Positions 1 to 64,000 of a stretch of DNA of 64,000 bases are shown here, in pieces; positions within the stretch are counted from its first letter, which is position 1; each line of letters starts with the position of its first letter. The notes under the pieces were generated by a model. That model worked only from the letters and a program-made list of their open reading frames with translations, did no database searches and had not been told where the DNA came from. Location: the NCBI RefSeq assembly GCF_000004825.1, contig NW_008805071.1:434001-498000 (forward strand). The letters are read 5' to 3'. The translations under genes were made by a program, and so were the position numbers. Origin of the DNA: Heterostelium album PN500. Its lineage: Eukaryota; Evosea; Eumycetozoa; Acytosteliales; Acytosteliaceae.

Positions 1-438
1 ATATTTGATATATCATTTGAATGTATATCACCAATTAAAGAAGGTATATAGATTAAAAATTGTTGATAGATAGATATTTATATATTTTGTATAAATATAT
101 AATGGATGTTTAAAAAGTTCACTAACATAATAATATACATCATTTTAGAATTAGAATGGAAAGTAGTATATGTAGGATCAGCAGATTCAGAGAAGAACGA
201 TCAATTGTTGGATAGCATTTTATTGGACCCAGTATCTGTTGGTACCTATCAGTTTGTATTCGAAGTAGATCCACCCGATTCATCACGTATCCCAAAAGAT
301 GATCTCCTGGGTGTTACCGTTGTCTTTTTAATCTGTGCATACAAAGGAAGAGATTTCATTCGTCTAGGTTATTATGTTAGTAACTCTTATTGCGATCAAG
401 AGCTCATTGATGTAGGTTTATCAATCAATTACCACTAA

Positions 439-470
<32 letters not shown>

Positions 471-602
471 TCTAACGTTACTCACTTTATAACTCTACAA
501 CAATAATAGAACCCACCAGAAACACCAGATATTACAAAAATTACAAGAAATATTTTACATGACAAGCCAGTTGCAACCGGATTTCCAATACAATGGGATT
601 AG
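1..602 (+). CDS. asf1: Histone chaperone ASF1 (5' partial)
   Basis: Histone H3-H4 chaperone of the nucleus, which hands histones to assembly factors during replication and transcription. Three exons are visible: 1-43 (already in frame, ISFECISPIKE), 149-411 and 510-602. They are joined by introns with GT...AG ends at 44-148 and 412-509, and the frame closes across both. The protein shows the ASF1 core LEWKVVYVGSA, the GVTVV strand and FIRLGYYVSN, and ends with the C-terminal strand region RNILHDKPVATGFPIQWD right at the stop. There is no acidic tail, unlike fungal ASF1. The start lies upstream of the window. Family assignment is secure; the splice sites are inferred from frame continuity. Confidence 0.93.
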
Positions 603-1128
603 TTGTTGGGCGGATAACAATCACACCAACATACTTTTATTATATATATTTCATCCACCATCGACCACCTCATTCATTCCTCCCTCCCCCTTACACGTTT
701 CAAACCATCAATGTAAGATATTAATGGTATAATTACAAGAAATTCATTCAATCAATCAAAACAACCAACACAATATTCAAACAAACCTTTAAGCTTAATT
801 ATATTAATAATTCAAACAACAACAACAACAACAACAATAACAATAACAATAACAACAACTATCAACCCTCTGTTATTGGTTGGTAGTGTGATCAAAAAAG
901 TTTGTTGTTGTTGTTGTAATAAGATATAATTAGAATGTATACAATCTAATCAGGATCAAGACTTTGCCTTAATTTATAAAGTTATCAATAAATGATATAA
1001 ATCTTCAAAATACCAAAAAGAACAAAGTTTTTTATTTATCATTTAATTATCTATTGATTCTTATTACTAAGAAGAATAATCGTCATACATATAATTATAA
1101 TGTTTGTTTGAATTCAAATATGCTGCTC
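603..1128. other. Intergenic, CAA/GTT microsatellites
   Basis: This space lies between the convergent ends of asf1 and the next gene. It holds a (CAA)n/(CAATAA)n run near 820-860 and a GTTGTTGTTG run near 901-917. The two runs are complementary and could fold on each other in a read-through transcript. I see no gene here. Confidence 0.6.
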
Positions 1129-1802
1129 TTACTTTTTTGATGTTTTAACAGCTTTTGGTTTTGAAACCGATTTCTTTTTAGTAGTGGTACCGGTTCTCTT
1201 TCTGTTTGATTTCATTTCACAAAGCTTGGAGGTACTTACGCAGCATAATGAAGCAATGAATTGATCTTGATAAGCAGACTGACCATCAAAAAGAGGTTCA
1301 CTATGCCACTTCTTTGATATTGCTGACGATGGTCTTCTCTTCTTTCTACCGACGATGAGATCTTTTTCTTTGAACATCTGTTCAATCTCCTTGGTGTACT
1401 TTGTTCTAAACTGTAATTTGGTTTCCAAGCAAGCCAGTGTCAATTCATCGATTACCCTTTTCAGATAATTAAATCCATCTTTATCCTTGTATTTTTTTTT
1501 TAATAGATTTAAATTAAATATCAATTGAATATTAGTTAGTTTGTTTGATTTTTTTTATTACTTACTTTTAAAAGTTCATCGCCAGCAGCTTCAATAACTC
1601 TTAACTTTAAGATTTCAAAATCTTGTTCTGTTTTCTCAATATTGGCATTATAGAGTCGTTTTATATGATTTACAAACTTATTATACTCCACTTGGTTATT
1701 TCCAATGGATTTGGAGGTATTTGTGACGTTTAGACTTTGCTCATGCATAAATTGTTCAAGATCAAAGTTCAACTCTGACATATACTCTAAATTGAACTCC
1801 AT
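1129..1802 (-). CDS. Uncharacterised coiled-coil protein with basic tail
   Basis: Two exons, 1566-1802 and 1129-1485, joined by an A/T-rich intron with a GTAAGT donor, give about 197 residues. I do not recognise the family. The first 130 residues are charged and helical, likely coiled coil (for example KLRVIEAAGDELLK, then NYLKRVIDELTLACLE). The end is strongly basic (KKRRPSS, and a K/T/S-rich last 25 residues), which suggests nucleic-acid or chromatin contact, but that is inference. The frame stays open for 16 codons upstream of the chosen ATG, up to a possible acceptor near 1851, so a further 5' exon is possible. Confidence 0.6.
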
Positions 1803-1931
1803 AACTCTCTGTAACTCTTTGTTTGAAGCTGTACTGTATTTGAATGCACTATATATAAAGAAGTGTTATCATAGCCATATTTATATTAAACTATTCACTA
1901 TAGTGAAAAAATAAATAATTAATAAAGTTCT

Positions 1932-1955
1932 TTGATTGACAAATTTGTCAATCAA
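1932..1955. promoter_or_regulatory. 24-bp perfect palindrome containing TTGTCAATCA
   Basis: The half-site TTGATTGACAAA is followed directly by its exact complement, giving a 24-bp palindrome. It sits about 130 bp upstream of the minus-strand coiled-coil gene and about 50 bp before a short plus-strand open frame. The same TTGTCAATCA word recurs in a cluster at 4751-4920 and once at 16214-16223 (reverse). A dimeric transcription-factor site is the likely reading, but no factor can be named. Confidence 0.45.
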
Positions 1956-2007
1956 TCATATTAACAACATTCACAATTTGATTGATTTTTTTTTGTGGGT
2001 AAATTTC

Positions 2008-2133
2008 ATGTCAGATACTAAATATGAACTTCATATATTTTCTGGTGCACGTAATGAATACTGCTTTAGTTGTAGATACAATAATCGTCTAGCAACGACA
2101 CAATATGAATATAACACAGATTTTGAACGATAG
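2008..2133 (+). CDS. Possible short exon or 41-residue ORF
   Basis: An ATG at 2008 opens 41 codons whose composition (Cys, Tyr, Arg, little homopolymer) is less biased than the surrounding A/T DNA. The frame ends at TAG, but a good donor (GTAAGT) overlaps that stop at 2132, so this could be the first exon of a spliced gene. I found no clear second exon before the thiolase gene. It matches no family I know and is weakly supported. Confidence 0.2.
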   Translation: MSDTKYELHIFSGARNEYCFSCRYNNRLATTQYEYNTDFER

Positions 2134-2347
2134 TAAGTGATATCAATTAGAATTTGTATAAATAATGGAAAAACCAGTCATTATATGTTGATAATCCAGA
2201 CTCTTTTTTCTTTTGAATAATAAATAATATCAAATCAAGTAAAATCTGTATTCATATCAATGAAAAAAGAAAGTTTTCTGTGTATTGAATCGACTTGTTT
2301 TTTGTTGTTGTTGTTTTGTAATAAATATAATAATTGTTTTTGTTTAT

Positions 2348-3843
2348 TTAAAGCTTCTCGATAACAACTGCACTTGCACCACCTATTTTTGATTTGATAA
2401 TAAAAGTGATTGTTAGATAAAGATCGATATGATAATAGTTTGAATGATTGGGTTTTTAAATAAAACTTACCACCACCGTTACAAATACCAGCGACACCAT
2501 ATTTACCACCCTTCTTTTGAAGTACGGTTGTCAAGGTTGTGATGATACGAGCACCGGATGAACCGATTGGATGACCCATAGCGACGGCACCACCGAAAAC
2601 GTTAAGCTTTGATTGATCGATATTGAGCAACTTGGCGTTGGCAATTGGTACGCATGAGAAAGCTTCGTTGATCTCAAAGAAGTCGACGTCCTTGATGTCG
2701 ATACCGGCGTTCTTCAATGCCTTTGGAATGGCGAGAGCCGGTGCAGTTGGGAATTCGATTGGTGCTTGCTCGGCGTCGGCGAAACCAATGATCTTGGCGA
2801 TTGGCTTGATACCCATCTTGGCGGCTTGTGAAGCAGCCATCAAGATGACGGTGGCGGCACCGTCGTTCAACTTGGAGGAGTTGGCAGCAGTCAAGACACC
2901 GTCCTTGGTGAAGGCTGGCTTCAAAGTTGGGATCTTCTCAAACTTTACTTTCTTTGGCTCCTCGTCTTCCTTGACGATGAGGTCGGCACCACCACGCTGT
3001 GGGATTGGCACCTCGACGATCTCACCGGCGAAATCACCGTTCTTTTGCGAGGCGATCGCTCTGTTGTACGATTGGACACAGTACTCATCGTTGTCCTTTC
3101 TTGTGATGTTGTATTTCTTGGAGCTGTCCTCACCGCAGACACCCATGGCGCTACCGTCGTAGGCGTCGGCCAAACCGTCACGAACGAGACCGTCGATCAA
3201 TGTAGCGTTTCCGTACTTGGCACCGTTACGCAACTTGTCGGTGTAGTAGGGCACGTTCGACATCGATTCGAAACCACCGGCGACAACCACCTTGGAGTGT
3301 CCGAGCATAATCGATTGAGCACCGTACATCACTGCCTTCATACCGGATGAGCAGACCTTGTTGATGGTGGTACAGACGACGCTGTGTGGGAGACCGGCAC
3401 CGATCGCACACTGACGTGCTGGTGCTTGACCCAAGTTTGCAGAGATTACATTACCGATGATCACCTCGTCGACATCGGTTGGCTTGAGATTGGCACGCTT
3501 CAAAGCATCTTGAATTGTGATCGATTGTAATTTAGTTCCTGGTAATGCTGACAATGCACCTCCGAAAGCACCAATTGGTGTACGATTGGCTGCAACAATA
3601 ACTACTTCCTCTACTCCTTTAACTGAAGTTGAGAAATATCTAATACTTAACTAAATATATATACAAATGATTAAATAATTAGATACATGAAGGTGTAGTG
3701 CAATTTTTAAAAAATAAAATTCGTCTAGTAATATTCTTATTTATATATTTTTTTTTTCTTATATTCTATTTTATTTATTTTATTATGTAAATGTAGTTAA
3801 TATTACATACCTTTGTATAATTTGAAATTGATCTTGATAACAT
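2348..3843 (-). CDS. Acetyl-CoA acetyltransferase, mitochondrial
   Basis: Thiolase II that joins or cleaves acetoacetyl-CoA, used in ketone-body, isoleucine and isoprenoid metabolism. Exons 3811-3843, 2471-3650 and 2348-2382 give 415 residues, close to the size of animal ACAT1. The first exon plus the start of the second encode a Ser/Arg-rich leader (MLSRSISNYTK, then LSIRYFSTS), a likely mitochondrial presequence. The acyl-accepting Cys lies in INKVCSSGMKA. The His of GHPIGSSGAR and the second Cys in GICNGGGGAS complete the active site. The last exon is only 35 bp and supplies SAVVIEKL. The short A/T introns follow the pattern of the window. Identity is secure; the location is inferred. Confidence 0.93.
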
Positions 3844-4335
3844 TTTTTATTTATTTGTATATATATCTCGATAAAGTTTGATTTATAATTATCTAAAATC
3901 AAAAATTAATGAATAGAGAATGCAAAAAAAAAAAAAAAGATAGTTAAAAAATATTTTTTGCAAAATTTAAATTAAAAAATGATGATTTTCAATGATGTTG
4001 ACTTTCATAAACGGGAGGAAATTTCGAGTAGTGGGAAAAACAGAAATTTTTTTATTTTGCAAAAATTTAAATTCACACACCGAACATGTTCTTTTTATTC
4101 CGAACATAATGTCGCATTTTTCTTTTCAATTTTTTTATTACTTATTTTATGTATATATGTTGAATTGTTTGTTTAGACATTATAACATCATCTTATTAGT
4201 TATTAAAATTTAGTCTAAATATATTTTTTTAAAAACAAATCTTAATATTGTAACAGGTTTTTTTTATTAATTGTTGAATATCTAAAAAGATATTCCTGTG
4301 TATGTTTAAATTAAATGTTTTCTTGATAGGTAAGG
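3844..4335. other. Intergenic, no supported gene
   Basis: This is the A/T-rich promoter side of the thiolase gene, with long T and A runs. Two overlapping short open frames at 3979-4213 are full of Phe/Leu/Tyr codons expected from A/T bias, and I do not call them. Confidence 0.5.
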
Positions 4336-4620
4336 TCAGTGCAGTAATATCCAAACGATTGTTTTTAAGTGGTATTCGAACTCGGTGACTCTTTGAAGAT
4401 TGATGACTCTTGCAGTTGATTGTTTTACCAGGGCAGCGATATCACTGGGCGGTGGCAATAGCATGTTGAATGATTTTCCATTTAGACAATCCATAGAGAA
4501 ATGATTCTGTGGATTCAAACAATTAAATCTTTCTCTTTTGTTTGACAACAGTTGTCTTCCATTTAATTTGATATTATTTACAAATAAATATTGATAGATT
4601 TGAGTATTTATTTTATTCAT
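4336..4620 (-). CDS. Hypothetical 94-residue ORF
   Basis: An uninterrupted frame of 95 codons whose middle part is richer in G/C than the flanks. It contains a short basic N-terminal half (LLSNKRERFNC), a Cys pair, a Pro run (LLPPPSD) and a charged end. I do not recognise it. Five copies of TTGTCAATCA lie directly upstream (4751-4920), as expected for a promoter, which is the best argument that it is real. It could equally be one exon of a longer gene or a decayed fragment. Confidence 0.35.
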   Translation of the reverse strand: MNKINTQIYQYLFVNNIKLNGRQLLSNKRERFNCLNPQNHFSMDCLNGKSFNMLLPPPSDIAALVKQSTARVINLQRVTEFEYHLKTIVWILLH

Positions 4621-4750
4621 TTTTAATTTTAATAATTATATAATTGTAGTTTATTTTATATTTGTATATTTGTTGACATTTTAAATGATTTCATTGTCCC
4701 TTTTTATAGGGAACTGTTATTACCATCATACCTATACAACTCCTTAGCCA

Positions 4751-4920
4751 ATTGACAATATTGTCAATCAGACTTTTAAAGTGAGCGAGTTTGTCAATCA
4801 AAAAAACTTTAGATATTTTTGTTTTTATTTTGAGTCAATATCATTGTTTGTCAATCAATTTTTTTAAAAACATTGATTTGATTGTCAATCAGTTCAATTA
4901 GTTATATACATTGTCAATCA
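4751..4920. repeat. Five spaced TTGTCAATCA repeats
   Basis: Exact copies of TTGTCAATCA begin at 4761, 4791, 4848, 4882 and 4911, all on the plus strand. The first is part of an 18-bp perfect palindrome at 4751-4768. The cluster sits between the 3' end of the kinase gene and the start of the 94-residue ORF. Spacing is 30, 57, 34 and 29 bp. It is most easily read as a multi-site control element. Confidence 0.5.
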
Positions 4921-4958
4921 GATAGTTAGTTAGTTATATACATTTATTAATTAGTTTG

Positions 4959-7612
4959 TTATTTCTTTTTTGTATGAAGATTTGAATAATCTTTCATCTC
5001 CCATTTCTGAGTTCTGTAGTCTTGAAGTATACGTTCTAAGCTGACTTTGATTTCGGTCATCGATTGTGGTCTTTTCTCTGGTGTGGTGTTTGTCATACTC
5101 TCGTTCAATTTCTTTACGGAGGCGTGCATATCGATGTCGGACCAATGGAAGTTGGGATTACCGAAATAGTTTAGAAAGTATTCACCGGTGATGATCTCAA
5201 ACATCATAACGCCAAACGAGAAGATATCGACGAGCTCGTTGTAGTTGCCGTGTGATCCGTGCTCTGGTGCATTGTAGCCGGCGGTTCTCGATATTCCGGT
5301 GTGGCCGAGGTTGTGCATCTTCTTTTGCTTCGTCGAGATACCAAAGTCGCTGAGCTTGCAACGCACGGGTGCCGTGACCGACTCGCTAAACAGCAGCACA
5401 TTGTCCGGCTTCAAGTCTTGGTGTATGAATCCACGTTCGTGAACAACGATCAGAGCGTTACAGATATCGAGCAGTATCAACAAGATCAACTCCCAATCAC
5501 TGTATCGCTTGTTACTAAGTGATCCAAGTGGTGCTCTCTCCAGAATAATACCAAATTCATTCGAAGTATCATCGTTTCCCTCTACGAAAGCAAACATCTT
5601 TATAATATACTCTGATTCCACTTGACTTGAAGGATGAATAATAATATTAGCGTACTCTACCACTTTAACTTTCTCAGTCAATTAGCTAACTACTACTGCT
5701 ACTTACGATAGAAATGACGCTTCTCTTTTAAATTTATATACAGATTTATCGATGGTTTTGTTGATGTTTCTCACACCAGAGTCGTCTCCGTGGTAGGGAA
5801 TCTTGAATTTCTTTAGTACCATTGGGACGTTTGCAAGTTCCGGTGTGTTGGGTGCCTCGACAGCAAAGACGGATGCGCATCCACCTTCACCGATCGGTTC
5901 GAGTTCTTTGAGATCCGACATCTTCAGTCGCAGTCCTTTGATGGGTGGATCGGTCACTCTAACTTTAACCAGTTTGCATGTGTTGCTGTCGCCACTGCGC
6001 AACGCCAGATGCATGTTGATGTCGTTGTTCAGCAACACCGTCGAGTGTCCGTGAAGCGTACACTCTATCTTCATGCCCTTGTCTATTTTGAAGACATGGA
6101 ATATCTGTGTGGTGAAATCGATAAACTTGCTCGAGTTGATGTTGATCATCGCGATCGGTCCTTTGTTTTTGTTGTTGCCGTCGTGTATCTGCACCTTGAC
6201 ACCGATCGAATGATTCAAGTAGTAACACTTTACACACTGATCTCTTCGTTGACACGCCTGACATATGTTGTCGGCGCAGTACGAGCAACTCGTTGTGCTG
6301 TGTGACGCCTGCTGACAGTACTTGCAGAGCGACATCTTTATACTCTTGGTCTCGAGCAAGACATCGTAGAGTCGCAACACGCCGCTAATCGGGATGAACG
6401 GCGATTGAAAGTATAGATCCAAATCGTCGGCAATCAGCAAAAGATACTTGGATATCTCTTTGGTGTCATCGTACAGCCTGTTTCTAACGGTTATCTTTTC
6501 GAGTTGTTTGGTTATTGGTTTCTTTGAATTCAAACCAGAGTGCATCATTGTGATGTTACCGGTGTGATCGAACAGCAGATAGTTATCCTTTGATTCGTCG
6601 ACACGCAGATAATGACTACTGAATGACTTTCCATTCATTTGTGATTCGATATTGGCACGATAAGTCTTTAGTTTCTTTGCGATCGAGTCGCTGTTGCTAC
6701 CACCAGATTTACCATTACCATTGCTGCTGCTGCTGCTGTTGTTCTTTGTTGGAGAAGTTACAGTCGATGAAGATGGCATCTTTACTCTTAGTACATGATA
6801 CATCAACTCTATAAACACATAGAAATGCGATACAATATCGTAGTAGTAGGTGATGATCTCCCACTTTAGCGATGGATTGTCTTTGATGGAACTGTTCAAC
6901 TGCGTTGCCAGATGATCGCGTTGATCGCTATCCTTTCCAAACAAATGATCGTAGACACTGAAGATCTGCTTGAAAGCACCGGTATCATCGACCTGAAACA
7001 CCGATTCGAATCGATCTTTTATTCTATTCTTGGCGATTGAACACATCGACCAATGTAACATCGAAGTATTTTCATTCGTCGGTATAAACGAATTATATTG
7101 TTTCTATTTTAGAGAATTGAATTGATACCAAATACACACACACACATTTTTAAAGTTAGGCAAACCATTATTGATCTCTTAAGCTTTAAGTGAATATTCC
7201 TATATAGTAAAGTAAAACTTACAAATCTTTGAGATGAACCTTTAGAGTCTACATTGAATAGCTTTATGAATTGTAATTCGAGTTCATAGAGTAGTTTGAT
7301 AACGAGATGTGTTGGTGGATGACCGGTAGCACTCTTTTCTTTTGCATTGAGAAAGCAATGGTGTATCTGTGGTATCGTCAGTGATATTCTTGTCTCTGAT
7401 GATCCAGGAGTGAATCCACTATTATTATTATTATTACTAGTATTTACATTATTATTATTATTTTGTTGAGTTTGTTTTTTATCTATATTATGATCCAACC
7501 ATGCAACTATATTATCGAAATCTGCATTTTTTATTGCCAATAGCTGATCGATCGTTGGATTCCACCACCAGCTAGAGTGTGAAACTGATGCTGCTCTTTT
7601 TAAAAAACTCAT
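4959..7612 (-). CDS. Protein kinase with Cys-rich zinc-binding segment
   Basis: Three exons, 7223-7612, 5707-7103 and 4959-5625, give 817 residues. The kinase domain fills about residues 540-800. It has a glycine loop (GEGGCASVF), the ATP-binding Lys in VLKKF, HQDLKPDN (Gln in place of the Arg of HRD), DFG as DFGIS, and APE. The domain therefore looks active and non-RD. Before it, around residues 395-430, is a Cys-rich stretch (CKYCQQ...CSYC...CQAC...CVKC) that should bind two zinc ions. Between that stretch and the kinase lies a beta-rich region that may be a ubiquitin-like fold. The N-terminal half is helical with Asn/Ser runs. The last intron splits the alpha-C helix, and splicing restores REASFLSQVESEYI. 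Substrates are unknown. Confidence 0.82.
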
Positions 7613-8289
7613 TCTTGGTGTTTGTTATTTAACAACCAATATATATATTTATAGGTTATTTAAATAGATATATATATAAAAAAGATATAAAATATAGAAT
7701 AATAAATAGTAATAATCAATTAATAATAAATAGTAATAATAAATCACAAATAGTAATTAAAATAAACAAGATATAATAAATTTAAAAATACATAACACCA
7801 ATATATTATTATTATTATAATAAAGAAATAAAGCTTAAATATATATATAATTATTAAATTAAAGTAAAATTATAAATTATTATAATCTAATAGAATTGTT
7901 TAAAAATTTGATTGATTGATTTTTTTAAAAAAATCTCACACACTTCACCCTTTTTTTTATTAAAATTATTGATCATTCTTCCTTATTAAGTTAAAAACTT
8001 GATTAATTAATTAAATAGTTTTTTTGATGTGATCATCAAATAAATGAAAATAGTAGTTTATAGTAAAAGTCAAATTTTATTATTATAAAAACAAAATATT
8101 AAAATAATTATAAATATATTTTCATTGATAGATGATCATTCATCATTTTGATAAATAATATGATATTTCACTCTTTTACCAGGTTGGTTGTAATTCTATT
8201 TAAAAAACACTCAAAACAAAACAACACATCATAACAAATTTAAAATTAATAAAATCTTTATTTTTAATGATCAGGTTTGTTTATATATT
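7613..8289. other. Intergenic, A/T-only
   Basis: About 680 bp of A/T-rich DNA between the kinase start and the 3' end of the UBR gene. I see TA-rich and AAT-rich runs but no gene, tRNA or longer repeat. Confidence 0.5.
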
Positions 8290-11200
8290 TTATTTGTGAC
8301 CTATCTTTTTGATTGTACTGTTGATCCATAGTTTATAGATTTTCTTTAAACCTTTCTTGTAGAGAACAAACGATGTGTCAATGATAGAGGTTGATGATCC
8401 ATCTGCCGACCTATAGATCTTATAGTACTGTGCGTTGTTGTAGGCGAGCATTGTTATTCCAGGATCTTCAAATCTCAAATACAATCCCAATACTTGTGAT
8501 GGACATGTTTTCATATGCTATTATAGTAATAATAATAATATTTTGTTAATTAAAATATACATTTTTATAAATAAAGAATGTTTTAAACTGTTTTTTACTT
8601 ACAGATCTTATTGTATTGTTACATGAAGTTTGTAAACATAGCTTTTGATTACAGATTAAACATGATCGAGTTATCAATTGTTTACAATGCTTGCAGTATT
8701 CCAATGGATGTACTATCTCTTTGAGGTAGTCAAAGTATCGATTTGGAAGATCGACAAGCTTTACTACGCTGTCGTATGGGCGAAGAGGGAATGGATAGCA
8801 AGCGGGTTGCTTCTCAAGATGTTTCTCGAATTCTCTGAGGTTGATAGTCTGTATGTACGATTGCAATGTGATCAATCCCATACTCTCCAGTAGGAAGTCA
8901 AGATTTGAGAATTGTTCGAGTGTCAACTTGAATGGATTCAACGGTTTCTGTTGACGATAGTTGTTGTTTGGTGAGTTGCAGTTGTTATTGTTTGACATCA
9001 AAGAGATACTCGATAGATTGGATGTCGACACTGATGACACCAATATTGGCGATGATCTAAGGTTGTTATTACTACTGCTATCAATGGCACTGGTTGACAT
9101 TGATTTGGAAATAGGTGGAAACTGTCCGAATTGTGGGTTGTCCAACTTCCATTGGTTAAAGAGGAACGTAAAGAGATAGAGTTTTCTAAAGAATGGCAGT
9201 TGGTTGTTGTTGTTCTCCAGGAGGTTGGGGAACATGTGTGGCGATCGTTTGATATCGGCGAGCGTCGAGATGATGTTGGTGTATTGCTTCTCCTTGTAGA
9301 TGTAATGTAATATGATTTGATTGTAGAACGATTCGACCGTTGCTTTGAGATCGTCTTGGATCTGGCCGTCGAGATTTCCATCGTTGTGGTGGTGATAGTG
9401 GTAGAGCAGATACACCATGAATGTGTGGCTGGTGAATGGATCCATCGTACGTATGAGCTTGCTGTTGGTCTGTTGGATATCGTGTGATGTCGTGAATTGA
9501 TTCGAGTTTGACATGATCGAGTTGAACAGCAAGTACAGCGTGAACAGCTCACGTTCAAACTCCTTCTCCGTGAGAATAAAGTAGGGATCTTCGTTTGGCT
9601 CGTTGTAGAGAGTTGAGGTACGAGTTTTAATCTCAAGAAGTTCGATATTCTGTGAGAGGAACTTCCATATGTATTTGTCAGTGACCGGCGTTTTCATTGA
9701 TTTAATATCAAAGGTTGCAAGTGATTGATGTAGTTGTAAGAGAGTGTTATGTTTGTTATTATTATTGGTTTGTGGAAGTGGAATAATAACATTGGCTTGA
9801 TTAGAGCAGAGTGGACAGTTGAATCCATTTGCATAGGATTCATGTAGTTTGGTAAGACACGATTGGTGAATATAGTGATGACAAGACTTGACATAGGTTG
9901 GATAGACATAGGGGAATGCCATTGGAAGCATCGATCTTATCAAGTCGGCACTCTCATTCGATTGTAGAGCAGTTTGAATGTCTTGAATGAGACGACCTCT
10001 CACCTCTTTGTAGGCTTTTCTATACTCTACTGTCAGACTGACGTCTTGCATCAATCGTTCGTATTCCTGTTTCTGATGATGTGGCATAACAGGTGATCTT
10101 TCAATCAATCCAATGACATGTAGAGGTTCATCAATGGATGAACATTGATTACAAACAATACAAACTAAATCATCTGATGATTCCAATGATTCATTGTTGT
10201 TGTTGTTGCTATTGTTTTCTTGTAATCCAGAAATCGATGTTGTAGATTCCGATGTAGAGACAACATGTCTCTGACTGATTGGTGAATGATTAACTTGTTG
10301 AATGGCTACTGGCGATGGTAGTTCAGGTGTCATTGGCGAACCAATGGAAATGGTGGATGGCGAAGGTGATCCAGTGGTGGTCATTGAGTCGCCAGCTGTT
10401 TCCTGTTGGAGGAAACACATTTGTTGCTGTCTCATTTGTTGAAGTAGTTTCTTTCGCTTGTCAGATACTGACTTCTTTTGTTCGTCCAACTTCTTCTTTA
10501 TCTCTTCAGGTGTTTCAATGATGACATTACACGAGTTGAAATAAGATTTGAACTGTTCATCGACCTCTATCATTGCCAAGAAGATCTGTTGAAGCAATGG
10601 ACGTTGTTCTTGGTCGAGTGTAGCTGTTGTTTCTCTCCACAGGTCAATCATGATATCCAACAATGAGACTTGAACCAACTCACTCATACCACTGTTACTA
10701 CTATCTTTCTTATAGATATCAATACTAGAAAGTAGAGAAACAATACAAAACTGTTGTGGAGTAACTGTTGAACTTGAATTACAAGTACTGCTACTAGTTG
10801 TAGTTGTTGTAGTGGTTGTAGTTGTTATGGTTGGTGTTTCAATTGATGATCTTGTTCTATTGGAAATATACTTTGAGATTGCACTGCTAATAGAACGATT
10901 AGCAATGAGATCTAAAGAAGGAAGTGTATGTTCTTTGAACATCTGGAGTGATAGCGCAATGAGATAGAGACAATCGTTGGTGACGTTGTAGTTTCTAAAC
11001 AACCGGTTGAGTGGATCCTCCTTTGGGAGTTTGTGTTGATAGAATTGCTCAGACATCATCTTTAGCAACATCTTAAAGAGTGAATCGTGATTGACGATAT
11101 CGACGAGATTGAGCAACTCTGGGTTGGCGATGGGTGGAAGCGTGCTTGGGGGAAGCGGGGCAGTTGCACCCGGTGTAAGATGATAGCGAATGGGTGGACG

Positions 11201-13798
11201 TTGTCTTCTTGTTTCCTGGTTGTGATGGAAGTAGTGCGGATCGATCTGATTCCAATACTCTTTCTTCAGGACATACTTTGTCTTGCTCTCCTTGGTGCAG
11301 ATCTCCGAGTAGATCGACTGGATCTGCTCGAGTGGCGTTTCGTCAAAGATGAACGCCATTGCTTTTCTCTCGATGAAGAGACTGTCGTGAACCGCCATGT
11401 ACTGGATGAGATGATAGCGAATCTCCGAGGTGGAAGGTGGCGCCGACGACGGACGCGCTTGCAATATCGATATCAACAAGCTCAGGATAAGCGACATCTT
11501 GTTGTGTGTCTGAACGGATGGATGCAAGTTGGCGATACATCGGATGAAACAATCGATAAACTTACCGGGTGAAAGTCGAATCAGTGCATGTTGGAGTAGA
11601 TGTAAATCAAGGTAGGTGGTATAGTCACCGAACTGCTCCAACGACTTGCTTCTAACGTGTCCGAGACCGAATGCTAAGTTGTGCATATATGACATCAGCA
11701 GGGTGGTAGCCATCTCGGTGTATGACTGCTCCGAAAGATCCAGTCGGTTCAGCAACATCGGATAGTACTTTAACAGAGTGATAGAGAGCATTCTGTACAG
11801 TGGGAAATGTGGTTTCACGCTGCTGGGATCGCCGTAGCTCAACAGCGGAATATAGTGTTTGAAACGCGCCGATAAAAAGTCAATCGATGAAATACCGGAT
11901 CGATCATCCAATAGCGCATTGATGAACGATTGATGATTCGCTTCCAACTCCTTGACGAAACCCAGTGTCTCTACGTATGGAAGACTATCAACGCATTTCA
12001 ATGCTTGAATCGACGCTGCACTCTCAAACATACCATCGAGAATGAACTGACCAGACTCTGACATGATATGCTTAATGACCGTATCGATCTTAAAGATTGT
12101 CTTTAAAATATAGAGATCCGATCTAAACCAATATTCAACTTGATTCTTTGTTAAATAAACATTCTCCAATATCTCTTTACACATTCGAATCTAAATAGAG
12201 ATAATAGATATTAGCTTTGGATATTATTATTATTATTAATGATTTGAGTTGAAAGCTGTCAACTTACAGTTTGTTTAAAAATAATACTAATTAAATTATT
12301 GATTGGATCGTTATCCACTGAGACATAGTTGATAAGTGAATCTTCACCTATGTAGGCGACAGAGAGTATACTTATACCGTTACACGCCGATTTACCGAAA
12401 CTAAGGTGATAGTAATCGTTGTAGATCGGTAGGAAGTATCTGAGGAATATATACTTGAATGGCTTGTGATTGCAAATCAAGTGAATCAAGAAAGGATAGA
12501 GGTAGTGAATGGAGTAGTTGTGTTTGATGAATATATCAATGTTGTTCTGTGCCTCTACGATGTTCGAGTTGGACTGTAGTGATTTCTTTGAACGCTTTGT
12601 TGGCGACACCACGTCGAGTATGATCGGTTGGAGCGGAGCGTGTGTAAGTCGGTAGTGTTGATCCATTGTCAAACCTGTGTCAATAGCATGACCAAGTAGT
12701 TCCTCCGACACCAGGTTGAGCAGCATCGACGACTGTGTCAGCAGACTGACAATCCACTGCGAGATTGTCTCGATCTTTGCGATGAGTTCACCATTGTCTT
12801 TGGCAACGATCGTCGTCTCACTGAGATTCTCCGTTACGATATCGGCGAGGTATCTAAAGAGATGTCGGAAGAACAATCGTAGTTCATAGAGATTGTCGTT
12901 CACCATTATCGTTGTCTTGGAGTTGGCAGAACTACTAATTGGCACGACACCACCACAAGACGAAGTGGAATTACTCAGAACAACAGGTGATGAATTACCT
13001 CCACCTCCATTACCAATCTGTCCATTACTAATAGTGGAAGTAGTTGAAGATGACAATGAAAAAGTTACCGTTTTATTTTCAATCACATCATCACAACCAC
13101 TTTTCATTTGAGTGGTATTGTTTGTGGTGTTGTTTGAATTTGCACAATCGGAATCACAATGATTATAGCAAAAACCACTTGATTTCATAATGGATACATT
13201 TCCACAATCACAGATTGCACCTGCACTCTTGTATAATATTAATTTGTGATTCTCTAAATGTTCATGTGGACTATTAATAAAACATTGTAAACCTAGAATT
13301 TTATTATTTAAACAATTAGAATTTGTTAGAACAATTTAATTTAATCTTTTAGTTATTTAATAATATTATTAATTTATTTACTTACAAATACAATAGTTTT
13401 CTAAAAAAGTACAACATTGTTCACATGTTATGAATATTGATTCTTTTCCATTACCACCGAAATAACAAAGTTTAGATGGTGGTGAAGGATAATCTTTACA
13501 ATATTGTTCAACACTGATAAGTGTATACCATTCGAATAGAAGATCTAATGCTTCATTACTAATTTCATTACTAGCTAGATATGACTTGAATTCACTGTAA
13601 TAAGATGATGATTTAAGTGGTGATATATTCCCTGTTTAAAAATGTTAATAAAATAAAATTTTGATTGTTAATTTTTTAATGAAAAAAAAAAAGAAATTTG
13701 CATCAATTGGTGCATTTCCCAAAAAATAATGAAATGTGATTTGTGAATCTGTATTTACCTTTTAATTTAAGAGTTTTAAGAAATTTTAAAATCGACAT
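8290..13798 (-). CDS. UBR1/UBR2-type E3 ubiquitin ligase (N-recognin)
   Basis: Recognises destabilising N-termini and ubiquitinates them (N-degron pathway). Five exons, 13759-13798, 13386-13631, 12268-13292, 8603-12190 and 8290-8517, close in frame to 1708 residues. The UBR box spans the second and third exons: CEQCCTFLENYCIC joins LQCFINSPHEHLENH, then ICDCGNVSIMKSSGFCYNHC. A RING-H2-like finger follows near residue 1080, with a first Cys pair in CIVCNQC and, far downstream, CHHYIHQSC and CPLC. The extreme end (CKHCKQLITRSCLICNQKLC, then the last-exon KKIYKLW) is the UBR1 cap region that folds back on the UBR box. Asn, Thr and Ser runs interrupt the middle. No ClpS-like N-domain is obvious by eye. 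Confidence 0.9.
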
Positions 13799-15068
13799 TA
13801 TTTATTTGATTTAAAAATGAATCAAATCAAATTTAATAATAAAAGATGAATGGAAAATTGCCAACAATTTTTTAAATATTTTAAAGTGTACTTTTAGAAA
13901 GTAATTAATTTCTAAATAGATGAAAAACAGTAATAAATTTATAAATATAAAAATGATAAATTTATGTATTTTGACTAATAAATGATGTTGATGATGTTGA
14001 TGTTATTATTTATATTATTTTATTTTTTTCGTACAATCTGATGGTGATTATACTCTATTTGTCTATGTAATATATTTTTTATTAAATAATATAATTTTTA
14101 TGATCGATGTTTCAAATTTAGTAGAGGAAAAACAAAAATGAAACGGTATAAATAAATAAATAAAAGTATAAATAGGGTATTGAATTGAAAATTATTATGT
14201 TTGAGCAAAGCTATTAGTTATTACAAAATAGTAACTTTGACTGTTACGACAACTCAGTGTATTATTGGATTGTGTTCAAATGTGGGTGAACACTGTGATT
14301 ATGAACAATATATATTAAATAAATCTTTTTTCACCCAATGTGTTAAAATAAATGCTATCTGCAAATTTTTAATTAGGGTTTAATCTATGTTGTTTTAAAA
14401 GTTAAGTTTAAATTTTTAAAAATAGTTGAAATAAATAAAATTTATAAAAAATATTAATAAAGCAATATTAATTCACAAATAAATAAATAAAGATATAATT
14501 TAAAAGTTTAAAGAGAAATATGAAAAGGAAAAAAAAACAAAAAACTAATCGATCAGAAATAAAGGTGTTTAATGTTTCTTGTTTTTTTTTTTTTTGATTC
14601 TTTTTGTATTTTTTATATTTTTTTGTAATAAAAAAAAAACGATGTCGTTTGAAGTGGAATTGATGCAAACAATATATATGATTTGATTTGATTTTTTTTG
14701 TTTTCCAAAGGTTTTTTATTCCCAAACAATTCTCCTTTGCTTTTGTTGGTTAAAAATTAAAGGTTGAAATATTCATTGCAACACCAAATCTTCGACATCT
14801 TTTGTGTCTTTTTTGCAATTCAAAAAAATCTTTTTTTTTTTGGACATCCAAACATATCTTTGTGGCTTTGAAAAATCATTTTTTAAATTGATTTGGAAAT
14901 TGCTTAAAAATTTATATTAAAATCGATTTCTCGATTTTTTTTTTGTTTTTTAAACCAATTAGGAAAGAAAAGTCAAATGAATTTTTATTAACTTACTCAA
15001 TATTATTATCTCTATTAATAATTAAATTAAAACAAATAGACAAGAGAATCAAATCATAATTGAACTAA
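13799..15068. other. Intergenic, no supported gene
   Basis: About 1.27 kb of A/T-rich DNA between the UBR gene start and the 3' end of the oxygenase gene. A 60-codon frame at 14201-14383 starts only at TTG. An 85-codon frame at 14468-14725 is Lys/Phe-rich from homopolymers. I accept neither. Long T runs (14581-14600, 14820-14840) are present. Confidence 0.5.
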
Positions 15069-16168
15069 TTAATATGCGGTTGGTTTTATTGGATTATTTG
15101 TTGTATCCAATGCTTGTGATTTGAGGTCAGGGAATACCAAACCAATCTTTTTCAAAAGATACTGGCCATAGGTATCCTCAAATGAAAATACACTCGATTT
15201 GTCCCAACGCTCTGTACTGTTGTCGCTTGTCTCTATTCCTTCGATTGGACGTACCTTTGCGTTGAAGTTTGGATCGAAAAAGATTGGGAAAGACAGACGA
15301 TCTTTACCGGTTGTATTTAATGCCACACGATGTGGTGTCGATCTATATAAACCACCTGTAACTCTTTCCAACATATCTCCCTTTACATATATAAACATTA
15401 ATTAATAAACAAGTAAATTTATACTTTTGTTATGATTATTGATTTGAAAACACTTACAATATTACAAATGAAAGAATTTTTAATTGGTGGAGCTGGTATC
15501 CAACCTTGATTTGGAACTTTCACTTGTAGTCCACCGATGTTGTCTTGATAGAGGATGGTGAGAAGTCCGTAGTCGGTGTGTTCTCCAACACCCCAACGCT
15601 CACTGGCATCGTCAGCTACCTGTGTTCTATAGTTGAAGATTCTAAAGAGAATGAGTGGATCGGCAGTGTAATTCTTGCTAAAGTACTGGCTATCCAAATT
15701 GAGACTGAGGGAGAGTGCCTCCATTACGCGGTGACCGAGTTGTGTTATTTGATCGATATATTCAAGTATGGTCGCTTTGAAACCCTCGACCTCAGTTGGG
15801 AACAAGTTTGGTCCGTGAATGGGTAGTGGGTGATCCTGTTCCAACTCTTGTCCTAAATAGAGACCCTCTTTCATATCGGGTTTACCGCTTGTGAGCTCAC
15901 CACCCAACGAAAAGAAACCACGCCAAGCTTTACCTCCGAGTTCCATTCTATATTTCTGTTTAGTCTCTTCGTCCAACTGGAAAAACAATCTCGAGAGACT
16001 GTCTAGCCTATCTATCAATTCTTGCTGTACACCATGACCCACCAAATAAAAGAAGCCGTGAACTAAACATGCATCTCTAATCTGTTGAACTACCAACAAT
16101 CTATCTGATTCTTGTGATTCTTTATTTACAAATGATGAAATATCAATTATAGGTAATTTAAAACCCAT
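15069..16168 (-). CDS. 2-Oxoglutarate/Fe(II) dioxygenase, isopenicillin-N-synthase-like
   Basis: Two exons (15458-16168, 15069-15380) encode 340 residues, the normal length for this family. The N-terminal DIOX_N part includes PIIDISSF and ACLVHGFFYLVGHGV. The metal ligands are the His and Asp of GEHTDYG and the distal His of TPHRVAL. The Arg of RLSFPIFF should bind 2-oxoglutarate. All the catalytic residues are therefore present and the enzyme is probably active and cytosolic. The substrate cannot be told from sequence; related enzymes act on small metabolites, hormones and purines. A TTGTCAATCA word lies about 45 bp upstream of the ATG on the opposite strand. Confidence 0.88.
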
Positions 16169-16213
16169 CTTTTATATATATCTCTTAAACTAGATTAACA
16201 ATTTTGTAAAGAT

Positions 16214-16223
16214 TGATTGACAA
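16214..16223 (-). promoter_or_regulatory. TTGTCAATCA motif upstream of the oxygenase gene
   Basis: A single reverse-strand copy of the word found at 1945 and five times at 4761-4920. It lies 46 bp upstream of the oxygenase start codon, in a promoter position. Its role is unproven. Confidence 0.35.
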
Positions 16224-16391
16224 AATTAAGATGGTCCACAATAATTTTGGTTAACAAAAAAAAAAAAAAAATATCTGCAATGCTGTTTTTTTGAAATCAG
16301 ATTCCAAAAAAGAACACATTTCATGTTCTTTGGATATTTTTTATAAAAAAATAAATTGTAAAATGATATATTTTATTTTTATTTGTTTGTT

Positions 16392-17423
16392 TTATGTTTG
16401 ATTTGAAATTGGAGGTGATAAATTGTTGTTTGGAGTTGGTAGATTGTTTGAAATTGGAATGGGTACGGATCTTTGTGCATGTATCAGTGATTTTCTTTCT
16501 TCAGCCTCTGTATGAGACTTGTTTTGTGATGATGATTGTTGTTGTTGTTGTTGTTGATGATGCTGGTTATTATTATTATTATTAGTGTTATTGTTATTCT
16601 TTTTCTGTTCCTCTTCGAACTCCTCCCACTCTGCTACTGATGGTCTGCTTTTAACGAGTGCTAACCATCTGTAGAGATGGGGGAACTCCTCGACACTGAT
16701 ATCCGGTAGTATAGAAACATATCTAGCCCAAGGATAGGTTGCAATATCTGCAATTGTGAACTGATCTTTCGAGGCAATATACTGACGATCCTCTAGATTT
16801 CTATTTAACACGTGTAACAATCGCCTCAGTTCATTGGCAAATCGATTGATTGAGTATTGATGTTTATCTACTGCATATATATTAAACTATAGTAACCGTC
16901 ATTTCGAAAATAACAAATGAAGTTGTTAATAAATATCGAATATACATTTATGTTTCAAACAAACTAACTAAGCAACATACATGTATTAACTCCCCTAATA
17001 CTGGTCCTAAATTTGACATTTGCCTATAATTACAAAAGTTAGTTATTGTTTAATCACTTTAATTAATTTGCTATTTGTGATCGATAATTACCAAAATACC
17101 CAATTTAAAACTTCAGTATGAGATTTTGGATCTGTTTTTATGTTTGGTATTAGTTTATCGTACTTGTTGGCCAAGTAGTACAGTATATTTCCTGATTCAA
17201 ACACAGAGATTGGTTCACCCTCGACGTCGTGGTCAACTACGGCCGGCAATTTTCCGTTGGGATTTATCATTAGGAAATCAGGGGAGTATTGCTCACCTCT
17301 CCTAATATTTATTTCATGATACGAGTAAGGTACTTCCCTAAGTTCTCTCAGCAACAGGTGAATCTTTACTACATTTGGTGATGGTGCACCATAGAACTCT
17401 ATTATTTTAAGCTTTGCTTCCAT
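16392..17423 (-). CDS. Glutathione S-transferase-like protein (Ure2p/YfcG type)
   Basis: Exons 17092-17423, 16981-17023 and 16392-16886 give 289 residues. The thioredoxin-fold half has the opening strand IIEFYGAPSPNVVK, the cis-Pro of NPNGKLPAVVD and the ESGNILYYLA glutathione-binding helix start. The helical half has the conserved FTIADIATYPWARY N-capping motif. The SPN in place of a Tyr or Ser near the N-terminus matches Ure2p/YfcG/YghU types, which bind two glutathiones and reduce disulfides. The last 65 residues are a species-specific Asn/Gln/Ser tail. A GT-rich block lies upstream at 17648-17720. Confidence 0.87.
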
Positions 17424-18659
17424 TTTATAATACTTTTGATTTATGTTTTTTACTATTGTTTTTTAACAAAAAAAAAAACGAAAACAAAACCAAAATAAAA
17501 TAAAGAAATGGTTATGTATTAAATTTATAACAACAAAACTATAATTAAACAAACAAAACAAAAATAAACTAAATAAATTTAATTGAACAAAGTTATTATT
17601 TAAATTGAAATTTCAACTTTTGACAATAAAATATTACTTTATATATATGTTGTTGGTGCGCGCGGACGGGTGTGATAAAGGTGTGGGGGTATCGGTGTGG
17701 TGTGGGTTGGTAGTTTGTTGGTTACGAGGAAGAGCAAGCTGAAGTTCTAATTATAAATATATGATTCTGGTTCTACTGTATTTTAATACTTCAATCTCAC
17801 AACTTTTTTGTTGTTCTTTTTGATTCTATTCTTTTTTCTCACAATTCTCTTCTCTTATTTTCAATATTTCTTTTCTTACTTCTCTGCTTGTTTTTTTGTT
17901 TTTATTTTTATTTTTAAATGTGAATGTGTTGATGTTATTATTCTAGTGTGTATTGTGTTGTACAGTGCACGATCAGAGAGCAAGTCGATGAGTGGTGGTG
18001 GTTTGAATAAAACAAACTATTTTTAATTTGTTCTCTTGAATCAATTAATAATAGAATATTGGTAGTTTTTGTTTTTTGTTTTTTTAAAAAAAAAAAAAAC
18101 AATTTTGAGTGCAAAGATATATATTAATTTAAATGAGTCATGACACTAATAATCTTTTAAACTTTTTCGCAAATTCTAGAACAGATGATTAATTGCAAGG
18201 TGGAGAGTGTGTTAGGTATCATTCTATTGCAAAAATAAATAAATCTATTTTTTTAAATCGTCGATTTTTATTTCCTTTTTTTGTTTTATTTTTATTTTGG
18301 TTTGATGTGAATGAAAAAAGACAAACAAACAAAGAATAAGTTGACCTTAATAAGGTAGATTAGAACAACAACTTGTGTTTAAAGTTGCTATATTATATTT
18401 GTTTGTTATAAATGAATTAATTTGGTCTAACAAATATCATCATTCTTTTATACTTTTTTCTTTTCTCTTCTTCTTTTTTACGTTTTGTTTTTATTTTTGA
18501 TTGTTATTTGATCAAATTGATAAATTAATTTGTTTTAAACACTTGAACTAACTAACTCCTATAGCATTTATTATAATGCAAAACTACTTTTTATTGTACG
18601 ATTCTGTTTTGTTTAAAAAAAAAACTAATAATTTAATTAAATATTTTGATTATTATAAT
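17424..18659. other. Intergenic with a G/T-rich block
   Basis: This is 1.2 kb of mostly A/T DNA. The exception is 17648-17720, where G and T dominate (GGGTGTG, GTGTGGGGG, GGTGTGGTGTGGG). Read on the minus strand this is CACACC-rich, like the CA-rich elements bound by G-box factor in Dictyostelium. It lies about 225-300 bp upstream of the GST start. The rest is T runs and I see no gene in it. Confidence 0.45.
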
Positions 18660-20360
18660 TTAATCAATGTCGGTTATGGTTGTGTCGAGATCAATATTAT
18701 TAAACTTTCTAATGATATGTTGATAGAAGCTGACTGCTTTCACCAGGTCAGTGATTGCCAACTTCTCGTTGTAGCCATGTAGCATTGCAAGTCCTTGACT
18801 GTTGACAACACATGGCATTATACGATAGATGTTGGGTGACACCGGCCAGTAGTATCGGGTGTCGGTATTTGCAAACATGAGTCCGGACTTGACGTTCACG
18901 TCTTGTCCAAAGATTTTCTTGATGCACTGCTTGACCGCTTTGAATGGCTTGGCGGCGGGACTCGAGTATGGCGATGGTGGAAGTTTGGCGTCGATGATAA
19001 CTTTGATTCTGGTGTCGTTGATCAAGCGGTTGTTTCTCTCGATGATGGCATCGACGTCATCGCCTGGAACCACACGATGACTAATCCAAGCGGTGGCGGT
19101 GGTCGGCAACACATTTGGCTTGATCCCAGAGCGGAACATTGTCACGGTGGTGGTAGTTCTTCTCATGTAGTCGAGGAATGGAATCGTTTCGATTTGTTGC
19201 TGTGTAAATTGATCGAGGAATTGATTCGGGTAGAGTGTGCTGTTCGGTGGTGGAAGCGGGTTCGATTCAAAGGCGGTGACGGCTTTCGCGAGAATACCGA
19301 TTGGCGATTGCTGTGAGGGTGGCATCGAGGAGTGACCGCCTGGCGCAGTGGCGGTGATGTTGAAGTAGACGTAGCCTTTCTCGTTGACACCGAGCAACGC
19401 GGTAGTGGTGTTAAGTCCCGGGAGGAATCCGGCTTGTAGCAGCGGGATGCCCTCGTCGAGAATCATCTCGGCGGTGATTCCGAGGCTTTGGACGTGTGCC
19501 GATATCATCTTGTGGCCGTTGTATCCACCGATTTCCTCGTCATGTCCGATGGCAAGATAGAGTGTTCTCTCGGGGACGTACGATCGATTCAGCAGAGTTT
19601 CGATTGCCTCCATCGCACTGATTACGATCAGTTTGTTATCGATGGAACCACGACCCCAAACATAGCCATCTTTGATGACACCACCGAACGGATCGACCGA
19701 CCAGCCCGACATATCAACAGGCACAACATCGTAGTGACAATTGATAAAGAATGGCTTCAGCGCAGGATTGCTACCATCCCATCGATACAACATCGAATAG
19801 TTATTTATAATCTCTCGATTCAAGTGGCTATGTAAAACTGGGAATGCTTGTTGTAAATATTGAATGAAATCGGTGAATGGTTGATAATCAGTTTTAATAT
19901 CTGGATCATCTTGTGAAATTGTTTTAAACTTTATAGCCTAATTGAATTGAATTGTTAATATAGTAAAAATAATTGTGTATAGATAATAATATTTACATTT
20001 GCTAATTTTAATGCAACTTTATTGGCATTCGATTGTGGATATGCATTTACATTTGAAGATGGTGCAAATGACACCGCTACTAAAAAAATAAATAAAGTAA
20101 AAACTAAAAACTAAATAAGAATAAAAGAATTAATAATTAAGTCTTTATTGGATATATGAATAAAGAAAGTTTATATTTATACTTACTACAGGATTTAATA
20201 AAGTTATCCTTCTTTTAGGATCAGTGAATTGTTGGTAACACAGTGGCAGCATGGTTTGAAACTTTTTAGATATTATCTGTTTTGTATGACTAAACCAATT
20301 CCTTAGCAATGTTGGAATAATAAATGAAACAATGGAGGTGAATGAACCCTTTAAATGCAT
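18660..20360 (-). CDS. M20 peptidase, PM20D1/carboxypeptidase S-like
   Basis: Zinc metallopeptidase of the type that hydrolyses or forms N-acyl amino acids. Exons 20187-20360, 19997-20110 and 18660-19937 give up to 521 residues. The two-zinc site is complete: His of INCHYDVVPVD, bridging Asp of GRGSIDNK, the Glu pair of HDEEIGG, Asp of ILDEG and the late His of AMLHGYNEK. The second exon encodes a hydrophobic run (FLVFTLFIFLVAVSFA) after the basic DPKRR of exon 1. This makes a signal anchor as in yeast Cps1, so the catalytic part should be lumenal or secreted. The start is uncertain: the ATG at 20360 or an in-frame ATG at 20252. Asn-X-Ser/Thr sites fit a secretory route. Confidence 0.87.
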
Positions 20361-22111
20361 TTCTTTTTCCTTTGGTAAATCATATAAGATTATATAGAAA
20401 GAAAAAAAAGAAGTTATTTAGGAGTTTAGAACTAAACTGAGAGGAAGTGGATATTGCACCAATTGAAAGAATCACTACTCTGAAAGCTCTTATTGTTTTT
20501 GGATATAGGTTGCAAAGATTATAAAGATTCCAAAAATAACAAATTCAATAGAATGAATTGCAAATGGAAGATACTAATGAAGTTGGTTGTTGCTGTTGCT
20601 GTTGTAAATTTAAAACTTCCAATATACTTTCATCCAATTAGTGGTGCTCAATTCTATGGTAACTCTCTCTCCTTTAGTGGGAATCGGATGTAGATTATCA
20701 CACCAATATTTAGTTTTAATGTAGTTGGATGTTGTTTTTATTGTTGTTGTTGTTTTGACTGAAGTATGATAAATTATATAATTTTAATAAATACGATGCA
20801 ATTATCTTGAGGCTAACTTAATAATAAAAAAATCTCTGGTAATGTAGATTTTAAAAAGTAATAGAAGGTAGGTAATGTGAGTGAGATAGTAGGTGGAGGA
20901 TAAAAGTCAGTGAGTGTTTGGTATGAATGTGTGAGTGTGTGCTATTGTTGTTGTTGGAAATTCCAAGTGTGGTAAAACACTATGTTAGATAGAATGATGG
21001 GTTGTTATTTTAAAAGAAAAACTTAACACTCCTCTTTAAAAAAAATAATGAATATATTGTTAAAAGTGTGTGTTGTTGTTGGTGATATGGTAATGATGAT
21101 GACATTAACTATTTTCCTATTGCTTATTTAGGTGAAAGAGTAACAATATACAGCGACAACAACAATGATTACTAATAATTGGTTACTACTACTACTACTG
21201 CTGTTGGTGATGATGGATGTTGATAAAACCTGTCAAGTTTACAATGGAAAAAGGAAAGTGTGGAGGGAATGAAAAATTTTAAGACTTTTAGAATGATTTA
21301 TGTATTTTTGTATTTATTGTTGTTGTTGTTGTTGAAGATAGTTAGGTGACACCGATCAGAGTGTTTTAGATGTGTTGTTGATATAATATGATTGATTGAT
21401 TATCATGGAAGTTGGAGACCGATTATTTCTCTAAGGTTTGATGAACCATCGCTAATTCTTTCTAATTGTTCCAACTGTTTTTGTTATTTTAGTTTTTATT
21501 TTGGTTTAAGAATAAAGAAGAAGTTGCAAAGTTAGTTCCTGATTTGTCGATAAGAATAAAACTAATAAAAGAGAAGTACTGCTAGTATTATTTTTTTGTT
21601 TTTTTTAAAAAAAAGAAGAAAAAGTCACACAAAAGTTGTCTATCTCCTCTTCTAAATCGCTAACAACATAATTTAATGATCAACTGGTTGGAAGATGAGA
21701 AAAGTAGGTATGTCAAGTTTTATCTTTTTCAATAAAAACTATCGTGTTGAGTGTTTGTTAATAGATGTGATGTTGATCCATCCTTCATTTAGATAGTGTA
21801 TTTTAACAACCAAACTTAACAAAAACATGTTCCCGTTTTTGATTTTTTTGATTTGTTTGAAAATGATAGATCAATTTAACTTCATATCAAAAACAATCAA
21901 TCTGCCAATAAAAAAATAAAAAACCCACTAACCACTGATTCAGAATATATTTTTAGCTTTTGTTGGTGTGGTTTGATTGGATGTGGGGTGATCAGATTGA
22001 TTTGGATTGATAGTACTATGTTTGTTTGTGGTTGATTTCGAATTACTCGTCTCTCTTATTGTTATTGTTGTTGTGAATGTTGAATGATGTAAATAATATT
22101 GTTATTGTTCA
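20361..22111. other. Intergenic, low-complexity
   Basis: About 1.75 kb with GTTGTT runs (near 20580, 20740, 20945, 21315) and GT-rich patches (20876-20945). A 66-codon frame at 20493-20693 has no recognisable content. No gene or RNA can be supported here. Confidence 0.5.
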
Positions 22112-23572
22112 TTAGTAATATACCTTTAAATAGTTTTCATTTTCCACCATCTGTTTGAATTGGAAGACACTACCACCCACTCCAAAATAGAATGATTTTG
22201 CTGCCAATAAACTATATTTTAAGAATTTATTTATATGTATAGGTATAAAATAGCAATAGTGTTAAGGTGTTTGTGTGTTAGTAACAATTTAATCATGTAA
22301 ATTCTATCTCTTTATTATTATTATTAGTGTGTGTTGTTATTATTAATAGATAAATAAATGATGATGTGTTTCATTTAATTAGTTTAACAAACTTGTTAAA
22401 GTCAATTTAGAAGATTAGTGTTTATATAGGTAATAACAGGGTGATTATAATATTTTAACATTGTCATAGGTGTGGTGTGAACATCACTAATCTCTAATGA
22501 TTCGAATTAACAACAATTGTAACTTACCATATTCCATTGGGTGCTAAATGATTCTTTATCAAATTATAGAGTTTTTTGAATGAACTTATATTATATATAG
22601 TATCTGATGTTAAAATTAGATCAAACTTTTCTTCTTTTAATAAAGTCTATTGAATTTTAAATGTTGAATTGATAGTTATTAGTAAATTAAGTACCTTACA
22701 AGTTTGCTTACCAACTAATAATATACATACATCAACATATTTCCAATCACCAGATATAAATCTTGTTTGACCTTTAAAGTTATTCAATTTCAAATTGGGA
22801 ATACTGAGTGTATCTATAACCTCTTGATTCTTTGGTTAAATGAAATAAATATTAAAGTGGTTAGTTTAATTAAACCTAAATTTAAACAATGAATATAAGA
22901 GGCAGATTGTACATACGTAATCTTGTAATGTAACATCTGAACCTTTCGACAAACAGTAGAGTGCAGGCAATCCATGACCACAACCAATCTCCAAGACACG
23001 TTTATTCTGTAGAGATATCTGCTTTTCGATCATATAGTTAACGAGATCGATTGCACATTCCCATAGCTTGAATCCACCTTCATATACACCCGGTATTAAA
23101 TCCGATTTGTTTGAATTCAACATGTTGTTTAGTGATTCACTTTCCATTAATTGTGACATCTGGAGAGTATTATTATTATTATTATTATTGTTGTTGTTGT
23201 TATTGTTGTCGTTGCCACCAGTACTATTATTATTACCACTACTAGTAGATAACGAAACCAATGGTTTTGCAAGTTTCTTCAATTGAACACCTTGTTTGAA
23301 CGGCACATTCTCTACCAATATACCATTTTCATTCAATAGATGTTCAATATTGTCTGTATTATAAATAGGTGAGCTATTGTAATCAATAATCTTTGCTTCT
23401 CTTTCCTCTATCACAGTATCATCTGACTGTTCAAGACCGTCCGATTTCTGTTTGATTTCCTCTGTTTCTTCCTTAAGTCAAGACATTCCAACATTAGTTA
23501 TAGCTATTTCTTTGATTAATTTAAACTGATTCACAATCATACATCTACATCAAAATTGAATTTAAATGACAT
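22112..23572 (-). CDS. METTL18-like protein-histidine methyltransferase
   Basis: Seven-beta-strand SAM methyltransferase; METTL18/Hpm1 methylates a histidine of ribosomal protein RPL3. Five exons are seen: 23543-23572, 22917-23471, 22731-22829, 22528-22646 and 22112 (or 22124)-22211. It starts MSFKFNFDVD as in the family. A Gly/Asn-rich insert precedes the core. There LKLWECAIDLV leads into SAM motif I, RVLEIGCGHGLPAL. Later exons add SGDWKYVD, LILTSDTIYN and LLAAKSFYFGVGGS. The 3' end is unsure. Without a further splice the frame stops at 22112, leaving the last strand missing, so a small terminal exon may exist downstream. Length is about 300 residues. Confidence 0.82.
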
Positions 23573-23815
23573 TTCTCGGACTATTTATATTTTAATATTA
23601 AACTGCATGTATTCTTGAAGAAAAGTTTTGGTTGTCACTAGCAATACTGTTATTATTGTGAATCTTTGTATTATTAAAAGAATTTACTTTCGGGAAGATT
23701 GATTGACCAAATAAGAAATCATTGTTAAGATTTAAATTGAAAAAAAATTAGAAGCACAAAAAATGATGATTGAAACAAATGATAATTTTAAATTATAAAA
23801 ATGAACTTCACCAGA

Positions 23816-23886
23816 GGCTCCATAGTTGAATGGTACAATACTACCTTTGGGTGGTAGTGGTCTGGGTTCGATTCCCGGTGGAGCCC
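23816..23886 (+). tRNA. tRNA-Pro (anticodon UGG)
   Basis: A full cloverleaf can be drawn. The acceptor GGCTCCA pairs with TGGAGCC at 23879-23885. The D stem is GTTG/CAAT. The anticodon stem CTACC/GGTAG has loop TTTGGGT, which puts TGG at 34-36. The T arm is CTGGG/CCCGG with loop TTCGATT. The discriminator is C73, usual for eukaryotic tRNA-Pro. The B box reads GGTTCGATTCC and a T5 terminator follows at 23891-23895. No intron is present. Confidence 0.95.
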
Positions 23887-23969
23887 CAAATTTTTAATCA
23901 TCATTATAACGCATGCGGTAAGTATTGTATCCTATGAAAAAAAAAATGATCTGCTCCACAAGCATCACA

Positions 23970-24086
23970 TGATCACTTTATACTGTTGTTCATCAACACG
24001 CAACTACTGTTAGATCTATTCTATCCTAATACTACTCAACTTATTAATTAATAATTTATAATAATAATAATAATAATAATAATAAT

Positions 24087-24162
<76 letters not shown>

Positions 24163-24310
24163 TTTTATTGGCTATATTTCTCACGGCCTGTGTGAGAATG
24201 TAAATATAATATAAAACACGAACTAGCAGGTTAATATCAATACCTGCAATTTGTTGACTGATCATGAGTCAACAAATCTTTTTTTGCAAAAAAAAAAAAA
24301 AAAAAAAAAA
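23970..24310 (+). mobile_element. Short poly(A)-ended retroelement-like insertion next to tRNA-Pro
   Basis: A segment of about 340 bp ends in about 24 A residues (24288-24311) and is bracketed by the 9-bp direct repeat AGCATCACA (23961-23969 and 24311-24319). This looks like a target-site duplication. It starts about 75 bp downstream of the tRNA, the position favoured by tRNA-targeting non-LTR elements of dictyostelids (TRE3 type). Before the tail are three hairpins: 24178-24198 (7-bp stem), 24226-24247 (6 bp) and 24250-24276 (10 bp). No reverse transcriptase is present, so it is a 3' remnant or a SINE-like copy. Confidence 0.5.
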
Positions 24311-24521
24311 AGCATCACACAGATGAACCTTCTTACACTAATCAAGATATGATGAAAGACAAGTGAAGCAAGAGTAGTGATGTTGTCCTTCAATAGTCCA
24401 ATCGAATCGTTGACCACCTGAAAGCTGTAAGGATTCAAGAATGGTGTTAAGATTGAATCTGTGCATAACTGCTCGATTTAAGTTGAGTAGTATTAGGATA
24501 GAATAGATCTTACAGTTGTTG
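24001..24521. repeat. Inverted repeat, about 42-bp arms
   Basis: Left arm 24001-24043 and right arm 24479-24521 are reverse complements with only two mismatches; the core AGATCTATTCTATCC and the following bases are identical. The right arm lies beyond the poly(A) tail. Outside it on the minus strand is a 65-codon frame (24338-24532) of unknown origin. The two segments may be oppositely oriented pieces of one repeat family. Confidence 0.6.
24061..24160. repeat. (AAT)n microsatellite
   Basis: About 100 bp of nearly perfect AAT triplets, broken once by TTAT near 24087. It lies inside the retroelement-like insertion. Confidence 0.9.
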
Positions 24522-24539
24522 AGTGTCAACATAAACTTT

Positions 24540-25372
24540 TAAACAATATATATTTGAATGTTTAATGGATATTTTTATAAATTTCGCAGACTAATATTTA
24601 TTTTATTCAACAAACTCTCTATCATAGCTAGAGATTAAACACCATATGACAAATAATTCTTATTTCTAACAAAAAAACAATTGTTATATATTCTATATTA
24701 CCTTAGCAATTACAGTGTAATTCTATAAAACTAAAATTTGAAAAACATCAAAATAACTAAGATACTATAAATAGACCTTTGTAACTGTAACCCTATTTTT
24801 AAAGAATTTGAAAGAAAAAAGGAATATGTATTATATTAACCAATCATATTTTAATAATTTTAAGTTGATTAGATTTTTTTGTTAAAACTGATCAGTAAAT
24901 ATGTTATTAATATGGATCTTATTATTTTATACTAAAATCACCCGATCTTCATTTAAAAAGTACTAAAATTTGATAACCAAAAGTTACCCCTATTTGATTA
25001 AAGTTAGAAAAAAGAAAGAAGTATCTAGGATTCGGATTTTTTCAAAAAAATCTTCGATCTCCAAAAAAAATATCAAAGGGGGGGTCATAACAAATTCTTT
25101 TTTTTTGATTCATCTCATCGTGCGCAAAAAAATAATATGAAAAAAAAGTAGTCCAGGTTCCTTGTGGGACCGTTTATATTGAATTCTTACTAGAAAAGTG
25201 GCCACTTTTCTGTTGTTGTTACCTTATAAATATCTAGTATCACATAAATATTTGTTTAAACATAAACCATTATAATTGATTAAATTTGAATTTAATAATA
25301 ATATTCTTTGTTCTTTACCAAAATTGTTTTTATAAATTTTAAAAAACAAATATTAATATACAAATAATAAAA
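24540..25372. other. Intergenic, with 20-bp palindrome
   Basis: A/T-rich space upstream of the ComC-like gene. A perfect palindrome lies at 25192-25211 (half-site AGAAAAGTGG), about 160 bp before the start codon. Just before it, 25150-25170 can form a small GTCC/GGAC hairpin. A G7 run is at about 25078. I see no gene. Confidence 0.5.
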
Positions 25373-28300
25373 ATGATTAAATCCTATTTTTTATTAATCA
25401 TTTTAATATTTTTAAATTTAAAAAATATAAAAGTAGTAAAATCAAATGAACTGAGTCAAAATGAACGTATGTAAAGAATATTAGTTATTTTTTTGATCTT
25501 TTAAAGTTAACTTTTTTTAATTATTTTTTTAATAGTGGAATCAATCATATTTGTGATTACTCAAGTAAATATATTGATATTTAATATTTTAAAAAGGAAT
25601 TTTATTTTTTCTAAATTTTGTTAAATTTTAGTATCAAACAGGTTGGAATGTAAATGGAAAGAGTTGTAGTGAAATTACAACTTCTGGATTACAATGTAAT
25701 ATAGTTGATGGAGCAGAAACTATTCAAACTATGTAAATATTTATATAAAATTTTAATTAAATTCAATAGACACTAATACATACCTATTGAAATATTAATC
25801 CATTAGAACAATTTCATCAACATCTTCAATAGACATTGGGGAGCCAGTGTACAGAGATAGTTTAATTTTTCCAAATTTAATTAGTTTCGAATTATTAGTT
25901 GGACCTAAAAAGAATACATCTTACAATATACTTTCTTTACTTGACAATCAATATAATGTAAACTTAAAAACCTTAAATTTCTATGATCAAACTTTTATAT
26001 TTTCAAATAGTTTTCCTACATATATTAATTTAGTCTCCTTGTAAGTATAAATAACTTATTATCATATTATTTGTCCTAACCATTTATTTAATTCTTCAAA
26101 AACAGGTTTATTCAAAAAGCTATTGTCCAGAGTAACTTTAGTTTAACAAAATCGTTGTCAACATTAACAGAATTAAGATTATATGATATTAAATACACTC
26201 CAACATATGGAATGATAGTGGATTTTACCAATCCTATTAATTCACCACTTCAATATTGGTAAGTAAACTAATAATAGTTTACAGTTACATATTAATAGGG
26301 AATCTTCTTATAGTGATTTGCAGTCTATAGATGAGTTTACCATTGTAGGAGGTGTATTCAAAATTTCTGATCAATATTTCCCTTCATTGTTAACTCTTAG
26401 TCTTGATGTACGTTCGAGCATTAATCCAAATTTTATTCTTAATTCAAATTCAATTGAATATATGTAAGAGAAATTAAAAAATTAAAAAATTCTCTTATTT
26501 ATCAATCTCTACATTGAATAGGACTTTAAACAATATAAACTTAGAAGTAACTAATGCTCCCAAATTAAATTATTTGTATGTATTAACAACCGATTATTTT
26601 AATATTTTATATTCTAATAAATATCAATTCAAAGGAGTATAACAAAGTGTGACCTATCAATAACTGATTATTGTATATTTTATTATTTAAAATCATTGTA
26701 AGTTTTATTATAAATATATTCTTTTTTTCTAAAGAGCTAATAATAAATTGAGTATAGATTTGTTTTTGATGGATATTCACCTATTTCTAAAACATGTTAT
26801 CTTGATACATTGAAAGTAGAAAGAACCTCAGTACCTAATGTACCTGATGCATCTTGGTTTACTAATGGACCTTTTACTCTGTAAGTATTTTGATTTATTA
26901 TCTATTCATTTTTATATATTTATTTACATATCTCAAGATCATTGGATAGTACGAATTCATCTGGTAGTATGGATTTTAGTTATATAGAGGGTGTGAAGAC
27001 TTCTATATCTATAACGGGTACCCAAAATGTTACCCTACAATTATTTGATAATTATTGTCAACTTAATGACTTTAATTTATATGATCTAGTTCTTAGTAAC
27101 ACAGGATATGTACCAGATTGTTTTTATTGTTATTGGCCAGATGTATTTCAAAGACTCCCTTCCAATACTCCACCTCCACCATCAAACTATAAATGCAGTA
27201 AGTATCATTTCTTATAACCAACTTTTTAAAGTAATTTATCATAAAAATTAACTTGAATAATCAATTATAGATATTACACTTGATAGGCTTGGATATTTAA
27301 TTTTTCGTTCTAATTGTAAGAAAATCTTTAAATCCCTCATCTAAAAACAAAAACTAAATTAAATTATTCAAATTTTATTTAAAGTAAATATTCAACTCAT
27401 TGGAAAGAGTTTAGGATATGGAGATAATGTAAGCCCCAATACAATGCTGGTAGATACACCCAATTACAGGTTTAAGTAAATATTGATTTATAAAATTATA
27501 TATACAAAGAATTAAGCTAATACTAATGGAATTTTATAGTTACAGAGTATTAACAGAATATGGAAGAGACACAGTTTCTTTCTCAACAAAATATAATTAT
27601 TCTTTCAATATTTTTTGGGGTCTTTCTAGTATGTATTTTCTATCTTTAAAATATTATTTTACTATTTTTATTAATATATTTATCTTTCTAGTTAAAGCAG
27701 ATTATATCTTGATGAATAGGTTAAGTTCAGGTGACTTATTAGTAAAATCATTTGGAATGTTTAATATTTATGCACCTTTAAGTGTTTCAATAGGAAATCG
27801 GAGTTGTGAACTTTTTTTTAACTCCACCAAAGAATTGAATTGTATTATCTCAAATTATTCTACAACCACCCCACAATTGGTAAAAATATCAGACACTCTT
27901 TCTCAAGTCGGTTTATATAGTGTTTTAGGTAAGAAATTTAAAATTTGAAAAAACAAAATATTGTTATTAATGCTCTTTAAAAATATTAGATTTTACAATT
28001 ATTTCTTACACTTACTCCAATGTTTTGATAGTTAATGCAAACTTTGGATTTAATCCTTTCAATGTTTCAGTAACAATATCTGAATTTAAATGCAATATTA
28101 CATCTTTAAATGATACACAACTTATCTGTACTCCAGCTCCAAACATTCCTTTCAGTCAATATATTACAATTATGGTGTATGCCAATAGTTTAAATGGATC
28201 GATAATATACGAGAATCAAGCAGAGTGTAATCCTGTTTCAACTTGTAATGGAAATGGAATTTGTATAAATAGCATATGTGAGTGTAAAAGTGGATATGGT

Positions 28301-29149
28301 GGTTACAATTGTCATAATAAGTTGGATCCAGATATCATTATTTTGCCAAACAACACCAACCCATCACCAATTATCATTGTCAAAGATGGTTTAAATTTTA
28401 CTTTCAATATAATCGCAGTTCAAGAGATAGATGAATTGACATCTGTCATTAGAGAAATTAGAACAGATAAATGGATACATTCAACAATTGGAAATGATAC
28501 TTTGAGTATCTCAACCTACAATTTACAATCATCCACACCAGAAGTAGATCAAATCAAAGCAACTATTGAATATTCAAAGAATAGTAGATTGATTAAATTT
28601 GCTGGACAATCAACATTTTATCCAGAGAATAGTTTGAAATTGATGATCGCAATCAATAATTGGTCATTCAAGAACAGGTTGAATCAAATAAGAGTCTTGA
28701 TGGAAACAAAAGCAGTTGTCAACCGTGATAAATGCTTAGAACCTGGAATTAATGTAAACAATGCATCAGATATTAATTTTCTTTCTATCTCTTATGGAGA
28801 TCAAACACTCTACGGTAGATTCCTTCCATTTGGTTTATCAGATAACCGGCCAATTTTTGTTCAAAATCAGGTTGTCAACAAAACTGAATCATTAATTACT
28901 ATTGGAATGATCTTACCTTATGGAAATAGTATCATCATAGATCCAGATTTCTCAGTTTTAATCAACCCCAATTCGAAATCAAAAGAATGTTCGAAGGGAT
29001 TTGAAACTTGGAAAATTGTTACCATAGTAGTTGTATTGTCAGTGGCTGCTTTTGCTGTTGCTGTGGCTACTGTAGTTTTATTGAAAAAGAAATCGAAAAA
29101 TCGGAAAGAAGCAAAGAGAATTGAAAATAGATTAAAAGAAATGAAATAA
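25373..29149 (+). CDS. ComC-like EGF-domain cell-surface protein
   Basis: A type I membrane protein of the large dictyostelid ComC family. Fifteen exons close in frame to 958 residues: 25373-25466, 25536-25564, 25632-25732, 25807-26040, 26106-26258, 26314-26463, 26522-26575, 26635-26697, 26758-26880, 26938-27197, 27271-27315, 27385-27469, 27540-27628, 27692-27928, 27990-29149. The order is a signal peptide (FLLIILIFLNL) and leucine-rich segments whose exons nearly all break in phase 2, a pattern left by exon duplication. Next come an IPT/TIG-like stretch, an EGF module (CNPVSTCNGNGIC then CECKSGYGGYNC), the ComC C-terminal beta region, one helix (IVTIVVVLSVAAFAVAVATV) and a short basic tail. 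The family is tied to cell-cell communication. The ligand is unknown. Confidence 0.85.
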
Positions 29150-29457
29150 AAATAGATTAGGTCTCACAGTTTTCGAATACCCACTATAATTTTGTCTCTA
29201 AGAAACCATTGTCCAAATTTTTTGTTCACTTTCTTCTTTTATTGTGGTAAATAGATATTAAAAATATGAAGGTGTATGTAAACTTAAATTATTTTTTAAG
29301 AATACTAATTTATTTTGAAATTCTAAAAAAGGAATACAGGTTAATCTAGGCGCTTCACTTGTTTTGTTACACCAATTTTGTAATTTTTTTTTTCTCAATA
29401 CAATTTTGTTTTTGATTGAATAGGGACATAAATAGATATTGATATTATTTCCGTAGT
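29150..29457. other. Short intergenic space between convergent genes
   Basis: 308 bp separate the stops of the ComC-like gene and the HAP2 homologue. The sequence is A/T-rich with a T run at 29382-29393. I found no coding continuation of HAP2 (no membrane helix in any frame on the minus strand). Confidence 0.55.
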
Positions 29458-30984
29458 TTATTCAAAAGTTTTAATAATGACCGTATCGGTAGTATTGAAT
29501 TTAATAAGAATAGAGTCAAACAGTGTTCCCATAGCAAAACCCTTTAAATCGGCATAACAATGTTGAATACCACCTAATTTAGTTACAGTTCTAATTTCGA
29601 ATTTGCTTTCAAATATTTCGTTTGGTTTCATGGTGAACACTTGACTAGGTGTGTTGACTGTGATACCATTTGTACAGTTCAAAACATTGAGATCATATTG
29701 TTCTTTGGTCGCTCCAATATTCTTTGTTTGAATATAAAGAATTCCATCTGTGGACATTGATTCGAAAGTTTCAAGACGATTCGAAACAAATACAGCTGGA
29801 CTCTCTTTGTAGGCATATGCAAAGTTGTCAGCTTTGATCTTATTTGTGAGAACTGATGTTTGTTTGCCACCTAGCTCGACCTGAAGGAACAAATTTTTAT
29901 TTCCTGTATAGCGATAGATGTCAGCACTAGCACCATAGTTGATGATTTGGTATTGACCTTTTTTGCCCTTGGCATACAAAGCCATATCTTGATCCCTGAA
30001 CTTCTTTATTTGGTTATCTAGACATGCGTTCATTGGTGCACTACACTGATTAGGCTGATTCTGAAAAGCCTCATATCCCGTTGCAATCTTACTACATTCC
30101 CCTGAAGAACCAAGGAATGATATAGGAAAAACCAAAGCTTTCAATTCGAAAGGCAATTTGTGTATTGGGTTGTTGGGATCTGTTTTTTCTTTGAGAACGA
30201 AAAACATGCTGCTCTCAAAGGTTCTCAAGGCTTGACGCCATGCAAAATCACCTTCCAATTTGATAACGATTCCATTGGCGTTGATAATCAGGTTATCGTT
30301 TCCCATTCGGTAGGTCTGAGTTTGGGTAGCTCCACTGGTCTCGTTGAACTGGGTAATATTAACAATTATATCGTAGGTGGTCATGGGTGGTTCTATTGAG
30401 TAGGCATCGTAGAGGAGTGGTCTTTCGGCCATATACGATGCAGATGAAGATCTACCTTCAAAGAGAATACAAGAGAGAAGCGCACGGCTGTCGCGATCCA
30501 TTCCAAAATAGCTACCAAGGTCACAACTACAACAGAATCCTTGCCTGCTTACCAGAGGAGTCTCTCACGGTCGGACATATATGATCGGATGGACTATCTT
30601 TACAGCTACTGAAAAGTAAATAGTCGCTGGTGTAAAATACATTCTCATATTTCTCCTCTGAATATGACCCTCTATAGATTAGAGTTGATTTACTGTACTG
30701 CTTAGATTTCGAAATTGTTAGAATCACAGGATATACCAATGAAGTTGTTGTACCATCTTCATTTTTAATATCGTTAAGAGTGAATTCATAAGATTGATCC
30801 TTTTTGATATTTTTTTTTAAAAAAAATAATACAAATTAAAATTTAATTTTTTTAATTGTTAAAAATCTATTCTTATACATACTTGATTAATATCTACATT
30901 TAGTTCAACAACAAACATTTTTTTACTATTTAAATATTTATTAACTTTTTTAGATTCTGGAGTACCATCTTTACATATAACCAT
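29458..30984 (-). CDS. HAP2/GCS1 gamete fusogen homologue, apparently broken or mis-assembled
   Basis: Class II membrane fusogen that merges gametes in many eukaryotes; dictyostelids use homologues in macrocyst formation. Exon 2 is 29458-30799, and exon 1 runs upstream from 30883. Diagnostic segments are the Cys-rich QGFCCSCDLGSYFG, CSAPMNACLDNQIKKF, GQYQIINYGASADIYRY and the domain III run SMSTDGILYIQTKNIGATKE. Three oddities are visible. First, a hydrophobic leader-like run (31012-31059) is in frame but has no ATG before it; the first in-frame ATG is at 30984. Second, the frame changes within a GAGAGA tract near 30561-30566. Third, the protein stops straight after domain III, without stem or membrane helix. 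It could be a decaying gene, a soluble form, or the result of sequence error. Confidence 0.82.
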
Positions 30985-31248
30985 CAGACTCGATGAAGTT
31001 TCACCTCCTCTTATAATATGTAGATTATAAAAAAATAAAATGAATAGAATAAATAAATATTTTTTATATGTAAATTTAAATAAGAAATGATTGTTGAGAT
31101 CAATTTTTTTTTTGCCTTTTTTTTTGAATCAAGAAACAACAGCAACCAGTTGCTAAAAAAACAGTAGTGAGTCAAATTGGGTCCACACAAATCAAATATT
31201 TTTTAATAATGATTTTTTGGTGACATTTTTTTTATTATTATTAAATAA

Positions 31249-34119
31249 TTATGATCCAATATAACTTGAAACACAATGAATCACTTTATGGTTAATAAAG
31301 TTGTCGGTAATATAATTTATAGTTGATGGTGAAAGTGGTGGTGTTGTTGTTTTGTTGTTGGTTTGATTTGAAGTGGTTGTATCTGTGAGTAATTCGTTGA
31401 TATCTTGAGTGTTTTCATTGAGTTTAAATGGTAGTTCTAATTTCAAGTCCGATGTGTTCAATTGATGTTGGCTTATGTGCTTAAAGAACTGAATTTGTTC
31501 CTTCTCATTTGGCAGTGCTTTCATGAGTCGACTAAATACATTCCATTGACCGTCGTTTGTAAGTACCTGATTCTCTCGTGCGACATACTGTTTGATTATC
31601 GACTGACCGATTTTCGAGTTACCGCTGTCCTTGGCGAGTGCAGCTGTCACCAACGACAGAGTGAATTGATTGACTTGGTTGTAGCTCAATGAAATACCGA
31701 GATACCATTCGAGATCCTCAAGTGTTGGCTCTACCCAAATGAATCGCAATCGGCTCGCCACCAACTTGGAATAAGAGTGTTTCTGGAGGAATAGCTCCGT
31801 CGCCACCTGATAGGTGCGTGGTCGCTTGTCTGTCATCACCTGGAACTGCTGATGTGCCTCTTTGAATCTTCGCTTCTGTGCGAGTAATGATATATTTAAA
31901 TGACTGGTCAGGATCGTTGGAAGATTGTGTTTCGTTGAATATTCATTCAGAGAATCGTTGATGTCCTTATCGAAATGGTTGATCTTGTACATGTAGTTCC
32001 CAATTGCTTTGATTGTGTTTGGCTGAATGAACAACTCGTTCGCCATCATCGACTTTAACAGCTTTGAAATCAACTCTATCGTTTGCTCCGACGGCGCATC
32101 TCTCTTTATCAAACCAATGATGATATCATTCCAAGTCTGTTGTGAGTTCGTAAATAACAATGGATCTTCTCGACTAACCAGTTGTATACCACGCTCCAGG
32201 TCGTCTTGCAACACCGTACTAAACACCTGTGGTGTCGACACCAACGGTTTGAAGACTGCTGTTGCCGCCGGCACTATATTCTCGAGGTAATCGACCGGGT
32301 CGTTGTTGAACAACAATTGCAACGCTCGCAAAAGCATCGAATTCTTGGGAAATACGCCACGCTTAAAGAAGAATTCCAGCAGCACTTTGCGAACCTCCAC
32401 TGTGTTTGACTGCGACAAAGCACGCTTCAAAACGGTGTCTTGTCTCTCGTTGATCTTCTTCATTGCTCTGACCGCCAGTGTTATACGCTGCAGTGTCGTC
32501 GACATCGATAGGTTCAGCTGTTTGCTGAGATGTCGCGAAGTCAGAGTGCCACGCCACGTCTCTGCAAACATTCGTTTGATTGTCATCCAATACTGATCGA
32601 GACCGTAGTCTTTGGTGCTGGTGTGGAACGCCAGGAACTTGTAGACGGTGTGATGATTCGGTAGCATTCGGTACTTGGCGATACGCTTCGAGTACCAAGC
32701 GAGTGCATCGTCATACGCGGGTATCGAGAGATACTGACCGATGACGTCGTTTATCGTAATATCCCTGCACAGCTCATCGACACTCTCCAGCTTTGTCTCT
32801 AGCAACGCCAGCACACCTTTGTTTCTAGTTACTTCATTATATACTATCAATTGTCCAAGTGGTGATTTCAATGGTTGATCATTAAGATTCCAATTTAATA
32901 GAATTAAATCCTTATTATTATTACTTTTACAACTATTATTATTATCTTTTTCTTCTTCTTCTACTATATCATTTGTTGTTGAATTTGATGTAACTACACG
33001 CTCCAATATATATTGTATTACATCTAATCTTTGATAACTATTCAATACTAGAAACTCTCTGTTCTCTGCATATTCGTATAATATCTCGAATGTTGCAGTG
33101 TTCATTTCGTTCTGTGAGTCATAGCAATCGATTACACGTACAATCTTGGCCAATCTATCATTCTTTGTATAGTATTGAAGCAATAAATTCAGCACTTCAG
33201 TACTCTTGTATATTGATCTTGCCATTCTATCCAGGAAATCCTCTACTTGTTCAGGTTGCATCATTACTCTATATGTACCTACAAGTAATGATTTCAATCT
33301 GAGAATAATAACATTATCAATGAATAACAATTGTTAGATGTCTTAAACTTAACAAACTTCTTTACTTTATGCTGCTGCTGCTACTGATACATACTGTTGT
33401 AATGCTAATTTAGGTGAATATTTAAACTTTAGAAATAGTTGATCGATCTCTTTGTCTTGCGGTGCAGTCAGAGTTATAGGTAGCATCGACATGAACATAT
33501 CCTGTCGCATTTGAATGGCTGCTAGCTTATTGGTTGAAGGTGATGGTGGTTTAGGTGTATGCAGTTTCTCTAAGAGTTGATTCTTTCGCCGCAACAGTCT
33601 CTTCATCAAGATACGATCGAAACGCTTATTACTCTGATCGACCAACATCAGAGTCTCCAACTGCTTATCGATATCCGACAGCTCATTATTCATTTCATCG
33701 ATCTTATCTTGATCAAATTCATATTTAACAGTTTGAAATAACAATTCATTTATACTATTATTATTACTACTATCATCACTATTATTGTTGTTACTACTAC
33801 TACTATTTATATTTTTCTTTAATGTTATTCTATGAGTTATTCTTTCATTATTATTATTATTATCTATATTACTATTATCATTGTTGTTATTATTATCTAT
33901 TATTACTTCATCAACACTATTATTATTATTATTATAATGTGTATTATTTTTATTATCTCTGTTGTCTGATTTAGAGGTACTATATAAAAGTGCTTGAGAT
34001 GTGCTTGAAAAATGATAATAACTATAAGGGTTGAATGATGGTATAGATGACAATGAAGAAGATGATAATGATCTAATATATCTAAGCTGTACTAATGACA
34101 AACTTGGAATTCTGTTCAT
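31249..34119 (-). CDS. Mitochondrial PPR-like helical-repeat protein
   Basis: Two exons (33395-34119 and 31249-33298; the 2-base phase is preserved) give 924 residues. An in-frame ATG at 34236 would add 39. The chosen start gives an Arg/Ser leader (MNRIPSLSLVQLRYIRSL) typical of mitochondrial import. A long Asn/Ser/Asp insert follows. Then comes an all-helical array with PPR-like spacing, for example DDALAWYSKRIAKYRMLPNH and FIQPNTIKAIGNYMYKI. The repeats are degenerate, so PPR is the best guess rather than proof. Such proteins bind organellar RNA. The start codon and the repeat class are the uncertain parts. Confidence 0.62.
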
Positions 34120-34540
34120 TGCTAATATAGTATAAAGTTGTAGATCATCTGAGAATAACTTTAAAGCAATCAAAGAATTTTCGAAAATTTTCGCTTCTGA
34201 CAGCCGAGTCAAATTTTTCTGACAAACATGTTTCATTTCATTGTGTTGTCTATTGGTGCAGGAGAAAAAATCTTGTTTTCAATCATTTTAAGTGTGAGCT
34301 ATAATATTAATGAAGTAAAATAGTTTTTTCGAAATTAAAGATAACTTTTTGATCAGATTAGACTACTTGAGGTATTCGTACCAATTCATAAAAGAGAATA
34401 ATATTGAATAAAGTCTATTTATATAATTCTCGATGTAAACTGTTGAAATCATTAATCTTTCTACTCATAAGCTTGGATTTCAAAGATTGATTATCTGGAA
34501 TGTCTATTTTGATAACTTTACAACAAATAGACTCACAATA

Positions 34541-36286
34541 TTAATCTGATTTTTTATTTCGTAAACTATTAAATATACTTGAATTCCGTAGATTAGATAC
34601 GATTGATTTTAGGAATTCCGTTATCAATATATCCTTTTGCTTTTTAATTTCTTTATATATGACAGTGATAAATAGTTGAGTATCTATTCTAACCATGAAA
34701 TAAGTGTAGTCATTTAATGATTCAAGTTGATGTCTCTGTGGATGTTGATATGAAGTTGTCTGTAGCATATCTGATTTCTGTTTATCTAAATAATAGAATA
34801 TTTCACCTGATTTCTCAATGGCAGATGAATTCTCCAATAAAATACTGATGATATTTGGTAAATGTTGTGTTGGTGCTTTATCCTAAAAACAATATAATTG
34901 TAAATTAACTATTCAGTCAGAATAGATATATAATAATGATGATGTATGTAACATACACTTGGAATATAAAATATAGGTGGAAATGAACTTAAACCAGTCG
35001 GTATATTCTCTTCGTTGTTGAAACAATAGCCAATCTTTGAGTATGGATTTCCTTTGCACTCGTAGAAGATACCAAAGAAGTAGGCGTTTGATTTCTGACA
35101 GAACGACTCTATCAGTGTGCCATAGTCAGGATTGTTCTTCATTGTTGCCTCACGGAATGTTAGCATCGATCCACCTGTTTCCTCCTCGACTGTCTTTAGC
35201 GGGAAGTGAAAGTACAGAGTAGAACGTGATAAGAGTGCATTGTAAAACAATGAGAGCCACTGATGAATAGAATTCGATTGCCAACCGGATGAACCTGATT
35301 TCTGTTCGAACGTTCTACTTTGATTATGATCAAAGTCTCTCCAACTATCGAGATCTACTCTCGATTGAAACAATAGCAATATCGAATCTTTGAATACATG
35401 CTTTGATAACAATAAACTAACTTTTAATAAATTCTTTAAGATTGATATTTCATAACTATATATAATAGATTAGATACTTTGATAAATATTCCAATTTATA
35501 GACAGCAGCTGATATTTGTACTTACTTTGTATTTGCTTTCATTCCTAGTAATAAAGGATGTGTTATTTTATCACGATAAATTGTAGGTATCATATCTAAT
35601 GAATTTACCAACATATCCAAGTTTGAATCCGTTTGACTTATTGATAGTACTAAAGATGTATATCTGAATATATCCATTTGTTAATTCTTGTGATGATAAG
35701 AATATTTAACAAGATGATAGATTTACTTACACACCAATCATATCTATTCTAACTTGTACTATAATACATGTTTGTAGGAGTAATGAAGTGAAGAAAGAAT
35801 ATTCAGGGTCATCATCTTGTTTCTGTTTCTGTAGCTGCTGTTGTTGCTGTGTACCTGTTGAAACAATTGGTTTCAATAGACTCTTTAAATCATTTGATAT
35901 CTGTATATATTGATCCTGTATATTATTGGTTTTCGAAAGATATGAATGCTTATAATACATGCTCTCACAATTCGAGAGATTTTGAATCTGTAATAGGAAT
36001 TTATTCCATGGTATAACTGAATCTGTTACCTTTTATATTATTCATACAAATACATATCAGTTAGAATACATAGTAAAAGCTTAAATAATAGCAATAATAT
36101 TATCATACTTACTTGTTTTTGTTTTATTAATTTTGTTATATTACTAAAATTTAGATGTTCTAAGCATTCATATACAGATGATAATAATTCTCTATTCATA
36201 TTTAAATGAAATGCAACATAAATAAATGAAACATCAAATGATTTTTTAAGATTTAACAAAGAGTTTTTATTTTTTATTTTTTCCAA
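34541..36286 (-). CDS. KICS2-like protein (KICSTOR subunit, C12orf66/DUF2003 family)
   Basis: Five exons, 36113-36286, 35731-36029, 35526-35663, 34957-35455 and 34541-34882, close in frame to 483 residues; human KICS2 is about 445. The match rests on remembered family features. These are the helical SFFTSLLLQTCIIVQVRIDM, the central DYGTLIESFCQKSNAYFFGI, then GLSSFPPIFYIPSDKAP running into PTQHLPNIISILLENS. At the end DYTYFMVRIDTQLFITVIYK leads to a helix. In animals KICS2 with KPTN, ITFG2 and SZT2 holds GATOR1 on lysosomes and represses mTORC1 when amino acids are low. A Gln/Lys run in exon 2 is species-specific. The gene starts about 120 bp upstream of the RPB1 stop. Confidence 0.72.
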
Positions 36287-36413
36287 TTTTTTTACTTTTT
36301 AATAATAATTATTCAGGTTGTTTCATTACATGTTTTGTTCTTTTTGTTAAATCTTGTGTTGATTTTAAATCAGTCCAATTTTGATCATTGCTGGATACCA
36401 ATATCTTATGCTT

Positions 36414-39400
36414 TTACTTCTTCTTGTATGGAGCATAGGATGGGGATGTTGGTGAATATGATGGAGAGGTAGGACTGTACGATGGAGATGTTGGGGAGTA
36501 TGATGGGGAGGTTGGTGAATAGCTTGGTGATGTTGGTGAATAACTTGGTGAGGTTGGAGAGTATGATGGTGAGGTTGGCGAATAACTTGGCGATGTTGGT
36601 GAGTAACTTGGTGAGGTCGGTGAATAGCTTGGCGAGGTTGGTGAATAGCTTGGTGATGTTGGTGAGTAGCTTGGCGAAGTTGGCGAGTATGACGGTGAGG
36701 TTGGTGAATAACTTGGTGAGGTCGGTGAGTAACTTGGCGAAGTTGGCGAATAATATGGCGAGGTTGGCGAGTAGCTCGGTGAGGTTGGTGAGTATGATGG
36801 GGAAGTCGGTGAATAACTTGGAGATGTTGGCGAGTATGATGGTGAGGTTGGAGAGTATGATGGCGAAGTTGGTGAATAGCTCGGTGATGTTGGTGAATAC
36901 GATGGACTGTTTGCGTTGTAGTTTGGTGAAGCTGGGAAATAAGAGAATCCACCTGAAGATGAACCTCTAGCAGGAGAATAGGAAGGTGAGAAATCTCCAC
37001 GATATTGTTCGTTAAATGGTGAGAATGGTGCATCCAATGGGCTGAATGGATGATGATATGGAGTACTTCCACCATCGTGTGAAGGAGTTTGACTGCCTGG
37101 CTCGTTATAGTGTGACATCATGGTCGATGGCTCTGGCATGGCAATCGAGTGAGCATTCTTGATCATGTCTTGATTCAAATAGACTTCGAAACTACCGGTT
37201 CCAAGTGGTGGAAGCTGACCGAGAATGATGTTTTCAGTGACACCCTTTACGTCGTCAGTCTCTGAGAACATGGCGGCATCCATGAGAATTTCTACGGTCT
37301 CTTCGAAAGAACAACGCATCAATGGTCCAGACTCTACACGATTGATACCGTGTCTGGAGATGGCCATCAAATGACCACGATAGGTCATAACGTCAGCGAG
37401 AATTGCCAAATGACGATAGTTTACGTAGGAACCGTCGAAAGAAATGACTGCTCTCAACTCCTTCAACAATGCATTACGCACCGCCTCAATACCGAGTACC
37501 TGAATGATTTCAATGATATCGTTGGACACGGTTCTGCTGTGATCGACGTCTGGATGACTCATTACCTCGAGGAGATTGACACCGTCGGTATCGAGTACCC
37601 ATTCCTTCTTGCTAAAGTATGCACCGTTCTCGTTGACTCTGACTTGGTCATCGTGACGCATGAATACCTTCTTAATTCCACGAATACCACAGAGCACCAT
37701 CTCACTGAGCATCTTGGCTTCGATACGACGAAGGAAAGTATCGTCATCATCGTTACCGTCGGTCTTGGAGTCATTGTCCTCGATGGTACGAATACGAATG
37801 ATCAGTTTGTCTGCGTTATCATCACTGAAAATACAGTTGAGTCTACCGAAATCACGCTTGATACACTGGGTGATGTCGGACAGCGAGAGTTTCTTGTCAG
37901 TAACCATCTCACGGTCCAACTCGATACGTAACACCCATGGTGACAAGACATCATCGGCTTTGGTATCGTCGTCTGGCAAGAGTAAGTAACGACTGACAAA
38001 CTCCTCGTCCTCTTTGACCAATGTCTGTTGTGGATCTGGGTCATAGTAGATCTCTGTGGCGGCAGTAACCGTTGCCATCGTAGTGTATTCGAGCTGGCAT
38101 TGAACTGACTTGGCCTTTTCAGAGTCTTTGGCGGCATCCGGTTGCAAGTAGATAGTGAGTGATGGAGTTTTTACAGTTTTAGCGATATTGATAATTTCCT
38201 TGAGACGTGGTACACCAAGAGTTACGTTCTTTGAAGACACACCAGCATAATGGAAAGTGTTCAAAGTCATCTGTGTGGCGGGCTCACCAATGGATTGCGC
38301 AGCAAGTGCACCTACCATCTCACCTGGATTTACGATAGAGAGGAGGAACTTGCTCTCGACTTCACCGACCATCCAGTTGAAAGCCTTCTCGTTGAGTCTA
38401 AACTCTTCGAGTACACGCTTCGATGAGAGTGTCGATCTCAACAGGATACTAAAGAGTAGAGTAGCATTCTGATGAGTCTCGCTCCACGCTTGACTGTATA
38501 TGGTATCCTCTTCACTGGCATCAATCTGTGCAATAATCTTTAGACGTGAAATCAAACCTTCGATGCTGTTGACAACGTGTGCCGGATTGAGATCACTTAT
38601 AGTACGATGATCGATACCGAATTGCTTGTGAGCATTGATGATCATACGACGCAAGTTGACCGGGAGTGGCCATGAAGCTTCACCGGTTGGAATAATTTCA
38701 GTACGTAGCAGATTTCTGTCGAATTCGATACGCTTGAACTCACGGTCCAGTGTCTCACGAATGGTAGAATCGTTACGAATCTCCTCGATGATCAGTGGAT
38801 TGATCCAACCGTCACCATAGTCGGAACGGTCGATCTGATGCTTGTAGAGTTTGATGAAATCTTGATTGTCACGCTTGAGTGAATCAAACATTTGATTCTC
38901 AACGAAACAACTGTCAAGACCGTCCTCACCGTAGGCAAATTGGATGACATCACCGAGTGAATTTCTAACGGTGGCATCATACTTGACACTGACGTCCTCC
39001 ATAGCCTTGACGAGACGACGCTGGATATAACCGGTTTCCGAAGTCTTTACGGCAGTATCGATAAGACCTTCACGACCACCCATAGCGTGGAAGAAGAACT
39101 CTTGTGGTGTCAAACCACGAAGATATGAATTCTCTACGAAACCACGACTCTCGGGACCGTAATCGTCTTTGGTGAAATGTGGAAGTGTTCTGTTTTGGAA
39201 ACCGAATGGGACACGTTTACCTTCTACGTTCTGTTGACCTACACAGGCCATCATCTGTGAAATATTAATGAAAGAACCTTTGGAACCTGCGTTTACCATT
39301 GCCTTTACATTGTTGGATTCCTGGAGGGAACGTTGTGCGCTGGTACCGGCATCGTCTCTTGCTGTGTTGAGCACACGATTGACTTCCTTCTCGAAAGACT

Positions 39401-41733
39401 CTAGCATAGAACGACCGGGCTGACATTCAAACTGGTTGCTCTGTGCCTTGATGATGAGCTCCTTTACCTGTGTTTTGGCGTTGGCGATGGCACTTGTTAC
39501 CTTGCTCATGGTAGCAGCATCGGCAATAGTATCACCAATACCTACGGTGAAACCGTGGTTAATCAACCAATGGTTGACCACTGTCTGTGTCTGATCGATG
39601 AAGAGACGACACGAATCGTGACCGTGCTCATTCATAACTACGTGAATAATCGATCCGTTGGCCGCACCAAGAGATCTCTTACAGAGGATACCGGTGAGAA
39701 GTTCTCCCTGGTCAATGATGACGACAGTGTCTGCAGCCATCTCTGATTTCTCCTTTTCTTTGTCGCTGTGAGTCGAACCGAAACGCTGAAGATTGATGTT
39801 TGGAATGATCAACGAGAACAGTTGCTTACCGGTCCAGAGCTTCTTTGGCTTCCAGATGGCGGGTGGTGGGATTTTACCGTCCCACGATGGCAACCACATG
39901 AGAATGTTCATCATTAGATCTCTCTCAACGAAGGTGTCTCTCTTGGTGAACTTCATGCTACCGAGCAATGTGTCCTGTACGATACCCATGACTGGACGAT
40001 TCGATTGTGGTGAAACGATCTGACGTGGTACCATCATAATCTCTATGATTTCAGCTCTTGTCTCAAGCGATTGAGGTACGTGAAGATTCATTTCGTCACC
40101 GTCGAAATCTGCATTGTATGGCGATGTTACAGAGAGATTGAGACGGAAAGTAGAATAAGGCATGACCTTGATTCTGTGACCCATCATAGACATTTTGTGA
40201 AGTGATGGCTGACGATTGAAAATGACGACATCACCGTCTTGAATATGACGCTCTACCTTGTAACCACACTCCAAATGAGTATCGGTAATCTTCTTTACAA
40301 AACGAAGATCGAAACGAGTTCCGTCTTCACGAATAATATATTTGGCACCGGGATGCTCGTTTGGACCGTTACGAATTAACTCTCTCATACGGTCGATATT
40401 GAATGGTGTCACCGTTTCTGGGTAGGTCAAATTGAGTGCGATCGAACGTGGCACACCGACTTGATCAATAGAAAGATTGGGATCGGCAGTAATGACTGTT
40501 CTTGCTGAGAAGTCAACACGCTTACCCATCAGATTTCCTCTGATACGACCTTCCTTTCCCTTTAAACGCTGACGGATCGACTTGAGTGGTCTACCGGAAC
40601 GTTGTTGAGCCTGAGGCAAACCTGGAATCTCATTGTCGACGTAGGTGGCAACGTGGAACTGCAGGAATTGAGTTGCCTCTGTGATGATGTGTGCTGGTGC
40701 ACCGTTCTTCTCTTGCTTTCTGAGCTCACGATTCGCCTTGACAATATCGGCCAACTTGTGAGTCAAATCGTCCTCACCTCTCGAGGCAGTATCCATCATA
40801 ATCGATGGACGCACTGGTGGTGGTGGGACCGGCAACACGGTGATCACCATCCAATCGGGACGTGCCCACTCGGGATTCAAACCCATAGCACGAGCATCGT
40901 CATCACGGATTCTCTTTAATATACTGTGAACTCTTTCTGCTGACAACACCGACTTCTTCTCGACAGTGTCGTCCTGTACATCTTTAAATTCGACTACAAA
41001 CTTTAATTCCTCCTTTGTGATCTTTGGCAGCACATTACCGCAACCATCTGCCTTTGGCTTTCTATCCAACTCTTCGTCTGTCTTTGAGAGATCATCTACC
41101 TGATCCTCCTGGTTGCCCTTGGCAACTGCACATACTTTTTTATTCTTACAAATATCGACAACTGCATTCAATCTTCTTTTTGGGTTTTTAATTTTCAATG
41201 CCTGTCTAAAGTGTATATCATCCTATAAATAATACCATTGTTAGTTATAAAATGAATGAATGAATCGATGATGAACTAGATTTTTGATATTTACAGTATC
41301 TACTAATAGTTTGGAACAATGGTAACAAACGCATTTTAGGATCTTTAGTACTGTATTGATAAATCCAATGTGAAATACTGGTTTGGCAAGCTCGATATGA
41401 CCGAAATGTCCGGGACATTCAGCCATCGTTCCAGAGCAGGTTGCACACTTTTGTGTTTTATCGATGGTACCCATGTGTGGATCAACTAAACCTCCAATTT
41501 TTGGTTTTCCATTTTCATAGGTTTCTGGGTGTTCAACCAATGCCACAGACATATCTCTCTATATAATGATAAGATCATCATCAACAACATCAATAACAAT
41601 GAACTTCAAATTGCTAATCATTGTGTCAATCTCTCTATTTTTAAATACTTACAATATCTTCAGGACTCAGAATACCGAATTGTACTCTCTTTACCTTTCT
41701 CACTTCAGCAGTAGAATGTTGTACCGAAGCCAT
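36414..41733 (-). CDS. rpb1: RNA polymerase II largest subunit (RPB1)
   Basis: Catalytic subunit of nuclear mRNA polymerase. Exons 41653-41733, 41295-41558 and 36414-41222 give 1717 residues. The N-terminus [16 protein letters not shown] is followed by the zinc-binding clamp [17 protein letters not shown]. The metal-A loop is [15 protein letters not shown]. The bridge-helix and trigger-loop region includes GAGTSAQRS-like sequence ([12 protein letters not shown]) and [15 protein letters not shown]. The end is the heptad tail at 36436-36900, followed by YAPYKKK. Both introns fall in the first 120 residues. The transcript has an unusually long A/T-rich upstream space. Identity is certain. Confidence 0.98.
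36436..36900 (-). repeat. RPB1 C-terminal heptad array
   Basis: About 22 tandem copies of YSPTSPS encoded by 21-bp units with varied codons. Nearly all heptads are canonical; one reads YSPTSPY. The array is followed by SYAPYKKK. Degenerate heptad-like sequence ([20 protein letters not shown]) precedes it. Confidence 0.95.
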
Positions 41734-43910
41734 GACTTTATTTATTTATATAAAATATTTAAAAAACAATATTTGATGAAAAGTGTGTAGTGTGTGTGTG
41801 ATAGTGGGTGTGTAAACTATTATATTTGAAGAAATATATATAGATGTAAATCGGAAAAGATATATTATATTAAAAACAAAAAGATAACAATTGTTTTTAA
41901 TTTTCTTTTTTTAAAAGTTTTTTTTTTTTATTTTTAGTTTTTAGTTTTCTTTCTTTTTTGTTTTTCTTTTTTTAGATTTAAAAAAAAAGTTTGAAGTTGA
42001 AGGTGAAGGTGAAGTGTGATGTGTGATGTGATGTGTGATTAACTATATGATGAAATATAAAACAAAATATATTGATCTTCCTAGTTCTACTAGTTTATGA
42101 TTAACCTATGATATTAAAGATAAACTGGTTTTTGATACAATGGAGTTGAAAAGATATAATGTTACTAATAATAACAAAACTAATTATTAAAATTGAAATG
42201 GTGAATATATATAATTATTATGACAAATATAAATAAAAAAAACAATCCTTTTATAAATATGATTGATTTGTTGTTGTTGTTTGGTGATTTTGTTGTATTT
42301 AAAGTCGGACGTTGTTGTTTGGTGAAGTTATTAATGTTATCCTATGATTGATCAAACACCTATAATCAAGTAAAGTAAAGTAAAGTATTAGTACAATTTA
42401 TGTTCTTCCTTCCTCTGACCAACTATTTTAAAACAGCATAGATAATAGATAGAAAGAAGGAAGAATAGAGAATCAACTGCTGCTGTGAATAAATAATGAA
42501 ACGCAAAAATAAAGAAAGAATTCACATTTTAATATTTTTTTTCTATTTTTTTTTTTTTTTCAAAAAAATATTTATATATTTTTTTAGTATTTCTTTATTT
42601 AATATTTATTTTTAACTTATTATAATATCTTTGTTTAGAATGTAATATTGATACATTTAATCTAGATTATTTGTTTGTTTATTTATTAAATTATTAATTA
42701 TTTAATTATCTTTTGTGGGGTTTTTTGTTGTGAATTTTTTTTTATTTTATTTTTTTTGTTTTTTTCAAAAAAAAAATGTGTTGTTATTATTATTTGTTGG
42801 TTGAATAAATATTTTATGTGGTTTGGTGTTTTGACGTGCAAAAAAAAAATAAACAAAAGTTAGAAATAGAGTAAGTAATATAGCAATATAGTAATATAGT
42901 ATTATAGTTTTGTAGTAAAAAAAAATAGTAGAAGTTGTATTGATCTTTAAAGAATGTAATTGTAATGTCGTCTTTTTGATCGATTATATTATTTATCTTT
43001 TGTACTACAAAACTTATATTATTATCTAATTGCTACTCCTCACAAACAATAGATTTTAATGTTTGTTTAATTGTTGCAACAAACAAACAAACACTAGTAT
43101 TAAATTACACAAAATCAAACACAAAACTAAACTAAATTAAACAAAAACAATATACAAATATATAAATAATAATAGTAGTATAGTTTATTTTTTTAAAAAC
43201 TATTTTTCTCTTTGTTTGTTTGTCTCATTATTAAAGATTAATTTATATTATTTTATTAATTAATAGAATAATATATATTTTATTATTTATAGTTGGCTGT
43301 CTTTTAATCCACTCACCTGAACACAACCACAACAAATGAAAAAAATTCATCCTCACAATACCTTTTTGACGTTGTTGTTTTTCAAAATGGAGAAAAAAAA
43401 ATTAAAAAAAAATAATGAAAAAAATAATTAAATAAATTAAAATTACCCGCACTTTTGTGATATTGGTGAATTGATTTTCAAAAAAAAAAACAAAAAAATT
43501 AATTTTTTTTTAAATTTTATTTTAATTTCCAAAACAATTGTTATTAATTGATTAAATTCGCAGTCATTCGATTCTTTTCCTCTTCATACAACAAACAGAT
43601 AAACTGAGTTGTAATAAGGAAAGACCTTTTATTTTATTATAATTAATAGTTTATTATTATTAAATTAATAATATTATATTTTTTTTGTATTTTTTTTTTT
43701 TATTTATTATTAAACTTTTATTTTTTTTACTTTTATATTCTACTTTAATAATAGATTTATAAATTATACAACATATTTTTATCTTGAGTTGTTAACAAAC
43801 TCGGCTTTCACTGCTTAATAAAATGAGTAATTGACATGAAACGACCGTTACTAAATAAAATTTTTTAAATCGATTTTTTGCATATCATTTTTTTAAATCA
43901 TATCGTAAAA
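41734..43910. other. 2.2-kb gene-poor upstream region of RPB1
   Basis: A/T-only DNA with long A and T runs and scattered GTGTG patches close to RPB1 (41780-41815 and 41998-42040). It separates two divergently transcribed genes, RPB1 (-) and the small membrane protein (+). I see no further gene. Its length is unusual for the window. Confidence 0.5.
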
Positions 43911-44210
43911 ATGAATACACCTTCTTCTGTTGTATGGGGTTTGTAAGTAAAGATATGACTAATCTTACGAATAACACTAGAATACAAGTTAACTAATTAA
44001 TATTAATCGAATAGTGTTGCCTTAACATGCGCTGGAATGGGTGCTTTGTACGTATCTCGTAAAGAGTACATGACTGATAAAACTAAACGTTTGGAGGAAG
44101 CAAGACGAACTCAAGAGGGATTCGATGTCGCAAAGAAAGAGAGAGTTGTACAATCAGATGGTTACGCATTATTTGACGAAACAAAATCAGATCTAAATAA
44201 GAAGCGATAA
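43911..44210 (+). CDS. Small single-pass membrane protein, 75 residues
   Basis: Exons 43911-43942 and 44015-44210 join in phase 2 and give MNTPSSVVWGFVALTCAGMG, then ALYVSRKEYMTDKTKRLEEA and a charged helix ending DLNKKR. The one hydrophobic stretch (residues 8-23) is followed by a basic, helical tail. This arrangement is common in small mitochondrial inner-membrane and assembly proteins. No family is recognised with confidence. The codon composition of exon 2 is far less A/T-biased than the surroundings, which supports a real gene. Confidence 0.7.
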
Positions 44211-44512
44211 ATATACAACCTATATATATATATAAGTAACTCATAAAGATTACATGAAAGTGATTTAAATATAAATATAAATATATCTCAATGATAGTCA
44301 TATTATCTATTAAGATATATAAAGTTTCATTCTTTGTTGGTAATACATACTCAATGTAAATAAATAAACATATAAACATAACAAGATAAAGTTATTATTT
44401 TTTTTTTAAAAAAAATGAAATATATATAAATATAGTCTTGTATTTCTTTAATTAGTTAGTTAAAAGTTTTGTTATTATTATTATTTATTATTTATTTAAT
44501 GTTATATTATGT
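44211..44512. other. Short intergenic space
   Basis: 302 bp between the convergent stops of the small membrane protein and the Pth-like gene, with TA runs and a T10 run near 44400. A 98-codon minus-strand frame starting at 44379 runs over the preceding gene and is only a shadow. Confidence 0.5.
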
Positions 44513-45376
44513 TTATTTAGCTAGATCGATGTTCTTTGTATCGATACGAGGTGATTTCCATTGACCACTATATACAAGATTTTCAGGGTTGGCAGATTCT
44601 GATTCGGTGATTGCTTGTTTCATCTCGAGTACTGCGGTGAGTACTTCGTTAGCGGCGTACGGTACGACTACACGATCGACCAACTCTAATTGTACATCTG
44701 GGAAACGATTCAAGAGGAACGGTGTTTGGAGATCACCATAGACCGATCCCATCGAGTAGATTGTGTGTTCAAAGGTGACGTCGTTCAATGGATGGTTGAT
44801 TCCCATCGAGACACGATAGTAGTGTTCCGTTTGGAAGACGTTGGTGAGACCTGCCAAACCTGGGTTGTGCTTAGTACGACCACCGTGGGTACGCTCGACC
44901 ACACCCAACTTGAAGAGATGCTCGTAGTGAATCGCCAAGAAGTTGTCAGCCTTGATGTTTGGCATCAAACGAATCAATCTGCTGAGAACCTCGTGATTAT
45001 CTTTAACTAAATAGGTGTCTGGTTTCACCAACAACAAATGATTCTCTGGTGAATATGTAATCTTTGTGCTGCAATCTTGGAAATCGATCCAATCCATCTT
45101 TAAGTTTTTAGCCAAATAATCTACTGTTCTTGCACCAACACTGTTACGACTTGAAATTGTACCATAGTTACCAACACCAAATACCTAAACGTAGTGAGGA
45201 ATCATCATTATATTATATTATTATAATATCTATATATTAATATCATTCTTCATTCATTCTATATATTGTGTATAATCTAACTCTAATTCTGTTCTAATAA
45301 AACATACAACTATTGGGTTTGGTTTAGATTTAACATTGTTGAATACATTGACCAATTGTTTAGTGAATCTAATCAT
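44513..45376 (-). CDS. Peptidyl-tRNA hydrolase-like protein lacking catalytic residues
   Basis: Exons 45308-45376 and 44513-45184 give 246 residues with a basic amphipathic start (MIRFTKQLVNVFNNVKSK) that suggests mitochondria. The fold follows bacterial Pth: IVVFGVGNYGTISSRNSVGA against the Pth GNPG...TRHN region, LLLVKPDTYL, FLAIHYEHLFKLG, KHNPGLAGLTN and YRVSMGINHP. The catalytic His of TRHN is Asn here. The Asp of HDELD is Tyr, and the Asn of the FMN motif is missing. The His-Asn of the GGHN loop is kept. It is therefore probably a non-hydrolytic member that may still bind tRNA or ribosomes. The remote match is by eye. Confidence 0.7.
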
Positions 45377-45596
45377 TTTTATATTTATATTTATGTTATG
45401 TAAAGTATAATATAGAAATTGATAGTAATATGATCTGATTGATCAAAAAGTTGTGAAACCGAATCACACCAAATCAGAAGTAATTTTTTTCAAAAAAATT
45501 TTTTTACCTTTTTTTTTTTTTTTTTTTAAAGTGATTGATTAAATTAAAGAGTGTTCAATGTAATTAATTGATTGTCATTTTATATATACATTCAAA

Positions 45597-46381
45597 ATGA
45601 GTTTTAATCAAAGTGGAAATAATGTAACTAATCAAATACTACCTCAACAACAACAACCACCTCAATCACAGCAGCAGCAGCAACCACAGCAACAACCTAC
45701 TACAGGTCAGCAACAACTGCAGCAATCACAACAAGGTTCGACAGTATACACAAAGATACTAGATATCAAACCTTATGCAAAGAATATAAATACTATTTTT
45801 ATTGTTTTAGAGAAAAGTAAGTAACTCTGCAAAACTACAAAAAAAATGAATGTTATTGTTAACTAATTATTATAATATCAAATTACATATTATTGTAGTG
45901 CCACCTATAAAAAAGAAAGATTTACTTTTATATCAGGTATTGGTTGCTGATGGCTCTGCTAGCATCAATATGACATTGTTTGATGTCTATGGTGAACAGG
46001 TTCAACCCGGTGATATTCTGAGATTACGAGGTGGATATGCATCGATTTTTCATGAATCATTATTTTTATATGTTGGAAAGAGTGGAGTTATTGAAAGAAT
46101 CGGAGAGTATGTAACATTAATAATAATAATAGCGATAAATTATCATTTATTAATGAATTATTGATATTACAATTAGATTTACATTTACTTTTGTTGAAAA
46201 TCCAAATTTGAGTGCGAATCCAATCGCTAAAGATGACCCCAACATTAAAAATGTGCTCTCAAAACAAGGACAAATACCAACGATGCCAGGAAAGATGAAA
46301 CCAATGGCCAATCAACAGCAACAACAACAACAACAGCCATCGAACAACCCAACACCTCCACACCAACCAAAGCAAATGTAA
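45597..46381 (+). CDS. SOSS-B/NABP-like single-stranded-DNA-binding protein
   Basis: Exons 45597-45816, 45899-46106 and 46177-46381 give 210 residues. After a Gln/Pro-rich N-terminus, an OB fold runs from about residue 50: [37 protein letters not shown] and [20 protein letters not shown], matching the order and key residues of human SOSS-B1. The C-terminus is Gln/Pro-rich. SOSS-B proteins coat ssDNA at breaks and, with Integrator subunits, take part in ATM signalling. Nuclear location and the partners here are inferred. Confidence 0.85.
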
Positions 46382-47047
46382 ATTTAGCAATCTTCTTTCT
46401 TACCTGACCAACCAGTTGACAACATTTTTACAAAACAACGATCGACCGAATTTTCATCCCAACAGCACCAAGTTATCTATCTTAATATTTTAATGATGTA
46501 CAGCTAAATGGATACCTTTTTTTGTTATATTTTATTAAAGATTGTTATTAAACCATGCGATAGGCGATTAATATAGTAATTAAAAAAATAAATAAGAAAA
46601 AAAAAAAAAAAAAACTAAACAGTGTTACACCAGTGTAATTGTTGCTGTATTAGTTTTTTTTTTGATGTATAGTCAAAAACTGGTTCTTTAGTTTTCTTAT
46701 TTTATTTGTAATAATGGTGATTGAAATATTAAAGTGAGGATGATTAAAAATGAATGTACAATATTAACATCGTTTGGCGTTTTAATGTTGAATTTGAGGA
46801 AGATAAACGATGGGGAGAGATAAATGGTAAATGAAAATGGATGGATTGTATGGAAGTTTTAATTATATAGTTATTTATATGATTTGTTACTTTGGATTTC
46901 TAAAATATTTGTAATGTGTACAATTTTGAATTAGATCATCATCATAATAATTAATATATCAATTAAATAAATGTGATTATAAATATAAATAAATATAAAT
47001 AGAAATATATATAGATAAATAATAGTTTTGTTTTTTTTTTTTAACAT
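46382..47047. other. Intergenic between convergent genes
   Basis: 666 bp of A/T-rich DNA with A and T runs, including the likely 3' untranslated regions of the SOSS-B-like and 488-residue genes. I see no gene or structured repeat. Confidence 0.5.
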
Positions 47048-48918
47048 TTACATTCCAATTGAATCGTTAACCAGGTTGGATACTTTAGATACCATTCCGA
47101 ATACAGTTTCACCTACAATACCTATTTTTAAGTTTTGTTATATTTGTTATTTGTTGGTTGTTAGTTGTTTTACAATTTTAATATTATTGTTTTAAAAAGT
47201 ATTTATACCTGTTCCGGTTGGTGATCGTCCAACAGTTTGACCTATATTTCCACTTGTGAGGGTATCATAGAATTTACCACCAAGCTGGAAGTTCTCTGCT
47301 GAAATCGGTAGATAGACCACTATCATTGATTCCTTAACTATCTTTGGTTCGGCTAGTTCCAATTTGAAATTGGTTATTTTATGTTTCTTTTGTATATATT
47401 CTTGACATCTTCTTCTCTCTGTTTTCTCAATGAATGAAAGTATCTTCTAGAATATTATTATAAAAAGTATGTATTGTTATTTGCTATATTAGTATTCAGT
47501 AAGGATATATAAATGATAGTTTCTTACATCTTCCCAAATGTCATTTCTCGAAATATCTATTGCAAGCATTTTCTCTGTGAGTTTGCCTGAGCATTTTTCT
47601 AAATCGTCTTTGGCCGGCAAAAAATAAGGTGTTCTGTGTGAAAAGCAGTTATCTTTAAAATAGTATGGTTGGTTAGTTTTCGTTGGATATATATATATAT
47701 TATATTTCTTAGATAGTATTACAAAACTTACCAAATATTAATTTCTCCACTAAATTTATGTCAACAGAACTTGATGCACAAGCTATGATCTCATCGTAGA
47801 CCTGTGTGTTTGTCTCTGATATAGTTTGTACACCCTGTTCCGGTACCACATAAGATGCACTGAAACTTATGGTTGCGCTCACAGTGAAAACATATACTGG
47901 ATAATAAAATCTATTTTGCGGTGACCATCTGTTACAATAAATGTTAATTTAAATAAAAAAAAGAATTAATAATATTAACAAAACATGAGAAGAAAGAAAG
48001 AATGTTTAAACTTACATTATATCTTTCTTATTTGATGGTAAGAACCATTGTTTATCTAACCAATTTCTAACTTCATTACTACACATCTCAGGTGCCTGAT
48101 AAAATGGTATACAATATTGTTTTCCACCTATTTCCAACTATTTAAGTTTAAAAATAAAACGTTAGGAAAGAAACATTTGGATAGTTTATATTAAAAAGAA
48201 TAGTTACATCATTTAATGATAATTCGACAAAATCATCATCGTCTACAAAAGAAGATGAAGAAGAAGAAGATTTTTTAGATGATGATGACTTTTTCTTGGT
48301 TGGTGGCGTTGGATCTTGAGAGCTGCTATCACTAAAGTCGTCATCGAATTTATAGGTACCCTTTTCATTGTTGTACTCCTCATCAAACGTTGAGAAATCT
48401 AAATCTTTAAATACCGTCATCTTATGGTTAGTCGATGATGGTTTTTGTGCATGTTGTTGTTGTGGATTTGGTGAAATATTTGATTTACGTTGTTCTTTTG
48501 ATTCATTTGTTAAATTGGTTTGTTGGTATTGCTTTACAGGTAATAATTGTGATTTATTATTATTTGATGAAGGTGGTGGTTGTTGTTGTTGTTTTAATAA
48601 TTGTTCAGATTGCTTTGAATATACATGTGATTTAGAAGATGAAGAGGAAGGTGCTGGTTGTTGCTGTTGTTGTTGTCTTGAGATTGGTGTTGGTTTTCTT
48701 AAGAAACCTTCATCTATATCACCAAAAACATCCAATGTTTCTTTAGATCTAGGTTTCTTTGGTGATGACATAGATTGCTGTTGCTGTTGTTGATGTTGTT
48801 GATTATTTGATCTAACTATATTCTGTTGTTGTTCTTGCAATCGATGTCCAGATTGCAAACCATTCGGATTCATCAACAGATCTATTCTCTTTGAATCTAC
48901 TTTTACAGGATTACTCAT
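47048..48918 (-). CDS. Uncharacterised 488-residue protein
   Basis: Six exons, 48208-48918, 48016-48137, 47732-47928, 47528-47652, 47209-47446 and 47048-47121, all close in frame. The N-terminal 237 residues are Gln/Ser/Asn/Lys low complexity with an acidic patch (FVDDDDFVEL). The remaining half is ordinary globular sequence with YPVYVFTVSATISFSASYV, EIIACASSSVDINLVEKLI and RRRCQEYIQKKHKITNFKLE. It ends in a small-residue helix (GETVFGMVSKVSNLVNDSIG). I do not recognise a domain and propose no function. The multi-exon reconstruction with no frame error is good evidence that the gene is real. Confidence 0.75.
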
Positions 48919-49660
48919 TTTCTTTCCTTTTTCTACATTAAATATACACCAATAATAATAATATACAATCTTAAAATTCTAGCTAACTAACTACAAATAT
49001 ATATATATTTTGAATCTAATCTAATCTTTTTTTAATAAGTAATTATTAATTTATTCTATTTTTATTTATATTTATATTTTAATAATATTATATTGTAGAT
49101 ATAAAAAAAAAGAATAAAAATAGTTTGGTTTGATATTTTTAAAATTATTATAAATAATAATTAAAAATAATTAAGATTTACAATGTACACTTGAAGTATT
49201 GATATGTGTATTTATACTTTATTTGTATGATTTGAAAGCAAAAATGTTTAAATTGAAAGCAGCTGCTCTGTCTGTGTTGTATGTCAGTTTGTTGGTTCAC
49301 ACACTCCTCTTTCAAAACCAAACAAAAAAAGAAATAATAAAAATGTGAAGAATATAAAATCAAATTCAATTTATCCCCACACAATATATTTGAATTGATT
49401 TTATTTTTATAAAAAATTGAGAAATCTGCAAAGAAGGTTTTTTTTGTTTTTAACTAAATAGTTTTTTTTTTTTATTCACAAAGAAACCTTTTATTTTTTG
49501 AGTTTTTTAAAAACTATTTATTTGATTTATTTTAGTGTTCTTTTTATATTTTTTGTTTGTGTTGTTTTATATTATCAAAAATAAAAGCGCCATAGACTTG
49601 ACCTACTATTTATTAGATAGGATAGAGGGCCTTTTTAATTTTTATTATTTTGGAACAGGG
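48919..49660. other. Intergenic, A/T-rich
   Basis: Upstream side of the 488-residue gene. It has TA and TTTAT runs. A 68-codon minus-strand frame at 49178-49384 is biased to Phe/Tyr/Gln and is not supported. Confidence 0.45.
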
Positions 49661-49668
49661 GCGTCACA

Positions 49669-49724
49669 AAGTGCTTGACACTTAAGCCTCCGGCTGCTGA
49701 GACTAGCACTTCGGTGTATTGTCT
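49669..49724 (+). ncRNA. Candidate structured RNA: three adjacent hairpins
   Basis: In an A/T-rich setting this patch is near 50% G+C and folds into three successive hairpins on the plus strand. These are AAGTG-CTTGA-CACTT (49669-49683), AGCC-TCC-GGCT (49685-49695) and AGAC(TA)GCAC-TTCG-GTGT(ATT)GTCT (49700-49724). The last carries a classic cUUCGg tetraloop. G+C-rich islands in dictyostelid intergenic DNA often mark RNA genes. No known RNA family was recognised and the ends are unknown; the surrounding 49600-49820 may belong to it. Confidence 0.35.
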
Positions 49725-50122
49725 TTCAGTACCTAGTAGATTGTATGAAACTTGCTAGTTGACGCATATAATGGTATTTGAGTGCTATTTAGCTGTTTCT
49801 TGATCGAATGTGTTCACTGAATTAGTCTTTTATATATTAATATGATATTATTTGATCGGTTGGAATTCCATTATTCCTTACTCCAATCATAGTTATCAAT
49901 TTTTAAATAAAAGAGCGACCTCAGCCTTGTTGGTTCTTTTTTTTTGATATTATATATATAACATGTCACGTAGTGTATCCATTCAAATATATACAGATTA
50001 AATTACTATTAAATAAAATCTAAAATCTTTTATTAAATTTATCAATCAATATATATTCAATTTTATAATACCAAACAAAGCAAACAGTTTAAATTAATCA
50101 TTATTAAATCATCATTAAAGAA

Positions 50123-50409
50123 ACTTTCTTAAAATAATTTATTAATATTCTTAATTAAAAACAAGATAAATCAATATAAACTTTATCTTATAAAACAAAT
50201 ACATTGGAAGTAGCTAGCTACTTCTCAAGATATGTTTTACACTCTACATATATGACCCAATTGTTGGTGTTGAGTTGGTGATCTTGTAATTTATAATATT
50301 GAAACTGTCGACTGATGTAGATTTTTATATTAACTTAATCTAGATCACCACTATATTGATTTATCTTGTTTTTTTATTAAGAATATTAATAAATTATTTT
50401 AAGAAAGTA
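50123..50409. repeat. Fold-back element with about 55-bp arms
   Basis: Left arm 50123-50178 and right arm 50352-50409 are reverse complements apart from a small indel in a T run and the outermost base. The 173-bp spacer contains an 18-bp perfect palindrome (GAAGTAGCTAGCTACTTC, 50207-50224). No transposase is inside and no clear target duplication was found. It may be a MITE-like element or a region that makes hairpin RNA. Confidence 0.65.
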
Positions 50410-50589
50410 ATGAATTAGATTCAATTCCAATTTAAGCTTAGTCAAGTGTTATAAGTGTTGTAAGTTATTATAATATACAAAAGATTTATATTGAATAGTA
50501 GTAAACTAAACTACAATATTGTACCTAAATACTAACCAACAATTATTAAATAAATACAGATTATGCAGTGATATTAGATTAGATATTTT

Positions 50590-51020
50590 TTGCTCACAAA
50601 AGTTGTCAATATACTAGGCGAGTGGTGCTGGTTGTTTCTTAAGAATGATGATTTTTCTATTCCAATGGATAATCCAGCCATGAGACATACCAGTTGCGAA
50701 GACATATTATCCCTTACTAGATTATATCACATGTATATGATAATCAATCTCTGTGCCCACTCAGCCTATACAAGTTTTTACGATATGTTGTCCAGTACCC
50801 AAATACCAAGGAATCCCCATACGTCAAGAAATTCTCTTTAATGGAAACCCTACGCAAGAAACAAAAAGTGCAAGATGATTCATTGGATAACCAGATCAAG
50901 AAGTACACAGTTCCAGTTCTGACTGAATTGTGTGCAAAACTTAATATTTGTATTCCAAAGAAATTCTTTGAAACAAGATGTCATCTTTTTGGTGCTGGAT
51001 TACATCAACTCCCAACCTGA
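50590..51020 (+). pseudogene. Decayed coding fragment with SAP-like end
   Basis: Protein-like sequence without A/T bias appears in more than one frame here: an 83-codon frame at 50590-50841, then a second frame from about 50770 to the stop at 51018-51020. The second reads LRKKQKVQDDSLDNQIKKYT followed by VPVLTELCAKLNI, which resembles a SAP-type DNA-binding helix pair. No start, splice pattern or full domain can be made. It is probably a relic of a cellular gene, or one exon of a gene I cannot reconstruct. Confidence 0.4.
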
Positions 51021-51174
51021 AGACCACCTAGGATCAACTTTACATACTGTTTTTTCTCAACTCGATAACATTAAATAACTCAGCAAAAAATAAAAAAAAA
51101 ATAATATCAAATATTTAAATTTTATTAAATTATGTCTTTAGCTTTGATTATTATTAGTTGTTGTATACACAAAA

Positions 51175-51284
51175 GGCAACCAGCATAACGACGAGAGGAA
51201 ACCGGCATAGCAACGAGAAGCAACCGGCATAGTAACGAGAAGCAACTGGCATTGCAACGAGAGGAAACCGGCATAGTAAAGAGA
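51175..51284. repeat. Five 22-bp tandem repeats
   Basis: Units start at 51175, 51197, 51219, 51241 and 51263. The consensus is close to AGCAACCGGCATAGCAACGA followed by GA. Copies differ at two to four positions. The block is much richer in G+C than its surroundings. Because 22 is not a multiple of three, it is unlikely to be coding. Confidence 0.9.
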
Positions 51285-51919
51285 AACTAATAATTCATCA
51301 ACACCTCCAAACCCACTCATTTTCCCGAATGTTTCATAAAGTTGAGGTTGATGATGATGTTGTTGGATTAGTGGTAGTGGAATGACATTTGCTTTTCTTC
51401 AAAGAATTTATATAAAAAATATTAATATCCATGTTACAACGCATCTATATTTGCTTTGGTACAGGTGCATTGAGTCATTGCTTTCGTGGACTGTTTACCA
51501 ATCATCAGCCTCTACATTGCAACAATTTTTAAATCAAACTATATAATTTCATATGATACGATTCAACATCAACAATCACACAATATTAAGATCTATATCG
51601 GGATCCACTCCAACAACAATTCACCACCAACTTTGTCCAAAGTACCGATAACTACAATCATCTGCACCAAGTCAATCATACAATTAATAATCATTCCTAT
51701 CCTCGAGCAACTCTTTTGCAAATTAGATACTTCATTAATCACCATTGATCGAAAAAAAAAAATCTATTTTTTTTTTAAATTTAAAAAAAATAAAAATAAT
51801 TCAATTTTCAAAAAAAAACGAGTCGATTGATTAATCAATATTACATTATTATTTGTTTGGAGTTGAGCACAACACTTATATTGTTTGATCAATAATAATT
51901 AATAATATATTAAATTAAA
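51285..51919. other. Intergenic upstream of RPA12
   Basis: Mixed A/T-rich DNA. A 114-codon plus frame at 51486-51830 is Ile/Ser/Thr-rich and ends in Lys/Phe homopolymers. It matches nothing I know and could be untranslated leader. I do not call it. Confidence 0.45.
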
Positions 51920-53016
51920 ATGGCAAATGATAAAGAAGTAAAATCAAAAAAGGTAGTCGAAGACACCAAAACTAAAAAGAATAAGGTAGTGAAGAACGAT
52001 GAAGATGAGAGCGATAAGATGTCGGTAGATGATGAATCCACTCACAGTGAATCGTCTGACACCGACAAGAAATCATCATCAAGAAAGAAAGAAAAGAAAA
52101 ACAAAGACAAAAAGAAGGAAAAGAAGAGTAGCAAGAAGAGTAAGAAAGAAGAGAGTAGCGAAGAAGAGGAAGAGGAAGAAGAAAAGCAAGACAAACAAGA
52201 AAAGAAAAAGAAGAGCAAAAAGAATAAAGAAAAGAAGAGTAAAAAGACATCCGACAGTGACGATGACGATGAAGAAGAACAACAAGAGAATAGCAGTAGC
52301 GAAAAGAGTGATGTAGACAGTGACAGCAGTGAGCAACAAGGGAAGAAGTCGTCGTCAAAGAAGAAAAAGAGAGATGCCGCCAACGAAGAAAATGAAAAGA
52401 AAAAGAAAAAATCGAAATCTACAGCAACAACAACAACCACCACAACAACTACTACATCATCATCATCATCAAACAAACAAACTGAACAACAAAGTAACAC
52501 AATATGGAAATCTTTGGCCAAGGATATGAAAGCAGATTTCTGTCCAGAGTGTAACTCGCTATTGCAATATCTCGAGCCATTCGGAAAGCAAATTAAATGC
52601 ACAACATGTAAATTCCGTGCTGACAAGTCAAGTATGTATTAGTTAACTTATTTATACAATGATTAATAATAATAATGATGATTACTAATCATATGTATCG
52701 AATAATTATATTTATAGTTTTGGGTAAAAAGATTATTACATCAAAGAGCACATTATTTATTAAACCACAAAAGGTTGAAGATGAAGAGGAAGATCGTGGT
52801 GCCGAAATCGATGAGTTGTGTCCATCCTGCGGACATACAAAGATGTACTTTAAGACTGCTCAAACAAGATCTGCAGATGAAGGTCAAACCATTTTCTATG
52901 AATGTCAAAAGTGTTCGTAAGTATCATAATGAACCCTTTTAAAAAAGTATATTGTAAACATAAATTCTAATATTATCAATTATATCTATAGTCATAAATT
53001 CTCAACCAACACATAA
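51920..53016 (+). CDS. RNA polymerase I subunit RPA12-like, with long charged N-terminal extension
   Basis: Exons 51920-52631, 52718-52916 and 52992-53016 give 311 residues; ordinary RPA12 has about 120. The last 110 residues carry the two zinc ribbons. The first is FCPECNSLLQYLEPFGKQIK with CTTC. The C-terminal TFIIS-like ribbon is CPSCGHTKMYFKTAQTRSAD, then CQKCSHKFSTNT. It has the Q.RSADEG motif whose acidic pair enters the active site to cleave backtracked RNA. The first 195 residues are Lys/Glu/Ser/Asp low complexity followed by Thr and Ser runs. They are probably disordered and Nopp140-like in composition. The fusion is in one exon with no frame change, so it looks genuine. Confidence 0.88.
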
Positions 53017-53349
53017 AAAAAACAATTATTATTATATAATATTCAAAGAAACAATGGTTAAAGATAGAGTCGATTATAACAAATAATTATAATAAAGTTG
53101 TTATATTAATATATATATATTTAATAGCTAGCTAAACAACAACAAGATTAATCAAATAAAACATTAAACAATAAAAAAAAAAAACTATTATTATTAATAA
53201 ATAAATGAATGAATGAATATATTTAGTTATTATTAGAATAAATATAATTTATTTTGATTTGATTTGATTTGAATCAATCAATCTATCTATCTATCTATAT
53301 ATCTATTTAACTATATAATTGTTAATATTATTACTATTATTATTATTAA

Positions 53350-53380
<31 letters not shown>

Positions 53381-53381
53381 T
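53017..53381. other. Intergenic with ATT microsatellites
   Basis: Convergent 3' ends. It contains TTGAT and ATCT short runs (53253-53310) and an (ATT)n tract at about 53328-53382 that reaches the stop of the Thg1-like gene. I see no gene. Confidence 0.55.
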
Positions 53382-54605
53382 TTATGTTAATTTCGAATCA
53401 TCAAAGTTCTCTGGTAATGTTTTGATAGTAAGGTAGTCGAGTGCATTGGGGAAGTGCTGAATGTTGAACGAATCTCTTCTGATTTTGGATCTGATCGATT
53501 GAACCGATTGATTATTTACAGGTGATACTGAATCCAACGTATAATACTGCTTCTTGAGGAATACACCGAATCTGTACCACATTGGTTCCTTGTAGTAATC
53601 GATACCCTTTGCCAACAGCATAGATTTCATCTCCTTTCCACCTTTACCTTGAATCTGCTTGTGTGGGAAGTGTGCCTGTGCCAATCCAGAGATCGAGTTT
53701 CTCTTACAATCGATTACACTTCTCCAAACCAAATTATTCTAAAAACAAAAAACAATAACAAATCATTCGTTAGTTTAGTTTATGTTTGTAATTATTATTA
53801 ATCATTCATCATTCATTAACTAAAGTTATATAATACATACAATAATCTCTTGATTATCTGGTAGTGTAAAGATTCTTGCGTCGAAATGTGGAAGACTTTC
53901 GGCGAGGTATTGAGTCAGCTTTGGCTCGGTAGCAGAGTCGTAGGTCTGCGAGGTGATTACCTTGTAGAAGGTGGTCGATGCAATACCAGCGGCAAGAGTG
54001 ATTAGCTTCTGAACCTTACCGTTGTAGGGAAGCAGTGACTGTGACTGTGTGGCAATGAGACGCTCTTGGTATTCTTGGTCGGGCAACGAAGAGAAACAGA
54101 GAGTAATCTCATCACTGAACGTATAGACCAATGTCGGATTGAACTCTTTCATCAAAACCGTTGCAGTCTCAACCATTGCATTGTGCACACGAATGTCCCA
54201 TGGCTTCACAAAGTTCTTTGTGAACTTGCTAAAACCGTGACCATCGAGACGAATGATGAACGGAGTGTTATCCGTGATATGAAGTGTATTCATCGATACT
54301 TCATATTGTTTCATTCGATCGCCAAGAGTTACAGAGTCTCTCTTTTGTGGTGCTGCTGCTGCTGCTGCTGTTGTATTGTTATTATTATTACTATTCTGCT
54401 GATCTGCCATTTTCAATAGTTTATGAGTTTTTGTAGAGTATTGTCTTGTTATTATTATATTGTAATTATTAAATCTTGAGTGAATATAATTGATTTGATT
54501 GTTGCTATTAAAATAATTTATAACAGATTTATTTATCTGACCATTATTATATTTATTATTAAATAAAAATTTATATTGATTAGTTAATATCTTGATTCTG
54601 TTCAT
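53382..54605 (-). CDS. Thg1-like 3'-5' polymerase (TLP), probably mitochondrial
   Basis: Adds nucleotides in the 3'-5' direction to tRNA 5' ends. Exons 53841-54605 and 53382-53738 give 373 residues. The catalytic metal-binding Asp residues sit in FIIRLDGHGFSKFTK and VYTFSDEITL, and the conserved SISGLAQAHFPHK follows DCKRN. The first 65 residues form an Arg/Asn-rich leader ending ITRQYSTKTHKLLKM, a likely mitochondrial presequence, so an alternative start at the ATG of MADQQN could give a cytosolic form. D. discoideum has one Thg1 and three TLPs. The mitochondrial ones guanylate tRNA-His or repair edited tRNA ends, and I cannot decide which this is. Confidence 0.87.
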
Positions 54606-55269
54606 CTCAATGATGAGTAGACTATTTATAAATTTATGAATGTTTATTTAATAATTATTTTCCCAGAAAATTTTACGAATAAATTAATGAGATGTCTTTT
54701 ATCCGATTTGGAGCTTCTCAAGTAAATCTTATCTTTTTTAAATTGTACATTTTTTTTGATTTATTAGAAATTAGTGTAACTCTACTTTACTTACACAGTA
54801 AACATTATTTAGTTTTAAACTAAAAACTTTACCAATAAAGTATCATTTGTTAACTTTAATGTTAACTTTTAAATTAAATGGGTTGTAAATTGATAAGTCT
54901 AGATATTCTTTCTTGTTGTTTTAGAGATAAGATTGACACAATGAATCAGAGTTATAATCTTTTGATTTGAATAAGTTATTGACGACATTTAACATTTAAG
55001 TTTACAACCATCGGATCTAAAAATAAATAATTTCATCTACTGATGTTCACTGTTGGAGATAGAAACTTATCATGCATGTTCGCAAACCTAACCAAAATTA
55101 TCTGAATTTCCAAATTAGGTAAATTTTTAAATAATTACAATTATTTTTATTTTTTTATTTTGATTTAATTAAAAAATCAATTGCTCTTTTTTGTTGATCA
55201 ACAACAGAGCGGAGTATATTAAAGATATAATATTTAAAACAATAATAATAATAACATTATAGAATAGAT
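54606..55269. other. Intergenic, divergent promoters
   Basis: 664 bp between the divergent starts of the Thg1-like and USP genes. A short open start (MSFIRFGASQ) followed by a GTAAAT donor occurs at about 54694, but no continuing exon was found. Otherwise A/T-rich. Confidence 0.45.
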
Positions 55270-55827
55270 ATGAATTATTTAGTTTGTGTAGATGGCTCGG
55301 AATACTCTAGGAATGCTTTTCATTTCACCGTTGGTAAACTATCGAAGGATAACGATAAGATCACCATTATACATGTGACACACAATGTAAAGACATCTTT
55401 AATAGATCCACTCGGTGATAATCTAGATAAGATTACAAATATCGAAGAGATGGAACTATCAGAGAAAATAAAGCGAACCTATGAATCTGAATGTAAAGCA
55501 TTAAAAGTATATAAAAATATATCATTTAATATATCATTATTTAATAAATTAAATAATAACATTTTTAATATTAATACGAATAATAATAATAATAATAATA
55601 AACAGGTTAAATGGGAATTTACAAATATAAAAAGTGAATCGAATACAGGTGAAGCTGTTATGCAAGCTATTGAAATTATAAAACCAGATATGGTAGTCGT
55701 AGGAACTAGAGGCCTAAACAAGCTAAAGAGAATCATTCTTGGTAGCACTAGTAATTATCTAATCAACAACTCTACTATACCTGTATTAGTAGTTCCACCA
55801 CATGAAGTACATTTACACAAAGATTAA
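55270..55827 (+). CDS. Universal stress protein (UspA family)
   Basis: Small nucleotide-binding alpha/beta protein. It opens with the Usp strand YLVCVDGSEYS and carries the ATP-binding G-2x-G-9x-G(S) motif in VGTRGLNKLKRIILGSTSNY, then STIPVLVVP. The Asn-rich middle (55507-55605) starts GTATAT and ends AACAG. Removing it gives 152 residues, the usual USP length. It is 99 bp, a multiple of three, with no stop, so the unspliced message is also open (185 residues). I favour the spliced form. The role is probably stress or metabolic signalling; no partner is evident. Confidence 0.88.
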   Translation: MNYLVCVDGSEYSRNAFHFTVGKLSKDNDKITIIHVTHNVKTSLIDPLGDNLDKITNIEEMELSEKIKRTYESECKALKVYKNISFNISLFNKLNNNIFNINTNNNNNNNKQVKWEFTNIKSESNTGEAVMQAIEIIKPDMVVVGTRGLNKLKRIILGSTSNYLINNSTIPVLVVPPHEVHLHKD

Positions 55828-56038
55828 TCTTAATCTATTAGCTTGATCTTAATTCTTATCTAAATAAATAAATATAAATACACTATTAACTACATATTAT
55901 ACTTTGCTTTGTTTTTTTTTTTTTATTTACATATTTGTTAAATAAATAAAATTGGAATAAATTTATTTGTAATTTGTTGTTTTTTTAAAATCTTATTATC
56001 TTAACTTATTTTAACTTTATAATTTGGAATGGATCAAT

Positions 56039-57964
56039 TTAACTTAATCCAATTACTTTTCCAGTTTTTACGTCGATATCGATTTCATAGAAACATGGAC
56101 GTGTTGGTAAACCTGGAATGGTTGCCATCGTTCCGACCAGCGGGTAGATGAATCCGGCACCGATACTGGCACGAACATCTCTGATCGGGAGGATGAAACC
56201 TTTGGGTACTCCTTTGCGCTCGGCGTCGTGACTGAGCGAAAGATGTGTCTTGGCCATGCAGATGGGCAGCTTGTCGAATCCCTGACGAGTGTAGAGCTCG
56301 ATCTTACGCTCTGCCTCTGGGAGATACTCTACACCGTCGGCACCGTAGATTTGCTTGGCGATGGTTTCGATCTTCTCTTTGATCGACAAATCCAATGGGT
56401 AGAGGTAACGGAAGTCGGCTGGCTGCTCATTGCACGCCTGGATGACCGCTTGACCGAGAGCGACGGCACCTTCACCTCCTTGTGCCCAGTGGTTACACAT
56501 GACCGCTGCGAATGCACCGGCTGCCTTGGCACGTTGTTCGACAAGCTCCACCTCGGCGTTGGTGTCCGAGGTGAAACGATTGACGGCAACCACAACGGGG
56601 ATACCGAACTTTGCGAGATTCTGAATGTGTAGTTCGAGATTGGCCAAACCGTTGCCGAGCAGCTCGAGATTCTCGTCGGTGTAGGCAGAGGCAAGTGGTG
56701 TTCCGGCAACTACTTTTGGACCACCACCGTGCATCTTTAGCGCACGGATAGTGGCAACGATAACTGCGCAGTCTGGCTTCAATCCAGAGGTTCTGCACTT
56801 GATGTCAAAGAACTTCTCGGCACCAATGTCAGCACCGAATCCAGCCTCGGTGACAACGAAACCTTCGGAACCGGCGAGCTTCAAGGCGATACGATCGGCA
56901 ATGATCGACGAGTTACCGTGAGCGATGTTGGCGAATGGACCGGCGTGAACAAGAACCGGTGTTCCCTCGAGTGTTTGCATGAGAGTTGGCATGATGGCAT
57001 CTTTCATCAAGACGGTGAGCGCTCCACCGACACCGAGGTCGTCGGCGGTAATTGGCATACCAGCCTTGCTGGCACCGACCACCATGCGACCAAGACGCTC
57101 TCTCATATCGGCCAAATCCGTGGCCAGCGCTAGGACAGCCATAATCTCAGAGGCAACACTAATATCAAAGTTTGTCTTTCTCTGGAAACGCTCTTCCTCT
57201 TTGCCCTGGCCAATGGTGATGCCACGCAGGAAACGGTCGTTGGTGTCGAGAACACGATTCCAAGTGATAGTGGAGAGATCGAAATCGAGACGAACAAACT
57301 TGGAGATCTCCTCAGCGGTCATGTCGGCCGGTGTGTTGGCGGTGATGCCCAGCTTGCTGAGACGACGGAGCATTACTGGTGCGAAACGAGTCGAGCCGTC
57401 TTTGGCGACCGGACACAAACGCTTGAAGAGCTGCTCGTCGGTCTGAGTGTTCTCGTGGAGAATACGCGCGTCTATAGCGGCGGCGAGCAAGTTGTTGGCG
57501 GCGGTGATGGCGTGGATGTCACCGGTCAAGTGCAGGTTGAACTCCTCCATGGGGATGACCTGGCTGTAGCCACCGCCGGCAGCGCCACCCTTGATGCCAA
57601 AGGTTGGTCCCTGCGAAGGCTGACGCACACACGAGAACACCGGACGCTTCAAGTGCGCTCCCAACGCCTGACACAGACCGATGGTAGTGGTCGACTTGCC
57701 CTCACCGAGCGGGGTCGGTGTGATACCTGTGACAACAACATACTTGCCGTTTGGTGAGCTGGCCAGACGCTCCAACACACTGAGATGTACCTTCGCTTTA
57801 TAACGACCGTAATAGTCGATTTCATCTTCTCTGATACCAATGTGACTGGCTATCTCTGAGATTGGCATTGGTATGGCTGCCGATGCAACATCGATATCTG
57901 ATGGTACTGGTACCTTTAAATCTAATTTTGGATAAACAAATGATGATGTTGTTGTTGTCGACAT
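56039..57964 (-). CDS. Formate-tetrahydrofolate ligase (10-formyl-THF synthetase)
   Basis: ATP-dependent joining of formate to tetrahydrofolate for one-carbon metabolism. A single exon of 641 residues covers the whole monofunctional enzyme, about the length of the C-terminal domain of eukaryotic C1-THF synthase. It shows the P-loop [14 protein letters not shown], the folate-binding [20 protein letters not shown], the [12 protein letters not shown] motif and a C-terminus matching the MTHFD1 end ([16 protein letters not shown]). The dehydrogenase/cyclohydrolase part is absent, so that function must be encoded elsewhere. No targeting leader is obvious, so it is probably cytosolic. The coding G+C is high for the window, as expected for a strongly expressed gene. 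Confidence 0.95.
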
Positions 57965-58455
57965 TATTGAGTAAAAATAAATATATATTATTAACTAAAT
58001 ATATATTGATATTAATGTTCAAAAAAAATGAAACAAAATGTAATATAAAAAAAAATGTTTATCAAAAAATTTTTTAAAAAGGTGAAATTTTGATGTGTGG
58101 TTTGAAATTCACACACCCACACTGACTCACAAACATTGAGATATTTAGTAGTTAGTAATATAAATAATCATTGTTATAACAAAAGTGAAATTTTTTACAT
58201 TTCTTATTTTGTTTTATTTTTAATAATATAATCATCTTAACAATAAAATAAACAGACATTAAAACTTGATTTATATCAATTTTTTTATAATTATTCATTC
58301 ATTTTTATTTTTATTTTTTTTTTAATTATTATTTTTTTTTTTTAAGTTGAGATTAGATTGACTAAAATTTTTTGTTTTTTTTCATTATTATTTGATTCTA
58401 ATATCTATCTAGCAATAAAGATTATATAAATATATATAGATAATATTTATATATA
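57965..58455. other. Divergent promoter region
   Basis: 490 bp between the FTHFS start and the low-complexity protein start. It has long T runs and a CACACACCCACACTGACTC stretch at 58111-58131, a CA-rich box that could bind G-box-factor-like proteins. I see no gene. Confidence 0.45.
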
Positions 58456-61400
58456 ATGCCACCATCACCACCTCAACCTCAACAACATACAGTTGTTGGT
58501 TTAAGTGGTAATGATAGTAATAGTAGTGTTAATAACAACAACGATAACAATAACACCCATCATGATACTACTGGCAGCACTTCCACCACTACAAAGCCAT
58601 CAAAGAAGCCTTACAAGCAATATCCAACAACCAATAAACCAGCTTATAAATCACCAGCTGGTACTTCAAAACCAGTATATGTTCCAAAGTATCCAAAAGA
58701 CCATGGTAATAACAACCCTCAAGATTTAGAGACTATCCCATCAACAACTACCTCCACCGCAACCAACTATAATAATAATAATAATAATGAAGGTAGTTTT
58801 CCAACAATTGAAGGTGTTACTGTGAAGCCAGTCAAAGTTCAAAACAAATATAAGAAACATGTATATGTACCAAAGAACTCACCTCCACTTGCTTCTCAGC
58901 CATCGCCGTCATCAACACCTCTTACACCTCCACAGCCTATCATTAACGAACCTATAGCTATTGCAACTGTTACTGATCTTAACAATGATAACAACAATCA
59001 TAATAATAATAATAACAACAACAACATGAAACAAAAGAAACCATCTTATAAACCATTTGCTAAACCACAATATGTTCCAAAACAACAAACAACTCAAATA
59101 CATCCATCTGCTCTACAGGTACCAATTCCAACTCCATTACCTGTACAGCAGCCACCACAACAATATCAACAACAACAACATCAACAGCAGCAACAACAAT
59201 ATCAACAACAACAATATCAACAACAAACAACTCAAATACATCCATCTGCTCTACAGGTTCCAATTCCAACTCCATTACCTGTACCGCAGCCACATCCACA
59301 ACAATATCAACAACAAACAACTCAAATACATCCATCTGCTCTACAGGTACCAATTCCAACTCCATTACCTGTACCGCAGCCACATCCACAACAATATCAA
59401 CAACAACCATCAGTATTTAACATTCCTTTGGTTTCACCAGCACCAATTCAAAACAATAAAAACAAGAACACATACAAACCAATATCAAAGCCAGTCTATG
59501 TACCTAAAGTACAATCACCACCACCTCAACAACAACAACAACTCGATCCAATACAAGCACCACACCCTTCATACACACCAATGACAATTAAACCACAACA
59601 ACCACCACATCCATTGTTCGATCAACAAGTAGCACCACCACCAACACAACTGGATTCTCTTTTCCAAATGAAAGATCTTATGTTTATGAACAACAATAAC
59701 AACTCTCTTGAGCCAAAACCTTTTATGAATACCTTTAGTGGTGTTCCGGCGTCGACTCCAATAGTAAAGCCAGTCCCCGTCGAAGCACCAGCTCAAAAGC
59801 CAACCAAAGTATATCAAAAGAAAGTAAAGCCAACCAAAGAGTATGTGAAGGTCAATAGCTCAGCAACGCCAGATCTAAACAACGAGTCACCAACACTTAC
59901 ATCGACATCCACAACAACACAACCAAAGCCAATCAAGACACCGAAAGTACCTAAACAATACAAAAAAAAACAACCAGTAAATAGCGAAACAACTTCAACA
60001 ACAACTACCTCTACTGCAACAAATAACACATCCAAAATAAATGTGACACCAATCATCACCACAACTCCAATACAACCAACACAAGCAAAGCCAATTCCAA
60101 CACCAAAGCCAGCTCCAACACAACCAACTCAAGCTCCAATACAACCAGCACAACCAACTCCAAAGCCAACTCCAACTCAAACACAACCAACACAACCACA
60201 ACCAACACCAAAGCCAGCTCCAACACCACCAACACAAGTACCAATTTCAACACCAGCTCCAAAGCCAGCTCCAACACAACCAACACCCACACCAAAGTCA
60301 GCCCCAGCACCAACACAGGTACCAATTCCAACACCAGTACAACCACCAGCACCAAAACCAATTCAAAAACCAGCACCAATTCAACCAACACAAACAACAC
60401 CATCACACGCACCAATTCCAACACCCAAACCAATTCAAACACCAATACAACCAACACCAGCACCAGCACCAACACCATCACAAACACCAATACCAAAACA
60501 AACACCAATACAACCAACACAAGCATCTACACAATCACATATTCTACCACCAATAACTCCAACTCCTATTGTGACTGTAGTAGAATCACCAATTCCAATA
60601 AAGTCTGAAGTGAAACCACCAGTAGTAAAGCCAGCTCCATCCAAACCAAACACTGAAAATAAACTTCCGATCATCTCCAATCCATCTGGCCCCAAGTCAT
60701 CTTCTAGGGATCTAACAGGTACTATTCATGTCAAAGCAATAAGGAACAGTTCACTCAACAATAAACCAGATAGCAAATCAACTGGAAATAACAAATCGAA
60801 ACCCTCGTTATTCTCTTTGTTGACTAGTGACAATGAAGATTCAGAGGAGGAAGTTGAAGAAGAAGAAGAGGAGGAAGAGGAACAAGAAGAAGAAGTATCC
60901 GCAGTCGATCCAACCAGCAATATAGAGATCGACTTTTCTAGTTTCACAATGGGTAATTTGGATTTGGAGGTCGATATCAATGATATGCCAGGATTGGAAT
61001 TCCTCGGTACCTCTCAAGAGCAATCAAAGAATGCCAGAGATGTTAACAACAACAACAACAACCACCACAAGAAGCACAACAAGAAGAATAAGAACAAGAA
61101 GAAGAGTAACAAGAATAACAACAACAACAACAAGTCGAAATCCAAGACAAAGTCCAAATCCAAGTCGAAATCGAAACCAAAGCATGGAATTGAGGATTTC
61201 CTTAGAGCCAGAGGTGTCGATGCCGAAGAAATCGACTCGTTTGTCAATCCAAAGATGCCATCGAGATCGGTATTTGGCGATGCCACCTACTATGAGAATG
61301 TCCATCACTACGACGACGACTCTGACGACGACAGTGACGGTTGGTGCGACTATCACCAGTGCTACCACAACAAGGGCGGCGACAATCGTAGCACTCTTAG

Positions 61401-61998
61401 AAAGAACAGAAATAAACCCAAAGGCAATGCCGAAATTCTCAGCAACCTCTTTAAGAGCATGTTTGGTGGAATGCAAGAATCCGACGACGACGACAGTTAC
61501 TATGGTGATTCCGACGACGACTATGACGACTCTGACGACGGTGGTTACTACGGTGATTCCGACGAGGACGACTTCTACGAGGAGAACGCTGTCAACGCCA
61601 GCATCGACGGTTACTACAACGGCAAATACGACAAGTTACGTGACCATGATTTCGCTATCTTCCACACAGGACCCAAAGACAAATCGAGGGCATCGAAGGT
61701 GTACATCACCACCAAGGAGGTTGAGTTGCCCTACCAGCTTGAGCAGTACGAGAAGAATGTACCGAAGTGCTTTTACTGCACCAAAGAGTATTTCGAGAGC
61801 GACAAGCACGATTTCCAACACTATCTCCATCACAAGTTTGAGCCAACCAAGGTCAACTACGAGTTCCCCGACGGTACCAAAGAAGTGGTTGCACTCAACA
61901 ACTTCCCAGACTACAGAAAGCATATCTTCTTCCAAAAGATCAAGGGAATGCTAACTCAATATTGTAGTCATCATTCATCAGAAACCTCTGAAACATAA
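58456..61998 (+). CDS. Low-complexity Pro/Gln/Asn-rich protein with C-terminal Cys/His domain
   Basis: A single exon of 1180 residues. The first 700 residues are Pro/Thr/Gln/Asn-rich with a tandem repeat (59089-59410) and a long PTPKPAPTQPTQ-type region. A Glu run, a Lys/Asn/Ser basic tract and Asp/Tyr-rich repeats (GDSDDDYDDS) follow. The last 130 residues look globular: YITTKEVELPYQLEQYEKNV, then CFYCTKEYFESDKHDFQHYL ending HHK. That gives a C-x2-C...H-x-H arrangement likely to bind one zinc. An earlier CDYHQCYH motif may bind another. I do not recognise the family. The length and reading-frame integrity through extreme repeats argue for a real gene. Confidence 0.75.
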   Translation: MPPSPPQPQQHTVVGLSGNDSNSSVNNNNDNNNTHHDTTGSTSTTTKPSKKPYKQYPTTNKPAYKSPAGTSKPVYVPKYPKDHGNNNPQDLETIPSTTTSTATNYNNNNNNEGSFPTIEGVTVKPVKVQNKYKKHVYVPKNSPPLASQPSPSSTPLTPPQPIINEPIAIATVTDLNNDNNNHNNNNNNNNMKQKKPSYKPFAKPQYVPKQQTTQIHPSALQVPIPTPLPVQQPPQQYQQQQHQQQQQQYQQQQYQQQTTQIHPSALQVPIPTPLPVPQPHPQQYQQQTTQIHPSALQVPIPTPLPVPQPHPQQYQQQPSVFNIPLVSPAPIQNNKNKNTYKPISKPVYVPKVQSPPPQQQQQLDPIQAPHPSYTPMTIKPQQPPHPLFDQQVAPPPTQLDSLFQMKDLMFMNNNNNSLEPKPFMNTFSGVPASTPIVKPVPVEAPAQKPTKVYQKKVKPTKEYVKVNSSATPDLNNESPTLTSTSTTTQPKPIKTPKVPKQYKKKQPVNSETTSTTTTSTATNNTSKINVTPIITTTPIQPTQAKPIPTPKPAPTQPTQAPIQPAQPTPKPTPTQTQPTQPQPTPKPAPTPPTQVPISTPAPKPAPTQPTPTPKSAPAPTQVPIPTPVQPPAPKPIQKPAPIQPTQTTPSHAPIPTPKPIQTPIQPTPAPAPTPSQTPIPKQTPIQPTQASTQSHILPPITPTPIVTVVESPIPIKSEVKPPVVKPAPSKPNTENKLPIISNPSGPKSSSRDLTGTIHVKAIRNSSLNNKPDSKSTGNNKSKPSLFSLLTSDNEDSEEEVEEEEEEEEEQEEEVSAVDPTSNIEIDFSSFTMGNLDLEVDINDMPGLEFLGTSQEQSKNARDVNNNNNNHHKKHNKKNKNKKKSNKNNNNNNKSKSKTKSKSKSKSKPKHGIEDFLRARGVDAEEIDSFVNPKMPSRSVFGDATYYENVHHYDDDSDDDSDGWCDYHQCYHNKGGDNRSTLRKNRNKPKGNAEILSNLFKSMFGGMQESDDDDSYYGDSDDDYDDSDDGGYYGDSDEDDFYEENAVNASIDGYYNGKYDKLRDHDFAIFHTGPKDKSRASKVYITTKEVELPYQLEQYEKNVPKCFYCTKEYFESDKHDFQHYLHHKFEPTKVNYEFPDGTKEVVALNNFPDYRKHIFFQKIKGMLTQYCSHHSSETSET
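59089..59410 (+). repeat. In-frame tandem repeat in the low-complexity protein
   Basis: Three copies of a segment coding TTQIHPSALQVPIPTPLPV begin at about 59089, 59227 and 59317. The second and third are 90 bp apart and nearly identical at DNA level, pointing to recent duplication. The first is separated by an extra Gln-rich stretch. Confidence 0.85.
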
Positions 61999-62263
61999 TA
62001 TAGCAACAACACAATCATCATCAACAATCATATTATAATCATATATTACAAAGATATAAATATAAAATAAAACATATATTAATATAAAACAATTAATGGA
62101 CTGTTATCTTTCTTTTTTCAAAGATTTATCAATTTTTCAAAAAAAAATGAATTGTGAAGTTATTTAAATGAAAAAAAAAAAAAACGAGAAATCATATCCT
62201 TGTAATTAATTTAATCTAAAGAGTTAGTTATAAGTGTTAATATAAATATATATAGATATTATA

Positions 62264-64000
62264 ATGAGTAATACAGATAATCAACATAGTCATAGTAGAA
62301 AAGTATTTAGAACATCAAATATCGATGATAATTTCGGTGATGACGATGACGATTTGTTATCAAGACAACTGTTAGAACAACAACAACAGTTCTTAAAGAG
62401 TGGAGAAGCACCTTCCGCTAAAGTTGTCAAAGGTGTTCCACCACCTATTATTAAAAAAATACAACATCAACAACAGTTGACACTAATAATAATAATAATA
62501 ATAATATAAATAAACAACAAGTAACAGAAAAATCAACTGCACCGACTTCAACTTCAACCTCGACCTCTACTTCAACCTCTACTTCAAGATTTAAAAATAA
62601 GTTTGTTGGTACTTCAAAAACGGCTAATAATATACCTATTATTGAAGATGTTGTAGAGAAAGATATAGTTTCCTTAAATGATAATGATAGTGGTAGTAGA
62701 AGTAATAAAGTAAATATTGGAGGTAGTGGAAAGAGAAAAGGAGTAGTGGATGATGACGATGATGTCTCAATGCTTCCACCTCCATTTGTTGTAAATCCAG
62801 ATGCATATAGAGAAGAACAGCAACAACATGGTAACAGCGAAGATATGGAGAGAATGCTCGATCAACATGACCAACATATCACTTCTGTAATCTCAAAGAT
62901 CTACGAGAGAGATGTCACCGATTCACTCTTTGAGCCACCAAAGAAGAAGAATAGCAATCAGTCATTCCCCGTACCAATGCACCGATCGTTCAAGTCATTC
63001 GGTATGAAAAACAACAAGTCAGCAACATCTACAGAAATGGATACAGACAATAATAATAATAATAACGATGAACAATCATTAATTGATAAAGAGAATCGTG
63101 ATAAGATGCAATCGATGTCAGAGAAAGAGATTCTCGAGAATCAAGAGTATCTATTGAAGCATTTGGATCCTGCGTTGGTCGAGAAACTGAGAGCAAAGCG
63201 AGCGAACCAACAACCACGACCTGAACAACCAAAGCCAAAGGATGGCAAGAGAACAACACAACTGCACCCGATTGAATCGATATTAGAGAGTCTACAGAAT
63301 CATAAAGATTCTCAAGTCAAACCAATGGATATTGATAATAGTGAAGATGATGATGATGAAGATAATAAGGTAGGAGTAAAGGAATTGGATGACAGTGATC
63401 AACAACAACAATTACAAGAGAATGATATGCCGGAATGGATGAAAGATTTGACACAAGCCGATAGAACCAAACGAGAGTTTAGAGAATCGGTTATCAACTT
63501 TGTGGAGTGGCGATTCGATTTCAATGGTGTGGTGATTCAGAGTGGTCAAGATATACCTGTACACCAAGGATTGCATCATCACGGTGATGAAGCTGCAGAG
63601 GCTGGCTACACAATCAACGAACTCATTCAACTTGCCAAGAGTACAAACATTGGACAGTCATCGGTTACCCTAAGAACGATATCATTCATCTTGCAAAAGA
63701 TACACAATGGTTATTATCCACATAAAAGTAAGTATATCTTAAGATTATAATACACCACTTGTTGCAACTTGATAGATATAACAAACATTGATTGTGTTAA
63801 CACAACATTTCTTGATATTCTTTAGAATCATATTTGTTTAGAGAGATTCTAAGATTAAAGTTACCGAGATTGTTGAGAACTTTGATCGATTCGAAAGTAC
63901 CTACTGTTTTGTCAGCTGCCATTGGTTGTTTGTATAGTTTGATTGTACCAAAGGCAGAGGAAGAGGAGTTGGAAATGATAGAGTCGAGATGTCATCGTGC
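62264..64000 (+). CDS. RNA polymerase II-associated protein 1 (RPAP1), 3' partial, apparent frame break
   Basis: RPAP1 helps assemble and import RNA polymerase II and links it to Mediator. The RPAP1 N domain shows MSEKEILENQEYLLKHLDPALVEKLRAKR. The C-domain signature is WRFDFNGVVIQS, then QGLHHHGDEAAEAGYTINEL. An intron 63728-63825 joins the next exon, which runs out of the window. The first 65 codons (RKVFRTSNID...KGVPPPIIKK) are in a different frame from the rest. The frames meet at an A7 run (62453-62459), suggesting a one-base indel in sequence or assembly. A 44-bp intron with a poor GTGTTC donor is the alternative. Confidence 0.85.

What the first reader, a model, noticed from the sequence alone, without database searches (positions are those of the whole stretch)
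29458..31128. HAP2/GCS1 fusogen homologue with no ATG before its leader, a frame break and no membrane anchor
Seen: diagnostic HAP2 segments (QGFCCSCDLG, CSAPMNACLDNQI, domain III). The hydrophobic leader-like run at 31012-31059 is in frame but no ATG precedes it before a stop at 31129. The frame changes in a GAGAGA tract at 30561-30566. The stop comes right after domain III with no helix in the 308 bp downstream. Known: HAP2 needs a signal peptide and a membrane anchor to fuse gametes. Inference: either sexual fusion genes are decaying in this lineage, or a soluble ectodomain is made, or the locus is mis-sequenced. Three independent defects make chance sequence error less likely, though the tract is error-prone.
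Basis: partly seen in the sequence, partly recalled or inferred. Interest (0 to 1): 0.75.

Follow-up and report, generated by a model that had tools for sequence, protein, structure and literature searches.

The report
Freshly dead second gamete-fusion gene copy
A social amoeba carries a second, broken copy of its gamete-fusion gene, while an apparently intact copy elsewhere in its genome still encodes the leader and membrane anchor, so what we see is one spare copy that died recently rather than the loss of the fusion gene.

Summary
The window is Heterostelium album (Polysphondylium pallidum) PN500. The locus is a real HAP2/GCS1 copy (Pfam E 2.7e-94), annotated as PPL_08729. The missing start codon, frame break and missing anchor are all there, but the frame break is not in the GA tract: it is an 11-base deletion, relative to a paralogue, between 30544 and 30543, and a normal intron (30882-30800) was overlooked. 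The same genome holds an intact paralogue on contig C9 (PPL_07716) with leader, all 14 ectodomain cysteines, membrane helix and basic tail. The copies share upstream sequence, one intron position and 80% of their DNA. In the window copy homology stops after domain III, where the DNA becomes a fragment of a dispersed repeat that includes the stop codon. Pairwise dN/dS is 0.20 and 0 of 505 codons compared is a stop: the copy was constrained for most of its life and died recently. Best reading: a recently pseudogenised hgrA-type duplicate. An earlier soluble-ectodomain phase is not excluded but not needed. No reads, RNA or sister strains were available.

The parts
31077..31242 (-). Upstream flank related to the upstream flank of the intact C9 paralogue (approximate limits)
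   Evidence: Local alignment score 89.1; 1000 dinucleotide shuffles gave mean 49.7, maximum 82.3, 0 of 1000 reached it
31168..31180 (-). 13 bases (CCAATTTGACTCA) identical upstream of both HAP2 copies
   Evidence: 4 exact places in the whole genome, 2 of them the HAP2 pair; the reversed control pattern has 1
30883..31064 (-). Remnant of the first exon, with hydrophobic leader-like run (31059-31012) but no start codon
   Evidence: the start codon's place reads ACA in one alignment and falls in a 9-base gap in another
30800..30882 (-). Intron 1, GT-AG, 83 nt, 10% GC, same position as in the paralogue
30544..30799 (-). Second exon up to the frame break
   Evidence: PF10699 match E 4.2e-9 for the open frame that contains it
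30543..30544 (-). Junction of the 11-base deletion relative to the C9 paralogue
   Evidence: DNA alignment
29458..30543 (-). Open frame after the break: rest of the HAP2 ectodomain to the end of domain III, stop codon 29460-29458
   Evidence: PF10699 E 2.7e-94; dN/dS against C9 0.14, 95% 0.09-0.20
29375..29481 (-). Fragment of a dispersed repeat at the 3' end of the HAP2 homology; includes the stop codon and an AATAAA
   Evidence: At least 10 other places, 83-91% identity; aligned
29295..29322 (-). Second, 28-base piece of the same repeat
   Evidence: Matches 9 of 10 copies at 92.9-100% identity
29323..29374 (-). About 50 bases between the two repeat pieces, mostly without counterpart in the ten copies aligned

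Best explanation
A recently dead duplicate of the H. album hgrA-type HAP2/GCS1 gene. An ancestral gene was duplicated with its upstream flank; both copies diverged for a long time under purifying selection. In the window copy the 3' part (stem, second intron, membrane helix, basic tail) is missing where the gene joins a fragment of a dispersed repeat, and the start codon, 11 bases and two invariant cysteines have gone as well. Shown: homology, lesions, repeat junction, long constraint, a paralogue that reads as intact. Inferred: the order and cause of the lesions, and that no functional protein is made today. That the C9 copy alone now serves gamete fusion is inferred from what HAP2/HgrA does in other species, not tested.
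For: Intact paralogue in the same genome; DNA identity 80% over 1620 columns; shared intron position and upstream flank. Lesions: no start codon, 11-base deletion, no anchor, repeat fragment at the junction, 12 of 14 conserved cysteines left. Recent death: dN/dS 0.202 (95% 0.15-0.28) over 505 of 511 codons; 0 stops in 505 codons, where a neutral branch of 0.32 substitutions per site would give 15-22 and the 95% bound on neutral time is 0.030-0.047 over 6 settings. Decay at conserved sites: of 88 sites where P0003, P0004 and P0005 agree, 9 changed in the window copy only, 0 in C9 only, 18 in both. Window protein branch 0.20, C9 0.07.
Against: After the deletion the polarised changes are 13 in the window copy and 17 in C9, and with P0004 (Acytostelium) alone as outgroup 21 against 24: no excess. 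dN/dS after the deletion is as low as 0.14, so the reading frame itself shows no decay. The repeat fragment looks older than the loss of constraint if taken at face value. No transcript or read data. M1 in the count of 9 rests on the gap-free alignment; without it the count is 8 against 0.
Confidence: 0.8

Rival explanations
1. After losing its 3' end to the repeat the copy lived on as a secreted, anchorless HAP2 ectodomain under selection, for instance as a decoy or regulator of the anchored paralogue, and died only later.
For: The open frame ends just after domain III and the repeat supplies the stop. The repeat fragment differs from the element consensus at 8 of 74 columns (5 of 64 columns invariant among the ten); if it was young when joined, 0 stops since then has a posterior-mean probability of 0.0008-0.017 over four ways of counting. 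Laboratory ectodomains cut after domain III are soluble, and the A. thaliana one binds liposomes (PMC6089408, passages).
Against: One common time (0.032-0.044) fits about as well as two times: 2dL 0.00-1.15 in 6 of 6 settings. The fragment may have been old, or of another subfamily, when joined. Today no start codon and no unbroken frame.
Confidence: 0.12
2. The lesions are errors of sequencing or assembly and the gene is intact in the living strain.
For: The assembly mixes dideoxy and 454 reads (PMC5282741, passages), and another PN500 gene in GenBank is called of poor quality (PMC7614253, passages).
Against: The break is an 11-base deletion outside the GA tract. The 3' end runs into a repeat fragment that is not identical to any of the ten copies aligned. 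The loss of the start codon and of two cysteines is a separate change each. There is no N in the window.
Confidence: 0.06
3. The public model PPL_08729 is right: the gene is expressed with extra introns that step round the frame break.
For: A 371-residue gene model exists and maps to four exons of the window.
Against: Its two extra introns (about 30550-30454 and 30207-30040) are 46% and 38% GC, against 10% in the shared intron; they cut out blocks that align as coding in the paralogue, among them the QGFCCSC cysteines. The model starts at 30918, after the leader. Models of this genome were predicted by Augustus (PMC5282741, passages).
Confidence: 0.02

Closest known systems
H. album PPL_07716 (contig C9), hgrA-type HAP2/GCS1
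   Same: 80% DNA identity from leader to the end of domain III, same first intron position, related upstream flank
   Different: Has start codon, unbroken frame, all 14 ectodomain cysteines, second intron, membrane helix and basic tail
Dictyostelium discoideum HgrA (DDB0308506 in PMC4910948; P0003 here is taken to be it, by inference)
   Same: HAP2-GCS1 domain; P0003 is 35% identical to the C9 protein
Dictyostelium discoideum HgrB
   Same: A second HAP2-related gene in one dictyostelid genome
   Different: HgrB resembles HAP2 only in the motif region and split off before the dictyostelids radiated (PMC4910948); the window copy is a young duplicate of the hgrA type
Soluble HAP2 ectodomain constructs of A. 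thaliana and T. cruzi
   Same: End after domain III, without stem and anchor
   Different: Engineered and expressed (PMC6089408, passages); the window copy cannot be translated as such

Membership tests
Functional HAP2/GCS1 fusogen | HAP2-GCS1 domain | tested here: met
   PF10699 E 2.7e-94 for 30543-29458 and E 4.2e-9 for the part before the break
Functional HAP2/GCS1 fusogen | Signal peptide with start codon | tested here: not met
   Hydrophobic run present (best mean 1.57) but no ATG in its frame before it
Functional HAP2/GCS1 fusogen | Unbroken ectodomain frame | tested here: not met
   11-base deletion between 30544 and 30543
Functional HAP2/GCS1 fusogen | Conserved cysteines | tested here: not met
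   12 of 14 kept; two that are cysteine in C9 and all 5 relatives are not
Functional HAP2/GCS1 fusogen | Membrane anchor after domain III | tested here: not met
   None in 3 minus-strand frames of 29457-29150; the paralogue's tail is found on C9 only, apart from one weak match on C5, E 0.05
Functional HAP2/GCS1 fusogen | Expression in gametes and need for fusion | not testable with these tools
   No RNA or phenotype data
Pseudogene (dead duplicate) | Close intact relative in the same genome | tested here: met
   C9 paralogue
Pseudogene (dead duplicate) | Disabling lesions | tested here: met
   Start codon, frame and anchor lost
Pseudogene (dead duplicate) | Loss of constraint | tested here: inconclusive
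   9 against 0 changes at 88 conserved sites, but dN/dS 0.20, 0 stops in 505 codons, and 13 against 17 polarised changes after the deletion: recent loss at most
Pseudogene (dead duplicate) | No functional product | not testable with these tools
   No RNA or protein data

The most novel reading that the evidence does not exclude
For part of its history the second copy was a selected, secreted HAP2 ectodomain: a natural soluble class II fusogen that modulated the anchored paralogue. It may still exist, intact or in this soluble form, in other strains or in the opposite mating type.
Probability: 0.12. Interest if true: 0.75.

Novelty: new member of a known kind. Interest (0 to 1): 0.32.

Why it matters
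It removes a false alarm: the locus does not show that this amoeba is losing its gamete fusogen. It shows a dictyostelid with two hgrA-type genes that both stayed constrained over a long divergence (dS about 0.65) before one died, a death that sister strains could date. It points to two public gene models to correct: PPL_08729 steps round a broken frame, and PPL_07716 leaves out the leader and anchor that the DNA encodes. If other strains keep the second copy, perhaps by mating type, the question why some mating types need HAP2 and others do not could be asked in a second species.

Tried and rejected
Upstream exon supplying an ATG: the only ATG between the upstream gene's stop codon (31251-31249) and the leader is at 31226-31224 and meets a stop after 7 codons; no GT lies between it and that stop except inside the ATG itself (read by eye). 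Rejected as a start.

A tiny intron restoring the frame: a 13-base GT-AG stretch at the deletion would fit arithmetically (by eye), but is far shorter than spliceosomal introns known to me in this group, and the paralogue has coding DNA there.

A lost 3' exon elsewhere: the paralogue's last 138 residues match C9 (two pieces) and, weakly, C5:277520-277624 (E 0.05), which was not followed.

A third HAP2 copy or HgrB: the family search at E up to 10 gave the same three matches, at two loci. A weak relative such as HgrB could be missed, so its absence is not shown.

The shared 13-mer as a promoter element: of the two other sites one lies inside a long open frame and one between two open frames of unidentified genes. 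No support beyond the HAP2 pair.

The soluble phase from the age of the repeat: suggestive, but one common time does about as well. One search used a wrong number of unchanged sites (70 instead of 61); one search repeats the fit with 61. The 8 of 102 and 5 of 92 used there count the 28-base piece as 0 differences, which is true against 3 of the 10 copies only, and allow 0.02 for divergence within the element.

Regional dN/dS: the high value in exon 1 (0.71) comes from one estimator; two others give 0.21 and 0.33, so I draw nothing from it.

Which cysteines pair with the two lost ones: looked for in PMC6089408 and PMC6327110 (passages), not answered. No structure was predicted.

Papers: PMC4910948 was read in all four parts of the held text, without supplements. 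Passages only: PMC6089408, PMC6327110, PMC6369745, PMC8784728, PMC7614253, PMC5282741. Other papers were seen as search listings. The tags PPL_08729 and PPL_07716 are in 0 papers of the held library.

Full report
What the locus is. The window lies at C10:434001-498000 of a genome of 32.9 Mb in 39 contigs. The protein search names the organism as Heterostelium album PN500 and the locus as PPL_08729 (contig lengths agree). The minus-strand frame 30543-29458 matches the HAP2-GCS1 family with E 2.7e-94 and six distinct PDB sequences, HAP2 proteins among them.

What needed correcting. Compared with the paralogue, the frame break is an 11-base deletion between 30544 and 30543, 17 bases downstream of the GA tract that was blamed. 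A normal intron, 30882-30800, separates the leader exon from the next. The start codon is indeed missing: its place reads ACA in one alignment and falls in a 9-base gap in another.

The intact paralogue. A family search of the same genome found a second locus, C9:148552-149988, E 7.2e-146, profile 17-495 of 515. The two stops reported inside that match lie at its two ends, in the flanking introns (by eye). The DNA reads as a leader with ATG, a 91-nt intron, the full ectodomain, a 63-nt intron, a membrane helix and a basic tail. The introns were placed by eye and by open frame, not by transcripts. Best 19-residue hydropathy is 2.12 in its leader and 2.92 in its anchor; the window leader has 1.57. 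The public models miss this: PPL_07716 starts elsewhere and skips the helix, and PPL_08729 steps round the frame break with two introns of 46% and 38% GC, against 10% in the shared intron.

Relation of the two copies. DNA identity is 80% over 1620 columns, 31064 to 29475. The upstream flanks are related too: score 89.1, reached by 0 of 1000 shuffles. In a tree of seven proteins the two pair with support 1.000, with branches of 0.20 (window) and 0.07 (C9). This is a duplicate within the lineage, of the hgrA type, and not the old HgrB branch of D. discoideum (PMC4910948).

The 3' end. Where the homology stops, the window turns into a piece of a dispersed repeat found at 10 or more other places at 83-91% identity (such counts are lower bounds). 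An alignment with ten copies shows the shared block starting around the end of the HAP2 homology; it includes the stop codon and an AATAAA. The elements are large: most pairs share nearly all of the 1.1 kb fetched, and three fetched at 9.9 kb share blocks of up to 4 kb. They carry a glutamine-rich open frame without a Pfam match. Stem, helix and tail are absent from the window, and the paralogue's tail is found on C9 only, apart from one weak match. Deletion or recombination at the repeat is the likely cause; this is inference.

How long it was alive. Over 505 of 511 codons (6 with gaps dropped) dN/dS is 0.202 (95% 0.15-0.28). By part it is 0.71 (0.37-1.84) in exon 1, 0.31 (0.16-0.61) before the deletion and 0.14 (0.09-0.20) after it. 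Two other estimators give 0.18 and 0.20 overall, and 0.21 and 0.33 for exon 1. No codon compared is a stop. A neutral branch of 0.32 would give 15-22 stops over six settings, and zero stops bounds the neutral time at 0.030-0.047, that is 9-15% of the branch. So the copy was constrained for most of its life.

Signs of recent decay. At 88 sites where P0003 (D. discoideum), P0004 (Acytostelium) and P0005 agree, 9 changed in the window copy only, 0 in C9 only and 18 in both. At 46 sites shared by all five relatives the counts are 4, 0 and 3. Two of these are cysteines: 12 of 14 remain. With D. discoideum alone the counts are 31 against 13. Against this, with Acytostelium alone they are 21 against 24, and after the deletion the polarised changes are 13 against 17 (all).

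Could it have been a soluble protein under selection? The repeat fragment differs from the element consensus at 8 of 74 columns, which looks older than zero stops allows if death and truncation coincided. But one common time (0.032-0.044) fits about as well as two, 2dL 0.00-1.15 in 6 of 6 settings. Ectodomains cut after domain III are soluble in the laboratory and the A. thaliana one binds liposomes (PMC6089408, passages), so the idea is physically sound but not needed. Today, with no start and a broken frame, ordinary translation cannot make it.

Limits. No reads, RNA or sister strains were available. The assembly mixes dideoxy and 454 data (PMC5282741, passages), and another PN500 gene in GenBank is called of poor quality (PMC7614253, passages). 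The kind of lesions makes error unlikely but does not exclude it. That PN500 mates, and that PPL_07716 does the fusing, were not tested here.

Verdict. A recently pseudogenised second HAP2 gene beside one that reads as intact. Ordinary in kind, useful for correcting gene models, and a good target for comparing strains.

Noticed in passing
28025-29149 (+), with a frame at 27526-27948: Gene convergent with the HAP2 remnant: ComC supersandwich domain (E 2.2e-17), EGF- and IPT-like pieces and a C-terminal membrane helix; related DNA at 11 or so other places on C27 (clustered), C7 and C38.
   Followed up: no
L012-L024 (contigs C17, C7, C25, C11, C28, C3, C9, C10): A large dispersed element in at least 10 copies; in the one examined (L022) 528-column inverted repeats at 94.9% identity flank about 8 kb, with a glutamine-rich open frame without Pfam match.
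   Followed up: partly
51174-51398: Matches a short-period array inside the same large element (L022 8213-9132), so a second trace of it lies in the window.
   Followed up: no
31168-31180: A 13-base sequence identical upstream of both HAP2 copies and at only two other places in the genome.
   Followed up: partly
L001 (C9:147052-151488): The public model of the intact paralogue, PPL_07716, lacks the leader and membrane helix that the DNA encodes.
   Followed up: yes
36414-41198 (-); 56039-57964 (-); 18660-19823 (-); 23816-23887 (+): Ordinary neighbours: RNA polymerase II large subunit with heptad repeats, formate-tetrahydrofolate ligase, M20 peptidase, tRNA-Pro.
   Followed up: no
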